Below, piece by piece: positions 1 to 64,000 of a stretch of DNA of 64,000 bases. The number at the start of each line of letters is the position of its first letter. Position 1 is the first letter of the stretch. Origin of the DNA: Bacteroidales bacterium (lineage in GTDB: Bacteria; Bacteroidota; Bacteroidia; Bacteroidales; UBA10428); NCBI GenBank assembly GCA_016929525.1, contig JAFGIP010000064.1:1-64000 (forward strand). Direction: 5' to 3'. The position numbers and the translations under genes are program-made. The notes under the pieces are model-generated. The model saw only the letters and a program-made list of their open reading frames with translations. It was not told where the DNA came from and did no database searches.

Positions 1-65
1 GATGTGTAGTTTTTTCTTTTTTTCATAACAACAAGTTTATTAAAAAATCAAATGATACTTGTTGT

Positions 66-1001
66 CTAAATTTTGGGGCTAATTATAAACCTTGTATCAA
101 AGCACAATTTTCTTATATACCAGTCGAAAAGCTTTGCAAAGAGCTTTGCTTTAGTTATAATCCTGGTGAATTTCATCCAGCCTGCATTGGGATAATCCTG
201 TGTGATATCTAAATGTGGGTACTGACTTTTAAAAAAATCCAGGTTAATTAAACGTACGTATTCAACACCAAAACGTGTTAAAAGGTTGTTTTTTACTTTT
301 CTTTTTCTGATAAGATTCAGCCGATATTTATAAACATTATTTACCATATCATCGATTAAACGGTTGGTTGACTGGTTTGGTGATATCCTGTAATATGCCA
401 TTTTCTGGTTTACAAAAAGCATGGTTGAATTCTCTGTAAGTCTTCTCCAGAAATCAAGGTCGGCAATAGGGTGTAAAGGAACATCGAATCCGTTTATATC
501 TAAACCAAGCTGTGTTCTGAATAAAACGCCGGGGAAAGGTGTTAACTGTCGGAAATAAAAGAATGTGGGTTTAACATGTACTATATCATCGGTGAGTTTG
601 ACTTTTTCGTTTGCGCCGGCCCATTCTTCAACGCTGACGTGGTTTTCTACCGCAAAACCTCCAATTTTATCACCATATTCTTTAATAATTTTCTCTGCAA
701 GTTCTACATATTGTATATGCAAATAATCATCATCGTGAAGGATAGTCATCCATGGGGTTTTTACATTTCGAATACAGTTGTTGAAGTTTTCATCCTGGTT
801 TACTGTTTCGCTTGTTTTTATATATTCAATTAAAGGATTGTTATATTCTTCAATGATCTTTTTGAATTCGTCATGTGGTGAATTGTTATCCACAACTAAA
901 ATTTTACACTTAACTGTTTGGTTCACTGCACTGTCTAATGCAGTCCTGAAGTAATCTGTTCGTTTGTATACCGGAAATGCAATTGTGATCTGTTCTTTCA
1001 T
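66..1001 (-). CDS. Family 2 glycosyltransferase
   Basis: A GT-A fold glycosyltransferase that should transfer a sugar from a nucleotide donor to a lipid-linked or growing polysaccharide on the cytoplasmic face. The N-terminus has the usual beta strand and nucleotide-binding stretch (VVDNNS, residues 36-41) and an acidic HDDDY motif (89-93) in the DxD position. I start at the ATG at 1001 (MKEQITIAFPVYKR) because family members begin right before this strand; an upstream in-frame ATG at 1043 would add 14 unusual residues. It is transcribed away from the neighbouring glycosyltransferase at 1240, with 238 bp of divergent spacer. Donor and acceptor cannot be told from sequence. Confidence 0.88.
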   Translation of the reverse strand: MKEQITIAFPVYKRTDYFRTALDSAVNQTVKCKILVVDNNSPHDEFKKIIEEYNNPLIEYIKTSETVNQDENFNNCIRNVKTPWMTILHDDDYLHIQYVELAEKIIKEYGDKIGGFAVENHVSVEEWAGANEKVKLTDDIVHVKPTFFYFRQLTPFPGVLFRTQLGLDINGFDVPLHPIADLDFWRRLTENSTMLFVNQKMAYYRISPNQSTNRLIDDMVNNVYKYRLNLIRKRKVKNNLLTRFGVEYVRLINLDFFKSQYPHLDITQDYPNAGWMKFTRIITKAKLFAKLFDWYIRKLCFDTRFIISPKI

Positions 1002-1239
1002 ATTATATTTTTTTACAAAGATAGGCATTGTTGTAAACTGCATTTAACTTATTGTTAACTGTTATAATTATTTTGATGAAGGATTAAAATATTTCCGTAA
1101 CTAAATCATTACAGTAACGTATTTAATTGACATTGCTGTTCTGGAGCTTAATATCAGATTTTGGCGTGTTGGTCAATATTATTTTTATTGGCTCACCTGT
1201 TAGAAAAAATTGAAATAGTTTTGGCCAAAATTTCGGTGT

Positions 1240-2385
1240 ATGAAAATATTGTTTATAACAGAATTATATCCCAAAGCAAACAAGGGTGGGGAATATATTC
1301 GTAATTACGGATTATATAAACTACTTGAGAATTCAAAGCATGAAGTTATCTCAATCCTTGGAAATAAAGTTCTTACAGAAATGCCTGAAATTATTGATAA
1401 AGAAAAAACTGAACTGTTTGATTTTTCATGTCATTATAAATATGAGTCTTTGTTAAAAGACGTATTTCTGAAATTTAAGAAGCAACCTGATTTAATATCT
1501 TTGTTAGACAAAATCTGCGGTACATTTAAGCCTGATGTTGTATTCTGGGATTACTATTATTACGGACAGTATATTTCATATTTTAAAAAGAAAGGAATTC
1601 CGGTTGTCTATGGCACGCATAATGTTCAGTCGCGTTTAACTTTGCAGGAACCTGCAAAAAAGTTACGGGAAAAATTAGCCAGATTAATTATTTTTTTATT
1701 TATGAGATTGCATGAGTTATTTTACTTTAAAAAAGCTGATGCCATCATTGCAGTTTCAACTCATGATTATAATTTTTATAGTAAAAGATTTCCTTCGGTA
1801 AAATCATATGTTATTCCAAATTTCTTAATTGAAGATGATTATAGCATTCCCGATGTTATAAAGGAAGGTTATATCATCATGACCGGTAATTTTGGTGCAT
1901 ATCAGAACAAGCAAGGATTAAAATGGTTTCTTGACAATGTGTGGCATGAAGATCTTTTATTAAAAACGAAATTAGTTGTTGCTGGTAGGTCTTCGGATGT
2001 GGTATTCAGGGAACTTTCCATGAATAATAGTTATAAGAATGTTGAAGCTGTTGGCGGGATTGAGGATATGAAACCATATATAGCAAAGGCAAAGCTTTCT
2101 ATTGTACCCCTGTTACACGGTAGTGGCACACGCCTTAAATGTATCGAATCGATGGCTCTTAAAACGCAGCTGATTAGCACATCACAGGGTGCGGAGGGTA
2201 TTGAACATAACGGAAGTATTTTAATTGCAAATAATCCGGAATCATTTAAAAAGATGATAATGGATGTTTTGGAAAATAAACTTGATAAAACACAGGAAGC
2301 ATATAATATTTTCATTTCAAAATATTCTTTGACATCAAGTACTAAAATGCTTAATCAGATTATTGATAATCTTTTTGTATCTTAA
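1240..2385 (+). CDS. Family 4-like glycosyltransferase (GT-B)
   Basis: A retaining GT-B glycosyltransferase of the GT4/GT1 type, 381 residues. The N-domain contains GTHNVQSR (125-132), typical of this group, and the C-domain has the donor-binding segment LLHGSGTRLKCIESMA (291-306), in which the glutamate of the E-x7-E-like motif contacts the nucleotide sugar. It is cytosolic or peripheral to the membrane. It is the first of three same-strand genes (followed by a flippase and a GT2 enzyme) and probably contributes a sugar to a repeat unit. The specific sugar is unknown. Confidence 0.88.
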   Translation: MKILFITELYPKANKGGEYIRNYGLYKLLENSKHEVISILGNKVLTEMPEIIDKEKTELFDFSCHYKYESLLKDVFLKFKKQPDLISLLDKICGTFKPDVVFWDYYYYGQYISYFKKKGIPVVYGTHNVQSRLTLQEPAKKLREKLARLIIFLFMRLHELFYFKKADAIIAVSTHDYNFYSKRFPSVKSYVIPNFLIEDDYSIPDVIKEGYIIMTGNFGAYQNKQGLKWFLDNVWHEDLLLKTKLVVAGRSSDVVFRELSMNNSYKNVEAVGGIEDMKPYIAKAKLSIVPLLHGSGTRLKCIESMALKTQLISTSQGAEGIEHNGSILIANNPESFKKMIMDVLENKLDKTQEAYNIFISKYSLTSSTKMLNQIIDNLFVS

Positions 2386-2446
2386 TATTATAATCACTGT
2401 TTTATATACATTTTAAAAGAGTTATCTCAAATATATTTTCATTAGC

Positions 2447-3892
2447 ATGCTGAAAAAAATACTCAACAGCCCAATTTTAATGACATGGGCCCGCGATTTT
2501 GTGAGGATTGGTTCCCCTTTATTTGTTGTACCTCTTGTTTTGGTATTTTACTCAGATGAAGAACAAATTTTCTATTTCTGGATACCAATGTTAATTTCAA
2601 TGGCAGTCCTCACTGATGCAGGTATAAGTTCAGTTTTAATGAGAGCAACTTCATACTTTCATGCAGGCGCAGAGCAAATCCCAAAAGGAAGAAAGGAATT
2701 CGATGAAGCATTAGCCTTTGAGAATAAAGAACCGAATAAAGAAGGAATTATCGAACTCTTTCAGACTTCGCGATGGATATATCTTTTAGTATCTGCTTTA
2801 ACTGTTATACTAATGCTCACCGGGGGAGTGTTCGCGTTTAAGAATTTTATTACAAAGGCTGAAGATACCCTAAACCTTTGGATGGCTTTTGGTAGTATGG
2901 TTGTTTACCTCGCAATTTTCATGATTAATATGCGGTGGAATTCTTTTATACGCGGACTCGATTTCGTAGCTGAAGTAGCAAGATTTACCACAATTGTTAC
3001 GGCTGTTCGTATAATATTTTGGATTGCACTCCTTTCCTTAAAATTTAAGCCGCTTGCACTTACTTTAGTATTGTTGGGTGAAGTGATTACTTTACATTTT
3101 TATTATCGTACTTTTTTATTGAAATGGTTTAAAAAGAATAACATTCACATATTAAAGGCAGGAAGATTTAATAAGCAGTTATTTATGACAATCTGGCCAG
3201 CAGCCTGGCGCATGGGAGGTATTCAGCTGGGTAATTATCTGGTTGAACGTGGAAATAATATCCTTATACTACAGATTCAGGATATAGCCATGATGGCTAA
3301 TTTCACGTTTACAACGTGGATACTAAAGACCATATCTACATTTTCTCTGACTCCGGTATATGCCAGATTACCGGTGTTATTCAAATTCGCAGCTGAAAAA
3401 AAATTCAATTCACTTAGGAAAGCTGCTGGATCATATATGTTCGTCGGTCTATCGATGATCACATTAACATACCTGGTTCTGGGATTATTCGGAAATCCGT
3501 TACTTGAATCCCTGAATGTTGACCGACGACTGATATATCCACTGGCGATCTTTGCAGTAATGGCCCTTACTGAAATTCTTGATATTCATTCAAGTTTCCA
3601 TGCCGGTGTTTACACTTCTACCAATCATATTCCTTTTTTCTGGCCAACAATTATTTCAGGTGCTATAATATTCTTCGCAGGTTTATACTATTCATTACCC
3701 GAGTATGGTTTGATAGGAATAATTTTAACCCGGTTCTTTGTCCAGCTCTCCTTCAATAACTGGTTTGCCATGTACCTGAATCTTCGATTCCTGAAATGGC
3801 CTTTGCATAAGTTTATTATTGATGTTCCTAAATATGGATTTCGGTATTTGTATGATAAAGCTTTTGAATTTCTGCCTAATAAAAACAAATAG
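2447..3892 (+). CDS. Wzx-like polysaccharide flippase (MOP superfamily)
   Basis: A polytopic inner-membrane protein of 481 residues with about 12 hydrophobic segments spread over its whole length, as in Wzx/PST lipid-linked oligosaccharide flippases of the MOP superfamily. The N-terminus (DFVRIGSPLFVVPLVL) and the segment 'LTDAGISSVLMRATSYF' resemble the first two helices of such flippases. A charged insert near residues 70-100 faces the cytoplasm in many members. It sits between two glycosyltransferases, only 8 bp before the next one, which fits export of a lipid-linked repeat unit. Identity rests on topology and context; there is no catalytic motif to check. Confidence 0.75.
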   Translation: MLKKILNSPILMTWARDFVRIGSPLFVVPLVLVFYSDEEQIFYFWIPMLISMAVLTDAGISSVLMRATSYFHAGAEQIPKGRKEFDEALAFENKEPNKEGIIELFQTSRWIYLLVSALTVILMLTGGVFAFKNFITKAEDTLNLWMAFGSMVVYLAIFMINMRWNSFIRGLDFVAEVARFTTIVTAVRIIFWIALLSLKFKPLALTLVLLGEVITLHFYYRTFLLKWFKKNNIHILKAGRFNKQLFMTIWPAAWRMGGIQLGNYLVERGNNILILQIQDIAMMANFTFTTWILKTISTFSLTPVYARLPVLFKFAAEKKFNSLRKAAGSYMFVGLSMITLTYLVLGLFGNPLLESLNVDRRLIYPLAIFAVMALTEILDIHSSFHAGVYTSTNHIPFFWPTIISGAIIFFAGLYYSLPEYGLIGIILTRFFVQLSFNNWFAMYLNLRFLKWPLHKFIIDVPKYGFRYLYDKAFEFLPNKNK

Positions 3893-3900
3893 CGACGACA

Positions 3901-4812
3901 ATGAACAAAGTAGGTATTCTAATACCGGTATTTAATAAATTGGAATACACTAAGAAATGTCTTAAAAATCTTAGTGATATTTTTAGTACTGATAAAAGCA
4001 TTGACAGTTTATATGAAATTATTATCATCGATGATGCTTCCACAGATGGCACCTATGAATGGATTTCCAAAAATTGTAAGGATGTACACATATTACAGGG
4101 TGATGGAAATCTTTGGTGGAGCGGGGGTATAAATATGGGTGCAAAATACGCCGTTAAAGAACTGGAATGCACGCATGTATTATTATGGAACAATGATATT
4201 GAGGTGAAGCAGGAATATTTTAAGAATTTAACTGGTTTATTAGGGGAATATGACCAGAATGTAATTATCGGATCTAAGATATACGGTAACCTGGAAAAGA
4301 ACCTGGTATGGTCAATGGGTGGAATATTTAATTCCAGAACCGGCGAATCATATATGATTGGATATTTGAAAGAAGACAGTGAGGAACTTCAAAGTCCGGT
4401 TAATGCTGACTGGCTGACAGGTATGGGTACACTTGTCCCGTCAAAAGTGATTAGAAGGATTGGTTATTGGGATGCAAAAAGATATCCCCAGTATATTGGC
4501 GACATGGAATATACCTATCGCGCCAGGATCAATGGTTTTAAAAACATTGCTGTTCCAAATCTGAAAATTTGGAATGATACAAAGAATACAGGACTACTGC
4601 ATGAGGGACACCTAAAGAATTTATTTAAGATGTTAACAGATAAGCGTTCTTTATATAATTTCAGGGTGAATTTCAGTTTTTACAGGCAATACGCTACCAG
4701 TCCATTAGCATATAAGTTTCTGTTAAAGGATTACTTTAAATTTTTTGCCGGGTTTTTTAAATGGAAGTTACTGGGGTTATTTGGCATGAAAAAAAAAGCA
4801 TACTTTAATTAA
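3901..4812 (+). CDS. Family 2 glycosyltransferase, rhamnosyltransferase-like
   Basis: A 303-residue GT2 enzyme. The N-terminal strand (VGILIPVFNKLEYTKKCL), IIDDAS, the GNLWWSGGINMG block and a WNNDIEV motif are typical of the RfbF/WbbL-like group that includes dTDP-rhamnosyltransferases. The DWLTGMGTLVPSKVIRRIGYWD segment is the acceptor-side motif of the same group. The start ATG follows the flippase stop by 8 bp, so the two are probably co-transcribed. A rhamnosyl donor is only an inference from family resemblance; no dTDP-rhamnose genes are in the window. Confidence 0.85.
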   Translation: MNKVGILIPVFNKLEYTKKCLKNLSDIFSTDKSIDSLYEIIIIDDASTDGTYEWISKNCKDVHILQGDGNLWWSGGINMGAKYAVKELECTHVLLWNNDIEVKQEYFKNLTGLLGEYDQNVIIGSKIYGNLEKNLVWSMGGIFNSRTGESYMIGYLKEDSEELQSPVNADWLTGMGTLVPSKVIRRIGYWDAKRYPQYIGDMEYTYRARINGFKNIAVPNLKIWNDTKNTGLLHEGHLKNLFKMLTDKRSLYNFRVNFSFYRQYATSPLAYKFLLKDYFKFFAGFFKWKLLGLFGMKKKAYFN

Positions 4813-5195
4813 TGCATATTGCATTGAAAATTTTCACTTTCCTTTTAATCTTAAAATTTTAGTACTGATTATATCGAAAGGTTAAGAACTGTTAAGAGTA
4901 TGATCATTATAATAGTTCTTATAGTAAGATTAACTCCTGTATATATATCAGAAAATAGTATTAATAAGTTCAAATGCATGTCAACTAACATTTTTAACTT
5001 TTTAAGAATCCGCAATTCCAATCATATTCAGCAATTTGTAATTTATTTATAATTTAAAAGCTTTAGAATTACATAATAAATATAATTATACTATAGAGGA
5101 ATTCTTACTGACTAACTGATAAAAATACGTGTATATTAATAAGGATAACAGTATTTGATTTTCTGCTGTTTCAACATCTATGATTTAAGGAATAA
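4813..5195. other. Gene-free AT-rich spacer
   Basis: About 380 bp between two convergent genes. I find no open frame with coding character on either strand, no clear terminator hairpin and no repeat. It is very AT-rich with scattered short T and A runs. Confidence 0.6.
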
Positions 5196-6248
5196 CTATT
5201 GTTCATGCATGTATTCTGGATGATTGTTAAACTTCTTATAGGCAATTAGTAACGAATCGGTATACTCTTCTGCTCTGGAGGCTCTCAGGTGGAAAAGATC
5301 CGGAAAGTCTTCATCGACCGAAGAAAAAGAGGCCCTAATTAGTGGAATATAATTCATCTCGATCCATTGGCTGAAAACTTTAATATTATTTTTTGCAATA
5401 TCTGTTACATATATTTCCCTTATTACTGAAGAAACAGGGGTGTCGAATAAACAAATTTGACCACCAGCTTCGGTTACCAGGCGATTAATTTTATATAACA
5501 TACTGCTTTTCATGTCTTCCAATTGCAGTGGGGTTTGTTCATTAATTTTTACAGGAACAATATTCCGTGCCACTTTTCTTGCAATTTTAACTGAAATAGG
5601 ATCAAGTTTTACTCCCCCTTTAGCAAGCATATCTGCATTATTGTTTCCTCTGTTATTTTTTGTCAAAAAAATATTCTCATACTTCTCAAACTGATAGTTT
5701 ATCCAAACATCTGCAACTTCTCTGATAAAAAAGCAATCTCTCCAGGAGGCAAAATAATATAGTAATATGACATTTAGTTTCATATTGAAACTCTCATTGG
5801 CAGTTCTTAAAAATTCGTATAAAACCTTTTTATTAATATAGGGGATCAGTAAATGAGGGTTATTATCTTCCACCCAATCTTTCCCGTTTTCTGTATTACA
5901 GATTCCCATAGGAGCTTCAATAAAGACTGTACAGTTTTTTAGAGCATCCGGATTTCTTTTTAACAAGTGTTCCAAAGCCCTGTACTGCATTTGCATTGTT
6001 CCATATCCTCTTCCGGCATTGATCGCAATTTTGTCTGGAGTTTTAGTAAATACTTCAGTAACTATGGATACAGCAGTCCGTGAAGATCCAATGAAAATGT
6101 AGCTGATTGTATCAGAATTCTCTACATCACTGTAAATGTTCAATCGGGAGAAGTAATTATCATCCACAAAAATTCTGCAACTGATCTCAAGAATCACAAG
6201 TGTGAGAACAAAATAGAGCAAAAATCTAATAAGAAACTTCTGAAGCAT
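5196..6248 (-). CDS. Membrane-anchored SGNH-type protein partnering an MBOAT O-acyltransferase
   Basis: A 350-residue protein with one N-terminal membrane anchor (LLYFVLTLVILEI) and a probable periplasmic domain. It has the nucleophile-type motif GSSR (54-57, Ser after a beta strand 'YIFIG') and a C-terminal D-x-x-H (Asp317, His320), the layout of DltD/AlgJ-like SGNH proteins that work with MBOAT acyltransferases. I choose the ATG at 6248, just after the MBOAT stop codon, rather than the ATG at 6278 that would overlap it. Immediate coupling to the MBOAT gene supports a role in O-acetylating or acylating a polysaccharide. Overall similarity to a named family is weak, so substrate is open. Confidence 0.65.
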   Translation of the reverse strand: MLQKFLIRFLLYFVLTLVILEISCRIFVDDNYFSRLNIYSDVENSDTISYIFIGSSRTAVSIVTEVFTKTPDKIAINAGRGYGTMQMQYRALEHLLKRNPDALKNCTVFIEAPMGICNTENGKDWVEDNNPHLLIPYINKKVLYEFLRTANESFNMKLNVILLYYFASWRDCFFIREVADVWINYQFEKYENIFLTKNNRGNNNADMLAKGGVKLDPISVKIARKVARNIVPVKINEQTPLQLEDMKSSMLYKINRLVTEAGGQICLFDTPVSSVIREIYVTDIAKNNIKVFSQWIEMNYIPLIRASFSSVDEDFPDLFHLRASRAEEYTDSLLIAYKKFNNHPEYMHEQ

Positions 6249-6252
6249 AGCA

Positions 6253-7683
6253 TTAGAATTGAAAATAAATAAAATCACTACTTATACTGACACCGAAGAA
6301 GAAAATAATCAATAACACGGTAAAATAACTGATCCATCTAAAATAGATCGGTTTGGAATGGATTTCCAGCGCATATTGTTTATCTCTTTGTATCCATTCA
6401 ATTATCAGTAAACCGACAACAAATGGGAAGTATTTAAAATAGATCAGGGAGAAACTCATGCTCTTAAAAAAGAACATGTTATGAATAAAACCAAAGGCAT
6501 CTGTTAATGTATTTGATCGAAAGAATATCCATGCGAAACATGTAAGAATGAAAGTGAATAAGATATTATAAAATTCTCTGATGGATGGTATTAATTTGCC
6601 TTCAGCTGGTGTGTCGAGATATTTTCTGTTGCTCTTTGTAAGGATCAGAGGAAGGAAGTACAGTGCATTTAAAGCACCCCAAACTACGAACGTCCAGTTG
6701 GCCCCGTGCCATAATCCACTCACTACAAACACAATCATTACATTTCTGATTTTTAGCCAGTTATTTACACGGCTTCCTCCCAACGGAAAGTACAAATAGT
6801 CTCTGAACCAGGTGGATAATGAAATATGCCACCTTCGCCAGAATTCTGCGATATCCCTCGAAAAATAAGGGTAGGCAAAGTTGCGCATAAGACTAAATCC
6901 AAAAAGCCGGGCAGTCCCGATGGCAATATCGGAATAAGCCGAGAAGTCACAGTATATTTGAAATGCAAAGAATATTGCACCCAAAAATAACACAGGACCC
7001 TGTATATCCTGGTAATTTCCGAAAACATAATTAGCTGTTTTTGCACAGTTATCGGCTATAACTATTTTTTTAAATAATCCCCATAATATTTGTCGCATGC
7101 CATCTTTGGCCGATTCAATATCAAAATTACGTTGACGGGTGAACTGGGGTAAAAGATTTGAGGCTCTTTCAATTGGCCCGGCAACCAATTGTGGGAAAAA
7201 ACTTACAAAAGCAAAAAAAGCCAAAGCATCTTTTGTTGAACTTAATTTTCCTTTATAAATGTCCAAGGTATAACTCAGCGTCTGAAAGGTATAAAAGCTT
7301 ATACCCACCGGAAGAATGATCTTCAGGCTTTCATATTGAAGTTCTACCCCAAATTCCCGGAACATGTCAATGAACGAGCTTACAAAGAAGTTATAATATT
7401 TAAATACTCCCAGTAATCCAAGATTTGCTACCAAACTCAGGGCGAGTAATAGTTTCCTTTTAGCTTTATTCAGGGTTTTGTCAAGCTGAATTCCCACAAA
7501 ATAGTCTACGGTGGAACTAAATATAATCAGGGAAAGAAATCTATAATCCCACCAACCATAAAATACGTAGCTGGCAATTAACAGCAGTATATTTTGCAGC
7601 GTGATTTTTTTTCTTGGTATTAACCAGTATAGGATAAATACGAGTGGGAGAAAAACTGCAAAATCTAAAGAGTTAAAGCGCAT
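6253..7683 (-). CDS. MBOAT family O-acyltransferase (AlgI/DltB-like)
   Basis: An integral-membrane O-acyltransferase of 476 residues with about 11 helices. The diagnostic features are present: YTFQTLSYT (131-139), FFPQLVAGPIER (162-173), RRWHISLS-TWFRDYLYFPLGG (283-303) and WHGANW (325-330), whose His326 is the presumed catalytic residue. By analogy with AlgI and DltB it moves an acyl group from a cytosolic donor across the membrane to an acceptor sugar or to its SGNH partner, here the next gene. It shares long identical motifs with the second MBOAT at 17457-18902, so the two are paralogues. Confidence 0.92.
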   Translation of the reverse strand: MRFNSLDFAVFLPLVFILYWLIPRKKITLQNILLLIASYVFYGWWDYRFLSLIIFSSTVDYFVGIQLDKTLNKAKRKLLLALSLVANLGLLGVFKYYNFFVSSFIDMFREFGVELQYESLKIILPVGISFYTFQTLSYTLDIYKGKLSSTKDALAFFAFVSFFPQLVAGPIERASNLLPQFTRQRNFDIESAKDGMRQILWGLFKKIVIADNCAKTANYVFGNYQDIQGPVLFLGAIFFAFQIYCDFSAYSDIAIGTARLFGFSLMRNFAYPYFSRDIAEFWRRWHISLSTWFRDYLYFPLGGSRVNNWLKIRNVMIVFVVSGLWHGANWTFVVWGALNALYFLPLILTKSNRKYLDTPAEGKLIPSIREFYNILFTFILTCFAWIFFRSNTLTDAFGFIHNMFFFKSMSFSLIYFKYFPFVVGLLIIEWIQRDKQYALEIHSKPIYFRWISYFTVLLIIFFFGVSISSDFIYFQF

Positions 7684-7821
7684 AAATTCATTATTAATTT
7701 ATTATAATCCATCAATAGATCCTGACCTGATTTATTATAGTAAATACCCAATTAATGTTTATTTAAAGAAATAATTCTGATATTTATAATTGGTTATTTA
7801 TCGCTGAATTAGAGATCAATC

Positions 7822-8134
7822 TTACTTCTTCTTTGAAATTAACAAATCAATATATTTATTACTTTCCGTGATGGTAATTTCTATGTTACTTCTCTTAAAA
7901 TGTCTGTATAATGTCCACTAAATTCTTCAATTATAAAACCTCTCGTTCGTGAAATTGAATTATTAATATTTTGCATTCACTTAATACGTTATAAAAGGCT
8001 TTAAAGTTAGGGAAATAGCTAAAAGTATCAAGGATAATTTTTTTAATGAAACCTGTTTTTTGACTAATGAATATTACTAAAAGATAAAACACGGGGAAAA
8101 TTCTTTTTATGATGAATAACAGAAGAAGCTTCAT
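7822..8134 (-). pseudogene. Possible decayed gene (frameshifted remnant)
   Basis: The 517-bp gap 7684-8200 holds no intact gene, but one strand looks like broken coding sequence. An open frame starts at an ATG at 8134 and runs 67 codons to 7931. Just before its stop the sense continues in another frame (TRGFIIEEFSGHY..., to about 7870), and then in the third frame (IEITITESNKYIDLL..., ending at a TAA at 7822-7824). Two successive frame changes in the same direction would restore one continuous C-terminus. The 'CKILIIQFHER' stretch is loosely reminiscent of the C-terminal part of FkbM-type methyltransferases, but I cannot confirm that. It lies between two polysaccharide genes in the same orientation. 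It could also be chance. Confidence 0.3.
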
Positions 8135-8200
8135 ACCAGGAAAACAATTTTCTTACTTTACAATAGTTAGCTTAAAAAAATGTCATGATGAAACAGGAGC

Positions 8201-9409
8201 TTATTTAAACGCAGTAGTTTTTGAATAATGCCTGCTAATATCTGCAAAGTACATCATAAAACACAGTAATCCAATTGTTGCTGCATGCAAACCGGCACCT
8301 ACAAGCATGGTGAAAAAAATACTCAGTACATTATAAATAATAAACTTAAATTCTTCGGGTAACTTGGTTATAAGCATTTTATATAACAATACAAACTGGG
8401 CAATGACAAATATAATTCCGAATTTGAAAAACTCACCGATAATGCCGATGTCTGACTGGTAGTATCCATACTCTTCCTGTAAAATCATAACCTGACGGCC
8501 ATAATCGCTGTTTATACCCGGAGCCCCGTTCCCTACCAGCATCCATAGTGGATTCGAATTGAAATTAAACAGGTAATAATAAGCAGCTTTATAACGGATA
8601 TTTTCTGTAGCACCTTCTGCAAATTGTTGCTGACTGGTCATAAGTATTTCATTGAATATCCCTTCAAAAGCAAAATAAAAGGGAATAATGCAGGATGCTA
8701 TTAAAATATACATGAAAACCTTAGACTTTACTGTTTTGCTGAAGAGAATATTCAATAAGGTAAGCAACATAATGACACTCAGGAGTTGTCTGGTACCTAG
8801 CAGAAAAACGATGACTATAATGGGAATGAGTGCCAGAATGTATTTAATTTGTTTCTTTTGGAAAAAACGACCCAGAAGAATAAAATATGATGTGAACATA
8901 TATTGAATTCCGGGGATGAATATTCTTATGGTGCCCCTTTCAGCTGATACTCTTGAAGATACAATTATACGGGGGTATAGGAAGTATTGTATCAAATACA
9001 ATAGAACATAAATATAACCTAACACCAAAAACATCTGGAGCATTTTTTTGGGATCTGGTTTCAGATAATGCAGCAGAAAGTAGAAGAGAAAGAAATAAAA
9101 ATCGTATTGAGCAAAAAGAGTTTTGGAGATACCCTGATTATGAAATATTTCAGCAGCAAATGTCGAAAGAATGAGACTAAAAAATATCAAAGTGATTTCC
9201 CATTTGTAACCCATCGAAATTCTTTTGCTGTGGTCGTAAACAAAATGCACGGCGAGAAAGACCAGTACAATTATTTCACCGAGTAATACGGCGAATTTTG
9301 TAGCTCCATAAGGAATAAATAAAGTATATAATTTTATGGACAACAGTATGATAACAAAAATCAGAAGATCGGTGAAATTGTAATTTTGGTGTGTGTATTT
9401 AGTAACCAT
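8201..9409 (-). CDS. O-antigen ligase / Wzy-like polymerase
   Basis: A 402-residue protein with roughly 11-12 hydrophobic helices and a long hydrophilic loop (about residues 260-310, containing FNSNPLWMLVGNGAPG), the layout of the WaaL/Wzy O-antigen ligase-polymerase group. The 'VGNGAPG' stretch resembles the glycine-rich motif before the conserved periplasmic loop residues in Wzy-type proteins. Together with the flippase at 2447 it would complete a Wzy-dependent pathway. Ligase and polymerase cannot be told apart from sequence. Start ATG at 9409 is the first in frame and gives a plausible short cytoplasmic N-terminus. Confidence 0.75.
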   Translation of the reverse strand: MVTKYTHQNYNFTDLLIFVIILLSIKLYTLFIPYGATKFAVLLGEIIVLVFLAVHFVYDHSKRISMGYKWEITLIFFSLILSTFAAEIFHNQGISKTLFAQYDFYFFLFYFLLHYLKPDPKKMLQMFLVLGYIYVLLYLIQYFLYPRIIVSSRVSAERGTIRIFIPGIQYMFTSYFILLGRFFQKKQIKYILALIPIIVIVFLLGTRQLLSVIMLLTLLNILFSKTVKSKVFMYILIASCIIPFYFAFEGIFNEILMTSQQQFAEGATENIRYKAAYYYLFNFNSNPLWMLVGNGAPGINSDYGRQVMILQEEYGYYQSDIGIIGEFFKFGIIFVIAQFVLLYKMLITKLPEEFKFIIYNVLSIFFTMLVGAGLHAATIGLLCFMMYFADISRHYSKTTAFK

Positions 9410-9531
9410 TCATGCATTGTATCTTATAAGAGGTTAAAATTATCCATTTCTTGGAATTTGAGAGTAACAATTCATAAAGTTTTATATAGGTTTGGTCATA
9501 ATATTTTTTCAACGTTCAGCGGTATGGAAGG

Positions 9532-9614
9532 TTGGGGAGGGTTGGCGCAGGAACTTATCTACCGTTACCATGGCGAACGCGTGGTAGCGCGTTCGCAACC
9601 CACTGACACCCCAA
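9532..9614. repeat. GC-rich nested palindrome
   Basis: An 83-bp island of high GC in AT-rich surroundings, built from three nested inverted repeats. The outermost is TTGGGG (9532-9537) with CCCCAA (9609-9614), then GGGTTGGCG (9539-9547) with CGCAACCC (9594-9601), and the innermost is a perfect 9-bp stem GCGAACGCG (9573-9581) / CGCGTTCGC (9588-9596) with a six-base loop. It lies right after the end of the hepT remnant. The build suggests a small mobile palindromic element or the remaining end of one. It lacks the GTTRRRY core of an integron attC site. Confidence 0.55.
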
Positions 9615-9645
9615 TTTTTTATATCGCATGTTGTAGGTAGTGGTT

Positions 9646-9996
9646 CTAGTCACTTAAAATATTTCTGATCTTATTTTCTAAATCTGGTAAGTTGTTTTCG
9701 ATAACCTGCCAGACTTCCTCTGCGTCAATTCCAAAATAATTGTGTGCAATAATATTTCTAAATCCACGAATCTTAAACCAATCAATCTGCTGCTCTGTCG
9801 ATAATCTGAAATCATCCGTTAATTTCTCTGCCATTTCTCCAATTATCACGAAATTCATCATAACTGCATCAAATGATTTTGAATCAGCAAATAATTCGTC
9901 AGCATTTTTATAAGGATCTGCGTATTGCTTAATTTTCTAAATTGAATCAATCACATTAAGCAAGCATGCAAAATCTTTATGTGACTGTTTAGGCAT
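9646..9996 (-). pseudogene. hepT: HepT-like HEPN toxin with in-frame amber codon
   Basis: Reading from an ATG at 9996, the frame gives MPKQSHKDFACLLNVIDSI, then TAG (codon 20, positions 9937-9939), then KIKQYADPYKNADELF and on to a normal C-terminus. The whole length of a HepT/DUF86 HEPN ribonuclease (about 116 codons) is otherwise intact. The RNase motif R-x4-H-x-Y is present (RNIIAHNY). A single CAG-to-TAG change explains the break. The ATG overlaps the mntA end by 8 bp, the usual arrangement of this toxin-antitoxin pair. A downstream ATG at 9861 leaves only 71 codons, keeping the RNase motif but losing the first helices. It is probably inactive unless the stop is a sequencing error or is suppressed. 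Confidence 0.75.
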
Positions 9997-10288
9997 ACTT
10001 TGTCTCGGATTGAATTTGGTTCTTAAAGATTGGTTTAATATATTTCAATCGACATACATCAACCTGTCTATTAAATCGTGATTGAATCTCCTCCTTTAAC
10101 TTTTGTTTAAGTGCATACAAATCAGGAGTATCTGGTTTGAACTCAATTATCAGGTCAATATCACTGGAATCATTTTGCTCTCCACGGGACATAGAACCAA
10201 AAATTCCAATTTTAGTCAAATGATAATCACGTAACAATCTATCCTTATTAGTTCTCAAATAACTTAATATGTTGTTAGAATCAACCAT
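9989..10288 (-). CDS. mntA: MntA-like antitoxin nucleotidyltransferase
   Basis: A 99-residue minimal nucleotidyltransferase. It carries the polymerase-beta fold signature GS-x10-DxD in full (GS of GIFGSMSRGEQ, then DID), followed by a basic C-terminus. In characterised HepT/MntA pairs the antitoxin adds AMP units to the tyrosine of the toxin R-x4-H-x-Y motif and so silences it. The gene is directly upstream of, and overlaps by 8 bp, the hepT frame, which here is interrupted. If the toxin is dead this antitoxin may be on its way to loss, or may act on other HepT copies in the genome. Confidence 0.85.
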   Translation of the reverse strand: MVDSNNILSYLRTNKDRLLRDYHLTKIGIFGSMSRGEQNDSSDIDLIIEFKPDTPDLYALKQKLKEEIQSRFNRQVDVCRLKYIKPIFKNQIQSETKYA

Positions 10289-10615
10289 TTAATCCGTTTA
10301 GTTATCCAAATATACAAGTTTTTCAATTATCTACTGATATACCTAGTAGCCCTTTCGCTCCATTACCTATAACTTGGAGATAATAGGAAAATGCAAAATC
10401 GAATTGAAATTCTGAAAAAGGGAAAACATTGATTGACTTAACTCCTTTCATGTAATAACATTTGCACTTTCAAGCATCCGTAAAGTTATTTACACTTTTT
10501 AATATCCTGATTCGGTTTGCTTCCGACTATAGACTGAAGGTCTTCAAATGAATTATAATCCCCGAGGAAGTGAGGAAGATTGCATTAAACTTATATTTAT
10601 AGGGTAAGGTTATAT
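10289..10615. other. Spacer upstream of mntA
   Basis: About 330 bp between the mntA start and the PIG-L gene end. Apart from the promoter candidate at 10307-10314, I see no gene, no terminator with a T tract and no obvious repeat. Confidence 0.5.
10307..10314 (-). promoter_or_regulatory. Candidate -7 promoter element for mntA-hepT
   Basis: The minus strand reads TATATTTG, an exact match to the Bacteroidota -7 consensus TAnnTTTG, 19 bp before the mntA ATG. I find no convincing -33 TTTG at the usual distance, so this rests on one element. Confidence 0.4.
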
Positions 10616-11260
10616 TTATGTAAGAGTTACCTTACGTGCATAAAATGCTTCAGCATATGTAGTAGCCGACTCCATTCCTCTTAACCGTGGAAGTGCCTTA
10701 AATGTCTCATCGTCAAACCAATGCTTCTCCTGCTGTGATTTAAACGCTTCTATAAGAATTCGGTTTCTCTTGTCTATATATTTTGGTTCCAAAGGTGAAT
10801 AAAAATTTGGGATACCCAGATCACCGTCATACTTTGGAATTTCGTATTCAAGTATAAGATGGTTACGCCAGGTGTTCCAGGTCAGATCACTTACCAGGCG
10901 ATGGTCCTGATGTCTGTCATTCCGGTAATGAGTGAAAATTATATCAGGATTAAATTCACGTTTAATACTTTCGAAGAAGTCTTTTACTTCAGCTGCCATA
11001 AAAGGAAGAAAGCCGTCGCGATAATCATTAATAACAATATCAGAATTACCGATTCCTTTAAGAAACATTCCGGCGCTGCTGCCTGCCTCCGTTTTCCTTA
11101 TTTCGTTAGAAGCAAAAACAACCCATTTCACAGCATCTATCTTATAATTATCAAACAGCTTAAGCAATGTACCACCTGCCCCGATCTCAATATCGTCGCA
11201 GTGTGCACCCAGGCAAAGTACATTTAATGGTTTGTCATTATCAAGTTTAAAACCAAGCAT
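10616..11260 (-). CDS. PIG-L (LmbE-like) deacetylase
   Basis: A 214-residue zinc-dependent deacetylase of the PIG-L/LmbE family, which removes acetyl from N-acetylated sugars. The zinc motif near the N-terminus is GAHCDDIEIG (18-27; commonly AHPDDE) and a second metal-binding region is HYRNDRHQDH. The gene lies 5 bp downstream of the cytidylyltransferase in the same operon, so it probably deacetylates a sugar or sugar nucleotide made there. Start ATG at 11260 fits the family, which begins some 10-15 residues before the zinc motif. Confidence 0.85.
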   Translation of the reverse strand: MLGFKLDNDKPLNVLCLGAHCDDIEIGAGGTLLKLFDNYKIDAVKWVVFASNEIRKTEAGSSAGMFLKGIGNSDIVINDYRDGFLPFMAAEVKDFFESIKREFNPDIIFTHYRNDRHQDHRLVSDLTWNTWRNHLILEYEIPKYDGDLGIPNFYSPLEPKYIDKRNRILIEAFKSQQEKHWFDDETFKALPRLRGMESATTYAEAFYARKVTLT

Positions 11261-11265
11261 AGTAT

Positions 11266-12063
11266 TTATTTTGATCCGTTTCCGTTTTTATTCCAGACTT
11301 CCCAGGGAGCATTCCCTCTGGCATACGCTTCGTCAAGGGTTTGCTTGTCCTTGTATGTGTCCATGCTGGCCCAGAATCCCTGGTGATTCCACGATACAAG
11401 TTTTTTCTCCTTAATAAGCCGCTGAAAAGGTTGGTTTACCAGTTCATCGCCGAATTCCATGTAATCAAAAATTTCATTCCGAAGGATGAAATAACCTGTA
11501 TTGATATATAAACCGGAACTTCCAATATGGCTGATACTGTTCACAAGTCCGTCTTCTTCACGCTTAACTACGTGGAAACTATGCGTTGGCTGATGAGCGA
11601 CAAATGAAGCAACTTTATCTTTCTGGCCTTCAAACCAGTTTATCATATCAGCAAGGTTCAGATCGGTAAGGCCATCACTGTAATTTGCTAGAAAAGCTTC
11701 TTCACCTTTCAGGTGGTCTTTTACCTGCATCAACCGCATTCCAATATTTGAATTAATCCCGGTATCGACGAATGTTATTGTCCAGTCATCGATATCGGTG
11801 CTTAACAGTTCAATATTTTTCCCGCCTTTTTTGTAAACAAAGTCATTTGATATTGTCTCGTCGTAGTTAACAAAATAGTTCTTTATAACATCAGCCTGAT
11901 GGCCAAGGCAGAGAATGAAATCTTTATGCCCGTAATGAGCATAATATTTCATGATGTTCCATATTATTGGGCGATAACCGATAGGGACCATAGGTTTTGG
12001 CACTTTGTCGGAATATTCACGGAGCCTCATGCCCAGACCACCGCAAAAAAGAACTACTTTCAT
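11266..12063 (-). CDS. rfbF: Glucose-1-phosphate cytidylyltransferase
   Basis: A 265-residue sugar nucleotidyltransferase that should make CDP-glucose from CTP and glucose-1-phosphate. The N-terminal signature FCGGLGMRLRE (6-16) followed by KPMVPIG is the nucleotide-binding loop, and 'GHQADVIKNYF', 'VDTGINSNIGMRLMQVKDHL' and 'NHQGFWASMDTYKDKQTLDE' are typical of RfbF rather than of RmlA or GalU. Length is normal. It stands at the 5' side of a PIG-L gene and 224 bp downstream of the C-methyltransferase gene. It sets the nucleotide (CDP) for the sugar made by this cluster. Confidence 0.92.
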   Translation of the reverse strand: MKVVLFCGGLGMRLREYSDKVPKPMVPIGYRPIIWNIMKYYAHYGHKDFILCLGHQADVIKNYFVNYDETISNDFVYKKGGKNIELLSTDIDDWTITFVDTGINSNIGMRLMQVKDHLKGEEAFLANYSDGLTDLNLADMINWFEGQKDKVASFVAHQPTHSFHVVKREEDGLVNSISHIGSSGLYINTGYFILRNEIFDYMEFGDELVNQPFQRLIKEKKLVSWNHQGFWASMDTYKDKQTLDEAYARGNAPWEVWNKNGNGSK

Positions 12064-12109
12064 AATGTATAGTATTTAATGTTTTCTATCTGTTGGGTTT
12101 AGCCTGTAA

Positions 12110-12270
12110 TTATTTGGTTTATATTGTTTTGGTATAATGGTTTGATGGAAAGATGGAATATTGATTTATCCAAAACCTAATCCCTCAGTTCCCTGATCCA
12201 ATCTCCCATTATTCCATTATCCCATCATTTCATATTATCATTATACATTCACCCATTTTTTAATTCTGCC
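12110..12270. repeat. Degenerate short repeats in intergenic DNA
   Basis: The 224-bp gap between rfbF and the methyltransferase gene is low-complexity. It contains several diverged copies of a CCATTAT/CCCATCAT-like motif (around 12205-12260), with short TGG-rich words before it (12140-12160). No gene fits here. Similar simple repeat-rich spacers occur at 27296-27451 and 62636-62697. Confidence 0.45.
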
Positions 12271-12287
12271 ATTCATTTCTTTCCCTC

Positions 12288-13457
12288 TTACAATGCAAAT
12301 ATCTCAGGATAAACTCCCATATCGTGAAGTGACTGAGTAATTTCTTTCTGATAGACACCGTTCATTATGATCACCGCATCGGGCTGATAATCTTTCAGGA
12401 ATAAAGGTTGTTTATACTGTTTCCCGATTCCCGGGATAAAATTACCTTCCATATGCGGATTAATGTCTACTACATATTCAATAGCATCAAGGTCGGCAAA
12501 GTTTGTAAGGAAACCAACAGATTTTGATCCGCCTCCCCAAACAACAACCTTACTGCCTTTTTCTTTAAGTGAAATTAGTTTTTCACGCCACTCGTTCAAT
12601 TGCTTTTCAATTTTAACCCTGAAGTTATCAATTCTTGCTCTTTGTTCCCCGATACTTTCTTCTATATCGAAAGTTTTTGTTGAAGGAACATCAGTTGGTT
12701 TGGCTTCGATAAGCAAATACTGATCACTGTATACCAGTCGAAGATCCAGGATTTCATATCCTGTAGAACGAAATAATCTCCCTAATGATCCTGCACTGAA
12801 GTAGGAGCAATGCTCGTAATAAATATCCCAGAAAGCCTGTATGTCGAGTATTCTTGATATTTGCGGGATTTCGAAAAATACAACCGTATCCGGACTGTTG
12901 TTCAGCGATTTCCTGATAAGTGACAGAAAATCGTAAGTGCCATGGATGTGTTCGAGAGTGTGACGACAGGATATCATTGCAGCTTTGAGATCGCCATGTT
13001 TTTCCGAATAGAATTCTTTATAGAATGTCAGATTTGGATTTGTCTGACGACCTTCTTCATAAGCCGGGTCAATTCCTATACCTTTTCCCCGGTTGAGTTC
13101 TGTCAGCAGGTTAATGAAATCGCCTTTACCACAACCGATTTCCATGGTTGTTTTACCTTTGAGGTTGTATTTTTCTATTAACTCATTTGAGATTCCGGTA
13201 AGGTATTCCATGAATGTTTTTGAAAATCCCTGCTGGTCTTCATATCCGCCTGTAAAATAATCAATGGTTGTATCAAACAGTCTGTTGAAGACAAAACCGC
13301 AGCTATTACAAAAACCAAGTTCTATATCTTTACGTGGTACGTTTAATGCTTCTTCTTTCGATTTTACGGTAACGAGGCTGAAAACAGGTGCATTTTTAAT
13401 TTTGAAAAAACCATCAATATGCTCGCCGCCGCAGTTAGGACATTTTTTATGTAACAT
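12288..13457 (-). CDS. Sugar C-methyltransferase (SAM-dependent, zinc-binding)
   Basis: A 389-residue three-part methyltransferase of the TylC3/NovU type. The N-terminal zinc site is Cys6, Cys9, Cys50 and Cys53 (CPNC and CNSC). The SAM-binding loop is EIGCGKGDF (106-114), with 'CRHTLEHI' further on. The C-terminal domain has a second Rossmann-like loop, VVVWGGGSKSVGF. This architecture is known for 3-C-methylation of 4-keto-deoxysugar nucleotides in branched sugars. It is 5 bp downstream of the RmlC-like gene, so the product is probably a branched CDP-linked deoxysugar. Some relatives act on other keto sugars. Confidence 0.85.
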   Translation of the reverse strand: MLHKKCPNCGGEHIDGFFKIKNAPVFSLVTVKSKEEALNVPRKDIELGFCNSCGFVFNRLFDTTIDYFTGGYEDQQGFSKTFMEYLTGISNELIEKYNLKGKTTMEIGCGKGDFINLLTELNRGKGIGIDPAYEEGRQTNPNLTFYKEFYSEKHGDLKAAMISCRHTLEHIHGTYDFLSLIRKSLNNSPDTVVFFEIPQISRILDIQAFWDIYYEHCSYFSAGSLGRLFRSTGYEILDLRLVYSDQYLLIEAKPTDVPSTKTFDIEESIGEQRARIDNFRVKIEKQLNEWREKLISLKEKGSKVVVWGGGSKSVGFLTNFADLDAIEYVVDINPHMEGNFIPGIGKQYKQPLFLKDYQPDAVIIMNGVYQKEITQSLHDMGVYPEIFAL

Positions 13458-13462
13458 CTCTT

Positions 13463-14011
13463 TTACTGTTTTTTTAGAAAATCTGTTTTAAAATCCGGCC
13501 ATGTCTGGTCCTTTTCGGAGATCACTACCGGATCGACAGGTAATTTAATACCTATTTGCGGATCGTTATACCTTACACCCCAATCCATGCCAGGCACATA
13601 AAAATTGGTGGTAAAGTATGTTATTTCAGTATTATCCTCAAGAGTGATAAAACCCTGTGCAAATCCTTCGGGTGAGTAAAGTGCTTTATGATTATCCTCT
13701 GTCAGCGTTTCGCCAAACCACTGAAGGAAAGTTGGAGAATCAGGGCGCAAATCAACGATCATATCGAAAATAGCCCCTCGTGTGCAGCGAATCATTTTAC
13801 ACTCCTGGTATGGAGCAACCTGGAAATGAAGTCCTCTAAGCGTTCCTTTTTCTTTGCTGAGCGATGTATTAATCTGGGCAATATTCCCGTTCAATCCATG
13901 TTCTTCCATTTCCCTCTTACACCAGCTGCGGCCGAAAAAACCACGTTCATCACCAATTTTATTTATCTCAATAACGAATGCTCCTTTAAGTTTTGTCTCG
14001 TTAAATATCAT
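13463..14011 (-). CDS. RmlC-like sugar 3,5-epimerase family protein
   Basis: A 182-residue cupin related to dTDP-4-dehydrorhamnose 3,5-epimerase. The base LRGLHFQ (His62), Lys72 and the tyrosine of 'TYFTTNFY' (Tyr132) are in place. The second conserved histidine, in the usual FAHGF block, is replaced (GFAQGF, Gln119). That change suggests a single-position epimerase or altered substrate rather than classical RmlC, which fits the CDP-sugar context. It is 11 bp downstream of the SDR gene. Confidence 0.82.
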   Translation of the reverse strand: MIFNETKLKGAFVIEINKIGDERGFFGRSWCKREMEEHGLNGNIAQINTSLSKEKGTLRGLHFQVAPYQECKMIRCTRGAIFDMIVDLRPDSPTFLQWFGETLTEDNHKALYSPEGFAQGFITLEDNTEITYFTTNFYVPGMDWGVRYNDPQIGIKLPVDPVVISEKDQTWPDFKTDFLKKQ

Positions 14012-14022
14012 TTTTTATCTAA

Positions 14023-15069
14023 TTAATAAGTCCATTCAAGATTATTATTCAACATACCCAATGATTTAAGCCTGTCAATTACTTTTAGTCTGATAAGCTG
14101 TGATTCGCGATAATTAGGATCATTAAAACCTACTGCTACAAGATTATTTTTAATATCGGTTACAGTTTTAATCAGATCTTCCTGTGGCTGATGATTTGGT
14201 GCAAGACTTTTAAACAAGTCGAAGTTAGCGCGGTATGAACGTTTATCGGGCGGGGCATCGGGATTTACACTAATCTTCACTCCGGGAATTACCGAACCAA
14301 TAGCTTCTGCGAGGTCTTTTATTTGATTGTTCCACTGGTTACTACCAGTATTCACGGCAAGGAACTTACCTCCGTTTTCTTTTTTACGTTGAACACCCCA
14401 GTCAATAGCCCTTGCCATATCGAGTGTATTTATCATTGGTCGCCATGGTGTGCCATCGCTAAGAATAGAAATTTCTTTGTTCACCAGTGCACCGGCAACA
14501 AAATCGTTAAGCACCAGGTCGAGACGCAGGCGGTTTGTCCATCCGCAAGCGGTAGCAAATCTATGGCATGTAATTATAAAATCGTCAGATGCAAGGGGTT
14601 CCAGTTCTTCTTCAGCGTGTACTTTTGAACGTGCATAAGCAGTAAGCGGATTAAGCTTATCACCCTCTTTACGTTCCGTGTCATCGGCCAACCCATACAT
14701 ACTGCAAGATGATGCATATACAAACGATTTAACGCCGTTATCTTTTGCCATCTTTGCCAGTCGTACTGCGGCACGATAATTTATATCGAGTGTTACTTCT
14801 TCAAACTGAAAGCTCATCGGATCGTTTGATATAGCTGCAAGATCAACAATAGCATCCACACCTTCAAGATATTTTTCCGGGAAAGTTCTGATATCACCAT
14901 AAATCTGCTGATCAAGTAATACTTCAGGAATGTAATCGGCATTGGTAAGGCAATGCGCGAAATATCCTATATCGTATCCTATCAGCTCACCATCAGAATA
15001 TGTTTTTCTAAGTTGATTAACAACGCTTGGTCCAATGTATCCAAGGTTTCCGACAATAATTATTTTCAT
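14023..15069 (-). CDS. NAD(P)-dependent sugar epimerase/dehydratase (extended SDR)
   Basis: A 348-residue extended short-chain dehydrogenase. The dinucleotide-binding motif is GNLGYIG (7-13), the serine region SSCSMYG (120-126) and the catalytic pair Tyr145-x3-Lys149 (YARSK). It should act on a nucleotide-sugar as a 4,6-dehydratase, epimerase or ketoreductase. It is not a clear CDP-glucose 4,6-dehydratase of the RfbG kind, which has a different N-terminal motif. It starts the block RmlC-like epimerase, C-methyltransferase, rfbF and PIG-L, and follows the DUF418 gene by 12 bp. Confidence 0.85.
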   Translation of the reverse strand: MKIIIVGNLGYIGPSVVNQLRKTYSDGELIGYDIGYFAHCLTNADYIPEVLLDQQIYGDIRTFPEKYLEGVDAIVDLAAISNDPMSFQFEEVTLDINYRAAVRLAKMAKDNGVKSFVYASSCSMYGLADDTERKEGDKLNPLTAYARSKVHAEEELEPLASDDFIITCHRFATACGWTNRLRLDLVLNDFVAGALVNKEISILSDGTPWRPMINTLDMARAIDWGVQRKKENGGKFLAVNTGSNQWNNQIKDLAEAIGSVIPGVKISVNPDAPPDKRSYRANFDLFKSLAPNHQPQEDLIKTVTDIKNNLVAVGFNDPNYRESQLIRLKVIDRLKSLGMLNNNLEWTY

Positions 15070-15081
15070 TTCCGTTTTATA

Positions 15082-16314
15082 TTAAGATTTTGAATTATTA
15101 ATTCCGTTTTTAATGAATTTTAATGATGTTTTATAAGTCAGGTCTCTCCAAATCCACTCAAGAGGTCCGTATCTGAATTTGCTAAACCATATCATACTTC
15201 CAATTATTAGGCTTATATAGGAACAAATTACAATAACTTCAAGCCATGCAAGTCCCAGTTTGCCATACAGTGCGAAAAATGCACCATTAAAAAGAATGAG
15301 TCCGACAACACTCTGCATGATATAATTTGTAAGAGACATACGGCCTGCATAAGCCAAAGGTTCAATTATTTTGGTCAATATTCTTTTTTCATAGAGTAAG
15401 CTTATTAAATATAAATAAAGGAAGGATTGAGCTATATTTGAAACAATGCGTAATTTGATAATAATTACATATAGCTTGTAATTATCTGTTGGTAAATGAT
15501 CCAAAGAATTATAGTATATTCTGAATATAATAACAAGGGGAAGGGCAATAACTGCGACCGGTGTTAATTTTTTCAAACTTTCCGGTATTTTATTGTAGAA
15601 TTTATACCTGCCTGCCGAATACCCAATAAAAATCAAAGCAATAAGTGTAGGAAAATACTCTACATTTCTGAAATAGACAGAGTACTCATATAACCGGAAC
15701 TTAAGAAAATCTTTAAATGTGCCTGATAAGTTAATGGTTAAAATATCTGTATAAATATAATTATTATTTTCTGACAGGGTTTTATAATCGTATGAAGCTA
15801 AAATTTTATTTAAGGCACCAAATATATGTCCGTATAAAGGGCAAAGAAGAATTAATACTGCTGCAATCAGAACATATCTTACTTTTACTTTTCTTACCAT
15901 TAATACAATGAACCCGGCTATTGAGTATAGCATAAGGACATCTCCTCCCCAAAGAAGCAATAAATGAATTAAACCGAATAACATCAGGTAAAAATACCTC
16001 CGCAAAAAGAATGATTTAGAAAAATTGCCCTTCTCTTCCATTTTGTTTATCTGCATTCCAAATCCAACTCCAAATAAGAAAGAGAAGATCGGGAAGAACT
16101 TCGAGTTGAAGAAGTTTGAAAGAATCCAGTCTGCAATTTGATTCCAGACACCTTCCTTCATCCAGATAAAAGCTTCAGGATGATTTACCGATGAGGACAT
16201 ATACCGGATATTCACAACGAAAATCCCTAAAAGAGCAAATCCCCGGAAGATATCAAGAAGTGCAATACGGTTGACAGCCTTGGTTGGTGCGTATGAATCT
16301 GTTTTTTGGCTCAA
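15082..16314 (-). CDS. DUF418 (YeiB-like) membrane protein
   Basis: A 410-residue polytopic membrane protein with the DUF418/YeiB opening 'RIALLDIFRGFALLGIFVVNIR' and a later 'FSKFRYGPLEWIWRDLTY', the two hallmarks of this group. Related families (HGSNAT/acyltransferase-3) move acetyl groups across membranes; DUF418 itself is not well characterised. I use a TTG start at 16314 because no ATG lies before the motif and it overlaps the previous stop as TTGA, a translational-coupling layout. Its position after an MBOAT and an SGNH gene suggests a part in acylation or in an acyl-related step of export. Confidence 0.8.
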   Translation of the reverse strand: MSQKTDSYAPTKAVNRIALLDIFRGFALLGIFVVNIRYMSSSVNHPEAFIWMKEGVWNQIADWILSNFFNSKFFPIFSFLFGVGFGMQINKMEEKGNFSKSFFLRRYFYLMLFGLIHLLLLWGGDVLMLYSIAGFIVLMVRKVKVRYVLIAAVLILLCPLYGHIFGALNKILASYDYKTLSENNNYIYTDILTINLSGTFKDFLKFRLYEYSVYFRNVEYFPTLIALIFIGYSAGRYKFYNKIPESLKKLTPVAVIALPLVIIFRIYYNSLDHLPTDNYKLYVIIIKLRIVSNIAQSFLYLYLISLLYEKRILTKIIEPLAYAGRMSLTNYIMQSVVGLILFNGAFFALYGKLGLAWLEVIVICSYISLIIGSMIWFSKFRYGPLEWIWRDLTYKTSLKFIKNGINNSKS

Positions 16315-17444
16315 TTGTTAAATTTTTTATCATTAGCTGTATCAATTCCAGCATAATATTTATTTTCACAAATGGTATCAAATATCTGAAGAGTTTTGCT
16401 CAATGCAATATGCAGACCTTCTTCAGTCCAATGTGTATCAGTTCCGTAGTACAAACGCTGTTTGTCTCTGTTAGCAATAAATTCATTATAGATTTCAATC
16501 ACTGGGATATTTCTTTCCTTTAATGCTAAGTACATGCGGGGAATAAAATTGTTGTATTCATCTTTGTTTATCAGTGTGTGGTATACGGTATATTTCGAGG
16601 GGATAATTATGAATATTAGCTCCAGGTTATATTTTTCTTTCAGACTGTCTGACAGCTTCTTTATATTATCGCAGTAATTGTCAATTTCTTCCTGTGAATG
16701 TTTATAATAGAAACTGCGTGGTGTATCACCCACCTGGATACCTCCAAACAGCCATGGTGTATCATAATCTAATGTATACTTAGGTGTAGTTGTAGTAATT
16801 TGTCCGAAAACGTCAAATTTAATAGTTGACAAGGCAGAATAAATATGGGTTGTAAAATAACTTCTGTTTAACAGCTGGCTATACAAAAGTTCAGTATCAT
16901 CGATAAAAAGAAAATCACGAATTGCTGTCAGAGATCTCTTCAACAGTGATCTGTTATCTTCAACATAATTCGATTTTTGCGGAAATTCAAATCGATCGTG
17001 CAGAAATCTTTCCGCAGTTTCATAAATGATATACTTTTTCCTGCCATTTGTATATTTGTTTTCTTCAAGATAAGTCAGAGGTTCATCTTCACGGGCATAA
17101 AATACTTTTTTTCCAAGGCTGTCTGAAAGCTGTTCGGGGAAAGTTGTCATTCTTGAAAAATCGAAAAAACTGTCTCCAAAAGACAGGATATCAGCATCCT
17201 GTAGATCAGGATGTTTTTCTGTAAACCTGTATTTTTCAATATAATCAGGAAGATTATTTTCTCTGAAATGCTTTATAAAATTGAAATAGTATAATTCTCC
17301 CCATTTGGTATTTTCCCAATATTCGGGGATATATTTTTCGAGCAATATGACATTGAACAGAGGTAAGAATCGTATTGCCAGAAATGCATATAAGCAAACT
17401 ATTCCTGCTATATTGATAATCCAACGTAATGCTTTTTCACTCAT
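16311..17444 (-). CDS. AlgJ/AlgX-like SGNH acetyltransferase
   Basis: A 377-residue protein with one N-terminal membrane anchor (about residues 8-30) and an extracytoplasmic SGNH domain. The nucleophile block is GDSF (90-93, Ser92) and the Asp/His pair is DTHW (336-339), exactly the AlgJ/AlgX signature. These enzymes receive acetyl groups from an MBOAT partner and place them on polysaccharide hydroxyls. The MBOAT gene is 12 bp upstream, and the DUF418 gene overlaps its stop codon. Polysaccharide identity is unknown. Confidence 0.85.
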   Translation of the reverse strand: MSEKALRWIINIAGIVCLYAFLAIRFLPLFNVILLEKYIPEYWENTKWGELYYFNFIKHFRENNLPDYIEKYRFTEKHPDLQDADILSFGDSFFDFSRMTTFPEQLSDSLGKKVFYAREDEPLTYLEENKYTNGRKKYIIYETAERFLHDRFEFPQKSNYVEDNRSLLKRSLTAIRDFLFIDDTELLYSQLLNRSYFTTHIYSALSTIKFDVFGQITTTTPKYTLDYDTPWLFGGIQVGDTPRSFYYKHSQEEIDNYCDNIKKLSDSLKEKYNLELIFIIIPSKYTVYHTLINKDEYNNFIPRMYLALKERNIPVIEIYNEFIANRDKQRLYYGTDTHWTEEGLHIALSKTLQIFDTICENKYYAGIDTANDKKFNN

Positions 17445-17456
17445 AGTAACATTTCT

Positions 17457-18902
17457 TTAAAACTGAAAATACAGGAAGTCTTGTTCTTCCCACATACCTA
17501 ATGTAAACACGCATAAAATTAAAACTACAAGCACCACCCATTTAACCGGTCGTGCTATCTGCTGCAGTTTTTCATAAAGCTGTATGTGTTCTTCGAATAC
17601 TTCAATGAACAATAATAATCCTATCGAAACCAATGCAATTGAAAAGTCAGCCGGAACGCGGAAAAGGTTAATTTCTCCTACACCGTCGAAGACAAAGAAG
17701 TTCTTAATGACAAGTATAGCATCGCCCAGGCTGTTTGCCCTGAAGAATATCCAGCCAAAAATTACAAGAATAAAGGTAAAAACGATTTGCAAAATATAAT
17801 GTGTTACGGGAGAAGAAGTTAATCCGACCGTATCATTGATTTTACCCCGTAATTTCTTTGATAGTACTGCAGAGCTCTGATATATTCCATGTAAAGCACC
17901 CCAAATGATAAATGTCCAGTTTGCGCCGTGCCATAATCCGCTTATTACAAATGTTGCCATCAGGTTAAAATGCCAGCGCCATTTAGCTACACGGTTACCC
18001 CCTAAAGGAATATAAACGTAGTCCCTGAACCATGTTGACAGGGAAATATGCCAGCGCCGCCAGAAATCCTGGATACTAACCGCAAGGTATGGTCTTCGGA
18101 AGTTAGTCATCAGGTCATATCCCATTATTTTTGCCGAGCCGATAGCAATATCAGAATATCCTGAGAAGTCGCAGTAGATCTGGAATGCGAAGAACAGCGT
18201 AGCCAGGATTAATGGGAGTCCATGATAATCGGGGGCATGGTTATAAACCTCGTTTACATATTCTGCCAACCGGTCTGCGATAACCACTTTTTTAAAGAAG
18301 CCCCAACACATTAGCAGAATACCGCTTTTTACTCTTTCATAGTCAAATTTAAAGTCTTTGTGAAACTGCGGTAAAAGGTTTACAGAACGTTCAATTGGTC
18401 CTGCAACAAGTTGGGGAAAGAAAGAAACAAAAAGTGCAAATTTCCCGAAATGGTATTCCGGTGAGCGTTCTCTCTTATAAATATCTATGGTATAACTTAA
18501 GGTTTGGAATGTATAAAATGATATACCTACCGGCAACAGGTAATTGTAATACGGAACATGGTACGATTTAAAAATATTGAATTGATCAATTACAAAATTG
18601 ATTGATTCTCCAAAGAAATTAAAATACTTAAAGAAAAACAGCAGTCCCAGGTTGGTTCCCAGGCTGGCCAGCAAAAAAAGTGTTCGCAACTTCTTTTTCT
18701 CACTTCGGTAAATAAGAATTCCTGCAATATAATCGATAATTGTACTGAGTGCTATCAGGATAATATACTTGTAGTTCCAGCACATATAAAAATAATAGCT
18801 TGCCAGTAACAGTAATATCCATCTGTATTTTGGGCTGATTGCAAAATACAGAGCCACTACAATTGGGAAAAAGATAATAAACTCTAAGGAATTAAAAAGC
18901 AT
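17457..18902 (-). CDS. MBOAT family O-acyltransferase (AlgI-like), second copy
   Basis: A 481-residue integral membrane acyltransferase. It has YTFQTLSYT (130-138), FFPQLVAGPIER (161-172), RRWHISLS-TWFRDYVYIPLGG (282-302) and WHGANW (324-329, His325 catalytic). It is the first gene of MBOAT-SGNH-DUF418, an acylation module distinct from the one at 5196-7683. The two MBOATs share the same motifs but differ elsewhere, which suggests duplication followed by divergence, or separate acquisition. The operon then runs on into the nucleotide-sugar genes. Confidence 0.92.
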   Translation of the reverse strand: MLFNSLEFIIFFPIVVALYFAISPKYRWILLLLASYYFYMCWNYKYIILIALSTIIDYIAGILIYRSEKKKLRTLFLLASLGTNLGLLFFFKYFNFFGESINFVIDQFNIFKSYHVPYYNYLLPVGISFYTFQTLSYTIDIYKRERSPEYHFGKFALFVSFFPQLVAGPIERSVNLLPQFHKDFKFDYERVKSGILLMCWGFFKKVVIADRLAEYVNEVYNHAPDYHGLPLILATLFFAFQIYCDFSGYSDIAIGSAKIMGYDLMTNFRRPYLAVSIQDFWRRWHISLSTWFRDYVYIPLGGNRVAKWRWHFNLMATFVISGLWHGANWTFIIWGALHGIYQSSAVLSKKLRGKINDTVGLTSSPVTHYILQIVFTFILVIFGWIFFRANSLGDAILVIKNFFVFDGVGEINLFRVPADFSIALVSIGLLLFIEVFEEHIQLYEKLQQIARPVKWVVLVVLILCVFTLGMWEEQDFLYFQF

Positions 18903-19007
18903 CTGTCAGTTATCGTTTAATCAGTCTGTAGGCCTTTATACTCTGGTGTAGTATAAAAGTTAGCCATTATATAAGTTTTTTTTGCACTACTTTATAAACT
19001 TCGAATT

Positions 19008-19023
19008 TTGATTGATCAATCAA
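19008..19023. repeat. Perfect 16-bp palindrome
   Basis: TTGATTGATCAATCAA is a perfect palindrome, about 35 bp beyond the 3' end of the T9SS SGNH gene and about 105 bp before the MBOAT gene start. There is no T tract on the minus strand, so it is a poor terminator. It could be a protein-binding site. Confidence 0.4.
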
Positions 19024-19057
19024 CATTTTTTTATCGGCACTGTATTTATTTCTCATT

Positions 19058-21238
19058 TTAATAATGACGGCCAATAACAAGTTTTGAATGCACTACTGCA
19101 TTTTCACTTTCCAGGAAAAGCATATATGATCCCTGGGCCACACCTGAAACGTCAAGTGTGATGCTGTCACCATTATTTTGATCAATTTTCTGCGTAAACA
19201 CCCTTCTTCCTGACATATCCACAATACTTACTCTGTCTATATCAATAGGTTCTTCGAAAGCAATGTTTACTGTTGACCAGGCAGGATTTGGATATATATT
19301 GATATTATCAGATAATATTTCGGTGTTAATTGCATTTGGGCCATTTACTGTGAGCGTAAACTCAAGGTATGAGGCTTCCAGTCCGTCTGTAGCTCCGATA
19401 GAGATTTGGTATGATCCGGAATCATCGGTTCCCGGAATTCCCATTAAAATCCCTACGCTTTCAACAAAATCCAGAAAATCGGGTACACTGGCTGCAAAAT
19501 AGCTTATGGGATCGTCATTTGGATCTTCCGCTAAAGTCTCCAGTAAAAATTGAATATTTGGATATACCAGGGTATCATTCATCTGTGTTATGAATTCAGG
19601 CGGAAGATTCGATGGTTCAACTGTAATAGGTATTCCGTAAACATTACTCAGCTTCTCAAAATCCCTGACCCTTACATTAACACTCAAATCACCGTAATAT
19701 CCTGAATATGGTGTTATGACATGGCTTTCAACAGTATAATTACTTCCACCCAGTACATATAATGTCAGATCTTCAATATCGTTATCCGGATCGTCAACGA
19801 TAAGATCATCCATTGTGATTTCATAAGGTTCTGAAATGTCTAAAGGATCAATTGGTAATGAACCTGTAATTACAGGGGCATCATTTATCGGACTGAAATA
19901 TACACTTACGAGGAAGGCATTGCTTTCATCTTCCAGATCACTCACTGTTACATTGACATTCATAGTGCCTTCATAATTTTCATCCGGGCTAACAGTACTG
20001 CCTTCGACAGTATAGTTATCACCGGGCAGGATATTAAGATTCAGGTCGGTATACTCATTATCAGGATCTTCAACTTCCAGATCGCTGAGTTCAAGATCAA
20101 AGGATGAATCTTCCTGTAGGTTGAATGTTGTCAGCTGAGAAAGAATTACAGGAGGATCGTTAATATTATTCACAGTGAAAGTAACGTCCCGCGTCGATGA
20201 TTTGTGTAATTTTTCAATGTACCGTCCTTTGTCTGTTGCAATGAAAGTTACAACCTCGGTACCATACCAGTCAGGGTCGAGAGGGGTAACAGTAACTGTA
20301 TGATCGGGATTGATCGTTACATCGAGGTTTTCGGGTTCGCTTTCGAGTGTCCAATCAATATTGCTGTCACTTGTATAATCGTCACTTACATATAAATCGA
20401 GGTTTATTGTACTAAAAGTTCCTCCTTCATTAATCGGAGTGACATTGATTGCACTAATCACCGGGGCATCATGAATACCGTCAATTACTTCAAACCATTT
20501 ATCTCCCATTAAGTTGTATCCGGATGTTGCAGGATGCAGAGTGTTTAACATATCTGTTTCGTAATCAATATCTGCATCACACTGCATATCTGTCAGTATT
20601 AATTTATCACCACCGGCAATTCGGGTGTTTATCACACTTTGTAAGGAATTATTATAATTTGTTATACCTGAATTCATGGTGCAGGAACCTGAAACATGTT
20701 TTGTGCTTATTATTTTTGCTACGATCACCAGTACATCTGTACTGTATGTTGTTTCATAGTCGTCAATAGCATCAAGGATATCGTTAACTGCCGATGCATT
20801 GTAATCTCCGTTGTACACATCGTTTGTACCAATGTGTAAAAGGATAAGATCACATTGGTGCGCCGGTACATCTAGGTAGGCATTTGGATATGAAACATTT
20901 ACATAATTAGAAATATTGGGATCCCAGTATCTCCCTGTTTCCATAACATCAGCTAACTGATTATCTCTTACTCCTGAAATACCTCCGTTTTTTGAATAAG
21001 CAACCGGAAGATAACTGTAACCCGATGAAATATGTCCTTTATAACTATAATTATAACCGGCAGCATTTAACAGGTTATATAACCTGTATCGATAGCTGAT
21101 TCTTTCACCTTCTGAATAGGTACCGTCGTACCAGCCGTAAGTGATAGAATTTCCAAGGGGTAAGATACTGAGCTCATCCTGCGACATACCAGGTAAACTC
21201 AGACATATGCATAACATTAACGATAGTGTAATTCTCAT
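19058..21238 (-). CDS. Secreted SGNH/GDSL hydrolase with Ig-like repeats and T9SS sorting domain
   Basis: A 726-residue exported enzyme. The signal peptide begins at MRITLSLMLCICLSLPG, so I use the ATG at 21238 rather than the one 24 bp upstream. The hydrolase domain covers about residues 20-260, with block I LPLGNSITYG, block III LHIGTND and a C-terminal LNTLHPATSGY. The acidic residue usually seen in D-x-x-H-P is Asn here. Three or four cadherin/He_PIG-like Ig repeats follow ('INDPPVIL', 'INDAPVIT', about residues 265-640). The last 80 residues are a T9SS type A sorting domain with 'IYPNPAWSTVNI' and 'GSYMLFL'. It is probably a cell-surface esterase or carbohydrate deacetylase. Confidence 0.85.
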   Translation of the reverse strand: MRITLSLMLCICLSLPGMSQDELSILPLGNSITYGWYDGTYSEGERISYRYRLYNLLNAAGYNYSYKGHISSGYSYLPVAYSKNGGISGVRDNQLADVMETGRYWDPNISNYVNVSYPNAYLDVPAHQCDLILLHIGTNDVYNGDYNASAVNDILDAIDDYETTYSTDVLVIVAKIISTKHVSGSCTMNSGITNYNNSLQSVINTRIAGGDKLILTDMQCDADIDYETDMLNTLHPATSGYNLMGDKWFEVIDGIHDAPVISAINVTPINEGGTFSTINLDLYVSDDYTSDSNIDWTLESEPENLDVTINPDHTVTVTPLDPDWYGTEVVTFIATDKGRYIEKLHKSSTRDVTFTVNNINDPPVILSQLTTFNLQEDSSFDLELSDLEVEDPDNEYTDLNLNILPGDNYTVEGSTVSPDENYEGTMNVNVTVSDLEDESNAFLVSVYFSPINDAPVITGSLPIDPLDISEPYEITMDDLIVDDPDNDIEDLTLYVLGGSNYTVESHVITPYSGYYGDLSVNVRVRDFEKLSNVYGIPITVEPSNLPPEFITQMNDTLVYPNIQFLLETLAEDPNDDPISYFAASVPDFLDFVESVGILMGIPGTDDSGSYQISIGATDGLEASYLEFTLTVNGPNAINTEILSDNINIYPNPAWSTVNIAFEEPIDIDRVSIVDMSGRRVFTQKIDQNNGDSITLDVSGVAQGSYMLFLESENAVVHSKLVIGRHY

Positions 21239-21351
21239 AAAAACAAGTGTGAAATCGGTCAAGTTTCAGGGACAAAATTACAGCATTCCATGTTCTTAAT
21301 TGCAATCAAAAGGTTTGTGTTTTATTAAATGCCTGATTTTTTAGATTAAAC

Positions 21352-21391
21352 AAAAAAAAACCACCAGTAAAGTTTGGTTACCGGTGGTTTT
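21352..21391 (-). terminator. Rho-independent terminator after the 811-residue T9SS gene
   Basis: Minus-strand hairpin with arms 21361-21370 and 21378-21387 (CCACC-purine-GTAA pairing, one wobble) and a seven-base loop, followed on that strand by nine T residues (21352-21360). A short T run also lies on the other side, so it may work in both directions. It lies 20 bp past the upstream gene's stop. Confidence 0.8.
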
Positions 21392-21410
21392 ATACATCGA
21401 AACGGTTACA

Positions 21411-23846
21411 TTATTCTACGATCAGTTTACCGGTATAAATATTGTCGCCGGCAGTAATCCGATACAAATACATACCTGTGGTTATCTCGGATATATCAAT
21501 CTCAGTTTTGTTTTTCGGACTAATGTTCTTCAGAAGAACAACACCGCCTGCCATATTAAGAAGTTCAAATACTGCATTGCCATTATCAGATTCATTCAGT
21601 TCAACATGCAGAATATCCTTAGCAGGTATCGGATACAACAATAATGATGAAGAATTATATGTGTGTATACCTGTTGGTAAGACATTTATTGTGAATATTT
21701 GCGTAACCAGAGGCGATAATCCGTCTGTTACGGCTAATATAATAGGATACTGCCCTGTTTCTGTCGGCACACCGCTTAAGATCTGCGTTGCATCGTTAAA
21801 TTCAAGCCAGCTTTCATCTATACTTTCAGCACTGTATACCAATTCATCATCAAGGTCAGCATCTTCAGCGGTAATATTATAAACATAAGGAGCTCCGCCT
21901 AAAATACATGTAGTGTCAGGTACTGAGGTTATTACCGGAATACTGTTTATAACACTTACTATTATTGTATCCTCAACTTCAGCTTCACCGTCTGATAAAG
22001 TCACATATACGTCCAGATCTCCTCTGAATCCTGCAGAAGGTGTAACATTATTATCAGCAGGGAATGCATAATTTGGACCTGCGCTTACTGTTAATTCAAA
22101 GTCATCGGGATATACGTTGTCATCATCAATAATATCAAATTCGCCATACACAGTTTCTACATCCAAAACAATTGTAGTGTTACCAGCTGTTTGAAGAATG
22201 TTTTGACCTAGTATTACTGGTGCATCATTGATATTGGTAACTGTGATATCAAAGCTCTGGACAGCTTCTGCTCCTTCCAGGTCAGTTACTGTTACAACAA
22301 TCGGGAAATCGACAGTTTCATTGGTCCCCAGAACTGAATTGTCAGGAATGCCTATCAGGGTATTTCCAACCAGGTTAAGCCATGCGGGTCTTTCCACTGA
22401 AAGTTCCAAAACATCAGAAGGATCAACATCATGATATTCAATTTCGTAACTGTATTCCTCATCTTCATTCACTGCAAGAACAGGATCACTGTCTATTTCG
22501 GGGGCGTCGTTGGTATTATCTACCGTTATCGTGAAAGTTTTTGAAATATCGACTGTACCATCTGATATCATTACAGTTACAGTTGTATCTCCGAGATCTT
22601 CATTCGTAGGTATACCGGATAGTAAACCTGATCCGGTATTAAGTGAAAGCCAGCTTGGCAGAACAACTGAGCTCAGTTCAACATCGTCTCCGTCAATATC
22701 ATTGGAAGTTATTGTGCATGAGTATGTATCATCCTCATCCACCGATGTAACGAACGTATTGGTAAACAAAGGTGCATAATTACCAGGTTGACACTGAGGC
22801 TCATGAGCTAGTCCGGTATTATATAATTCCAAAGCATCTGCATCCTGGAGAGCTGTATTCAATACTAAGAGTTCATCAATTTTTCCGTTAAAAGCAAATT
22901 TCTCTGTAATTGAAGGAGGAAACCAGCCGATAGAAATAGGTGAATTCATATAGAGGTCTGTACCACCTGTAAACCATCCATCTCTGCTTGTTGCAAGTTC
23001 ACCATTAAGATAAATTCTCATTTTGTGATACCCCCAAATTTCAATTCCTTCATAAACAAAGGCAAGATGAACCCACTCATGTCTTGGAATATCCTCATAT
23101 AAGGTAAGTGATGATTCATCAAGTGAATTTTGTCTGACTCTAAATCTTGGTCTTAAATGGCCATTTGTTTTACCATCAAAGCCTACCAGAATTAATTTGT
23201 CCAGAGCAGCATCATATCGGGATACGACCACCTGATCAGTAGTATCAGCATAACTTGGAAAACCATAGGAATAACACCAGAATGCAAATGAAAACTGTTC
23301 AGCTACAGTCCATTCCCATTGATTGTTATCTGGAATAGTTAAAAACTGTGTGGTAGCTGTAGTTGGAATAAACTTTTGCGCGTTACCAACCATCCCGACT
23401 GTATCAACCAATGCAGTTAGCTCTGTAGCTGTATTTGAAGGATCAACATAGTCTTCATAAGTTGGTCCACTTGTTTCGTCCAACTGAAAATAGGAAATAA
23501 GATTTGTCGGACAATCAACTTCATCAGAGACATATACATGGAAAGTAAAAGTATCAGAACCCCCGGAGTTCCAACAACGGACTGTCACAGCACCGCCTTC
23601 ATCGATAGCTGACGCAGTCCAGTTTATTTCTCCGGTTCCGTCAATAGTCATATCATCAGGGCTTTCAAGAAGTTCAAAACTCGGAGCATCTCCAATATGA
23701 TCATAATCTACCTGTGATACGAATGCTTCATCAATTAATGTTGTAGAATCGGATACACCGTTAATTTGTGTTTGCGCTAAAACATTGGTCACAAGAAAAA
23801 GACTGAAGAATATCAGCAATAGGTTAAAAATCGGATGTTTTTTCAT
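21411..23846 (-). CDS. Secreted LamG-like protein with cadherin-type repeats and T9SS sorting domain
   Basis: An 811-residue exported protein. The signal peptide is MKKHPIFNLLLIFFSLFLVTNVLAQ. After an N-terminal He_PIG-like segment comes a concanavalin A/LamG-like domain (about residues 130-340, 'SYFQLDETSG...GNAQKF' and 'NGKIDELLVLNTAL'), which usually binds carbohydrate. Three to four Ig/cadherin-like repeats follow ('VDNTNDAPEI', 'VTNINDAPVI'). The C-terminal 75 residues are a T9SS type A sorting signal ('LLLYPIPAKDILHVEL', 'TGMYLYRI'). It probably acts as an adhesin or binding protein, with no catalytic motif seen. It is upstream of the SGNH hydrolase gene and separated from it by a terminator. 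Confidence 0.82.
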   Translation of the reverse strand: MKKHPIFNLLLIFFSLFLVTNVLAQTQINGVSDSTTLIDEAFVSQVDYDHIGDAPSFELLESPDDMTIDGTGEINWTASAIDEGGAVTVRCWNSGGSDTFTFHVYVSDEVDCPTNLISYFQLDETSGPTYEDYVDPSNTATELTALVDTVGMVGNAQKFIPTTATTQFLTIPDNNQWEWTVAEQFSFAFWCYSYGFPSYADTTDQVVVSRYDAALDKLILVGFDGKTNGHLRPRFRVRQNSLDESSLTLYEDIPRHEWVHLAFVYEGIEIWGYHKMRIYLNGELATSRDGWFTGGTDLYMNSPISIGWFPPSITEKFAFNGKIDELLVLNTALQDADALELYNTGLAHEPQCQPGNYAPLFTNTFVTSVDEDDTYSCTITSNDIDGDDVELSSVVLPSWLSLNTGSGLLSGIPTNEDLGDTTVTVMISDGTVDISKTFTITVDNTNDAPEIDSDPVLAVNEDEEYSYEIEYHDVDPSDVLELSVERPAWLNLVGNTLIGIPDNSVLGTNETVDFPIVVTVTDLEGAEAVQSFDITVTNINDAPVILGQNILQTAGNTTIVLDVETVYGEFDIIDDDNVYPDDFELTVSAGPNYAFPADNNVTPSAGFRGDLDVYVTLSDGEAEVEDTIIVSVINSIPVITSVPDTTCILGGAPYVYNITAEDADLDDELVYSAESIDESWLEFNDATQILSGVPTETGQYPIILAVTDGLSPLVTQIFTINVLPTGIHTYNSSSLLLYPIPAKDILHVELNESDNGNAVFELLNMAGGVVLLKNISPKNKTEIDISEITTGMYLYRITAGDNIYTGKLIVE

Positions 23847-24594
23847 ACTTCTATTTTTTTAATTGTTAATTTTTTTTAATCAGTCCCGCTAACGCAGGTA
23901 AACAACATTTGTGAAATAATTTTATCTCCTTTGCATGAAAATAATACTGATATTAAATGCTATTTCATAAATGATAAAAGATTTACGAAGTTTTAATGAC
24001 ATTATTTAACGTAAAAAATACACTAAAGGTTATCTAAATTACTTCCTTTTATGCGTGCTATCAACGTATTTTTTATAAAAGATATCAAATATTTTATGGA
24101 TAAGGTGATTTATTCAACGAGCGGACTACAATTTAGACTGAAATTATGAAAAAGTAACGTAAAGTATGTATAAAAAAATTCTAATAGTGAATAGTGAAAT
24201 GTTTGAAGTTGAAGAAGACTGACGAAATTGGGTAAAGCTTTGTTCGTTTCCAAAGGTTATGACTTAGGTGGCAGCACAAGCATAAACATATATACTGATA
24301 AACGGATACATACCGGTCAGGATGATTTATTATATGCTTTATTTATGTTTTTAAGTAAAAGATCTTTTAGTAAACACTAATTTATAAGCCGTATTTACCA
24401 CTTCAATATTGAATTAATATGGTAAATTTAATCGGATAGAAATTTGGATTTGGAGAATTGGCACATATTAGTAAGATATCTTTATTTAACTTCATATACG
24501 GTCTATTTATCAAACCATAAAGTCAGTTCTGTAAAAAAATATTTACAAAATCAGACAAGGTGAGTAGATTTGAGAAAATTTAATATAATAAGCA
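23847..24594. other. Long gene-free spacer between divergent genes
   Basis: About 750 bp between two divergently oriented genes. I see no gene I can support. The plus strand has one open stretch at 24213-24380 whose translation looks unremarkable (KALFVSKGYDLGGSTSINIY...), but it lacks a start codon and a recognisable domain. There are no strong terminators or long repeats. The promoters of both flanking genes should lie here. Confidence 0.5.
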
Positions 24595-26319
24595 ATGGTA
24601 AAAAAAAGTTTTTTTTCAACTTTTCTTAAAAGCTCAGATATAGTTCAATACCTGGCTTTCTTCCTGGTAATCTGGTTGGCATATTTTATCAAATTCAGGG
24701 CTTTTGGCCTTTACGAAGATGATTACTGGTATATCGGGAAACCTGCCAATATGAATTTCGGGGAACTTTTGGATCTGTTAAAGAATAATGTTTTTAACAT
24801 TGAAGGCGGGCAGGGAAGGATTATTGGATTTACCGTACCTCAATTACTGGCATTCATTTCATTTAAGCTTGGTGGTATCAGTGGTGTTTATATATTAGGT
24901 TCATTTGTGATCTTACTTAATGCTGTTCTGTTTTACCGGTTTGGACTTAAAATATTCCCTAAATATATTGCAGGTATTGCTACTATTTTATTTATACTTA
25001 ATCCTGCTGATACAACAAAGCCTTTACTGATACATATTTTACAGTTACAGATATCGGTCACTTTTGTTTTACTGGCACTGAATGTTTACCTAAATGGCAG
25101 GAGGATACCGGCATTTGTGCTGGCATTCTGCAGTTTGCTGACCTACGAAAATGCTTATTTGCCATTTCTTGCAGCGCCATTGTTTGCATTTAACTGGGAT
25201 AAAAAACTCATTCGAAGATTTATTGTCCACCTGATTGCCGGCTTTTCTTTGATCCTGCTAATATTTGTGGTCAGGAAATTAATGGGTGAATCGCGTATTG
25301 CTGAGCTCGAGACAGCTGAGACTATCAAGAGGGTGTTAATTTCTCTGATTGTCGGCCCGGTTGTGTCGATAGGATCGTTTTTCGTAGCAATGTATGAGGT
25401 TGTAATTTCGGTTTCTGTGCTGAAATGGATATTACCGGCGGGTATTATACTATTTATTTTATGGCATTTCATAACTGAAAAGGTTTCATACGGTTACAAC
25501 CAGGTGAAAACGAGGTTGGTAAATTTACCGGGACTAAAGATAGAATGGGAAAGCTACGAAACTTCCGACAGGATCATTCTGCTGATTATTGCAGGATTGT
25601 TTATGCTTATTTGCTCTTATTTGTTTGCTTTCACCCACTATCCTCCTGTTGTGTTGCATGGAAGGTCATCTTCCGTTCACCTGGCCGGATCGGTTTCAGG
25701 CAGTATAGTAGCGGCAGCCATTATTTATCTGATACATTTTCTGGTTAGCAGGAATAATGCACTCAAACACGGATTTAATGTGTTATTAATAATATTCATG
25801 TCGATCCTGTTAAGTAAGGGACTTTTGATCCAGAACGATTTTAAGAAGAGCTGGAACGGACAGGTTCAGTTCTGGAACGAAATAACCAATAACACTCCCG
25901 ATATTAAGAATAACACTATCGTGCTGGTTGATGTCGATGATAATATGTATGATATCGCGTATATCATAACATATTCCTGGGCGCTACCAGAGGGTTATAA
26001 CCAGATATTCCGGTTTGATGAATCCTGGGAATATCCTCCCAAAGCTGTAATTCCGGGAATAACATACGAGAATGATCTTCAGTATGACGAGCAGGGGATA
26101 TATTTCGAACCTGTATATCCGTTCGTTTTCGAAGACAGGGAAAAAGTATACCTTGAAGATAAAAATGTAATATATATTGATTACAACGACGGACAGGCTG
26201 CAAGAGTGGATACCGTGTTCAGATGTGATTCAGTGGCGGTAGCAACCGCTGTTAAACCTGTGGGAGAGATTCCGCAATTTAAACTAAATGAAGTAGGTAA
26301 ATTATTTTTAAAAAAATAG
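24595..26319 (+). CDS. Polytopic membrane protein, GT-C glycosyltransferase-like
   Basis: A 574-residue protein with about 11 hydrophobic helices and a soluble C-terminal part from about residue 430. Just after the first helix is an acidic motif YEDDYW (40-45), the position and style of the catalytic D/E pair in GT-C enzymes that use polyprenyl-phosphate sugars. It is 2 bp before a GtrB-like gene. In such pairs the GT2 enzyme makes the polyprenyl-phosphate sugar and the membrane protein transfers it on the outer face. No Pfam family came to mind by sequence alone, so this is inferred from motif, topology and neighbour. Confidence 0.55.
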   Translation: MVKKSFFSTFLKSSDIVQYLAFFLVIWLAYFIKFRAFGLYEDDYWYIGKPANMNFGELLDLLKNNVFNIEGGQGRIIGFTVPQLLAFISFKLGGISGVYILGSFVILLNAVLFYRFGLKIFPKYIAGIATILFILNPADTTKPLLIHILQLQISVTFVLLALNVYLNGRRIPAFVLAFCSLLTYENAYLPFLAAPLFAFNWDKKLIRRFIVHLIAGFSLILLIFVVRKLMGESRIAELETAETIKRVLISLIVGPVVSIGSFFVAMYEVVISVSVLKWILPAGIILFILWHFITEKVSYGYNQVKTRLVNLPGLKIEWESYETSDRIILLIIAGLFMLICSYLFAFTHYPPVVLHGRSSSVHLAGSVSGSIVAAAIIYLIHFLVSRNNALKHGFNVLLIIFMSILLSKGLLIQNDFKKSWNGQVQFWNEITNNTPDIKNNTIVLVDVDDNMYDIAYIITYSWALPEGYNQIFRFDESWEYPPKAVIPGITYENDLQYDEQGIYFEPVYPFVFEDREKVYLEDKNVIYIDYNDGQAARVDTVFRCDSVAVATAVKPVGEIPQFKLNEVGKLFLKK

Positions 26320-26321
26320 AT

Positions 26322-27284
26322 ATGGCAGACTCTGTACAAAAAACTCCGCGACTGGCAATTGTAGTTCCCTGCTATAACGAGGAGGAAGTATTGCCGGTAA
26401 CAAAAGATACCCTCACAAATCTGGTTTCTGACCTCATTAAGAAAAAGAAAGTCAGTGATGATTCGTTTGTCGCATTTGTCGATGATGGTAGTCGTGATAT
26501 TACCTGGAAACTGATTGAACAATTTTCCAAAGAGAATGCACTGATCAAAGGTGTAAAGCTATCGCGAAATTTCGGACACCAGGGCGCTTTATTGGCAGGA
26601 CTGAATACTTTTACCAATTCTGCCGACTGCGTTGTTTCCATCGATGCCGATCTCCAGGATGATGTTAAGGTGATCGAAGATATGGTTGATAAGTACAATG
26701 AAGGATTTGACATTGTTTATGGTGTAAGGAACCAAAGAAAGACTGACACTTTTTTCAAACGAACAACGGCATTGGGATTTTATAAACTTATGAAATGGCT
26801 GGGTGTGGAAATCATTTACAATCATGCCGATTATCGGCTTACAAGCAGCCGGGTACTGCAGCAGCTGAACAATTATAATGAAGTAAACCTGTTTCTCAGG
26901 GGAATATTTCCGCTCATCGGTTATCCAAGCACACAGGTTTATTACGACAGGTTAGAGCGATTTGCAGGAGAATCGAAATACCCGCTCAAGAAAATGCTGG
27001 CCTTTGCATTTGACGGTATTTCTTCATTTAGCGTAAAGCCGCTGCGAATGGTAAGTATTATCGGTTTCCTTGTTTTCTTTGTCAGCGTTATCATGGCAAT
27101 ATACTCCCTGATTTCATACTTCTACCTTGGAACAGTTCCCGGTTGGACATCTATCACTCTGCCGATTTATTTTATCAGCGGAATACAGATATTGTGTATT
27201 GGCATTATAGGTGAATATCTTGGTAAGGTTTACAAAGAAGTAAAAGCCCGTCCGCGCTTTGTTATTGAAACGGTGCTGCAGTGA
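26322..27284 (+). CDS. GtrB/DPM1-like polyprenyl-phosphate glycosyltransferase
   Basis: A 320-residue GT2 enzyme with a soluble catalytic domain and two C-terminal membrane helices (about residues 235-260 and 275-300), the GtrB/bactoprenol glucosyltransferase layout. Motifs are VVPCYNEEEVL (15-25), VDDGSRD, LSRNFGHQGALLAGL and the DxD motif SIDADLQDD. It loads a sugar from UDP-sugar onto polyprenyl phosphate for use by a GT-C partner, most likely the previous gene, which ends 2 bp upstream. The third usual member, a GtrA-like flippase, is not seen nearby. Confidence 0.9.
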   Translation: MADSVQKTPRLAIVVPCYNEEEVLPVTKDTLTNLVSDLIKKKKVSDDSFVAFVDDGSRDITWKLIEQFSKENALIKGVKLSRNFGHQGALLAGLNTFTNSADCVVSIDADLQDDVKVIEDMVDKYNEGFDIVYGVRNQRKTDTFFKRTTALGFYKLMKWLGVEIIYNHADYRLTSSRVLQQLNNYNEVNLFLRGIFPLIGYPSTQVYYDRLERFAGESKYPLKKMLAFAFDGISSFSVKPLRMVSIIGFLVFFVSVIMAIYSLISYFYLGTVPGWTSITLPIYFISGIQILCIGIIGEYLGKVYKEVKARPRFVIETVLQ

Positions 27285-27295
27285 GTTTAAAGAAT

Positions 27296-27323
27296 AGTAA
27301 ACAGTAAACAGTAAACAGTAAAA
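27296..27323. repeat. 7-bp tandem repeat (AGTAAAC, about four copies)
   Basis: Three exact copies of AGTAAAC plus a fourth with one change, just past the GtrB-like stop codon. A diverged continuation (GGTGAACAGT) follows. Further on, CGATTACAC occurs twice in tandem near 27434-27451. It looks like slippage-prone intergenic DNA. Confidence 0.6.
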
Positions 27324-27481
27324 GGTGAACAGTCCAAGTATGACTGAGGCTTCGTTGGACGAAGTAAACAAATGAGTTTTCATTTCATCACTTTATGAGT
27401 TAATCATTTCATCGGACAACAGTTAAACCTTTAAACGATTACACGATTACACAATTCAACAATAAAACGCGCTAGCAGAAG

Positions 27482-28942
27482 CTATTTCACCCCATGCATT
27501 AATTTATTAATTGGCTTGGAAAGGATCAGCAACAGTAAACCAATACCTACAGCCACAAGACCTGTATTGGTAAAAACTTTTAAGTATATATCATAGGTTT
27601 CAGATATGGGACGGGTGGCAGCATTTTCAGCCGATCCGGTTAATTTTGCTAGGCTTCCTGCCAGGTAGTTTGCAGCTGACCAACTCATAAACCAGGCACC
27701 CATCATGGTGCCGGCAAGGTTTTTAGGTGCCAGCTTTGTGACCATAGATAAACCGATCGGAGAGATGAACAGCTCACCGGTAGTATGAAGCAGGTAGAGA
27801 AATACCAGGGTAAGTATCGGCATTAAGTAATCATGTGCGAAAAGTGCACCCAACTGTACCATTAAATATCCCAGACCCAGTTGTATGATACCAAACCCGA
27901 ATTTGGCAGGAATATTAGGATTCTTTTTAATCTTGTCCAGCCAAATCCACATCATGGAGAACAGGGATCCGAATATCATAATAAAGAAGGGGTTGAAAAA
28001 CTGGGTAGTCGGGGCTGCCATTTCAAAGTTACCGATCATCCTGTTAATATTCCGATCTGCAAAGAAGGTGAGGGAAGTCCCTGCCTGTTCGAAGCATGTC
28101 CAGAATACAACATTAAAGATCAGGAGTATCACAAAGGCAAACATCCTGTGTAAAAGTATTTTGCCTCCTTTAATGCCTGCCTGTATCAGGGTAAATATTA
28201 CAAAGAGAGCCGTAGCTGCAAGGAGTACTCCGACAACCTGGTTAAAACGAACAAGTAAGTAGACAGCTGGAACAGCGGCAACAATTGCCAACGTAACCAT
28301 ATGAAACTGAGTGAAAGGGCCAAAGACCTTGCTATGCAGTTTTTCCGGATTCGGAGGGGCAATTTTATCTGCAAAGGATTTTTGTCCAAAGAAAAAGATT
28401 AGAGCACCCAATAACATTCCTATACCGGCAAGTGCAAAACCATAATGATAACCAATCTTTATGCCCACTTCTGCTACAATAATGGTTGCCATCAGGGCAC
28501 CAATGTTTATACCTATATAGAAAATGGTAAAACCTGAATCCCTTCTGTTATCGTTTTCTTTGTATAGTTTTCCTACAATTGTTGAGACATTAGCCTTAAA
28601 CAGACCATTTCCCACAACAAGTGCACCCATACCAAGAAATAACCAATCGTCAGTTCCACCTAAAATCATGAACTCACCTATCGACATTAAAATGCTGCCC
28701 AAAATAACCGCGTATTTATATCCGAGAATTTTATCTGCGATCCTTCCCCCAAGAACAGGAGCCGCATATATTAAAGCTGTATAGGCAGCATATATTGCAA
28801 AGGAATCCTTTTCATTCTTAAGCAACATATTTGCCAGATATAGTGCAAGGAGTCCCCGCATTCCATAGTAACAGAATCTTTCCCACATCTCTGAAAAGAA
28901 CAGTACTGCTAATCCTTTTGGGTGTTTACTGAATAATGCCAT
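27482..28942 (-). CDS. POT family proton-coupled oligopeptide transporter
   Basis: A 486-residue MFS transporter of the PTR2/POT family that imports di- and tripeptides with protons. The signature 'SEMWERFCYYGMRGLLALYL' in helix 1 contains the ExxERFxYY motif for proton coupling. Other typical segments are 'GGRIADKILG' and 'GELFISPIGLSMVTKLAP'. About 12-14 hydrophobic helices follow. I start at the ATG at 28942 (MALFSKHPKGL); the 37 codons before it contain no family residues. The gene is divergent from nnr, and a TAnnTTTG element lies about 70 bp upstream. Confidence 0.93.
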   Translation of the reverse strand: MALFSKHPKGLAVLFFSEMWERFCYYGMRGLLALYLANMLLKNEKDSFAIYAAYTALIYAAPVLGGRIADKILGYKYAVILGSILMSIGEFMILGGTDDWLFLGMGALVVGNGLFKANVSTIVGKLYKENDNRRDSGFTIFYIGINIGALMATIIVAEVGIKIGYHYGFALAGIGMLLGALIFFFGQKSFADKIAPPNPEKLHSKVFGPFTQFHMVTLAIVAAVPAVYLLVRFNQVVGVLLAATALFVIFTLIQAGIKGGKILLHRMFAFVILLIFNVVFWTCFEQAGTSLTFFADRNINRMIGNFEMAAPTTQFFNPFFIMIFGSLFSMMWIWLDKIKKNPNIPAKFGFGIIQLGLGYLMVQLGALFAHDYLMPILTLVFLYLLHTTGELFISPIGLSMVTKLAPKNLAGTMMGAWFMSWSAANYLAGSLAKLTGSAENAATRPISETYDIYLKVFTNTGLVAVGIGLLLLILSKPINKLMHGVK

Positions 28943-29011
28943 CGTTGTTCTTGTATATAAATTTATTGATAATCTATAAATATTTGTATTCCAGCAACAA
29001 ATGGAAACCGA

Positions 29012-29019
29012 CAAATATA
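29012..29019 (-). promoter_or_regulatory. Candidate -7 element for the POT transporter gene
   Basis: Minus strand TATATTTG, an exact TAnnTTTG match, 70 bp before the ATG at 28942. No clear -33 partner is seen. Confidence 0.4.
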
Positions 29020-29063
29020 GAAGATTTTTGCAATTAGTATTAAAAAATACCAATAAGACCCAT

Positions 29064-29071
29064 TATTTTTG
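29064..29071 (+). promoter_or_regulatory. Candidate -7 element for nnr
   Basis: Plus strand TATTTTTG matches TAnnTTTG and would start transcription about 15 bp before the nnr ATG at 29093. A -33 element at the normal distance is not evident. Confidence 0.4.
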
Positions 29072-29092
29072 TGTATCAACCAAATTCCGAAC

Positions 29093-30619
29093 ATGAAATT
29101 ATTTACCGCCAATAAAATCCGTGAAGCCGACGCCTATACTATTGCCAAAGAACCCATTGATTCGATCGGTCTTATGGAACGGGCAGCAAACCAATTAGCA
29201 TCGTGGATCAATTGTAAAACAGGGAAGGAGCAGAGTATTAAAATATTTACGGGACCGGGCAATAACGGAGGCGACGGATGGGCTCTGGCAAGAATTCTAA
29301 GCAGGCAGGGATATGGCAATATCAATTTATACCTGTTAGTTATTAGTAAAAGTCTTTCTCCCGATTCTGAAATTAACAGGGGGCGGTTATTATCTGAAAC
29401 AAAGGTGAAAGTAACCGAACTTAAAAACGTTAAGGATTTTCCGGCAATTCATAATAGGGATATCATCATTGATTCGCTGTTTGGTTCCGGTTTAACAAGA
29501 CCTCTTGAGGGATTGGCTGCTGACCTGGTAAAGTATATTAACGATACGGAAAAATCGACTGTTATTTCGGTAGATATACCCAGCGGACTTTTTGCAGAGG
29601 ATAATCCCGTTACAGATTCTGCTATTATCCATGCTGATTATACACTGTCGTTCCAGTTTCCAAAGCTGTCTTTTTTCTTTCCTGAAAATGATAATTACGT
29701 TGGTAAATTTGAAATCCTTGACATTGGTCTGCATGGTGAATTTATTGACAGGGAGCCTTCGGATTTTAATTATACATCTGAAAAAGACATTGCTGACAAG
29801 GTATGGGTAAGAAATAAATATTCACATAAGGGGACTTACGGACATGCCCTGATTATAGCAGGCAGTTATGGAATGATGGGTGCTACGGTCCTCGCTGCAA
29901 AAGCTGCAATGCGTTCCGGAGCAGGACTGGTAACCGCACATGTCCCGCGATTTGGTGTAGATATTATACAGAACTCGGTTCCTGAATGTCTTTTAAGTAT
30001 CGATGAATCGGATATTCTTTTCAGTGAACACCCTGACCTTGAAAAATTTACTGCTATTGGTGTAGGTCCGGCAATTAATCAGAAATCAAATACCAGAAAA
30101 GCGATAATATCCCTCCTGAAGGATGTTACAGTTCCGATTGTAATTGATGCCGATGCCCTGAATATTTTGTCGGCTATAGATAACTGGAATGAGCTATTAC
30201 CTGAGCAATGTATTCTTACACCACATCCCAGGGAATTTGAAAGACTTTTTGGGAAATTTGGTTCAAGCTATGAAAGAATGTCAGCTCAGCAGGAATTTTC
30301 ACAACAAAACGGGACAATTGTAGTTCTTAAAGGAGCACACACCTGTATATCGCTGCCGGATGGTCAATTATGGTTCAATACTACCGGCAACCCTGGTATG
30401 GCAACAGGAGGCAGCGGTGATGCATTAACCGGAATTATTTTAGGTCTTTTATCACAGGGTTATAATTTGGAAGATGCTGCAATTACAGGGGTATATATAC
30501 ATGGTTTGGCAGGAGATATGGCAAAAGAAACATTGGGTGAAACAGGGCTGATTGCTTCTGACATGGTTAATTATCTTGGTGTGGCATTTAAAAAAATTGA
30601 AAATATTATAACAAAATGA
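29093..30619 (+). CDS. nnr: Bifunctional NAD(P)H-hydrate epimerase / ADP- or ATP-dependent dehydratase
   Basis: A 508-residue fusion that repairs hydrated NADH and NADPH. The N-terminal YjeF epimerase domain (about 1-215) has GPGNNGGDGW and 'DSLFGSGLTRPL'. The C-terminal ribokinase-like dehydratase domain (about 235-505) has 'KGTYGHALIIAGSYGMMGA', 'VIDADALNIL', 'LTPHPREFERL' and the nucleotide-site GMATGGSGDALTG. Start is the ATG at 29093 (MKLFTANKIREADAYT), the family norm. The stop overlaps the ATG of the next lipoprotein gene (ATGA), so the two are coupled. Confidence 0.95.
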   Translation: MKLFTANKIREADAYTIAKEPIDSIGLMERAANQLASWINCKTGKEQSIKIFTGPGNNGGDGWALARILSRQGYGNINLYLLVISKSLSPDSEINRGRLLSETKVKVTELKNVKDFPAIHNRDIIIDSLFGSGLTRPLEGLAADLVKYINDTEKSTVISVDIPSGLFAEDNPVTDSAIIHADYTLSFQFPKLSFFFPENDNYVGKFEILDIGLHGEFIDREPSDFNYTSEKDIADKVWVRNKYSHKGTYGHALIIAGSYGMMGATVLAAKAAMRSGAGLVTAHVPRFGVDIIQNSVPECLLSIDESDILFSEHPDLEKFTAIGVGPAINQKSNTRKAIISLLKDVTVPIVIDADALNILSAIDNWNELLPEQCILTPHPREFERLFGKFGSSYERMSAQQEFSQQNGTIVVLKGAHTCISLPDGQLWFNTTGNPGMATGGSGDALTGIILGLLSQGYNLEDAAITGVYIHGLAGDMAKETLGETGLIASDMVNYLGVAFKKIENIITK

Positions 30620-31692
30620 AAAGCTGTTTAAACTACTTCATAATTATATTATTGCTGGCATGTTCTCCTGTAGGGAATATTATGGTAACAAATGTACATG
30701 ATCTTGCAGCATATCCTGAAAATTCGATAATATACGCATTACCGCGTACAAGAATTAAAATTACCGTTACCGCGTTGAAACATGAAATAATTCCCGGACC
30801 CTATAACAAGTATGCCGAGAAGTATCTTGGTATAGTCGGATCGCCTTCTGTTTCAACAATAATGTGGGAGATTTCAGATATCGTAGTCAATACAAATACA
30901 GAACCTGATCCGGATCATTATTATGCTCTGCAAACTGAGGAAGGAAAGAATGTTACATCGGATCTGCTTGAAATGACATCAAACGGTCTTATCTTAAAAC
31001 TTGATAACTATAATCCGTTTATTCAGTTTCATGACGATTATAATGACAGTCCCGAACCAATTCATTTCACTGATTTATCAGTTAAAAGGAATATTGATGG
31101 TTCATCGAAACCGAATAAAAAAGGTACCGACATTCCAACTGATCTCCCGGTTTCAAAGAAACATACAGGGGTAAAAAGTATCGAAAAGAAAGCTGAAGAA
31201 GCTGCCAACTTTATTATTAAGATCAGGAAAAGACGTTTTAAGCTGCTTGCAGGTCAGTACGATGTTTTCCCCGAAGGACAGGCACTTGAAACAAGCGTGA
31301 GAGAATTGAATGAACTTGAACAGGAATACCTTTCTTTATTTACGGGCAAAATTTATACTGATACTGTCGTCCGTAATTTTCATTATATACCGAAACCCGG
31401 AACAAATCTTGAAAGAAACGTTTTTTGCCGTTTCTCGGAAGAAAATGGTTTTCTGGATCCTTTGGGAGCTGCAGGAAAAGCTTTGGTTCTGGAATTAAAA
31501 AATAAGGAATTTACTTCTGTACTGGATCATCTTCAGATGCCTTATGAAGGGCCGGGTAAAGAAAATATAATTTTATACAGAATCCCCGATATTACAGAAG
31601 CAAGTATATTTTACAGTAGCATAAATATACTGGAAGCTGAACTTAAAATATTTCAATATGGCAAGCTTGTACCGTATTATTTTCATAAGTAA
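30616..31692 (+). CDS. DUF4831 family lipoprotein
   Basis: A 358-residue lipoprotein. The signal peptide ends in a lipobox LLLAC with Cys16. Past it, 'IIYALPRTRIKITVTALKHEIIPGPYNKYAEKYLGI' is the hallmark of DUF4831, common in Bacteroidota and of unknown function. The middle is hydrophilic and the C-terminus has mixed strand character. It overlaps the end of nnr by 4 bp (ATGA). A good terminator follows at 31764-31802. Why it should travel with NAD(P)HX repair is not clear; coupling may only be for expression. Confidence 0.85.
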   Translation: MKSCLNYFIIILLLACSPVGNIMVTNVHDLAAYPENSIIYALPRTRIKITVTALKHEIIPGPYNKYAEKYLGIVGSPSVSTIMWEISDIVVNTNTEPDPDHYYALQTEEGKNVTSDLLEMTSNGLILKLDNYNPFIQFHDDYNDSPEPIHFTDLSVKRNIDGSSKPNKKGTDIPTDLPVSKKHTGVKSIEKKAEEAANFIIKIRKRRFKLLAGQYDVFPEGQALETSVRELNELEQEYLSLFTGKIYTDTVVRNFHYIPKPGTNLERNVFCRFSEENGFLDPLGAAGKALVLELKNKEFTSVLDHLQMPYEGPGKENIILYRIPDITEASIFYSSINILEAELKIFQYGKLVPYYFHK

Positions 31693-31763
31693 TATTTGAT
31701 AAGATATAAACTCCCTGAATCCTGGTTACAAGAAATTATTTTGACCGGGAACCAAATGGCAGG

Positions 31764-31802
31764 TCAGGTTTTTTCATCATTTCTGTAAAACCTGATTTTT
31801 TT
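31764..31802 (+). terminator. Rho-independent terminator after nnr-DUF4831
   Basis: Arms TCAGGTTTT (31764-31772) and AAAACCTGA (31787-31795) pair perfectly, with a 14-base loop and seven T residues after (31796-31802). Confidence 0.75.
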
Positions 31803-31961
31803 CGTCATAATCAAAATTATTCCTGTCAATACAAAACCTATATTGGTAAAATTCATTACAGTGATTACTGTAAACGTTGGTACTTTTGAGTTAATATGTT
31901 CGTATTTCAAACAGGTATGTAACCAGAAGAAAAGATTAATTCGTTATTTAAGTCTTTCAGT

Positions 31962-34900
31962 ATGGCAGGTGATGCAATTTTAACTCGGGCAATATTCATC
32001 GGAATATTTTTATTTTCATTTTCGGCAGGATCAAAGTCTCAGTCAGTTAATTATTCAGTCAGTGATAAGAAAATAACTAAGGTAAGAGAAATTAGTATGC
32101 CTGATCGTATGCTTAAAAAGGACAGCGATGGTTCCTTCATTTTAAGTTATGATATATCCGATTATAATGTAGTTACCACAAAAACAAATAATGATTTATA
32201 CCAGTGGATTACGATTAAGGGGTTTGGCAAACTCCAGGACATTGGAGCACCTGGTTTACCGTCACGTACTGAGAAGCTCGCATTGCCTTCAGATTCAGTA
32301 GCTGAAATTTCTGTAATAAGTTCGGAGTATATTGAATTAACCGGATTTAATATACATCCCGTTCAACCCTTTGAGGCGGACGGGGTAATCAGTAACGAAG
32401 GTTTTACTATTAATGAAGGTATATATACATCAAATAACTATTATCCCGGCGATGTTGCAGCATTAGCTGACATACAGATATACAAGGGAACACCCCTCGC
32501 ATTTATTAAAATCAATCCAATTCAGTTTAATCCTGTAACAGGTAAAGTAAAAATATATACCAATATTTCCGTTAAAGTAAGTCCTGAACCGGATCTTAAA
32601 AAAACCTCTGGCATAACTCCGGACAAATCAGATAAATTGTTACGAAATATTGTTATTAATGATATTGAAGAACTTAATCCTGATAAAATATTTGAAAAAG
32701 ACGGCGAAGTAATAACTGATCCGATCGGGTATTTAATTATTACAAAACCAACTTTTCGGGTAGCTGCCGATTCGCTTGCAAAATGGAAAAGTCAACTGGG
32801 TTTTTCAGTAGAAATAATTTCACGATCAAGCTGGACAAGCACAGATGTTAAAAATGTTATCCAAAACAGATATGATAATGGAAATCCTAGACCTGGTTAT
32901 TTTGTTATTATCGGCGATCAGCAGGATGTTCCTGACAGGGTAAAAACATACGAAGACGAAACCTGGTACATGGATGTTTATTATGGATGTATGGATGGAC
33001 CTACTGATAAAATTCCCGATTTAGGTCGTGGACGTATACCGGTAAATAATGCTGAGCAAGCCATGACTGCAGTAATGAAAATTATCAATTATGAACGGAA
33101 TCCGCCGGAAACGTCTTCATTTTATCAGAAGGGCTTACACTGTACTTATTTTCAGCATAAGAATGATGGCTATGCAGAAATGAGATATACCCATACCACA
33201 GAAGAATCACGTGACTACATGTTAGGGCAGGGTTTTGATATCCAGCGTGTTTATTATACTGAAAGTCATATAAATCCAACTAACTATAATAACGGATATT
33301 TCTCAAACGGTGAACCGATTCCGGCTGAATTACGTCGTGATAACGGATTTGCATGGGATGGTGATGGCGATGATATTGTTGAAGCTGTAAATGATGGCCG
33401 CCTCTATGTTTTTCATCGTGATCATGGATTAATTGATGGCTGGGTTGCACCTGAGATTTCAGTTAATGATGTAGATAACATGAACAATGGAGGTCTCTTA
33501 CCGGTATTCTTCAACGTTGATTGTCATAGTGGTTCATTTCAGTATAGTGAATGTTTCGCAGAAAAACTTATTAAGAAAGAAAATGGCGGGGCCGTAGGAG
33601 TTATTGGAGCTACTCAGGCAACATATAGTGGCTGGAACGATGCCTTGATTGAAGGATTTATTGATGCAATATGGCCATATCCTGGTCTGATTCCGGTTTT
33701 TGGATGGGGAGGAATCTCAGACCCGGAGGTTACAGAGCACGAACCTGTTTATCGGATGGGAGATATTCTTAATCAGGGTTTGTTCAGAATGACAGAAACA
33801 TGGGATGGATGGGCTACCGAACGTCAGTATGAACGTTTTCATTACTATGGAGATCCTGCCATGCAGATATGGACACAAATACCTGTGCAGATTACAGCAT
33901 CTCATCCTGCTGAAATTAATGTAGGAGAAACTTCTTTTAGTATATATAGTTCAAATTGTGCCAATGGATTTGCTACAATTTGCTTCAATAATGAGTTACA
34001 GGCTAAAATTCAACTTTCAGGCGGTACAGGTACATTCTATTTTGAAGAACCAATAAACGAAATGGTGACAAATGTTATAATTACAATTTATCATCATAAT
34101 TACATTCCATATGTTGCCAATATTCATACTACAGCTGGATTAGTACCTCTGTTCTTAGCAAGTGAGACTGAAATTTGTCCGGGCTCTGTTGTTGATTTCA
34201 TAGACAGTTCAACTGACAGCCCGGCAAGTTGGGAATGGACTATTGAACCATCCGGCTTTGAATATATCAATGGTACAAACAAGAATTCACAAAATCCTTC
34301 TGTTCGTTTTACAGAGGCAGGTTTTTATGATATTAAACTTAAAGTTGAAAACATTGAAGAGATCGATTCAACATTAAAAGTAGATTTTATTGAAGTTTAT
34401 AATGCCCCGGATCCACCGGTTGTATCTGATATAGCTATTTGCGATTCCGGATCGGTTGAGCTGAATGCAACAGGGTCAACTGATATTTTCCAGTGGTGGA
34501 GTCTTGAGGAAGGAGGTGTTTTACTTAGCGAAGAAGCGAGTTATCAGACACCAGTATTGGATGAGTCAACTACTTATTATGTTAAAGGTATCAGCGAAGC
34601 AATAAGTGAAGAGTTATCTACTCTGTTTGCACATACCAATAATTCAAATGGTAATATGTTTGACATTATTGCTCATCAGGATATTACAGTTGACAGCTTC
34701 GATATTAATATTATCGACAATTTGCAGCATAATGTTGAAATTTACTATAAGCAGGGAACTTATGTAGGTTTTGAAAATAATCCGGCAGCCTGGATATTGC
34801 TTGGTGATTTTACCGTTTTTGGAAACGGATTGGATAACCCTGCTCGCGTAAGAGCAGGAGGACTATCAGTTGAAGAGGGTGAAACAGTTGGTATATACAT

Positions 34901-36572
34901 TACTTTGACAGATGGGAACGTTGGTTATACCAATTCTGGTGTTGATGCCAACAACGATGATATAACAATTGACTGCGGTGTCGGACTGATATATCCGTTT
35001 GGTACGGTTTATTCACCGAGAAGCTGGAATGGTACGGTATTCTATTCAAAAGGAGAATATCTGTGCAGCAGCATCATTGAGGAGGTAAATGTAACAGTAA
35101 ATACCACTCCGGACCCGCCTTCTGCCTCTGATATGGAAATGTGTTTTGGCAACCCCATACCTGATTTGTATGCAATTGGTTCAAATATAAAATGGTATGC
35201 TGATCCTGATAAATCGACATTACTTTATGAAGGCGCAACCTTCCTACCTGACGATGTTGAAATTGGAGCCAACTTGTTTTATGCATCTCAGTCAAGCGCC
35301 AATTGTGAAAGTAATACCAGGCAGGTTGAGCTTGCTGTAGGTGAAGTACCTGATATACCGGTTGCGAATGATTTTGAATTTTGCTATAACAATGACGGAA
35401 TTGAAATTTATGCCTTGGGCACATCACACAGATGGTATATCGATCCGGCTGGTGATTTGCTGTTAAGCACGGAAGATACACTCAGATTACCGGAGATAGA
35501 AGTTGGCGAAGGTTTGGTTTATGTTTCAAATATTTCAGGCATTTGTGAAAGCGATCTTAAGGAAATCGCTGTTATCAGACATCCTGCTATTGAGTTACCA
35601 TTAACCAGGGATTATGAATTTTGCGAGAATGAAACCAATATAAATCTGGTTGCAGATGGTAATGTAATACGGTGGTATAGCAGTTATATTGAAAAAGATA
35701 TGATACTTGAGAGCGACACACTTAACATACCGGTATTAATTCCGGGGACATTTAAATTTTACGTCACAAATATGGTTGGCAATTGTGAAAGTGATTTTGA
35801 CACGGTAACAATCGTTGTTCATGAGTTACCAGAAGCCCCTGAAGTAGATGATATCGAGATATGTGAGGGTGATAACGAAGTTATCTTTGCGGAAGGTGAA
35901 AATATTCGGTGGTATACAGATTCAGGTGCATCTAACCTTATTTATGAAGGCAATTACTTTACACCTGAAGAATTAAAAACAGGTGAAAATTCATATTATG
36001 TAAGCAAAACAATCAACAATTGTGAAAGTGAAACAGAAGGCTTTATTGTTTGGGTAAATGAACTTCCTGAGTTCAGTCTTGGAAATGATACGATATTATA
36101 CCCCGATGAAAACTTATTGTTGGAGTGTGCGACATCCGGAAGTTATCTATGGTTTAATTTAGGTACAGGGTCATCATATAATTTTGTCGTCAATGACCAT
36201 GAACCGGGTGATTACAACTGTTGGTTGGAAGTAGTCAGTGAGGAAGGATGTTATTATTCTGATACAATTAAGATCACTGTATATGATCCGGATCTGACAC
36301 ACGGAACAATTGGATTAGAGAGTGTGCGGGTATATCCAAATCCAACTGACGGCCTTTTGAATATCGAATGCAACGGCTTGCAGGAACTGAATGGTAAAAT
36401 AGCCTTAAGGTTATACAATAATACCGGACAACTTATATTAAGCAGGGAGATATTAAGTCTGAATAAGACTGAGATATTCCAGTTTGATCTGACTGAATTT
36501 CCTGAAGGCGTTTATCATTTAATTATTGATGATTCATTCAGAAGATTTGAAATAAACATAGTTCTATACTGA
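31962..36572 (+). CDS. Gingipain-type C25 cysteine peptidase with Ig-like repeats and T9SS sorting domain
   Basis: A 1536-residue secreted protease. After the signal peptide comes a C25 propeptide (about 40-230, 'GLPSRTEKLALPSDS'), then the peptidase. The catalytic pair is His488 in HRDHG and Cys521 in NVDCHSGSF, spaced 33 residues apart, the same as in gingipain R. A PKD-like domain (about 735-815) and five Ig_7-like repeats follow, each starting with a P-x-x-x-D-x-x-x-C pattern and ending CES or similar (about 820-1370). The last 80 residues are a T9SS type A signal ('VYPNPTDGLLNIEC', 'EGVYHLII'). It should be surface-bound or released. It stands alone, with a terminator at 36597. Confidence 0.92.
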   Translation: MAGDAILTRAIFIGIFLFSFSAGSKSQSVNYSVSDKKITKVREISMPDRMLKKDSDGSFILSYDISDYNVVTTKTNNDLYQWITIKGFGKLQDIGAPGLPSRTEKLALPSDSVAEISVISSEYIELTGFNIHPVQPFEADGVISNEGFTINEGIYTSNNYYPGDVAALADIQIYKGTPLAFIKINPIQFNPVTGKVKIYTNISVKVSPEPDLKKTSGITPDKSDKLLRNIVINDIEELNPDKIFEKDGEVITDPIGYLIITKPTFRVAADSLAKWKSQLGFSVEIISRSSWTSTDVKNVIQNRYDNGNPRPGYFVIIGDQQDVPDRVKTYEDETWYMDVYYGCMDGPTDKIPDLGRGRIPVNNAEQAMTAVMKIINYERNPPETSSFYQKGLHCTYFQHKNDGYAEMRYTHTTEESRDYMLGQGFDIQRVYYTESHINPTNYNNGYFSNGEPIPAELRRDNGFAWDGDGDDIVEAVNDGRLYVFHRDHGLIDGWVAPEISVNDVDNMNNGGLLPVFFNVDCHSGSFQYSECFAEKLIKKENGGAVGVIGATQATYSGWNDALIEGFIDAIWPYPGLIPVFGWGGISDPEVTEHEPVYRMGDILNQGLFRMTETWDGWATERQYERFHYYGDPAMQIWTQIPVQITASHPAEINVGETSFSIYSSNCANGFATICFNNELQAKIQLSGGTGTFYFEEPINEMVTNVIITIYHHNYIPYVANIHTTAGLVPLFLASETEICPGSVVDFIDSSTDSPASWEWTIEPSGFEYINGTNKNSQNPSVRFTEAGFYDIKLKVENIEEIDSTLKVDFIEVYNAPDPPVVSDIAICDSGSVELNATGSTDIFQWWSLEEGGVLLSEEASYQTPVLDESTTYYVKGISEAISEELSTLFAHTNNSNGNMFDIIAHQDITVDSFDINIIDNLQHNVEIYYKQGTYVGFENNPAAWILLGDFTVFGNGLDNPARVRAGGLSVEEGETVGIYITLTDGNVGYTNSGVDANNDDITIDCGVGLIYPFGTVYSPRSWNGTVFYSKGEYLCSSIIEEVNVTVNTTPDPPSASDMEMCFGNPIPDLYAIGSNIKWYADPDKSTLLYEGATFLPDDVEIGANLFYASQSSANCESNTRQVELAVGEVPDIPVANDFEFCYNNDGIEIYALGTSHRWYIDPAGDLLLSTEDTLRLPEIEVGEGLVYVSNISGICESDLKEIAVIRHPAIELPLTRDYEFCENETNINLVADGNVIRWYSSYIEKDMILESDTLNIPVLIPGTFKFYVTNMVGNCESDFDTVTIVVHELPEAPEVDDIEICEGDNEVIFAEGENIRWYTDSGASNLIYEGNYFTPEELKTGENSYYVSKTINNCESETEGFIVWVNELPEFSLGNDTILYPDENLLLECATSGSYLWFNLGTGSSYNFVVNDHEPGDYNCWLEVVSEEGCYYSDTIKITVYDPDLTHGTIGLESVRVYPNPTDGLLNIECNGLQELNGKIALRLYNNTGQLILSREILSLNKTEIFQFDLTEFPEGVYHLIIDDSFRRFEINIVLY

Positions 36573-36596
36573 TAACCATATAACTTAGATATTTAA

Positions 36597-36630
36597 ATGA
36601 CTATTCCAAAACGGAGTAGTCATTTTTTTT
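36597..36630 (+). terminator. Rho-independent terminator after the C25 peptidase gene
   Basis: Arms ATGACTA (36597-36603) and TAGTCAT (36617-36623), with inner CC/GG pairs, then eight T residues. It lies 25 bp past the stop codon. Confidence 0.82.
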
Positions 36631-36684
36631 AATTAGTAAACAATGAATTATTTTAAGTTACGGAAATAAGTATATAAAATGCAA

Positions 36685-37203
36685 TTACTCCTTAACCGGG
36701 GAATCATACGAAGCCAGCCAGGTTTCCCACGACTCTTTTTCCCAGTGATTCCCGCCTAGGAACTTAATTATTTCATCGAATGGTTTTGCTTGGGTATAAC
36801 CTTTCTGAACATGAATTATCTGCACTTCTTCATTAAGAAAAACAACTGACGGGTAGCTCATCTGACCGTTCAACAGAGCCGCAGCAAGCTCATGATACCC
36901 TCTGTTCCCCTGGGGGACGAATTTATATATTGTATTATTGAAAGTTATATCTTCCCTCTGTTCAGCATTAAATTTAACTGGGTAAAAAGTTTTATTTAAA
37001 TAATCAGCTATTATTGCATTGCCGAAAGTATTCCTGTCCATAACCTTACAGTAACCACACCAATCGGTATATACATCCACCATTATTTTTCTGGGTACTT
37101 TTTTATTCAGTTCAACTGCTTCTTCCCAGGTATACCATCTTATTTGTTGCCCATGAAGAGAAAAGCAGAGGATTAAGCCTGCTATAATTAAGAGATTTTT
37201 CAT
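36685..37203 (-). CDS. Secreted thioredoxin-fold protein (DUF255-like)
   Basis: A 172-residue exported thioredoxin-like protein. The signal peptide is MKNLLIIAGLILCFSLHGQ, so the ATG at 37203 is the likely start. The redox motif is WCGYC (48-52, Cys49 and Cys52), and 'FYPVKFNAEQREDITFNNTIYKFVPQGNRGYHELA' is typical of Bacteroidota thioredoxins with a DUF255-like core. 'SYPSVVFLNEE' supplies the cis-proline. It probably reduces or rearranges disulfides in envelope proteins. It is convergent with the C25 peptidase gene. Confidence 0.85.
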   Translation of the reverse strand: MKNLLIIAGLILCFSLHGQQIRWYTWEEAVELNKKVPRKIMVDVYTDWCGYCKVMDRNTFGNAIIADYLNKTFYPVKFNAEQREDITFNNTIYKFVPQGNRGYHELAAALLNGQMSYPSVVFLNEEVQIIHVQKGYTQAKPFDEIIKFLGGNHWEKESWETWLASYDSPVKE

Positions 37204-37398
37204 TCTTAAATCTTCAATATACATTGTGAGAATAACGCAAAATAGTGATTTTTTGTTTCATAATATTGTTAAAGTTAAGTTAAACTTAACCGGGATTAAA
37301 AGATAAAATTATCTACATGTATATTTCAGATGAAATATTTCATTAGATAATAATTTAAATATTAATTTTAATTATTTCGTTTTCAAAATTCGTGGAAA

Positions 37399-38304
37399 TT
37401 GAAAAAGGATATTATTGTTACAGGTTCACACAGGAGCGGATCTACTTGGGTCGGTAACGTACTTTGTGCAACAGGTGAATTGTTATATATTCATGAACCT
37501 TTTAATCCAATTAACATCAAAACAAACCGTGCTCCACTAAATTATTGGTTTGAATATCTTTCAGCTGATGATAATACGGAAAGACAGGAATCATTTATGA
37601 AGTACCTGAAGGAGTATAAGACTTTTAGGCCTTTTATGTTACCCCGGCAATTACTTCAGACCGAAAAATTAAGAGATTATGCAGGTCTGATTTTACAGCA
37701 GGTTAGGAAATTGTTTAAAGAAAGAGCTGTTTATAAAGATCCTATTGCAATTTTTTCAGCAGAATGGATGTATGAGATTATGAATTTTGATATTGTAGTT
37801 ATTATAAGGCATCCTGCAGCATTTACCCAAAGTCTTAAAAGTGTCGGATGGTTCCATGATTTCACTCATTTTACACAACAAGAAAAATTAATGGTAACTA
37901 TTCCTTCTGTTTATCAAAATGATATTGACAGGATACTCAGTGATGGAAAGATGAAGGCGAATATTATTGAGCATGCAGTACTTCTTTGGAATATAATACA
38001 TAATCGTATACATGAATACAGACAAAAACATCCCGAATGGATATTTGTAAGACATGAGGATCTTTCCAATAATCCAGTCGAATTATTTGCTGAAATATAT
38101 AATAAATTAGAAATTAACTTCAGTAATAGGGCCCGGAGTTATATCAAAAAGACAACAGAAAGTTCCCGGCAAAGTAAATTAAAACGTGACTCCAGGAGTA
38201 ATATCACAAAATGGAAGAAGATGTTAAGTGAAGAAGAAATTGAATTTATCCGGGAAAAGACAAAATCTGTTTCTGATTTGTTTTATAATAACTCAGACTG
38301 GTAA
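37399..38304 (+). CDS. Sulfotransferase family protein
   Basis: A 301-residue protein that should use PAPS to sulfate a hydroxyl. The 5'-phosphosulfate loop is GSHRSGSTWVGN (8-19) and the 3'-phosphate region is VIIRHPAAFTQSLKS (about 135-149). The start is TTG at 37399; the next ATG is too far in and would remove the PAPS loop. It sits alone between a thioredoxin gene and tRNA-Gly, and the acceptor is unknown. Given the glycan genes in the window, a polysaccharide or glycolipid is possible. Confidence 0.85.
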   Translation: MKKDIIVTGSHRSGSTWVGNVLCATGELLYIHEPFNPINIKTNRAPLNYWFEYLSADDNTERQESFMKYLKEYKTFRPFMLPRQLLQTEKLRDYAGLILQQVRKLFKERAVYKDPIAIFSAEWMYEIMNFDIVVIIRHPAAFTQSLKSVGWFHDFTHFTQQEKLMVTIPSVYQNDIDRILSDGKMKANIIEHAVLLWNIIHNRIHEYRQKHPEWIFVRHEDLSNNPVELFAEIYNKLEINFSNRARSYIKKTTESSRQSKLKRDSRSNITKWKKMLSEEEIEFIREKTKSVSDLFYNNSDW

Positions 38305-38316
38305 ATTTAATATTTG

Positions 38317-38388
38317 AGCGGGAAACGGGGATCGAACCCGCGACCCTCAGCTTGGGAAGCTGATGCTCTACCTCTGAGCTACTCCCGC
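38317..38388 (-). tRNA. tRNA-Gly (anticodon CCC)
   Basis: A 72-nt cloverleaf on the minus strand. The acceptor stem is GCGGGAG paired with TTCCCGC (one wobble), the D-arm contains GTAGCTCAGAGGTAGAGC, the anticodon loop is TTCCCAA and the T-arm contains GGTTCGATCC. The discriminator base is U, as in bacterial tRNA-Gly. The CCC anticodon reads GGG. CCA is not encoded. Confidence 0.95.
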
Positions 38389-38427
38389 TAATTTTGAAAT
38401 GCTGTAAATTTAATAAAGAATAATAAT

Positions 38428-39285
38428 CTATAGTGATTCAAATATTTCAACAGCTGCTCTCGATTTATTTAAAGTATAAAAGTGTAATCCGGGGGCTCCA
38501 TTTTCAAGCAGTTCACGGCACTGATTTATTGTATATTTTATACCGATCTCATATGATTTTTCCGGATCGTTCTTATTTGCCTCTATGTCAACTTTCAGTT
38601 CTTCCGGTATTTTTGCCGACGACATTAGGGTAAATCTCTCGATCTGGCGATAAGAAGTTATTGGTATGATTCCAGGTATAATTCTGCAGTTAATTCCATG
38701 CTTACGTGCCAGTTCAATGAACCTGAAATAATAACTATTGTTAAAAAAGAGTTGGGTTACAAGGTAATCGGCACCTGCATTTACTTTGGTTTTTAAGTTG
38801 GTTATGTCTTCTTCCAGACTTTCTGCTTCAGGATGTTTTTCAACGTATGCTGCTCCGGCAATACAAAAGTTGTAGTTTTCATCAACATATGATATCAATT
38901 CGCTGGCATACTTAAAACCGTTTTCAACAGGTTTAAAGCGTTCTTCGCCTTTTGGCGGATCGCCGCGTAATAACATAAGGTTCTCAATTCCTTTGTCACG
39001 AATTTCGTCGAGGTCTTTTTTTACTTTATCGCGTGTTGCATTTACACATGTATAGTGTGCAACAGTTGTAAGGCCTATAGTATTCTGAAGATAGTCGACA
39101 AGAGCAAAAGTGCGTGCCTGTGTTGAACCTCCTGCTCCGTAAGTAACGGTAACAAACGATGGTGAAAGTCGCATCAGTCGTCCTACGTTGATGCCGAAGT
39201 CTACAGCAGATATTTCATCTTTTGGCGGAAAGAATTCGAAAGAGAAGGTCTTTTCCTGTGATAAAAACAGATCGGTGATCTTCAT
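38428..39285 (-). CDS. metF: 5,10-methylenetetrahydrofolate reductase
   Basis: A 285-residue flavoprotein that reduces methylene-THF to methyl-THF, the methyl donor for methionine synthase. Typical segments are 'FSFEFFPPKDE', 'VTYGAGGSTQART', 'LMLLRGDPP' and 'QLFFNNSYYFRF'. Length is normal for the bacterial NADH-type enzyme. The metH gene is just upstream on the same strand (55 bp gap), so they are likely co-expressed. Confidence 0.97.
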   Translation of the reverse strand: MKITDLFLSQEKTFSFEFFPPKDEISAVDFGINVGRLMRLSPSFVTVTYGAGGSTQARTFALVDYLQNTIGLTTVAHYTCVNATRDKVKKDLDEIRDKGIENLMLLRGDPPKGEERFKPVENGFKYASELISYVDENYNFCIAGAAYVEKHPEAESLEEDITNLKTKVNAGADYLVTQLFFNNSYYFRFIELARKHGINCRIIPGIIPITSYRQIERFTLMSSAKIPEELKVDIEANKNDPEKSYEIGIKYTINQCRELLENGAPGLHFYTLNKSRAAVEIFESL

Positions 39286-39340
39286 TATTATGAAAATGAT
39301 AATTAGATGTTCATTAGTCAGGTTCTAAAGATACTGCAAT

Positions 39341-42300
39341 TTAAGAGTAATTTAAATGTGTGGCAAGCCATCTTTCAATTTGTTCTTTATCGGTATTTTT
39401 TCGTTTTGCATAATCTTCTACCTGATCTATGCCGATCTTTCCAACAAAAAAATACTTCGACTGCGGATGAGCAAATACCAGTCCGCTTACCGATGCTGCA
39501 GGCACCATAGAAAAACTTTCGGTAAGGCTTATACCTGTTTTTTTCTCGACATCCAAAAGTCTGAAAAGTGTTTCTTTCTCAGAATGGTCGGGGCATGCGG
39601 GATAACCATAAGCAGGTCTTATACCCTGATACCTCTCAAGAATAAGATCATGTAATGTCATGCTCTCGTCGGGAGCATATTTCCAGTATTCTTTTCTGAT
39701 CTTTAAGTGCAAAAGCTCCGTGAATGCCTCAGCCAATCTGTCGGCCAGGGCTTTTATCATAATACTGTTATAGTCGTCATGATCTTTTTCAAATTCCAGA
39801 AGGATATTTTCAATGCCAATACCGGCGGTAACAGCAAAAGTACCTATATAGTCTTTTCCCCCGGAACTTTTGGGAGCTATAAAATCCGATAAGCACAAGT
39901 TGGGAACACCATTTTCTTTTTTTGTCTGGTTGCGAAGATTAATAAATCTCGTAAGCACTTCAGACCTGCTTTCATCTTTGTAAACTTCGATATCATCACC
40001 AACAGAATTGGCAGGGTAGAACCCGATAATGCCATTAGCTTTTAATAGTTTTTCTTGCTCTATTCTGTCTAACAAGCGGTTTGCATCGTCATATAGCTTA
40101 CGCGCTTCTTTTCCTGTTTTCGGATCGTCGAGAATTTCGGGAAACTTACCTCTTAATTGCCAGACAACGAAAAAGAACACCCAACTGATATATTCTCTGA
40201 TTTCTGCAACGGGATAATCAAGAAAAACCTTTTCACCAAGAAATGAAGGCTTGTAGATAATTGGTTTATTCCAGTCAATCATCATGGAATTATTTCGTGC
40301 ATCATCCAGATTAATATATTCAACTTTTGCACTTGAATCGGAATATGTCTGGCGCAGCTCATCATACTCTTTTTTAACAGAGTTTAAATAGTTTTCACGC
40401 CGGTCTTTCGATATCAGACTATTAACAACACCAACACTTCGTGAGGCATCTTTAACATGAATAACCGGTGATCCTGCATGAGGCACTATCTTAACTGCCG
40501 TATGGATTTTTGAAGTTGTTGCTCCTCCTATAAGTAACGGTTTATCAATACCCTGTTTTTTCATTTCTTTGGCAAAATCCACCATGATCTCAAGCGATGG
40601 TGTAATAAGTCCGCTTAATCCTATTATATCGACATTTTGTTCCAGTGCAGTTTTAAGAATATTCTCAGTGGGTACCATAACACCCAGATCGATTACCTCG
40701 TAGTTATTGCATCCCAGGACTACTGCAACAATATTCTTCCCTATGTCATGAACATCGCCTTTTACGGTTGCAAGTAATATTTTACCGATAGAACCTGTAC
40801 CGTCACTATCGCTTTTTTCCTTTTCAATAAACGGTAAAAGAACAGCCACGGCTTTTTTCATTACCCGGGCGCTTTTAACCACCTGAGGAAGAAACATCTT
40901 CCCCGATCCAAACAAATCGCCAACAACACCCATCCCATTCATCAGTGGACCTTCTATAATATTGATGGCTTTCGGGTAATTTTTTCTTGCTTCCAGCACA
41001 TCCTCCTCGATATGATCAACAATACCTTTCACAAGAGCATAACTTAGTCTCTCTTCAACAGTTCCATTTCTCCATTGGTCCTTTTTAACCTCCTTTTTAT
41101 CTGTTTGCCTGACAGTCTCTGCAAATTCGATGAGTTTTTCTGTTGCGTCAGGTAATCTGTTAAAGATTACATCCTCGACAAGTTCCAGTAAATCTTTCGG
41201 GATGTCATCATAAACCTCAAGCATTGACGGATTAACAATTCCCATATCCATACCTGCTTTTGTGGCATGATAAAGAAATGCGGAATGAATGGCTTCACGG
41301 ACAATATTGTTGCCCCTTAAAGAAAATGATAAATTACTTATACCACCACTTACTTTCGACTTGGGTAAATTATCCTTTATCCATTTTACTGAATTAATAA
41401 AATCTACGGCATAGTTATTATGTTCTTCAATACCGGTTGCAATAGCAAGGATATTCGGGTCGAATATGATATATTCACCTGGAAAACCTACTTTACCGGT
41501 TAAAATATTATATGCACGCCGGCAAATTTCAGTTTTACGTTTAAATGTATCGGCCTGTCCTTTTTCATCGAATGCCATTACAACGACCGCTGCTCCATAA
41601 TTCAGGATTTTTTGAGCCTGTTCAATAAAGATTTCCTCCCCCTCTTTCAGAGAAATAGAGTTTACAATACCTTTACCCTGGATACATTTAAGGCCTGCTT
41701 CAATTACCGACCATTTAGAAGAATCAATCATAACAGGTACGCGTGCAATTTCCGGTTCGGACGCAATAAGGCTTAGGAACCGGACCATTGCTTTTTCGGC
41801 ATCTATCATTGCATCGTCCATGCAGACGTCAATAATTTGTGCCCCTCCGTCTACCTGTTCCCTCGCTACTGCAATTGCTTCTTCGTATTTCTCTTCTTTG
41901 ATGAGCCTTGCAAATTTCTTAGAACCGGCAACATTGGTACGTTCGCCGATATTAATAAAATTACTCTCTGAAGATATGGTGAGAAGTTCAAGTCCGCTTA
42001 GCTGAGTTTTAGCTTCAATAGCAGGTATTTTTCTTTTTGGATATTTACCTGCCAGCTCAGCTATTGCCCTGATATGACCAGGAGTAGTGCCGCAGCATCC
42101 GCCAATGATATTTACATTTCCTTCGGCAACGTATGGAGTTAAGTATTCTGCCATCTGTTCCGGCGTTTCATCATAACCTCCGAACTGATTAGGCAAACCG
42201 GCATTTGGATGAGCACTGACATAAATTGGTGAATTGTTGCTTAAAACTTCTACATAGGGCTTCATATCACGTGCACCAAGAGAACAATTAACACCTACGC

Positions 42301-43021
42301 TTAAAAGATTAATATGTGTTACCGAGTTTAAAAATGCTTCAATAGTCTGGCCGGATAGTGTACGGCCACTGGCATCAGTAATTGTTCCTGATACCATTAC
42401 AGGAAGTTCAGTATTTTTTTCGGCAAATACTTCTTTGATACCATATAATGCAGCTTTACCGTTTAATGTATCGAATACAGTTTCAACCATCAATATATCT
42501 GCACCGCCGTCGATTAATCCGCGTGCCTGTTCTGCGTATGTTTCTTTAACTTCATCAAAGGTAACAGCACGATATCCTGGGTCGTTCACATCTGGTGACA
42601 GAGAAGTAGTTTTATTTGTCGGACCGAGTGTACCAACAACAAACCTCGGTTTTTCAGGGTTAAGAGATGAATATTTCTCACATACTTTTTTAGCAATTTT
42701 AGCCGAGGCAACATTCATCTCATAAGTAAAATCCTCTGTATGGTAGTCGGACTGGGAAATTCTGTTTGCATTAAAAGTATTGGTTTCAATCAGATCGGCA
42801 CCTGCATCGAGATATTTTTCGTGAATTTCACTTATAACTTCAGGTTTTGTTAAAGAAAGCAAATCGTTGTTGCCTTTTAAGTCGTAACCGAAGTCTTTAA
42901 ATCTTTCACCACGATAATCCTCTTCAGTGAGTTTATATTCCTGAATGAGACTTCCCATTGCACCGTCGAGAACAAGGATCCGTTTTTTAAGTTCCTGATG
43001 TATATCGAAATTCTTTGTCAT
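39341..43021 (-). CDS. metH: Cobalamin-dependent methionine synthase
   Basis: A 1226-residue four-module enzyme that moves methyl from methyl-THF to homocysteine through cobalamin. In order: homocysteine domain (about 1-330, zinc cysteines in 'GVNCSLGA' and '[10 protein letters not shown]'), pterin domain (about 355-620, '[14 protein letters not shown]'), cobalamin cap and binding domains (about 640-880, with DVHDIGKN whose His ligates cobalt) and the SAM-binding reactivation domain (about 895-1220, '[15 protein letters not shown]'). Full length and intact. A TAnnTTTG match lies at 43098-43105. I found no cobalamin riboswitch in the 111 bp upstream. Confidence 0.98.
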
Positions 43022-43097
43022 TCTTAAATTCAGTCAATAAAAATTCATATAGACAGCATGAACAGTGCATATAAACACATTCTGTCCCTGTTGCTGG

Positions 43098-43105
43098 CAA
43101 AATTA
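43098..43105 (-). promoter_or_regulatory. Candidate -7 element for metH
   Basis: Minus strand TAATTTTG matches TAnnTTTG, about 77 bp before the metH ATG. No clear -33 element is seen. Confidence 0.3.
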
Positions 43106-43132
43106 GTGTAAATAATAAACTTTATGCTGGTA

Positions 43133-45034
43133 TTACTGCTGTGATATTAACTGCTGAACCGAACTAATATTTTTACTGTTTGAAATACTTTTTGCTTCAG
43201 GTGTATATAAGTACTCAAGAAGGTCAGAATATTTTTCTGTAATCTTTGGTCGTACCATTTTCAGAGTGCTGTTCAGTAACCTGTTTTCTTCGGTAAATTC
43301 TTCGCTGAGAATTGCAACAGAAGCAGGCAGCCACCGCTGGGGGAACATATTTTCATATTCCCCGCCTTTTCGGAATTTATTTATCTCTTCGTCAATCTTT
43401 TTAAGTAAGTTTATTATGAGTTCTTCACCACTTAGCGGGTTGTATGCAATAAATTTTCTGATAGCTTCTTTATTAGGGACTAACAGACATACCGAATAGG
43501 GTTTCTGATTATTATAAAGCATGCATTGATTTATGAAGGGGGATTTTTCAGTAAATGCTTCTTCGATTCCTTCCGGACTGAATTTTTCACCATCGTCAGC
43601 AATCAGGAGGCTTTTAAAGCGGCCCAGCACATAAAGGAATCCGTCTTCATCAAGGTAACCCATATCTCCCGTATGCAACCAACCTTTCCTAAGAGTTTCC
43701 TTAGTTGCTGTCTCATTTTTCCAATATCCCAGCATTACATTTTCACCTCTTATTACTATTTCACCTTTTTGTCCTGTTGACAGGGTTTTTCCTTCCTCGT
43801 CACATATTTTCAGTTCTATACCTTCAGCCACTGTACCCGATGAACCCATTTTAACTTTTTCAAAATTATTCGATGAAATAACAGGTGCGGCTTCAGTTAA
43901 TCCGTATCCCTGGAACATCGGTATTCCAATCGCAAAGAAAAATCGTTGAAGTTCGATGTCGAGCAGTGCGCCTCCACCCACAAAGAATTTTAACCGTCCG
44001 CCGAAACCACCTCTTATTTTTTTAAAAAGAATCATGTCATATAACCTGTACATGGGCTTGTATAGTTTTCTCAATCCCTTACCACGGTTCCATCCATAAC
44101 CATTGTACTTATATGCAATTTTTAGTGCGTGATTAAAAAGTTTTACAGTTATTCCTCCTTTTTCATAAATGGCTTTTTCAATGTTTTTCTTAAAATTTTT
44201 AGCCAGAGCAGGAACACTTAAAAGAAACACAGGTTTTATTTCTTTAATGTTTTTAGGTATATTTTTAAGGGTTTCCATAGGTGTAGAACCAACCTGAACC
44301 GATGCAAGGCTTGAGCCGTATTTCATTTTAGCGTAAATACCACAGGTGTGGGCAAATGAGTGATCCCATGGTAAAATAAGAAGTGTTGAATACCATTCGG
44401 GAATAGCGTAAAGCGAACTTAGCTGCTCAACATTTGCGGTATAATTTCTGTGCGTAAGTATAATCCCTTTTGGATCGGCTGTTGTACCGGATGTGTAACA
44501 GATATTAGCATAGCTGTCTTTTTTAACGGACTGATATCTTTTTTGAAATTCCTGGAAACTGGTTTGCAAATATTTCTCTCCCTCTTTAAGAACAGCATCT
44601 ATATTAATAACATCTTTATCTTCACTGTATTCATCCAGACAAATGATTTTTTCTATTGCAGAAACCGATTTTGCCACTTCAAGAATTTTATGCATCTGTC
44701 CTTTTGAAGCGATTGCCATTTTAGATTCGGAATGTACAAACCGGAATCTTATCTCATCAGGTTCATTCAGTTTTATTGATAAAGGCACATTAACAGCACC
44801 GTTGTATAATATGGAAAGTTCACTTACAACCCAGTCGTTCCTTCCTTCCGCCATCAATATTACTCTGTCGCCTGGTGAAAGGCCGATACTCATTAGTCCT
44901 GCAGCAAATTTGTAAACCCTTTCATGGATTTCCTTATATGAAGAACTTTCATATTTTCCTTTTAAATTCTGCAGCAATAAAGTATTATTCGGAAATCTTG
45001 CCACACTTTCTTCGAAGAGTTCTATGAGTGTCAT
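43133..45034 (-). CDS. Long-chain acyl-CoA synthetase (AMP-forming)
   Basis: A 633-residue ANL-superfamily enzyme that activates fatty acids. The P-loop is YTSGTTADPKGIILTH, the A5 motif is QGYGLTEAAPVIS, and 'GWLHTGDMGYLDEDGFLYVLGRFKSLL' is the A7/A8 hinge. The start is the ATG at 45034 (MTLIELFEESVARFP), where the family begins. The membrane-binding type seen here usually feeds phospholipid synthesis. Convergent or coupled neighbours do not refine the role. Confidence 0.92.
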   Translation of the reverse strand: MTLIELFEESVARFPNNTLLLQNLKGKYESSSYKEIHERVYKFAAGLMSIGLSPGDRVILMAEGRNDWVVSELSILYNGAVNVPLSIKLNEPDEIRFRFVHSESKMAIASKGQMHKILEVAKSVSAIEKIICLDEYSEDKDVINIDAVLKEGEKYLQTSFQEFQKRYQSVKKDSYANICYTSGTTADPKGIILTHRNYTANVEQLSSLYAIPEWYSTLLILPWDHSFAHTCGIYAKMKYGSSLASVQVGSTPMETLKNIPKNIKEIKPVFLLSVPALAKNFKKNIEKAIYEKGGITVKLFNHALKIAYKYNGYGWNRGKGLRKLYKPMYRLYDMILFKKIRGGFGGRLKFFVGGGALLDIELQRFFFAIGIPMFQGYGLTEAAPVISSNNFEKVKMGSSGTVAEGIELKICDEEGKTLSTGQKGEIVIRGENVMLGYWKNETATKETLRKGWLHTGDMGYLDEDGFLYVLGRFKSLLIADDGEKFSPEGIEEAFTEKSPFINQCMLYNNQKPYSVCLLVPNKEAIRKFIAYNPLSGEELIINLLKKIDEEINKFRKGGEYENMFPQRWLPASVAILSEEFTEENRLLNSTLKMVRPKITEKYSDLLEYLYTPEAKSISNSKNISSVQQLISQQ

Positions 45035-45223
45035 AATTAGTAGGTCTTGATAAGCGATGACCAAGATAAAAAAAAGAGAAGATAAATAAAGCTACTTCTT
45101 TAGTAAAACATCAAAACAGTTCAACTAACTGATCAGTAACCAAATCAAAAACAGAATATAAGAAGTCATTCCCCGGGAAACGGGGTGGATTAACAATTCT
45201 TCCTGCTGAATTTAAAAAATATA

Positions 45224-45640
45224 TCAGGTATTAATTTTTGAATGCCTGATCTGAGAATAGCTTTTCAGACATAAATCCATGTGAGAAAGCAGTTCGTCGA
45301 AATTGAGAGGTTTATTAAAAAATCCGTCGCAACCCGATTCGATACACGCTTCTTCTTCATTATTCCATGAATTGGCCGTTTGGACAATAATAGGCAGATA
45401 CGGATTAAACTGTTTAATTAGTTTTAACGATTGAATGCCATCGAGATCGGGAAGCTGAAGATCCATGAGTACAATATCGACGTTATTTTTTTCCTTACAG
45501 ATATTTACTGCACTCAGGCCGTCTTTTGCCCAAATAATATTAATTCCTGTACGACGTTTGAGCATCAGTTCAACAAAGCGAAAATTTAACGGGTCATCTT
45601 CAGCAACAAGTGTTGTATAATTTTCCCAGGCGTAATTCAT
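45224..45640 (-). CDS. Stand-alone response regulator receiver domain
   Basis: A 138-residue CheY-like protein with no output domain. The acidic pocket is EDD near residue 14, the phospho-acceptor Asp in 'VLMDLQLPDLDG', the switch Thr in 'VQTANS' and the Lys in 'FNKPLN'. All catalytic residues of a receiver are present, so it can take a phosphoryl group. The partner kinase is not in the window. It may act by protein binding or as a phosphate relay. Confidence 0.9.
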   Translation of the reverse strand: MNYAWENYTTLVAEDDPLNFRFVELMLKRRTGINIIWAKDGLSAVNICKEKNNVDIVLMDLQLPDLDGIQSLKLIKQFNPYLPIIVQTANSWNNEEEACIESGCDGFFNKPLNFDELLSHMDLCLKSYSQIRHSKINT

Positions 45641-45882
45641 GTATATAACTTTAGTTTACTATTTACATACTTTACGCTTATATCACAAAGAAGATGGATT
45701 TACTTGATGAAATGATGCTGTTGCTCAATAAAGGTTGCTATTGAATTGATAAAAATTATAAATTGCAGTACTTAATTAAAGAGAAAACGGCCAGTTTTTA
45801 TGTAAGTTATTTAAGAACAATAATTTATAGTTATAAACATTTGTGCCAATTCATGGTTTGTACAATATAAAAAGCTAAACGT

Positions 45883-46416
45883 ATGAAAAAAACGAAATCC
45901 CTTTTAACTTTACTTTCATTGGCTACTATTATTATGGTAACCAGTTGTGACCTTGTTGAGAAACTTACCGACTTTTCATTTGAATCGGGATATAACGTGA
46001 TACCATTTACCGTATATCCGTCCGATGCCGGTATATACACATTTGTAGATACGGTTTTAATGTCTGATTTAGAAGAGCTGGCAGATGAGAATGGAGGAGA
46101 TATTGATAATATTTCCGAAGCCACTATCAGTGAGACCTTACTTGAAGTTACAGATCCGGGTCGAACTCTGGATGGTTTTGCCTGGGGTGAGGTATATATG
46201 AGTACCAATGAACAACCTGAAAAACTGGTTGCATGGGGAGAGAATTTTGCTGTAGGTGCAACTTCTGTTAATTTGAATGTATCACAGGATGATATTAAGG
46301 CGATGCTTAAAGATGATGCATATTACATTCGTTGTGTTGGAGAATTAAGCGAGGACCTGTTGGAAACAATACATCTGGTCATCAAATTCAAATATGAAGC
46401 AATAGGACAAATATAG
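45883..46416 (+). CDS. Hypothetical lipoprotein
   Basis: A 177-residue lipoprotein with signal peptide MKKTKSLLTLLSLATIIMVTSC (lipobox, Cys22). The mature part is acidic and mostly strand-forming, with no domain I recognise. A strong terminator follows at once (46443-46471), so it is a single-gene unit. Confidence 0.75.
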   Translation: MKKTKSLLTLLSLATIIMVTSCDLVEKLTDFSFESGYNVIPFTVYPSDAGIYTFVDTVLMSDLEELADENGGDIDNISEATISETLLEVTDPGRTLDGFAWGEVYMSTNEQPEKLVAWGENFAVGATSVNLNVSQDDIKAMLKDDAYYIRCVGELSEDLLETIHLVIKFKYEAIGQI

Positions 46417-46442
46417 AACTGAAACTATTACTATAAAAAGGA

Positions 46443-46471
46443 AGAGGCTGCTTACAATGCAGTCTTTTTTT
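46443..46471 (+). terminator. Rho-independent terminator after the lipoprotein gene
   Basis: Arms AGGCTGC (46445-46451) and GCAGTCT (46459-46465), seven-base loop, followed by a run of T (to 46471). Confidence 0.85.
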
Positions 46472-46771
46472 GTGAGACTAAAATTTTAAAAGTGAAATGC
46501 ATTAAAATTTAATAGTCGAACAAACCAGATGCATATCGGGATAAAAACTAAAATTTCAAAAATGAATTGCATTGATACCGATAATCATCCGGGTTAAGTC
46601 GAACGACTGAACGAAGTGGTCTCACGACCCTGAGAGTAATCCCGAAGCACATAGGAATCATAGAAGCAGCAATTCATTTGGTTTTAATTATTAAGTATCA
46701 ATAGAATAACATTCAGAATAAACATAACTTTATCAATATTGTTATCTTTTTAAATATTAAAAAGAAATGAT
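46472..46771. repeat. Spacer with diverged direct repeats and small palindromes
   Basis: The roughly 300 bp before the thioredoxin-like gene contain no gene. Two diverged copies of a 30-bp unit (near 46475-46508 and 46547-46578, both ACTAAAATTT...GAA-TGCATT) are visible, plus small inverted repeats such as AGTCGAACGACT and GGTCTCACGACC (46600-46640) and CCCGAAGC. They look like remains of short intergenic repeat elements. Confidence 0.45.
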
Positions 46772-47353
46772 ATGGCATATACACTGAATGTAGGAGACAA
46801 GGCACCTGATTTTTTGCTGAAAGCTACTGACGGTAAAAAATACAGCCTGAATAATTTTTCTAACGAAAAGTATCTTGTAATTTTCTTTACATGTAATCAT
46901 TGTCCTTATGTTCTGGGTTCAGATGAGAAAACAAGGCAAACTGCCGATAAATTCAAAAATGAACATGTCAGGTTTATAGGGATTAATTCAAATAGTCCGA
47001 ATACATACCCGGAAGATGACTTTGAGCATATGGTTCAACGTATGGAACAGTATAAGTTTCCATGGCTTTACCTGTATGATGAAACACAGGAGGTAGCTTT
47101 AAAATACGGGGCCCTTAGAACACCTCATTTTTTTATTTTTGACAGTGAAAGGAAACTGGTATATACGGGCAGGGGAGTTGATAGCCCGCGCGATCCTTCA
47201 AGAATTACCGTAAATGATCTGGATCGTGTTTTGACTGAGCTTACCGGTCATAAGGAAATAAGTATTAAAGTAACAAATCCTATAGGATGTACTATTAAAT
47301 GGGAAGGTAAAGATGCTCACTGGATGCCGGCGGATGCCTGTGATCTGGTATGA
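46772..47353 (+). CDS. Thioredoxin-like / peroxiredoxin-like redox protein
   Basis: A 193-residue AhpC/TSA-family protein of the group with the CNHCPYV motif (Cys41 and Cys44), where the two cysteines lie right after a strand 'YLVIFFT'. The '[25 protein letters not shown]' segment is typical of the group. It probably acts in thiol redox metabolism. No signal peptide, so cytosolic. Confidence 0.87.
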
Positions 47354-47485
47354 GAACAAACGGAGTAAATGGAATGCTGTGATAATGCTATGTTATATTA
47401 CTGTTAATGCTTCATTCTGGTTATCCTTATCTATTAAATAAGAAACATTGAAGGATAATGCAGAGGATATTAGAATTAAGTAATA

Positions 47486-48484
47486 TCATGATACCGGGAA
47501 GCCCCTGAAATATTTCATGAACTGGACCCTGGAGTAAACAGCCGGATTTGAACTCTTTTCCTGGCTAAGCGTACCTTTGAAATCATTCATTGATGTATAT
47601 TTCTTTTTGATCATCCAGGCTTCAAACTCCTTTAATATTGTTTCAATATACGACACTCCGTTTTTATACAGTGTTGATGCCAGTTGAACAGCTGAAGCAC
47701 CTGCCAGGATCTGTTTAATAACGCCTTCAGCATTATGGATGCCTGTTGAAGCAATAATATCACATTCGACCCTGTTCGACATTATGGCTACCCATCTTAA
47801 TGTCTGATAGATATCTGCCGGTGAACTTAAAATTGCACCGCTGGTTATCTGAAGGGTCTCAATGTCAATATCAGGATTATAAAACCTGTTAAACAGAACC
47901 AATCCGTCGATACCTGTTTTTGAGATTTCGGTTAAAAATGATGCAAGGTTGGAAGCATAGTAACTAAGTTTTACAAAAACCGGAATGTTGACCAGGTTTT
48001 TTACGTTTTCAATTATATTGAAATATAATTTTTCGTTATCAGAAGCGGTCTTGTTGATATCAGCCGGTAATATAAAAATGTTTAGTTCCAGGGCGTCAGC
48101 TCCGGCCTCGGCAATCTTTTTCGGGAAATAGGTCCAGTTTTCAGAATCAACACAATTTATACTGGCAATAACAGGGATACTTAATTTTGATTTTGATTTG
48201 TGTATTAGTTCAATATATCTTGCAGTAGATTCTTTCGGACCATCGAAATAATCATAAAATTCAAGAGTTTCCGGGTAAATAAAACCTGGCGAACCCATTC
48301 GACTCATCTCCGCTTTCATTTCCCTTATTATCTCTTCTTCAAAAAGTGATTTCAGGACAACCGCACCGGCACCGTATTTTTCAATTTCCAACATGTTTTC
48401 AACATTATCAGTAAGGCCTGAACTTCCTGCAACCAATGGGTTTCTGAGTTCCAGACTTCCGTAATTAGTAGTTAAATCGACCAT
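47486..48484 (-). CDS. Dihydroorotate dehydrogenase-like FMN protein
   Basis: A 332-residue TIM-barrel flavoprotein related to class 1 DHODs ('YGSLELRNPLVAGSSGLTDNVENM', 'VIASINCVDSENW', 'DALELNIF', 'VKLSYY', 'DIIASTGIHNAEGVIKQILAGASAVQLASTLYKNG'). It belongs to the 'dihydroorotate dehydrogenase-like' group of Bacteroidota. The motif 'NCVDSE' replaces the usual active-site base region of PyrD, so true DHOD activity is uncertain; a reductase of another substrate is possible. It stands alone. Confidence 0.85.
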   Translation of the reverse strand: MVDLTTNYGSLELRNPLVAGSSGLTDNVENMLEIEKYGAGAVVLKSLFEEEIIREMKAEMSRMGSPGFIYPETLEFYDYFDGPKESTARYIELIHKSKSKLSIPVIASINCVDSENWTYFPKKIAEAGADALELNIFILPADINKTASDNEKLYFNIIENVKNLVNIPVFVKLSYYASNLASFLTEISKTGIDGLVLFNRFYNPDIDIETLQITSGAILSSPADIYQTLRWVAIMSNRVECDIIASTGIHNAEGVIKQILAGASAVQLASTLYKNGVSYIETILKEFEAWMIKKKYTSMNDFKGTLSQEKSSNPAVYSRVQFMKYFRGFPVS

Positions 48485-48694
48485 GTCCGATTCAGTTTTT
48501 TATTCTTTTATAGTTAATTAAAAGGTAACAAAATTAAGTTTTGAAACGTTTAAAGTTGAAAAAAAAATACTGTAACCTTTTTTTTATCAGTACCTTTGAA
48601 AAGGTTAAGCCAAGTTATTAATTAAGCAATGTTAATTAATTATTTGGTTAAAGATATTTTAGGTTGTAATTTTTGGTATTAAAATTTAGTCGAT

Positions 48695-49147
48695 ATGAAA
48701 AAATACCTGATCCTTCTATATGGAATAAGTTTACTGCTGTTAAGCAGCTGCAATTTTAAGGACCATCCCTTATTCAAAAAAAGTTCTGATTCTCTGCTTG
48801 ATATGACGGTTGAAGAACCGGAACCTATTATAGTTGATACCACTGCGTTTGCTTATGAAGAACCTGAACCAATGCCGGTAATTGTAGAATCTGAGCCACA
48901 GACCAGATTTGGCTATGGTTCAAGCAGGTATTACATGATAGTAGGCAGTTTTCAGAACCAAAATCTGGCAGTTAATTATGCTGATAAAATGCAGGATATG
49001 GGTTATGAGACTCATATTATAGAATCTTCAAACGGATTCTTCAGGGTTTCGGCAAAAACATACAACAATTACCAACAGGGTATTAATGATATTGATAATT
49101 TCAGGGCTACTGTAACATCATCAGCATGGTTACATGTTAAGCATTAA
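48695..49147 (+). CDS. SPOR-domain lipoprotein
   Basis: A 150-residue lipoprotein. The lipobox is LLSSC (Cys19), followed by an acidic, proline-rich linker (about 30-65, EEPEP repeats) and a C-terminal SPOR domain (about 74-150, 'YYMIVGSFQNQNLAVNYADKMQDMGYETHI'). SPOR domains bind denuded septal peptidoglycan, so a role at the division site or in cell-wall remodelling is likely. Confidence 0.88.
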   Translation: MKKYLILLYGISLLLLSSCNFKDHPLFKKSSDSLLDMTVEEPEPIIVDTTAFAYEEPEPMPVIVESEPQTRFGYGSSRYYMIVGSFQNQNLAVNYADKMQDMGYETHIIESSNGFFRVSAKTYNNYQQGINDIDNFRATVTSSAWLHVKH

Positions 49148-49164
49148 TAAAGAAGGAAGAAAAT

Positions 49165-49358
49165 AAAAAAGAGGCTGCCTCAAAAGTTATAAAATAATTT
49201 ATTGCCACTAATTCCAAAAAACACAAAAAGACACAAAAAATTGATCTCCAATAAATTTCAGTTTAGTGCTTTTCAGTGTCCCGAAAGCTTTTTGGGATGG
49301 TGTTCCGATAGTTATCGGAATTGTGGCATATAAAACACTTTTAAGGCAGCCTCTTTTT
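49165..49358. mobile_element. MITE-like palindromic element, 194 bp
   Basis: Terminal inverted repeats of 22 bp (49165-49187 against 49337-49358) match at 21 of 22 positions and contain the partly self-complementary core GAGGCTGCCTC. Inside lie more nested inverted repeats: CCACTAATTCC with GGAATTGTGG, A-rich with T-rich arms near 49222-49236 and 49262-49280, a TCCCGAAAG/TTTTGGGA hairpin, and a perfect stem TTCCGATA-GT-TATCGGAA (49303-49320). The whole can fold into one long hairpin. It has no coding capacity. It fills the gap between convergent genes and its T-rich ends may also terminate transcription. Confidence 0.7.
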
Positions 49359-50565
49359 ATTGATTGCCTGTCATTATAAACAACGGCTGAAATTCAAAAC
49401 TTTTGTAGTGTGGCCTTAGTCTGTCACCATTGTAGTGACGTTTAACATCAACTTTTTTATTTGTACTTGTAACGACGTCAATTGGTGCATTATCGTATCT
49501 GCCGTTACGTAATACAACAAGACGGCCATGAATACCTTTCAGTATCAGATCGAGGGCGAGGTTTCCATATGCCATAGGTACAATAGAGTCAATTGCATCA
49601 GGGTCGCCGCCACGTACCAGGTAACCAAGCTGCTGATTTATCACATTTACTCTCTGTCCGTTGTTATATTTTGGTGAAAGCTCTTTAATTTTAATAGTGA
49701 CAAGGTCACCGATCCCCCCGAGTTTTGCATGTCCGTAAGCGTCTTTTTCTGCCGAGCGGTAGATCATTTCACTATCTCCGGCAATAGTGGCACCTTCAGA
49801 GACCAGCACAACGGAGTATCGGCTTGGATTTTTATTCCTGTCTTCAACCAGAAGATTTGTAAGTTTTTCGATATCGAACTTATATTCAGGAATTACACAG
49901 CGGTTTGCTGCACCTGCCATTGTCGGAAGCATTGCTGTAAAACCGGCATATCTGCCAAATACTTCAAGAACAAGAATTCTTTCATGCGATCCTGCCGATG
50001 TTCTGAGTGTATTACACATATGTATGGTTCGTGTTACACAGGTACTAAAACCAATGCAATAATCGGTGCCCGGGACATCATTGTCCATGGTTTTTGGTAT
50101 GGCTACAACCTTTACACCTTCCGAGTATAACCTGACAGCATAACTTAATGTATCATCACCTCCTATGGGAATTAAATAATCTACACCGAGGTATTCCAGG
50201 TTTTTAATTATTTCCGGTGTAAGGTCATTTACTTCATCGGTGTACCTGTCTTTATACTGCGGTGGCACGTTTATTTTAGGAACATGACTGGGTCTTGTTC
50301 TTGATGTATGTAAGAAAGTACCTCCTGTTCTCCCTGCTTTATTGACTATTTCTTCTGTAAGAACAATATATTTATCGCTGTTATCGGCCTTTTTATCGCG
50401 CACAAATTCAAGTATACCAGCCCAACCTCTGCGAAGTCCTAAAACCTGGTAACCTTCGCGAAGGGCACGTATTGTTATCGCGCGTATTGCGGGGTTCAAT
50501 CCTGGAACATCCCCTCCTCCTGTTAATATAGCGATAGTTCCTTTTTTCTTTGTTGACTGGGCCAT
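49357..50565 (-). CDS. 6-phosphofructokinase, pyrophosphate-type signature (copy 1)
   Basis: A 402-residue phosphofructokinase. The phosphate-donor loop is TGGGDVPGLN (15-24). The two specificity positions are those of PPi-dependent enzymes: GGDDT (135-139, Asp where ATP enzymes have Gly104) and PKTMDND (157-163, Lys where ATP enzymes have Gly124). It should reversibly make fructose-1,6-bisphosphate with PPi. A second, clearly diverged phosphofructokinase is directly upstream. Length and central motifs ('GFSTC', 'MAGAANRCVIPE') are intact. The stop codon overlaps the MITE-like element edge by two bases. Confidence 0.9.
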   Translation of the reverse strand: MAQSTKKKGTIAILTGGGDVPGLNPAIRAITIRALREGYQVLGLRRGWAGILEFVRDKKADNSDKYIVLTEEIVNKAGRTGGTFLHTSRTRPSHVPKINVPPQYKDRYTDEVNDLTPEIIKNLEYLGVDYLIPIGGDDTLSYAVRLYSEGVKVVAIPKTMDNDVPGTDYCIGFSTCVTRTIHMCNTLRTSAGSHERILVLEVFGRYAGFTAMLPTMAGAANRCVIPEYKFDIEKLTNLLVEDRNKNPSRYSVVLVSEGATIAGDSEMIYRSAEKDAYGHAKLGGIGDLVTIKIKELSPKYNNGQRVNVINQQLGYLVRGGDPDAIDSIVPMAYGNLALDLILKGIHGRLVVLRNGRYDNAPIDVVTSTNKKVDVKRHYNGDRLRPHYKSFEFQPLFIMTGNQ

Positions 50566-50658
50566 GATTGTTTAAGTTTAAGTTAGGGTGATTGCTATAA
50601 ATATAAGGAAAATTTTATATACTATTTATACCGGATTTAGGTAATACTTTAATGTTAT

Positions 50659-50685
50659 AAAAAAAACAGGGTCTTTACCCTGTTT
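50659..50685 (-). terminator. Rho-independent terminator after the second phosphofructokinase
   Basis: Arms AAACAGGGT (50664-50672) and ACCCTGTTT (50677-50685), a four-base loop, and an eight-base T run on the minus strand (positions 50659-50666). It follows the stop codon by two bases. It suggests the two phosphofructokinase genes are separately transcribed. Confidence 0.85.
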
Positions 50686-50687
50686 AT

Positions 50688-51908
50688 TTACCAGTTCAGT
50701 ATTTTGTAAAAGTCGTATTCTTCCGGCTCTGAAAGATATTTCCTGGCTTCTTTGTAATCTGACTTGGTTATATAGTGAAGGTTATTGTGGTAAACCAGCT
50801 GGGCTTTTTCCGACTCTATATTTACCAGGCGGGGTTTAACTTTCCCGTTTTCATCTTCCACATCTTTCAAATACAGGGGTGAAATATTTCCGGCAGGATC
50901 AGCAGTGACCATGCATCCTGTTATACCTTCCTGGAAAAGTTTCATCACACCAGTACCTAAAATTGTGGCATAGGAAAGATCAAATGCGATAGGTCTGCAA
51001 CATCTTAATTCATAACCAAGTTCACTGGGTCTGCTTTTAACTGAAACTCCAAGTTTTTTCAGTTTGCGTTGTACAAGCATATTAAATATATGCGATTTAC
51101 TTACATTGCCCAGTTCAGGATGGCCGTGATCGTCATACGTAAAGTTAATTCCGGTTCCTTCAATTTCTTCATCGCTCATAAAATGGAAAACACCTTCGCT
51201 GATGATAGCAACTCCATACGGTATACCAAGAACTTTACGTTTTATCATAGATGAAATGATAAGCTTGGTAATTTTTTCAAATGTAACTTTTGTTTTGTTG
51301 AACATCTCCGGTATTATGATCATTGGCATGTGGCATGCTGTTCCGATACCAAAAGCCAGGTGACCTGCTTCACGACCCATTGCAGATACGATAAACCAGT
51401 TGCCGCTTGTCCGGGCATCTTCATATATTGTAGTTGCCAGGCGTACACCTTCTTCTTTTGCTGACTGGTATCCAAATGTCGGGCTGCCTTCAGCCAGTGG
51501 AAGGTCGTTATCAATAGTTTTAGGTACATGTATATTAGAAACCTTTACATTATTGCTGGCGAGATATTTTGCCAGTCTGTTTGCAGTTGAAGCTGTATCG
51601 TCGCCACCAATTGTAACAATCAGTTTAACATTATTTTCAGTGAAGAAATTTGTTTTGAATTCACTGTCTTTTGGCTTAAACCTGCTCATCTGAAGTGAAG
51701 AACCTCCCCGGCTAAAGACTTTATCGGCAAAAAGGAAATCAAGTTCTTCAAAATTTGTCTTTTCAGAAAACAGGGTTTTATATCCTTCATTGATACCTAA
51801 CACACGATATCCTGCGTTTAAAAATACTTTCGTAACCGAACCAATTACGGTGTTAATCCCCGGCGCAGGCCCTCCGGCACATAAAATAGCAATTGCGTCT
51901 TTTCTCAT
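50688..51908 (-). CDS. 6-phosphofructokinase, pyrophosphate-type signature (copy 2)
   Basis: A 406-residue phosphofructokinase, only moderately like the neighbour. The donor loop is AGGPAPGIN (11-19), the specificity motifs GGDDT (101-105) and PKTIDND (129-135) again carry Asp and Lys, pointing to PPi as donor. 'MGREAGHLAFGIG' is the substrate-binding region with the M-G-R signature. A CAAATATG stretch upstream (51974-51981) is a seven-of-eight match to a minus-strand TAnnTTTG promoter element. Having two such genes in tandem suggests separate regulation or a regulatory subunit. Confidence 0.9.
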   Translation of the reverse strand: MRKDAIAILCAGGPAPGINTVIGSVTKVFLNAGYRVLGINEGYKTLFSEKTNFEELDFLFADKVFSRGGSSLQMSRFKPKDSEFKTNFFTENNVKLIVTIGGDDTASTANRLAKYLASNNVKVSNIHVPKTIDNDLPLAEGSPTFGYQSAKEEGVRLATTIYEDARTSGNWFIVSAMGREAGHLAFGIGTACHMPMIIIPEMFNKTKVTFEKITKLIISSMIKRKVLGIPYGVAIISEGVFHFMSDEEIEGTGINFTYDDHGHPELGNVSKSHIFNMLVQRKLKKLGVSVKSRPSELGYELRCCRPIAFDLSYATILGTGVMKLFQEGITGCMVTADPAGNISPLYLKDVEDENGKVKPRLVNIESEKAQLVYHNNLHYITKSDYKEARKYLSEPEEYDFYKILNW

Positions 51909-52068
51909 ATTTTATATATATATTTTAATTGATTTATGATTGTATGCATAAATCAGAGATTGTTTTTGCGCCGCAAATATGGGAATATAATATTAAAAAA
52001 GAAACTCAATACTGCCTTTGAAAAATAAAATTCAGGTTTTAGGATTATCCAGGCTTAATTATCAGTAC

Positions 52069-53361
52069 TTATACACTGGCAACCGATTTCAATTTCGATG
52101 ATCGTTCAATGGTTTGTTCCCGATTGGGACCGACAGATACAACAGAAACAGGAACTTCCAGTTCTTTCTCCAGAAAAATGATATAATCATTCAATTCTTT
52201 CGGAAATTCTTTAATACTTCTAATCGCAGTAAGGTCTTCCTTCCAGGCAGAAAATTCTTTATATAATGGTTTTTTAATAATACCGGCATCGTATGGAAAA
52301 TGACTGATTATTCCTTCATAAGTTTCATAAGCATAACAAACTTTAATCGAGCTAAAGCCTGACAACACATCTGCTTTAGTCATGATAAGCTGGGTTACTC
52401 CGTTGAGCATTATTGAGAATTTTAAAGCCGGTAAATCAAGCCATCCGCATCTGCGGGGTCTGCCTGTTGTAGCACCAAATTCGCGTCCCATACGTCGGAT
52501 TTCTTCCCCGGTATCATCGTTTAGTTCTGTAGGGAACGGGCCTCCGCCGACGCGTGTGGAATAAGCTTTAAAAATTCCGAATACCTGGCCAATACGATTA
52601 GGGGCTATTCCTAGTCCTGTGCATGCTCCTGCACAGATAGTATTTGAGGAAGTAACATACGGATACGATCCGAAATCTATGTCGAGCAAAGTACCCTGAG
52701 CACCTTCTGCCAGAATAGTCTTCCCTTTTTTTAACTCATCGTTTATATATTGCTCGCTGTCAACGATTTTAAACTTTTTAATTTCTTTAATACCTTCAAA
52801 CCAGCCTTCTTCATATTCAGCCATGTTGTATTCAAAGTCATACAGGCCGAGTAAAGCTTTGTGTTTTTCAGTCAGACTATTGTATTTTTCCCTGAAATCA
52901 GGTGACAGTATATCACCAACCCTGAGTCCGTTTCTGCCTGTTTTATCCATGTAGGTAGGGCCAATACCTTTAAGAGTAGATCCTATTTTTGTTGATCCTT
53001 TTGATGCTTCGGAAGCTGCATCGAGAATACGGTGCGATGGTAATATAAGGTGGGCTCTTTTTGATATCAGCAATTTACTTTGAATATCAACTGCCAGTTC
53101 ATTTAGAGAATTAATTTCTTTTTTAAATACTATAGGATCGATAACTACTCCGTTACCTATTATATTCATTTGGTTTTTTCTGAATATACCGGACGGGATT
53201 GTATGAAGTACATGTTTAATATCATTGAATTCAAGTGAATGACCTGCATTTGGTCCTCCCTGAAAACGTGCTATGATATCATATTTCGGTGTTAGAACGT
53301 CTACCGCTTTTCCTTTACCTTCGTCGCCCCACTGTAGTCCTAAAAGTACATCTGCCTTCAT
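52069..53361 (-). CDS. purA: Adenylosuccinate synthetase
   Basis: A 430-residue GTP-dependent enzyme that joins IMP and aspartate on the way to AMP. The signature WGDEGKGK (residues 11-18), the His in 'GGPNAGHSLEF', the 'GPTYMDKTGRNGLR' IMP loop and 'LAEGAQGTLLDIDFGSYPYVTSSNT' are all in place. Length is normal. The fur-like gene is just upstream on the same strand. Confidence 0.97.
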   Translation of the reverse strand: MKADVLLGLQWGDEGKGKAVDVLTPKYDIIARFQGGPNAGHSLEFNDIKHVLHTIPSGIFRKNQMNIIGNGVVIDPIVFKKEINSLNELAVDIQSKLLISKRAHLILPSHRILDAASEASKGSTKIGSTLKGIGPTYMDKTGRNGLRVGDILSPDFREKYNSLTEKHKALLGLYDFEYNMAEYEEGWFEGIKEIKKFKIVDSEQYINDELKKGKTILAEGAQGTLLDIDFGSYPYVTSSNTICAGACTGLGIAPNRIGQVFGIFKAYSTRVGGGPFPTELNDDTGEEIRRMGREFGATTGRPRRCGWLDLPALKFSIMLNGVTQLIMTKADVLSGFSSIKVCYAYETYEGIISHFPYDAGIIKKPLYKEFSAWKEDLTAIRSIKEFPKELNDYIIFLEKELEVPVSVVSVGPNREQTIERSSKLKSVASV

Positions 53362-53473
53362 AATAATTAAAAATTCTTAAAACCGGCGCAAGGTACAAAC
53401 TTTTTTAGTTTTTGGGGTGGTTTCTTTAATTACATTTAACCTAAAAACCAATATTTATTTACAATTTTTCAGC

Positions 53474-53908
53474 TTATTTTTTCTTCCCGTAAATATAAAG
53501 TGAGTGATGTGAATGGGTGAACCCGTTCAGTTCGCAGGCAGTCTGAATAATATCCTGCATTCTCGGGTCACAGAACTCGATTACCTGACCTGAATCTAAA
53601 TCGATAAGATGATCATGCTGGATACATTGGAATGCCTTTTCAAACTGGGCAATGTTTCTGCCAAACTGATGTTTAATAACAAGATTGCAGTCGAGTAAGA
53701 GTTCAATTGTATTATATAGCGTTGCACGGCTGACCCTGTAATTTTTATTTTTCATGAAAATATAAAGGGTTTCAATATCGAAATGTCCTTCGCGGGAATA
53801 GATTTCATCTAAAATCGCGTATCGTTCAGGGGTTTTCCTGTGTCCTTTCTTCTCCAGATAGTCGGTGAAAATCTTTTTAACCGTTTCCTTGGTCTCTGTG
53901 GTAACCAT
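53474..53908 (-). CDS. Fur family transcriptional regulator
   Basis: A 144-residue Fur-type metalloregulator with an N-terminal winged helix ('[33 protein letters not shown]') and a dimerisation domain with QHDHLID. The Cys-x2-Cys zinc site that normally follows (HDHLICxxCG) is missing: here it is [10 protein letters not shown]. This is a Bacteroidota-style variant and may respond to another metal or act without structural zinc. It is divergent from nothing and lies between purA and the Rel gene, same strand. Confidence 0.9.
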
Positions 53909-54011
53909 AATTAGTCTAATTATAAATAAAGGCTAAGATAATATATTTTTTATCCTAATTATTAATTCATAACAACTTGATATCGGATAAGTTCAGCAGA
54001 TATTGGCTGTA

Positions 54012-56237
54012 TTAAAATTGCGATGGCAGACTTTCGACCCTTTTAACAGTTTCTACGCCTTTTATTTTACCGATATTCATAATTAACAGGTTCAGATCTT
54101 TTGTATTGTGCACGTAACATTCCATTGTACCTTCCCAGATGCCATCGTGACTTTCAAGGTTAATGTTGCGAATATTAACATTTAGCTGCTTTGTGATAGT
54201 AGTAGTAATATCGTTATAAATTCCGAACCGGTCGGTTCCGCTTATTGCGATTTTTACCAGGAATGAATAAAATTTATGTGTTGTCCACTGAACATTTACC
54301 AGTCTGTGTCCCTGGCCGGAAGACATTCTTGCAGCTTCAGGGCAGTTAGTTTTATGAACATTTATCTGATCCAGCTCATCACGTATACCTATAACTTTAT
54401 CGCCTGGGATCGGGTTGCAACACCGGGCAATCACGTATTCAAGGTCGAGGTTGTGAACATTTTCCCTAAGGAACAACGGTTTAAGATCCCGTTCTTCCGG
54501 GTCGCTTTCAGAACGCCGGTTTTTTGAAGAAAACTGAAGGCTCCAGTAACGTATCCATTTATTCTTTGTATTTTTCTTTAAAACACGTTTGAGATCATCC
54601 AGCTGAATTATACCGATACCTATTTTACTGTAAAGTTCATCTTTCGATGTAACCTGGTAATTTGGCAGTAGTTTTCTGAATATCCGGTTACTGGGTTTCA
54701 GATTAATCTCTTCCAGCTTTTCTTCAAGAACATTTTTCCCCTTTTCAATTCGGTTCTTTGTTTCGGCCTTAAGGTAAGCTTTAATAGCTGATTTTGCTTT
54801 AGCTGTGTATACACGTTGAAGCCAATCGATACGCGACTGAGGTTTTTCAGATGTAATGATTTCCACCTGGTCACCACTTTTTAACGGATGATTCAGAGGT
54901 ACAAGGCGATGATTTACTTTTGCCCCGATTGCTTTATGCCCTATCTGTGAGTGGATTTCATAAGCAAAATCCAGGGCAATAGATTCCGTAGGCATTGTTC
55001 TGATCTCGCCTTTTGGTGTAAAAATGAATATTTCGGAAGAGAATAAATTAAGTTTAAGATCATCGAGAAATTCTAAGGTATCGGAGTTGGCGTCTTCCAG
55101 TAATTCGGTGATGCGTTTGATCCATTTGTCCAGTTCTGATTCGTACGCTTTATCCTGTTTATATTTCCAGTGTGCAGCGAATCCTTTTTCAGCAATTTCA
55201 TCCATTCGTTTTGAACGTATCTGTACTTCAACCCAGTGTCCTTTAGGCCCCATCACGGTAGCATGCAAAGCTTCGTAACCGTTTGCTTTAGGTGTACTGA
55301 CCCAATCACGTATTCGCTCCGGTTTAGGCATATAAATGTCAGTTATCAGCGAGTAGATATTCCAGCACTGTGTTTTCTCGGCTACATTAGTCAGCGGTTC
55401 AAAGATTACGCGAATTGCCATCAGATCATAAATTTCCTCGAAGGGAACATTTTTCTTCTGCATTTTCTGCCAGATAGAATAGATTGATTTTTGCCTGGCA
55501 GTGATTTCAAAATCCAGTCCGTACTGTATCAGGCGCTCTTCAATCGGAGTTCTGAATTCATTCAGAAATTCCTGTCTAAAAGTTTCATTCTCTTTTAATT
55601 TTTGTTCCAGTTCGGAATACACTTTCGGATAGCGATATTTCAGGCTCAGATCTTCTAACTCTGTTTTAATGGCATATAGTCCGAGGCGGTGGGCAAGAGG
55701 TGCGAACAGATAGATGGTTTCGCTTGATATCTTCATTTGCTTATGAACGGGCAGACTGCTCAGGGTGCGCATATTGTGCAGGCGATCGGCTATTTTTATC
55801 ATTATTACCCTGACATCGTCGGAGAGTGTAAGCAGCATTTTTCTGAAGTTCTCTGCCTGCTGGGTTGTATTAGCGTCGAAAACACCTGAGATCTTTGTAA
55901 GCCCGTCTATTATGGAAGCTATTTTCGGGCCGAAGATCCTTTCTATATCTTCCAGTGAATAATCCGTATCTTCAACAACATCGTGCAGCAGGGCACAGAT
56001 CACTGATTTTGCTCCAAGGCCCATTTCCTGGTTAACAATGCGGGCAACATTAATTGGGTGTAGAATATAGAATTCTCCCGACTTTCGGCGCATTCCCTGA
56101 TGCGCATCGAAAGCCATTTTGAAGGCCTTTTTTATGAGTGTTTTATCTCCCTTTTTATTGCATCTTATACAATCGGCCAACAACTGATTAAACTCCCGTT
56201 TAACCTCAATCTCTTCTGCAGTAAGGGTAACATTCAT
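54012..56237 (-). CDS. Bifunctional (p)ppGpp synthetase/hydrolase (Rel/Spo)
   Basis: A 741-residue stringent-response enzyme. N-terminal HD hydrolase domain (about 35-190) with HDVVED (85-90) intact, so (p)ppGpp breakdown is expected. Synthetase domain (about 240-370) with 'ARQKSIYSIWQKM' and 'YEALHATVMGPKG'. TGS (about 410-470), a helical region and an ACT domain (about 665-741, 'RFGIYNDITTTITKQLNVNIRNIN'). Full length, so it probably acts as the main bifunctional Rel/Spo of the cell. Confidence 0.96.
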   Translation of the reverse strand: MNVTLTAEEIEVKREFNQLLADCIRCNKKGDKTLIKKAFKMAFDAHQGMRRKSGEFYILHPINVARIVNQEMGLGAKSVICALLHDVVEDTDYSLEDIERIFGPKIASIIDGLTKISGVFDANTTQQAENFRKMLLTLSDDVRVIMIKIADRLHNMRTLSSLPVHKQMKISSETIYLFAPLAHRLGLYAIKTELEDLSLKYRYPKVYSELEQKLKENETFRQEFLNEFRTPIEERLIQYGLDFEITARQKSIYSIWQKMQKKNVPFEEIYDLMAIRVIFEPLTNVAEKTQCWNIYSLITDIYMPKPERIRDWVSTPKANGYEALHATVMGPKGHWVEVQIRSKRMDEIAEKGFAAHWKYKQDKAYESELDKWIKRITELLEDANSDTLEFLDDLKLNLFSSEIFIFTPKGEIRTMPTESIALDFAYEIHSQIGHKAIGAKVNHRLVPLNHPLKSGDQVEIITSEKPQSRIDWLQRVYTAKAKSAIKAYLKAETKNRIEKGKNVLEEKLEEINLKPSNRIFRKLLPNYQVTSKDELYSKIGIGIIQLDDLKRVLKKNTKNKWIRYWSLQFSSKNRRSESDPEERDLKPLFLRENVHNLDLEYVIARCCNPIPGDKVIGIRDELDQINVHKTNCPEAARMSSGQGHRLVNVQWTTHKFYSFLVKIAISGTDRFGIYNDITTTITKQLNVNIRNINLESHDGIWEGTMECYVHNTKDLNLLIMNIGKIKGVETVKRVESLPSQF

Positions 56238-56359
56238 TTTGAAACGTATGAAAAATCAAATAATATTAAGCTTACAAAGTTAACTTATTTATATACACAA
56301 TTTGCATGTTGTAATCATGGATAACTAAGTTTGACTTTGATACTAATCACTCCGGAGAT

Positions 56360-57856
56360 TTAGCGTATCAGCGTTACCGTGCCGTGTATGACACGTTCAT
56401 TATTGCCGGCATCGGTATATTTAATCTGCCAGCGGTATACCCCCATCGCGGCAGGCTTGTTCTGATATTCACCATTCCATCGTTCCAGCGGATCGCCTGT
56501 TCTGAATACCCTGTTCCCCCAGCGATTGAATACGCTGAATTCGTAATTATCGGGCAGGAAATCCATTGTGGGGCCAAAGTCATTGTTTTCGGAACCGCCA
56601 GGGGTAAATGCATTGTATTCAAAACGGACGTTTTCTTCAAGCCTTACAATTGCAACATTTGATATACTGATTGCCTGTTCCGAAGTGAATCCGTTACCGG
56701 GATTTTCATGTGCTACAATCCTGTAATACAGTTCATTTTCACTTATACTGTTTTCGTCGAAAATATCGCGATAATCATTGGACGAAACAGTGGCTATACT
56801 TATAAAATCGCTGTTGGCTGTTCTTTTTTCTACCGAGTACGATTCTATACCTGCCGGCCATTCATAATAAGGAGTCCAGTTAAGCTGAACTTCGTTACCC
56901 TCGGCAAAAGCAGTTAAGAATATTGTTCCCGCAATGTTCTCAGATGTGATAACTTCTGCACCGCAGTCGTTTATTGCAGTAAGATTATAATAGTATGTTC
57001 CGGCACCGGCATCAGCATCATCGGTATATTCAATAAATGATTCTGACGTGGAAATTGTTGTCAGCGAATCAAACGGTCCTCCGGGTGAACCTGACCTGCC
57101 GATCATATATTGTGTTAACTCTGAATCAGGATCGATCAAAAACCTGACAGCAGGCTGCCCTGCTTCAACAGTCCCGTATTCTGCATAAATATATTCCGGG
57201 TAAATGCTTATGTCGGATATTATTTCAACATGATTTGAACGGGAGGTGAGGGCAGGATCATCATTATTAACAGCGCGAATAAAAAAGGTATATGTTCCCG
57301 GTTCTCTTACTATTTCAAGATCGTATTCATTTACTCCTTCCGGAACGTTAATATTACGCAAAGCAACATTATTAAGCCTTGCGACAATATTATATTCCCT
57401 GATATTGCCACGCCACGCACTGTAATCGTTCCATTCCAGGTGCATCACCGACTGGCATTCATCTTCCGCCTCAACAGTCAGATATATCGTGCTGTGCATA
57501 TTGGAAAATAAGCTTGTGCTGTCATCAAAATCGACGGATTTAAGCGTGTAAGTAACCGATTTATAATTGACAGAATCATAGAAAAAAAAGTGTTCATACT
57601 GTTCCTGCGTTGATATGGCCCTTATAGTTCCGTTTGGAACATCGATACCTGACGGGAAGGGATTCTCACCTATTGTGTCGTAAGCAAAAACACGATAAAA
57701 TTCCACGTCGGGGCTCACGGAATGGTCCCAGTACACATGCGACCTGTTTTCAGTATCGATATCCACCCTTGTAACAACAGGAGGTTCCGGCTGGCACCAT
57801 CCGGCGACAAAAGCAAATAAGAGAACTGCTATATTTATGTAACGGGTATTAATCAT
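56360..57856 (-). CDS. Secreted fibronectin-III-like protein with T9SS type B (CHU_C) C-terminus
   Basis: A 498-residue exported protein. The signal peptide is MINTRYINIAVLLFAFVAGWCQ. The body has four FnIII-like repeats ('SVSPDVEFYRVFAYD', 'EWNDYSAWRGNIREYNI', 'YYNLTAINDCG', 'NWTPYYEWPAGIESYSVEKR'). The last 85 residues are the gliding-motility/CHU_C sorting domain (FNRWGNRVFRTGDPLERWNGEYQ... 'GVYRWQIKYTD'). Surface role, such as adhesion or gliding. The first 8 bp overlap the end of the next upstream gene, so it is probably in one operon with it. Confidence 0.88.
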   Translation of the reverse strand: MINTRYINIAVLLFAFVAGWCQPEPPVVTRVDIDTENRSHVYWDHSVSPDVEFYRVFAYDTIGENPFPSGIDVPNGTIRAISTQEQYEHFFFYDSVNYKSVTYTLKSVDFDDSTSLFSNMHSTIYLTVEAEDECQSVMHLEWNDYSAWRGNIREYNIVARLNNVALRNINVPEGVNEYDLEIVREPGTYTFFIRAVNNDDPALTSRSNHVEIISDISIYPEYIYAEYGTVEAGQPAVRFLIDPDSELTQYMIGRSGSPGGPFDSLTTISTSESFIEYTDDADAGAGTYYYNLTAINDCGAEVITSENIAGTIFLTAFAEGNEVQLNWTPYYEWPAGIESYSVEKRTANSDFISIATVSSNDYRDIFDENSISENELYYRIVAHENPGNGFTSEQAISISNVAIVRLEENVRFEYNAFTPGGSENNDFGPTMDFLPDNYEFSVFNRWGNRVFRTGDPLERWNGEYQNKPAAMGVYRWQIKYTDAGNNERVIHGTVTLIR

Positions 57857-58796
57857 CAGATAAAGCCTTTTTTCTTTCCAAGTATTCTTTTATAATTTCT
57901 TTGACAATTTCACCTGCAGGTTGTATTTTATCCAACAGTGCCGATACCTGTCCTATTTCCAGTTCACCCTCTTCGAGGTCACCCTCAAAGATACCCAATT
58001 TACTTCTTCCCTCACCCAGAATTTTCAGCAGCTCGATCCTTGAAGAACCCTGCTCTTCTGCTTTTGTGATATGTTGATAAAAATTATTTCTTATCATTCT
58101 TACCGGTATGAGCTTTTTTAATGATAAACGCGTATCCCCTTCATTTATTTCAATGACTTTCTTCTTAAATTCAAGGTGTGCCGACGATTCTTCCGTAACT
58201 GCAAACCTGCTTCCTGCCTGAATACCGTCGGCTCCCAGGGCGATTGCCGCCAGAAGTGAACCTCCGCCATACATTCCGCCGGCTGCTATCAGGGGCAGAT
58301 CAGTTATTTTTCTTACTGCAGGTATCAGTACAAAAGTGGTTGATTCCTCACGTCCGTTGTGCCCGCCGGCTTCGAACCCTTCAGCCACCAATGCATCTGT
58401 ACCCGCTTCAACAGCTTTTATCGCATATTTACTCCCAGCGATTACATGTGTTACAATGCACCGATTCTCTTTAAGTACCGTTGTCCATGTTTTAGGGTTC
58501 CCTGCAGAAGTAAAAACGATCTTAACATTCTCTTTCAGTATGATGTCGATCTTCTGACCTACATCGGGCCCCAGCAGGGGCAGGTTCACGCCAAAAGGTT
58601 TATCGGTATTTTCTCTGGCTTTCTGAATATGGGTGAGTAATAATTCAGGGGTCATGCTTCCCGCGCCGATAAGTCCCAGACCTCCTGCATTACTTACGGC
58701 TGCTGCCAGCCGCCAGCCGCTGCACCATACCATACCTGCCTGAACAATGGGGTATTGAATGCCGAATAATTTGCAGATCCGATTGTTTTCAAACAT
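57849..58796 (-). CDS. Nitronate monooxygenase / FabK-like FMN enzyme
   Basis: A 315-residue TIM-barrel FMN protein of the NMO/FabK group: 'YPIVQAGMVWCSGWRLAAAVSNAGGLGLIGAG', 'GFEAGGHNGR' and 'IAAGGMYGGGSLLAAIALGADGIQAGSRF'. The group covers both nitronate detoxification and enoyl-ACP reduction, which cannot be separated by reading alone. The 'GGHNGR' His is the usual active-site residue. Its 3' end overlaps the T9SS protein gene by 8 bp; a functional link is doubtful. Confidence 0.88.
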   Translation of the reverse strand: MFENNRICKLFGIQYPIVQAGMVWCSGWRLAAAVSNAGGLGLIGAGSMTPELLLTHIQKARENTDKPFGVNLPLLGPDVGQKIDIILKENVKIVFTSAGNPKTWTTVLKENRCIVTHVIAGSKYAIKAVEAGTDALVAEGFEAGGHNGREESTTFVLIPAVRKITDLPLIAAGGMYGGGSLLAAIALGADGIQAGSRFAVTEESSAHLEFKKKVIEINEGDTRLSLKKLIPVRMIRNNFYQHITKAEEQGSSRIELLKILGEGRSKLGIFEGDLEEGELEIGQVSALLDKIQPAGEIVKEIIKEYLERKKALSDD

Positions 58797-59043
58797 GGTA
58801 GTATTTTATGTAAAATTAAAAATAGAAATGAAAAGGTGAATTCCGTGAACCGGTTTATGATTAGCAAAAAGATAAAACGGGACGATTATTAACAGCTCTG
58901 TTCATAATATTTCCGGGTTTTTTTACTGAAATGCTATATTTGTGCCCTTGAGGGATGCAACCGGATATTTTTGACCAGTACTTTATACATGCGTTGGAAC
59001 TGAATCGGGTAGTGAAATACAAAAAGAATGTGTAAATTTCTAT

Positions 59044-60843
59044 ATGGCCACTCAACAAATGAATAATACACTGAATAAGTGGAATTCACTGTTAAGCAAG
59101 TTTACTGCCTGGCGCATCAGGAGACTGACAGATAAACAGCTGATGCTTATACTCAGTGTTATAGTCGGATTGTTAGTCGGCTTTGCTGCTGTTATCATAA
59201 AAAATCTTGTGCACCTGATTCAGGTATGGGTCAGTGAAGTGGTGGCCTACAAACACGGATTTCTCTTCATCGTTGCACCACTCGCAGGGCTTTCACTTAC
59301 TGTTGTATTCGTAAAATATATAAACCGGAAGCCTGTCCGTCATGGTATTCCCGGGGTGTTATTTGCTTTATCGAAGAAAAAGGGTATAATGAATACCCAT
59401 AACTTATACTCATCAATTGTTACCAGTGCCCTGACTGTCGGATTCGGAGGTTCAGTAGGGTTGGAAGGACCGACGGTAGCAACAGGTGGTGCTATAGGCT
59501 CAACCATCGGGCAGATGTTAAGACTGAGCTATAAACAGATAACCCTGCTGCTGGGTTGTGCCTGTGCCGGTGCCATGGCAGCAATCTTCAAAGCGCCCAT
59601 TGCTGCAATTGTATTCGCCCTGGAGGTAATTATGCTCGACCTGACCATGGCAGCCATTGTCCCGTTGCTGATATCATCGGCTACGGCTACACTCACTTCG
59701 TATTTCTTCCTGGGACAGAACTTCCTGTACTCCTTTTCGGTAACAGAGAGATTTCAGTTAGACCAGGTTTTGTGGTATATCATTTTTGCCGTGTTCACGG
59801 GTTTGCTGGCAGTGTATTTCAACAGGATGTATAACTTCATCTCGGAGCTGTTCGAAAAATTGCAGAATGTATTTGCCCGGCTTATCATTGGAGGGATCAT
59901 CCTCGGGATCATTATTTTCCTGGTCCCTTCGTTATATGGTGAGGGTTATGAAGTGATCAACTCAAGTTTAAGAGGACAATACGGATTTCTGTACGACAAT
60001 ACCCTTTATTCGGCTTTCAGAGGCAGTATATGGATGACAATGATACTTTTCATGCTGCTGATGTTATTCAAGGTAATAGCAACTACCGTAACCTTTGGAA
60101 GTGGCGGCGTAGGAGGTGTTTTTGCCCCGACCCTGTTCACGGGAGGCATAGCAGGGCTCTTCTTTGCCCGGGTATTGGGAATGGCAGGAGTGGATGTAAA
60201 TTCATCAAACTTTGCACTGGTGGGTATGGCCGGCATGATATCGGCGGTGATACATGCCCCGCTAACAGCCATATTCCTTATTGCAGAGATCTCGGGAGGC
60301 TACCAGCTTTTCATGCCACTGATGATCGTTGCTACAATATCTTATGCAACAACAAAGATCTTTGTTGCGAATTCGGTATATACAATTCAGCTGGCCAAGA
60401 GAGGTGAGCTTCTTACACATCATAAAGACAAGGCCCTGCTGATGATGTTGAAGGTCAGTGATCTTATTGAGACCGATTTCAACGTGCTAAGGCCTTCGAA
60501 TACTTTGGGTGAATTGGTTGAAACAATTAAATTTGCACACCGTAATATTTTCCCGGTTGTTGAAAAAGACGGCACATTCAGGGGTATGATAAAACTGGAT
60601 GATATCAGGCATATCATGTTCAACACCGAATTGTACAACAGTATATATGTCCGCGACCTGATGTTTATGCCTGAGCAGGCCATATTATCACATGATACGG
60701 TTGAAGAAGTAGCCATGAAATTCAAAGAAAGCGGCAGATATAATATCACGGTCCTGGAACATGGGAAATATCTCGGGTTTATCTCGAGGGCAAAATTATT
60801 TTCGAGCTACAGAACGCTTATGGAAGATTTCTCTGAAGAATAA
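59044..60843 (+). CDS. ClC chloride channel/transporter with CBS domains (copy 1)
   Basis: A 599-residue ClC protein, about 18 membrane helices (30-440), then two CBS domains (about 460-595). The gate Glu is in GSVGLEGP (Glu141). 'FGSGGVGGVFAPTLFTGG' is the second filter loop. The first-filter serine of the usual GSGIP is His here (RHGIP, His100). It may be a chloride channel or an H+/Cl- antiporter; the internal proton-side Glu of E. coli ClC lies in a segment 'FALEVIML' that keeps an acidic residue. It is followed 9 bp later by a paralogue. Confidence 0.95.
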   Translation: MATQQMNNTLNKWNSLLSKFTAWRIRRLTDKQLMLILSVIVGLLVGFAAVIIKNLVHLIQVWVSEVVAYKHGFLFIVAPLAGLSLTVVFVKYINRKPVRHGIPGVLFALSKKKGIMNTHNLYSSIVTSALTVGFGGSVGLEGPTVATGGAIGSTIGQMLRLSYKQITLLLGCACAGAMAAIFKAPIAAIVFALEVIMLDLTMAAIVPLLISSATATLTSYFFLGQNFLYSFSVTERFQLDQVLWYIIFAVFTGLLAVYFNRMYNFISELFEKLQNVFARLIIGGIILGIIIFLVPSLYGEGYEVINSSLRGQYGFLYDNTLYSAFRGSIWMTMILFMLLMLFKVIATTVTFGSGGVGGVFAPTLFTGGIAGLFFARVLGMAGVDVNSSNFALVGMAGMISAVIHAPLTAIFLIAEISGGYQLFMPLMIVATISYATTKIFVANSVYTIQLAKRGELLTHHKDKALLMMLKVSDLIETDFNVLRPSNTLGELVETIKFAHRNIFPVVEKDGTFRGMIKLDDIRHIMFNTELYNSIYVRDLMFMPEQAILSHDTVEEVAMKFKESGRYNITVLEHGKYLGFISRAKLFSSYRTLMEDFSEE

Positions 60844-60852
60844 TTACACAAA

Positions 60853-62631
60853 ATGACTGAAACGAATTTTCTGGGAAGATTTCTGGTATGGAAGAATAAA
60901 CACTTACAGCATAAGCAATTTGTTTATATTTTAAGCTTATTTATCGGAATAATAAGCGGTTTGGCAGCAGTACTCCTGAAAAATGTTGTGCATTATACAC
61001 AGCATTTCCTTATACATCGGTTACCGGCTGATAATAAGCTGAATTTTCTCTACCTGTTTTTCCCTTTTGCGGGCATTGTATTAACGGTGCTGTTTGTCAA
61101 ATTTCTTGTGAAGGATAAGATAGGACATGGGGTTAGCCGCATCCTGTTTGCCATTTCGAAGCGTAATGGTATCATGCGTCCGCATAATAATTACTCGTCG
61201 TTTATTGCCAGTATTTTTACCGTAGGCTTTGGGGGGTCGGTAGGACTTGAAGCACCTATCGTACTTACCGGATCGTCTGTGGGTTCGACTCTCGGACGCA
61301 TTTTCAAAATGAATTATAAAACCACGATCATCCTGATAGGATGCGGTGCCGCAGGTGCCATTGCCGGGATATTCAAAGCACCCATAGCAGCGGTGATCTT
61401 TGCACTCGAGGTACTCATGCTCGACCTTACATTGTGGTCGATAATACCTTTGCTCATCAGTGCGGTCACTGCTCTTGTGATATCGTATTTTTTCCTGGGC
61501 AAGGCAGAGATCTTTACCTTTGAACTAGCTACCCAGTTTGAGCTTGCACGGATACCCTACTATATTATTCTTGGTGTGTTCTGCGGACTGGCTTCATATT
61601 ATTTCACGCGCGGGAATGTTTATATCGAATCGCTGTTCAGCAGGGTGAAAAAAGAATTTGTGAAACCTCTTATCGGAGGACTGTTGCTGGGACTGGTAAT
61701 TCTGTTCCTGCCGCCGCTTTACGGTGAGGGTTATAATACGCTGGATGCCCTGCTTAACGGTAATCCCGTTGAGATAACCTATGGCAGTTTGTTTTTTAGT
61801 CTGCAGGATAATATCCTGATGTTCGGCCTTTTCTTACTGTTAATAATGATCTTTAAGGTAGTTGCCACTGCGGTAACCAACGGGGCCGGCGGAGTAGGGG
61901 GGATATTTGCGCCTACCCTGTTCATGGGTGGTATTGCAGGCTATTTTGTTGCCAGGGTGATAAACCTATTCAGTTTTGCACAGGTTTCGGAACGAAACTT
62001 CTCTCTGGTAGGTATGGCGGGTATGATGGCCGGCGTAATGCATGCACCCTTAACGGCCATATTCCTTATCGCGGAAATAACCGGCGGTTACGGTTTATTA
62101 TTACCTCTTATTATTACCTCTACCATTGCCTTTATCACCATCATGTATTTCGAACCCCATTCTATTTACACCATGCGACTGGCACAGCGGGGTGAGCTTA
62201 TTACACACCACAAAGACAAAGCAGTACTTACACTTATTGAGATGGGTAAGGTGATCGAGAAAGATTTTATTGAATTAAAGCCAACCGATAAACTTACAGT
62301 ACTGATAAATGCCATTTCAAAATCGAAGCGTAACATATTCCCTGTTATCAGCAATGAAATGCTTGTGGGGATCGTGCTGCTCGATGATATCCGGCACATC
62401 ATTTTCAATACCGACATGCATGAGACAACTTTTGTCCGCGATGTGATGATCTTACCACCCGCCCATGTTTCGCCTGATGAGCCTATGGATGCTGTAATGA
62501 AAAAGTTTGAAGATACCGCCAGCTGGAACCTGCCCGTTATTAATAACGGCAGGTATATCGGGTTCTTATCGAAATCGAAATTATTCTCTGTTTACAGGAA
62601 GTGGCTTATTGATATCTCTTCGGAAGACTGA
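60853..62631 (+). CDS. ClC chloride channel/transporter with CBS domains (copy 2)
   Basis: A 592-residue paralogue of the preceding gene. The gate Glu is in GSVGLEAP (Glu133), with Ala where copy 1 has Gly. The first-filter motif is GHGVS (residues 91-95), unlike RHGIP in copy 1. The 'NGAGGVGGIFAPTLFMGG' filter and both CBS domains are intact. The two genes are 9 bp apart and surely co-transcribed, so the pair may form a heterodimer, or differ in ion selectivity. Confidence 0.95.
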   Translation: MTETNFLGRFLVWKNKHLQHKQFVYILSLFIGIISGLAAVLLKNVVHYTQHFLIHRLPADNKLNFLYLFFPFAGIVLTVLFVKFLVKDKIGHGVSRILFAISKRNGIMRPHNNYSSFIASIFTVGFGGSVGLEAPIVLTGSSVGSTLGRIFKMNYKTTIILIGCGAAGAIAGIFKAPIAAVIFALEVLMLDLTLWSIIPLLISAVTALVISYFFLGKAEIFTFELATQFELARIPYYIILGVFCGLASYYFTRGNVYIESLFSRVKKEFVKPLIGGLLLGLVILFLPPLYGEGYNTLDALLNGNPVEITYGSLFFSLQDNILMFGLFLLLIMIFKVVATAVTNGAGGVGGIFAPTLFMGGIAGYFVARVINLFSFAQVSERNFSLVGMAGMMAGVMHAPLTAIFLIAEITGGYGLLLPLIITSTIAFITIMYFEPHSIYTMRLAQRGELITHHKDKAVLTLIEMGKVIEKDFIELKPTDKLTVLINAISKSKRNIFPVISNEMLVGIVLLDDIRHIIFNTDMHETTFVRDVMILPPAHVSPDEPMDAVMKKFEDTASWNLPVINNGRYIGFLSKSKLFSVYRKWLIDISSED

Positions 62632-63045
62632 TAGGGAGAACGGAGAACGGAAACAGGAAACCGGAGGTGGAAGTTAGAAGCCAGAAGCTGGAAGCTGAAA
62701 GCTCCCGATCTAAACCATAATCATTCTCAACTTCTCAACCACCAACTTTAAACCTGCCTGCCGGTTTATAAACAGGCGGGCTTTAAACTTTAAACTAACT
62801 ACCCACTATTTTTCATAAGAATATCATTCACACATCCTTTTCTTTGATTTAAGTAAAGTGAAATGCTTTTGAAATAATATTTTTTTACCTGCCCGTTTAG
62901 TATTTTATTATTACACCGGTAAACTCTCACGTGAAAACCGCAGGGTACGTTATCATTCCGTTATTTGCAATAAGCTGTTAGGTTAACAATAGGACAATGG
63001 CTCTGCGGTTTTAGTTTTTAAAAAACTTTTAAAGAATTAAAATAT
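62632..63045. repeat. Repeat-rich spacer before the HTH gene
   Basis: About 414 bp without a gene. It starts with degenerate AGAACGG/AGAAGC-like short repeats (62636-62697). Then comes a zero-loop palindrome (62756-62781, 11 of 13 bases paired) of GCCTGCCGGTTTA type, common between Bacteroidota genes. At 62934-62943 and 63003-63012 a 10-bp perfect inverted repeat (AAAACCGCAG / CTGCGGTTTT) spans 59 bp right before the HTH gene. Confidence 0.55.
62934..63012 (+). promoter_or_regulatory. Candidate leader RNA hairpin upstream of the HTH gene
   Basis: AAAACCGCAG (62934-62943) pairs perfectly with CTGCGGTTTT (63003-63012), ending 33 bp before the HTH ATG. A 59-base loop lies between and contains GTTAGGTTAAC-like short symmetry. 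A short T run follows the right arm, so it could be a terminator or a regulatory leader. Confidence 0.35.
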
Positions 63046-63351
63046 ATGAATACATTATCCGAACTGGAGAATCTTGAAAAGATACATCACATAATTAAAA
63101 TCAGAAAGAGAGGTACACCGGGAGAACTGGCAAACCGGTTAAATATTTCAAGAAGCTGTTTATACAGATATATCAGTAAACTGGAAGAATTTGGAGCGGA
63201 AGTAGTCTATTCAAGAACTGGTGGATTTTTTTATTATAAAAATAATTTTGAATTTAGGCTGGTTGTTGAGATTAATGCCATGTTAAAAACTTTTGGAGGA
63301 AAAAATTTTTTCCGTCCCTTTATTTTGGACGGGGGGATTTTACATTTGTAA
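63046..63351 (+). CDS. Small HTH protein (HTH_11/DeoR-like)
   Basis: A 101-residue protein whose N-terminal 60 residues form a winged-helix-turn-helix of the HTH_11 type (KRGTPGELANRLNISRSCLYRYISKLEEFGAEVVYSRTGGFFYYKN), with no ligand domain. It probably binds DNA and controls the peptide gene that starts 78 bp downstream. The last 40 bases of the gene, together with sequence past the stop, can form an RNA hairpin (63302-63341). Confidence 0.8.
   Translation: MNTLSELENLEKIHHIIKIRKRGTPGELANRLNISRSCLYRYISKLEEFGAEVVYSRTGGFFYYKNNFEFRLVVEINAMLKTFGGKNFFRPFILDGGILHL
63302..63341 (+). promoter_or_regulatory. RNA hairpin overlapping the 3' end of the HTH gene
   Basis: Core stem CCGTCC (63312-63317) with GGACGG (63327-63332). 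It can extend outward through a row of U-G wobble pairs (63308-63311 against 63333-63336) and A-T pairs, with one bulge at 63306. It lies inside the coding end of the HTH gene and before the peptide gene. It could stop or slow transcription, or protect the mRNA end. Confidence 0.45.
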
Positions 63352-63429
63352 TTACAAGACGTAATTGGCCAAAAGGTTTTGTAGGTAAACCAACACCTGC
63401 TTTTAAAGTTGGGTTAAATTCAAAAAGTT

Positions 63430-63585
63430 ATGAAAAATATCGAAAAAAAATCGTTATGTAAATTTAAAGAGTACAATGTGGATAATATGGAAAACATAAT
63501 TGGAGGCCAGGAAATTCAAATCTGTATCACATTTTCTGGTTTCTTCGACGGGATAAAGAAAAATGAAGATATAAGATTCAATTAA
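63430..63585 (+). CDS. Double-glycine leader peptide (bacteriocin/RiPP-like precursor)
   Basis: A 51-residue gene. Residues 1-26 form a leader ending in Gly25-Gly26, with the Bacteroidota GG-leader pattern: basic start MKNIEKKSL, then KFKEY, an acidic region and ENIIGG. The putative core is 25 residues from Gln27 (QEIQICITFSGFF...). Such leaders are cut after GG by peptidase-containing ABC transporters (C39 type), which are not in this window. The core has only one cysteine, so lanthionine-type rings are unlikely. Start is the ATG at 63430, and a terminator follows 8 bp past the stop. No radical-SAM gene is visible before the edge. Confidence 0.7.
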   Translation: MKNIEKKSLCKFKEYNVDNMENIIGGQEIQICITFSGFFDGIKKNEDIRFN

Positions 63586-63593
63586 CTCTTAAT

Positions 63594-63632
63594 ATTACGG
63601 TCTCACAATGAATTTTGTGGGATCGTAATTTT
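63594..63632 (+). terminator. Rho-independent terminator after the GG peptide gene
   Basis: Arms ATTACGGTCTCACAA (63594-63608) and TTGTGGGATCGTAAT (63615-63629) pair at 13 of 15 positions with the other two as wobble, six-base loop, then a T run (63629-63632). Confidence 0.8.
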
Positions 63633-63663
63633 AAATATCAATTAATGTAACTAAAGTAAGAAA

Positions 63664-64000
63664 ATGAAAACATTATTTGCTGGTTTAATTATTATTAGTA
63701 TGACTGCTTCTTGCGGGTTATTGATAAAATTATTATCACATCAAAACGGAATATTGGACACAGAGGGGATGGATAATATAGAATCACCAAATAATGACGA
63801 TAATACCATTTTTATAACGCATAGGATTTTTAAATATCATGTCAGCCAAAGAGAAATCAACAGGTGTATAAATTTTGATCTGGAAATGGTTGTTATTCCG
63901 GGATATGTAAATTCCCAGACAAAAATTAAATATAAATACAAGTACAATCCGGCCGATTTAACGCAAGAGGAAATAATTGATTTTACGGATTCAATCTATG
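63664..64000 (+). CDS. Lipoprotein, partial (runs off the window)
   Basis: An open frame from the ATG at 63664 to the window edge (112 codons seen). The signal peptide MKTLFAGLIIISMTASC ends in a lipobox with Cys17. The rest (acidic, then 'ITHRIFKYHVSQREINRC', 'INFDLEMVVIPGY') resembles no domain I know. It is 78 bp past the GG peptide gene and beyond its terminator. Confidence 0.65.
   Translation, partial: MKTLFAGLIIISMTASCGLLIKLLSHQNGILDTEGMDNIESPNNDDNTIFITHRIFKYHVSQREINRCINFDLEMVVIPGYVNSQTKIKYKYKYNPADLTQEEIIDFTDSIY

Follow-up and report, generated by a model that had tools for sequence, protein, structure and literature searches.

A short double-glycine peptide gene in a Bacteroidales genome, very probably the precursor of a grasp-with-spasm graspetide

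A 51-codon reading frame with a double-glycine (GG) leader, set between a small helix–turn–helix (HTH) gene and a lipoprotein gene, raises the question of which class of peptide it encodes and whether maturation and export functions accompany it. The window (the whole 64,000-nucleotide stretch analysed) comprises positions 1–64000 of a 76,271-base contig from a 122-contig assembly; gene coordinates above 64000 follow the contig numbering and lie outside the window, and the cluster is encoded wholly on the plus strand. Gene content, gene order, family matches, conservation and clade membership together indicate that the reading frame is very probably the single precursor of a graspetide from a grasp-with-spasm cluster.

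A preliminary description of the window had proposed a secreted-peptide locus with the order HTH regulator, GG peptide and lipoprotein, and this order was recovered. The HTH protein (63046–63351, 101 residues) matches Pfam HTH_11 (E=2.3e-8, 34.2 bits, cut-off 25), and the lipoprotein (63664–64401, 245 residues; window part 63664–64000) carries a lipobox (...MTAS-C) and has no significant NCBIfam or Pfam match. Between them, the precursor gene (63430–63585, 51 codons plus stop) encodes a leader ending in Gly25-Gly26 (63430–63507) and, as previously described, a 25-residue core with one Cys (63508–63582; QEIQICITFSGFFDGIKKNEDIRFN). The hairpin reported 3′ of the precursor, in the intergenic region before the lipoprotein (63589–63634), is highly stable, with a fold energy of −22 kcal/mol (z = −6.98; 0 of 200 shuffles equally stable) and a short U-tract, and may act as a terminator or a read-through attenuator. 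By eye, a hairpin followed by a T-run also separates the precursor from the next gene in the related Hymenobacter locus described below. Rfam searches of the region returned only chance microRNA matches to the hairpin, no convincing site for the Bacteroidota promoter consensus was found upstream of the peptide, and no common operator emerged from the DNA upstream of the peptide gene in this and the two sister loci described below. A further hairpin (62934–63018, AAAACCGCAG...CTGCGGTTTT followed by a T-run; −27.6 kcal/mol, z −3.0) lies upstream of the HTH gene and could be the terminator of the preceding gene or a leader attenuator.

Maturation enzymes, sister loci and the SPASM lesion

Beyond position 64000, where the preliminary description had suggested looking for an exporter and modifying enzymes, the contig holds both, in keeping with a secreted-peptide precursor locus. 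An ATP-grasp protein (64398–65402), a 53-residue protein in the position of LPL (65365–65526), a SPASM protein (65526–66598), an ABC exporter with a Peptidase_C39 match (66604–68814; 2e-35) and an adjoining HlyD family protein (68801–70078) follow one another; the distance from the start of the peptide gene to that of the exporter is 3.2 kb, and the modifying enzymes lie in between. No second precursor candidate was found inside the cluster. Immediately 3′ of it lies a Gp49-like/XRE-like pair (70297–70928), a probable toxin–antitoxin module, beyond which the contig carries unrelated genes.

For the ATP-grasp protein, TIGR04192 gives a full-length match (positions 1–318, E=7e-64), and for the SPASM protein TIGR04193 aligns over positions 87–333 only (9e-35), a partial match explained by the lesion in its gene. 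Both scores fall under the NCBIfam curated cut-offs (216 bits versus 230 and 121 versus 175, respectively), which speaks against the graspetide cluster call, as does the frameshift in the SPASM gene described below. The solved structures nearest to the ATP-grasp protein are AMdnB, the ATP-grasp ligases 5IG9/5IG8 and CdnC, which are established graspetide synthetases and share with it the motif E-[VI]-N-P-[TV]-G. The radical-SAM motif CX3CX2C was present in none of 22 SPASM sequences (the N-terminal piece of the window-contig protein being read by eye), and the SPASM motif CxxCxxxxxC in 20 of them; a radical-SAM label for the SPASM protein is thus unsupported.

The same gene set, headed by an HTH gene, occurs in Hymenobacter elongatus (L015) and in a second Hymenobacteraceae genome, G955 (L094), where the order departs from the others in that the precursor lies 3′ of HlyD. 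Relative to the window-contig proteins, the ATP-grasp proteins of these two sister loci are 52% and 54% identical and the exporters about 60%. The small LPL-position protein, directly 5′ of the SPASM gene, is 47–51% identical to its sister-locus counterparts and can be aligned with the equivalents from other loci, with few conserved columns. Phylogenetically, the ATP-grasp proteins of the three loci group as a single clade with SH-aLRT 100, nested within the GwsG group and set apart by a long stem (0.83). The gene between precursor and ATP-grasp differs: the lipoprotein here, which is without relatives among the loci compared, and a 421–423 residue protein with weak beta-propeller matches in the sister loci. 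On the reverse strand of the G955 locus, an imperfect repeat of ~85 bp (TCCAAATATAGTGG ... TGCCGCGAAAGCC; about 2885–2985 and 10820–10905) lies upstream of both the precursor gene and the 423-residue gene.

The SPASM gene of the window contig carries a one-base frameshift at a G6 run (65643–65648; 5644–5649 in the extracted locus L003), after codon 40. Both halves match the family in different frames, and the SPASM proteins of the two sister loci, 45% identical to each other, are unbroken, as is the gene in most other loci examined, the exceptions being L109, with a single in-frame stop, and L103, where it is disrupted. A programmed frameshift was rejected on the ground that the frames are unbroken in relatives. 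The cluster may instead be decaying here, its SPASM maturase a recent pseudogene and its peptide partly matured or unmade, a reading compatible with the graspetide class. The one-base frameshift at the G6 run, and the restriction of the TIGR04193 match to the second frame with the N-terminal piece in the first, favour such decay, as does the accessory nature of the cluster, which follows from the lack of the ATP-grasp gene in all eight same-genus genomes; in the same family, one marginal and partial match was found (E = 1e-4). Against it, none of the remaining cluster genes is interrupted or truncated, the reading frame beyond the lesion continues for >300 codons without a stop, and a homopolymer error of sequencing or assembly, in a contig from a 122-contig assembly, would look identical. 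On balance, we regard decay as a possibility to be taken seriously, though not as the likelier state of the cluster.

In L109 (G555), the stop interrupts a grasp-with-spasm SPASM gene on the reverse strand (about 5599–6627) after ~57 codons, and that locus, too, is headed by an HTH gene whose product has a GG tail.

The distribution of the ATP-grasp gene among these relatives, together with a G+C content of 30% in the last kilobase of the window versus 41–46% in the preceding kilobases, is consistent with acquisition of the cluster. The same-genus genomes share chloride-channel genes with the window organism, and no empty insertion site was recognized, as the 10–18 kb read in them held no counterpart of any downstream gene. 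A phage or plasmid origin was rejected, the cluster having no close relative in the phage or plasmid collection.

The precursor core

A GG site is not convincing evidence by itself, since seven short reading frames of the 64 kb window, counting both strands, pass a loose GG-leader filter, the precursor among them. The peptide has no significant match in NCBIfam or Pfam, including precursor models such as TIGR04149. The case for the precursor comes from the sister loci. The preliminary description held that lack of leader conservation among relatives would argue against its proposal; the Hymenobacter and G955 precursors preserve both the leader and the core. The aligned cores of the window, Hymenobacter and G955 (ITFSGFFDGIKKNEDIRFN, PTITGVLDGVKHNTDFHL and ITISGVLDGVKKNTDFKI) share Thr34, Gly37, Asp40, Gly41, Lys43, Asn45 and Asp47 without exception, with Ser or Thr at position 36, giving the common motif T-x-[ST]-G-x-x-D-G-[IV]-K-x-N-x-D. 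Comparison of the window core with its two sister cores gives scores of 41 and 60, where shuffles average 13–16, and the similarity was reached by 0 of 20,000 shuffles (P<=5e-5). Branch-5 precursors usually vary fast even among close relatives (PMC8939145), making this conservation across two orders notable.

The preliminary description had suggested that the peptide class may be new. The class, judged by the surrounding genes, is a known one, the grasp-with-spasm graspetides, so only the core type looks new: the 18 other grasp-with-spasm precursor cores compared are all unlike the three-locus motif, the best score of the window core against them being 20. Shared with only two other loci found, the core type appears new relative to the cores compared, and the supplementary lists of PMC8939145 and PMC13097080 may include the motif. 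In the open literature searched, the conserved residue pattern was not found described.

Could the peptide leave the cell without modification and serve as a bacteriocin-like or signalling GG peptide, with the nearby enzymes acting on other substrates? Elsewhere, GG peptides beside the HTH family are mostly plain and bacteriocin-like, and no ATP-grasp gene was noticed in their short flanks. Against this, the genes for precursor, ATP-grasp protein, small protein, SPASM protein and exporter co-occur in three loci from two orders, the core retains Thr, Ser/Thr, Lys and two Asp residues, and the cluster offers no alternative precursor candidate, all of which makes unmodified export improbable. That the reading frame arose by chance, as GG-bearing short frames do (six others in the window), is refuted by the conservation of leader and core in two loci of another order (P<=5e-5) and merits virtually no weight.

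The HTH regulator family and its tail

The small HTH_11 family is spread across Bacteroidota; profile searches of about 840 genomes (with some overlap), clustered at 70% identity, yielded 84 members. The preliminary description had inferred that the HTH protein regulates the peptide and had proposed a search for small peptides after this HTH type. In a first pass, GG peptides followed 26 of 50 relatives, whereas the opposite strand gave 1 of 50 (4 of 80 in the 84-member set), a linkage by which the putative regulatory role gains support.

The C-terminal tail of the window HTH protein bears a double glycine of its own at residues 84–85 (63295–63300), followed by KNFFRPFILDGGILHL. Across the family, a GG peptide lay within 500 nt 3′ of 22 of 29 members with a GG tail versus 13 of 52 whose tail lacks GG (p = 1.6e-5), with corresponding fractions of 11/18 versus 10/48 once profile-seed sequences were excluded (p = 0.003) and 4/5 versus 3/17 in the class-level set retrieved last (p = 0.02); because the members are related by descent, these p-values overstate certainty, and the tail hypothesis arose from the first 50 members, with several cut-offs (distance, tail definition) set after inspection of the data and a hand-made pattern as GG-peptide filter that admits a few spurious reading frames. 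Tail length without GG showed no link to GG peptides (n=5 only). The GG column is nearly invariant in 13 tail-bearing relatives, a set picked for having the tail. Scored with a matrix trained on 56 real leaders, the HTH tails had a median of 5.7 and the control GG sites, taken from other proteins, one of −14.2 (AUC 0.90, p = 1e-13), most of the tails exceeding the 99th percentile of the controls, with NINKEQMEEIKGG and LTNDDMSKISGG as leader-like examples. Run alone, three of four tails had NCBIfam leader models as their best matches, weak ones below cut-off (E 0.018–0.085).

The window tail (LVVEINAMLKTFGG), assigned to the family through its alignment (FGGKNFFRPFILDG, compared with FGGSNFRPILLDG in other members), reaches only the 93rd percentile of controls and is a weak case of the leader-like motif, and from the regulators of Hymenobacter and G955 a GG tail is missing altogether; at the present locus the tail is accordingly a lead and not an explanation. 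We tentatively suggest, with the odds leaning against it, that Bacteroidota possess an HTH family with a built-in leader-like tail, which might let the C39 exporter of the controlled peptides bind or cut the regulator; within that reading, the window HTH protein is a divergent member. Precursor transcription would then be coupled to export capacity, or a short tail peptide released as a signal, a simple feedback between export and transcription that would be new in Bacteroidota. A search of the open literature, subscription papers lying outside its scope, found nothing on HTH proteins with GG tails. With their tails, many of the HTH proteins resemble nitrile-hydratase-leader (NHLP) precursors, in which a folded domain likewise precedes a GG site; the HTH proteins differ in that the domain is DNA-binding and the tail site is leader-like by sequence.

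Proposed maturation and comparison with known systems

The scheme that we propose for the graspetide is inferred in all its reactions and in its ring pattern, as is any biological role. In it, the HTH protein would control the precursor promoter, and the hairpin 3′ of the precursor would keep precursor mRNA above enzyme mRNA. The leader would recruit the ATP-grasp ligase, which would activate Asp40 and/or Asp47 with ATP and join them to Thr34, Ser36 and/or Lys43, forming lactone or lactam rings. At most two rings are predicted, linking Thr34/Ser36 (or Lys43) with Asp40/Asp47 and perhaps nested. The small LPL-position protein may chaperone the substrate for the SPASM protein, whereupon the exporter would cut after Gly26 through its C39 domain and, working with HlyD, export the 25-residue product. 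With one short core and conserved residues arranged as if for forming rings, this would be a compact, testable graspetide system.

Among known systems, the closest likeness is to the ATP-grasp branch 5 architecture, which has the same order of precursor, variable protein, ATP-grasp, small protein, SPASM, C39 exporter and HlyD, and whose small protein goes by the name LPL, with a proposed chaperone role towards the substrate (PMC8939145). These grasp-with-spasm clusters (gwsG/gwsS), which are probably the SPASM-linked group 14 of PMC13097080, share the GG leader and a core in which Thr/Ser and Asp are conserved, and an annotated example on the Elizabethkingia anophelis plasmid NZ_CP016375 has the same gene order. 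The window locus differs from them in its single 25-residue core (TxSGxxDGxKxNxD), the HTH_11 gene at its head, the lipoprotein and the SPASM frameshift. More remote are the microviridin, chryseoviridin and plesiocin families, for which omega-ester or amide macrocycles are established. Their synthetases (AMdnB, CdnC and PsnB) share the ATP-grasp fold and catalytic motif, whereas AMdnB and CdnC are distant from the ATP-grasp protein of this contig (local matches, E 1e-21 to 1e-12), and these families have another leader and core, the accessory SPASM protein being a feature of the present cluster.
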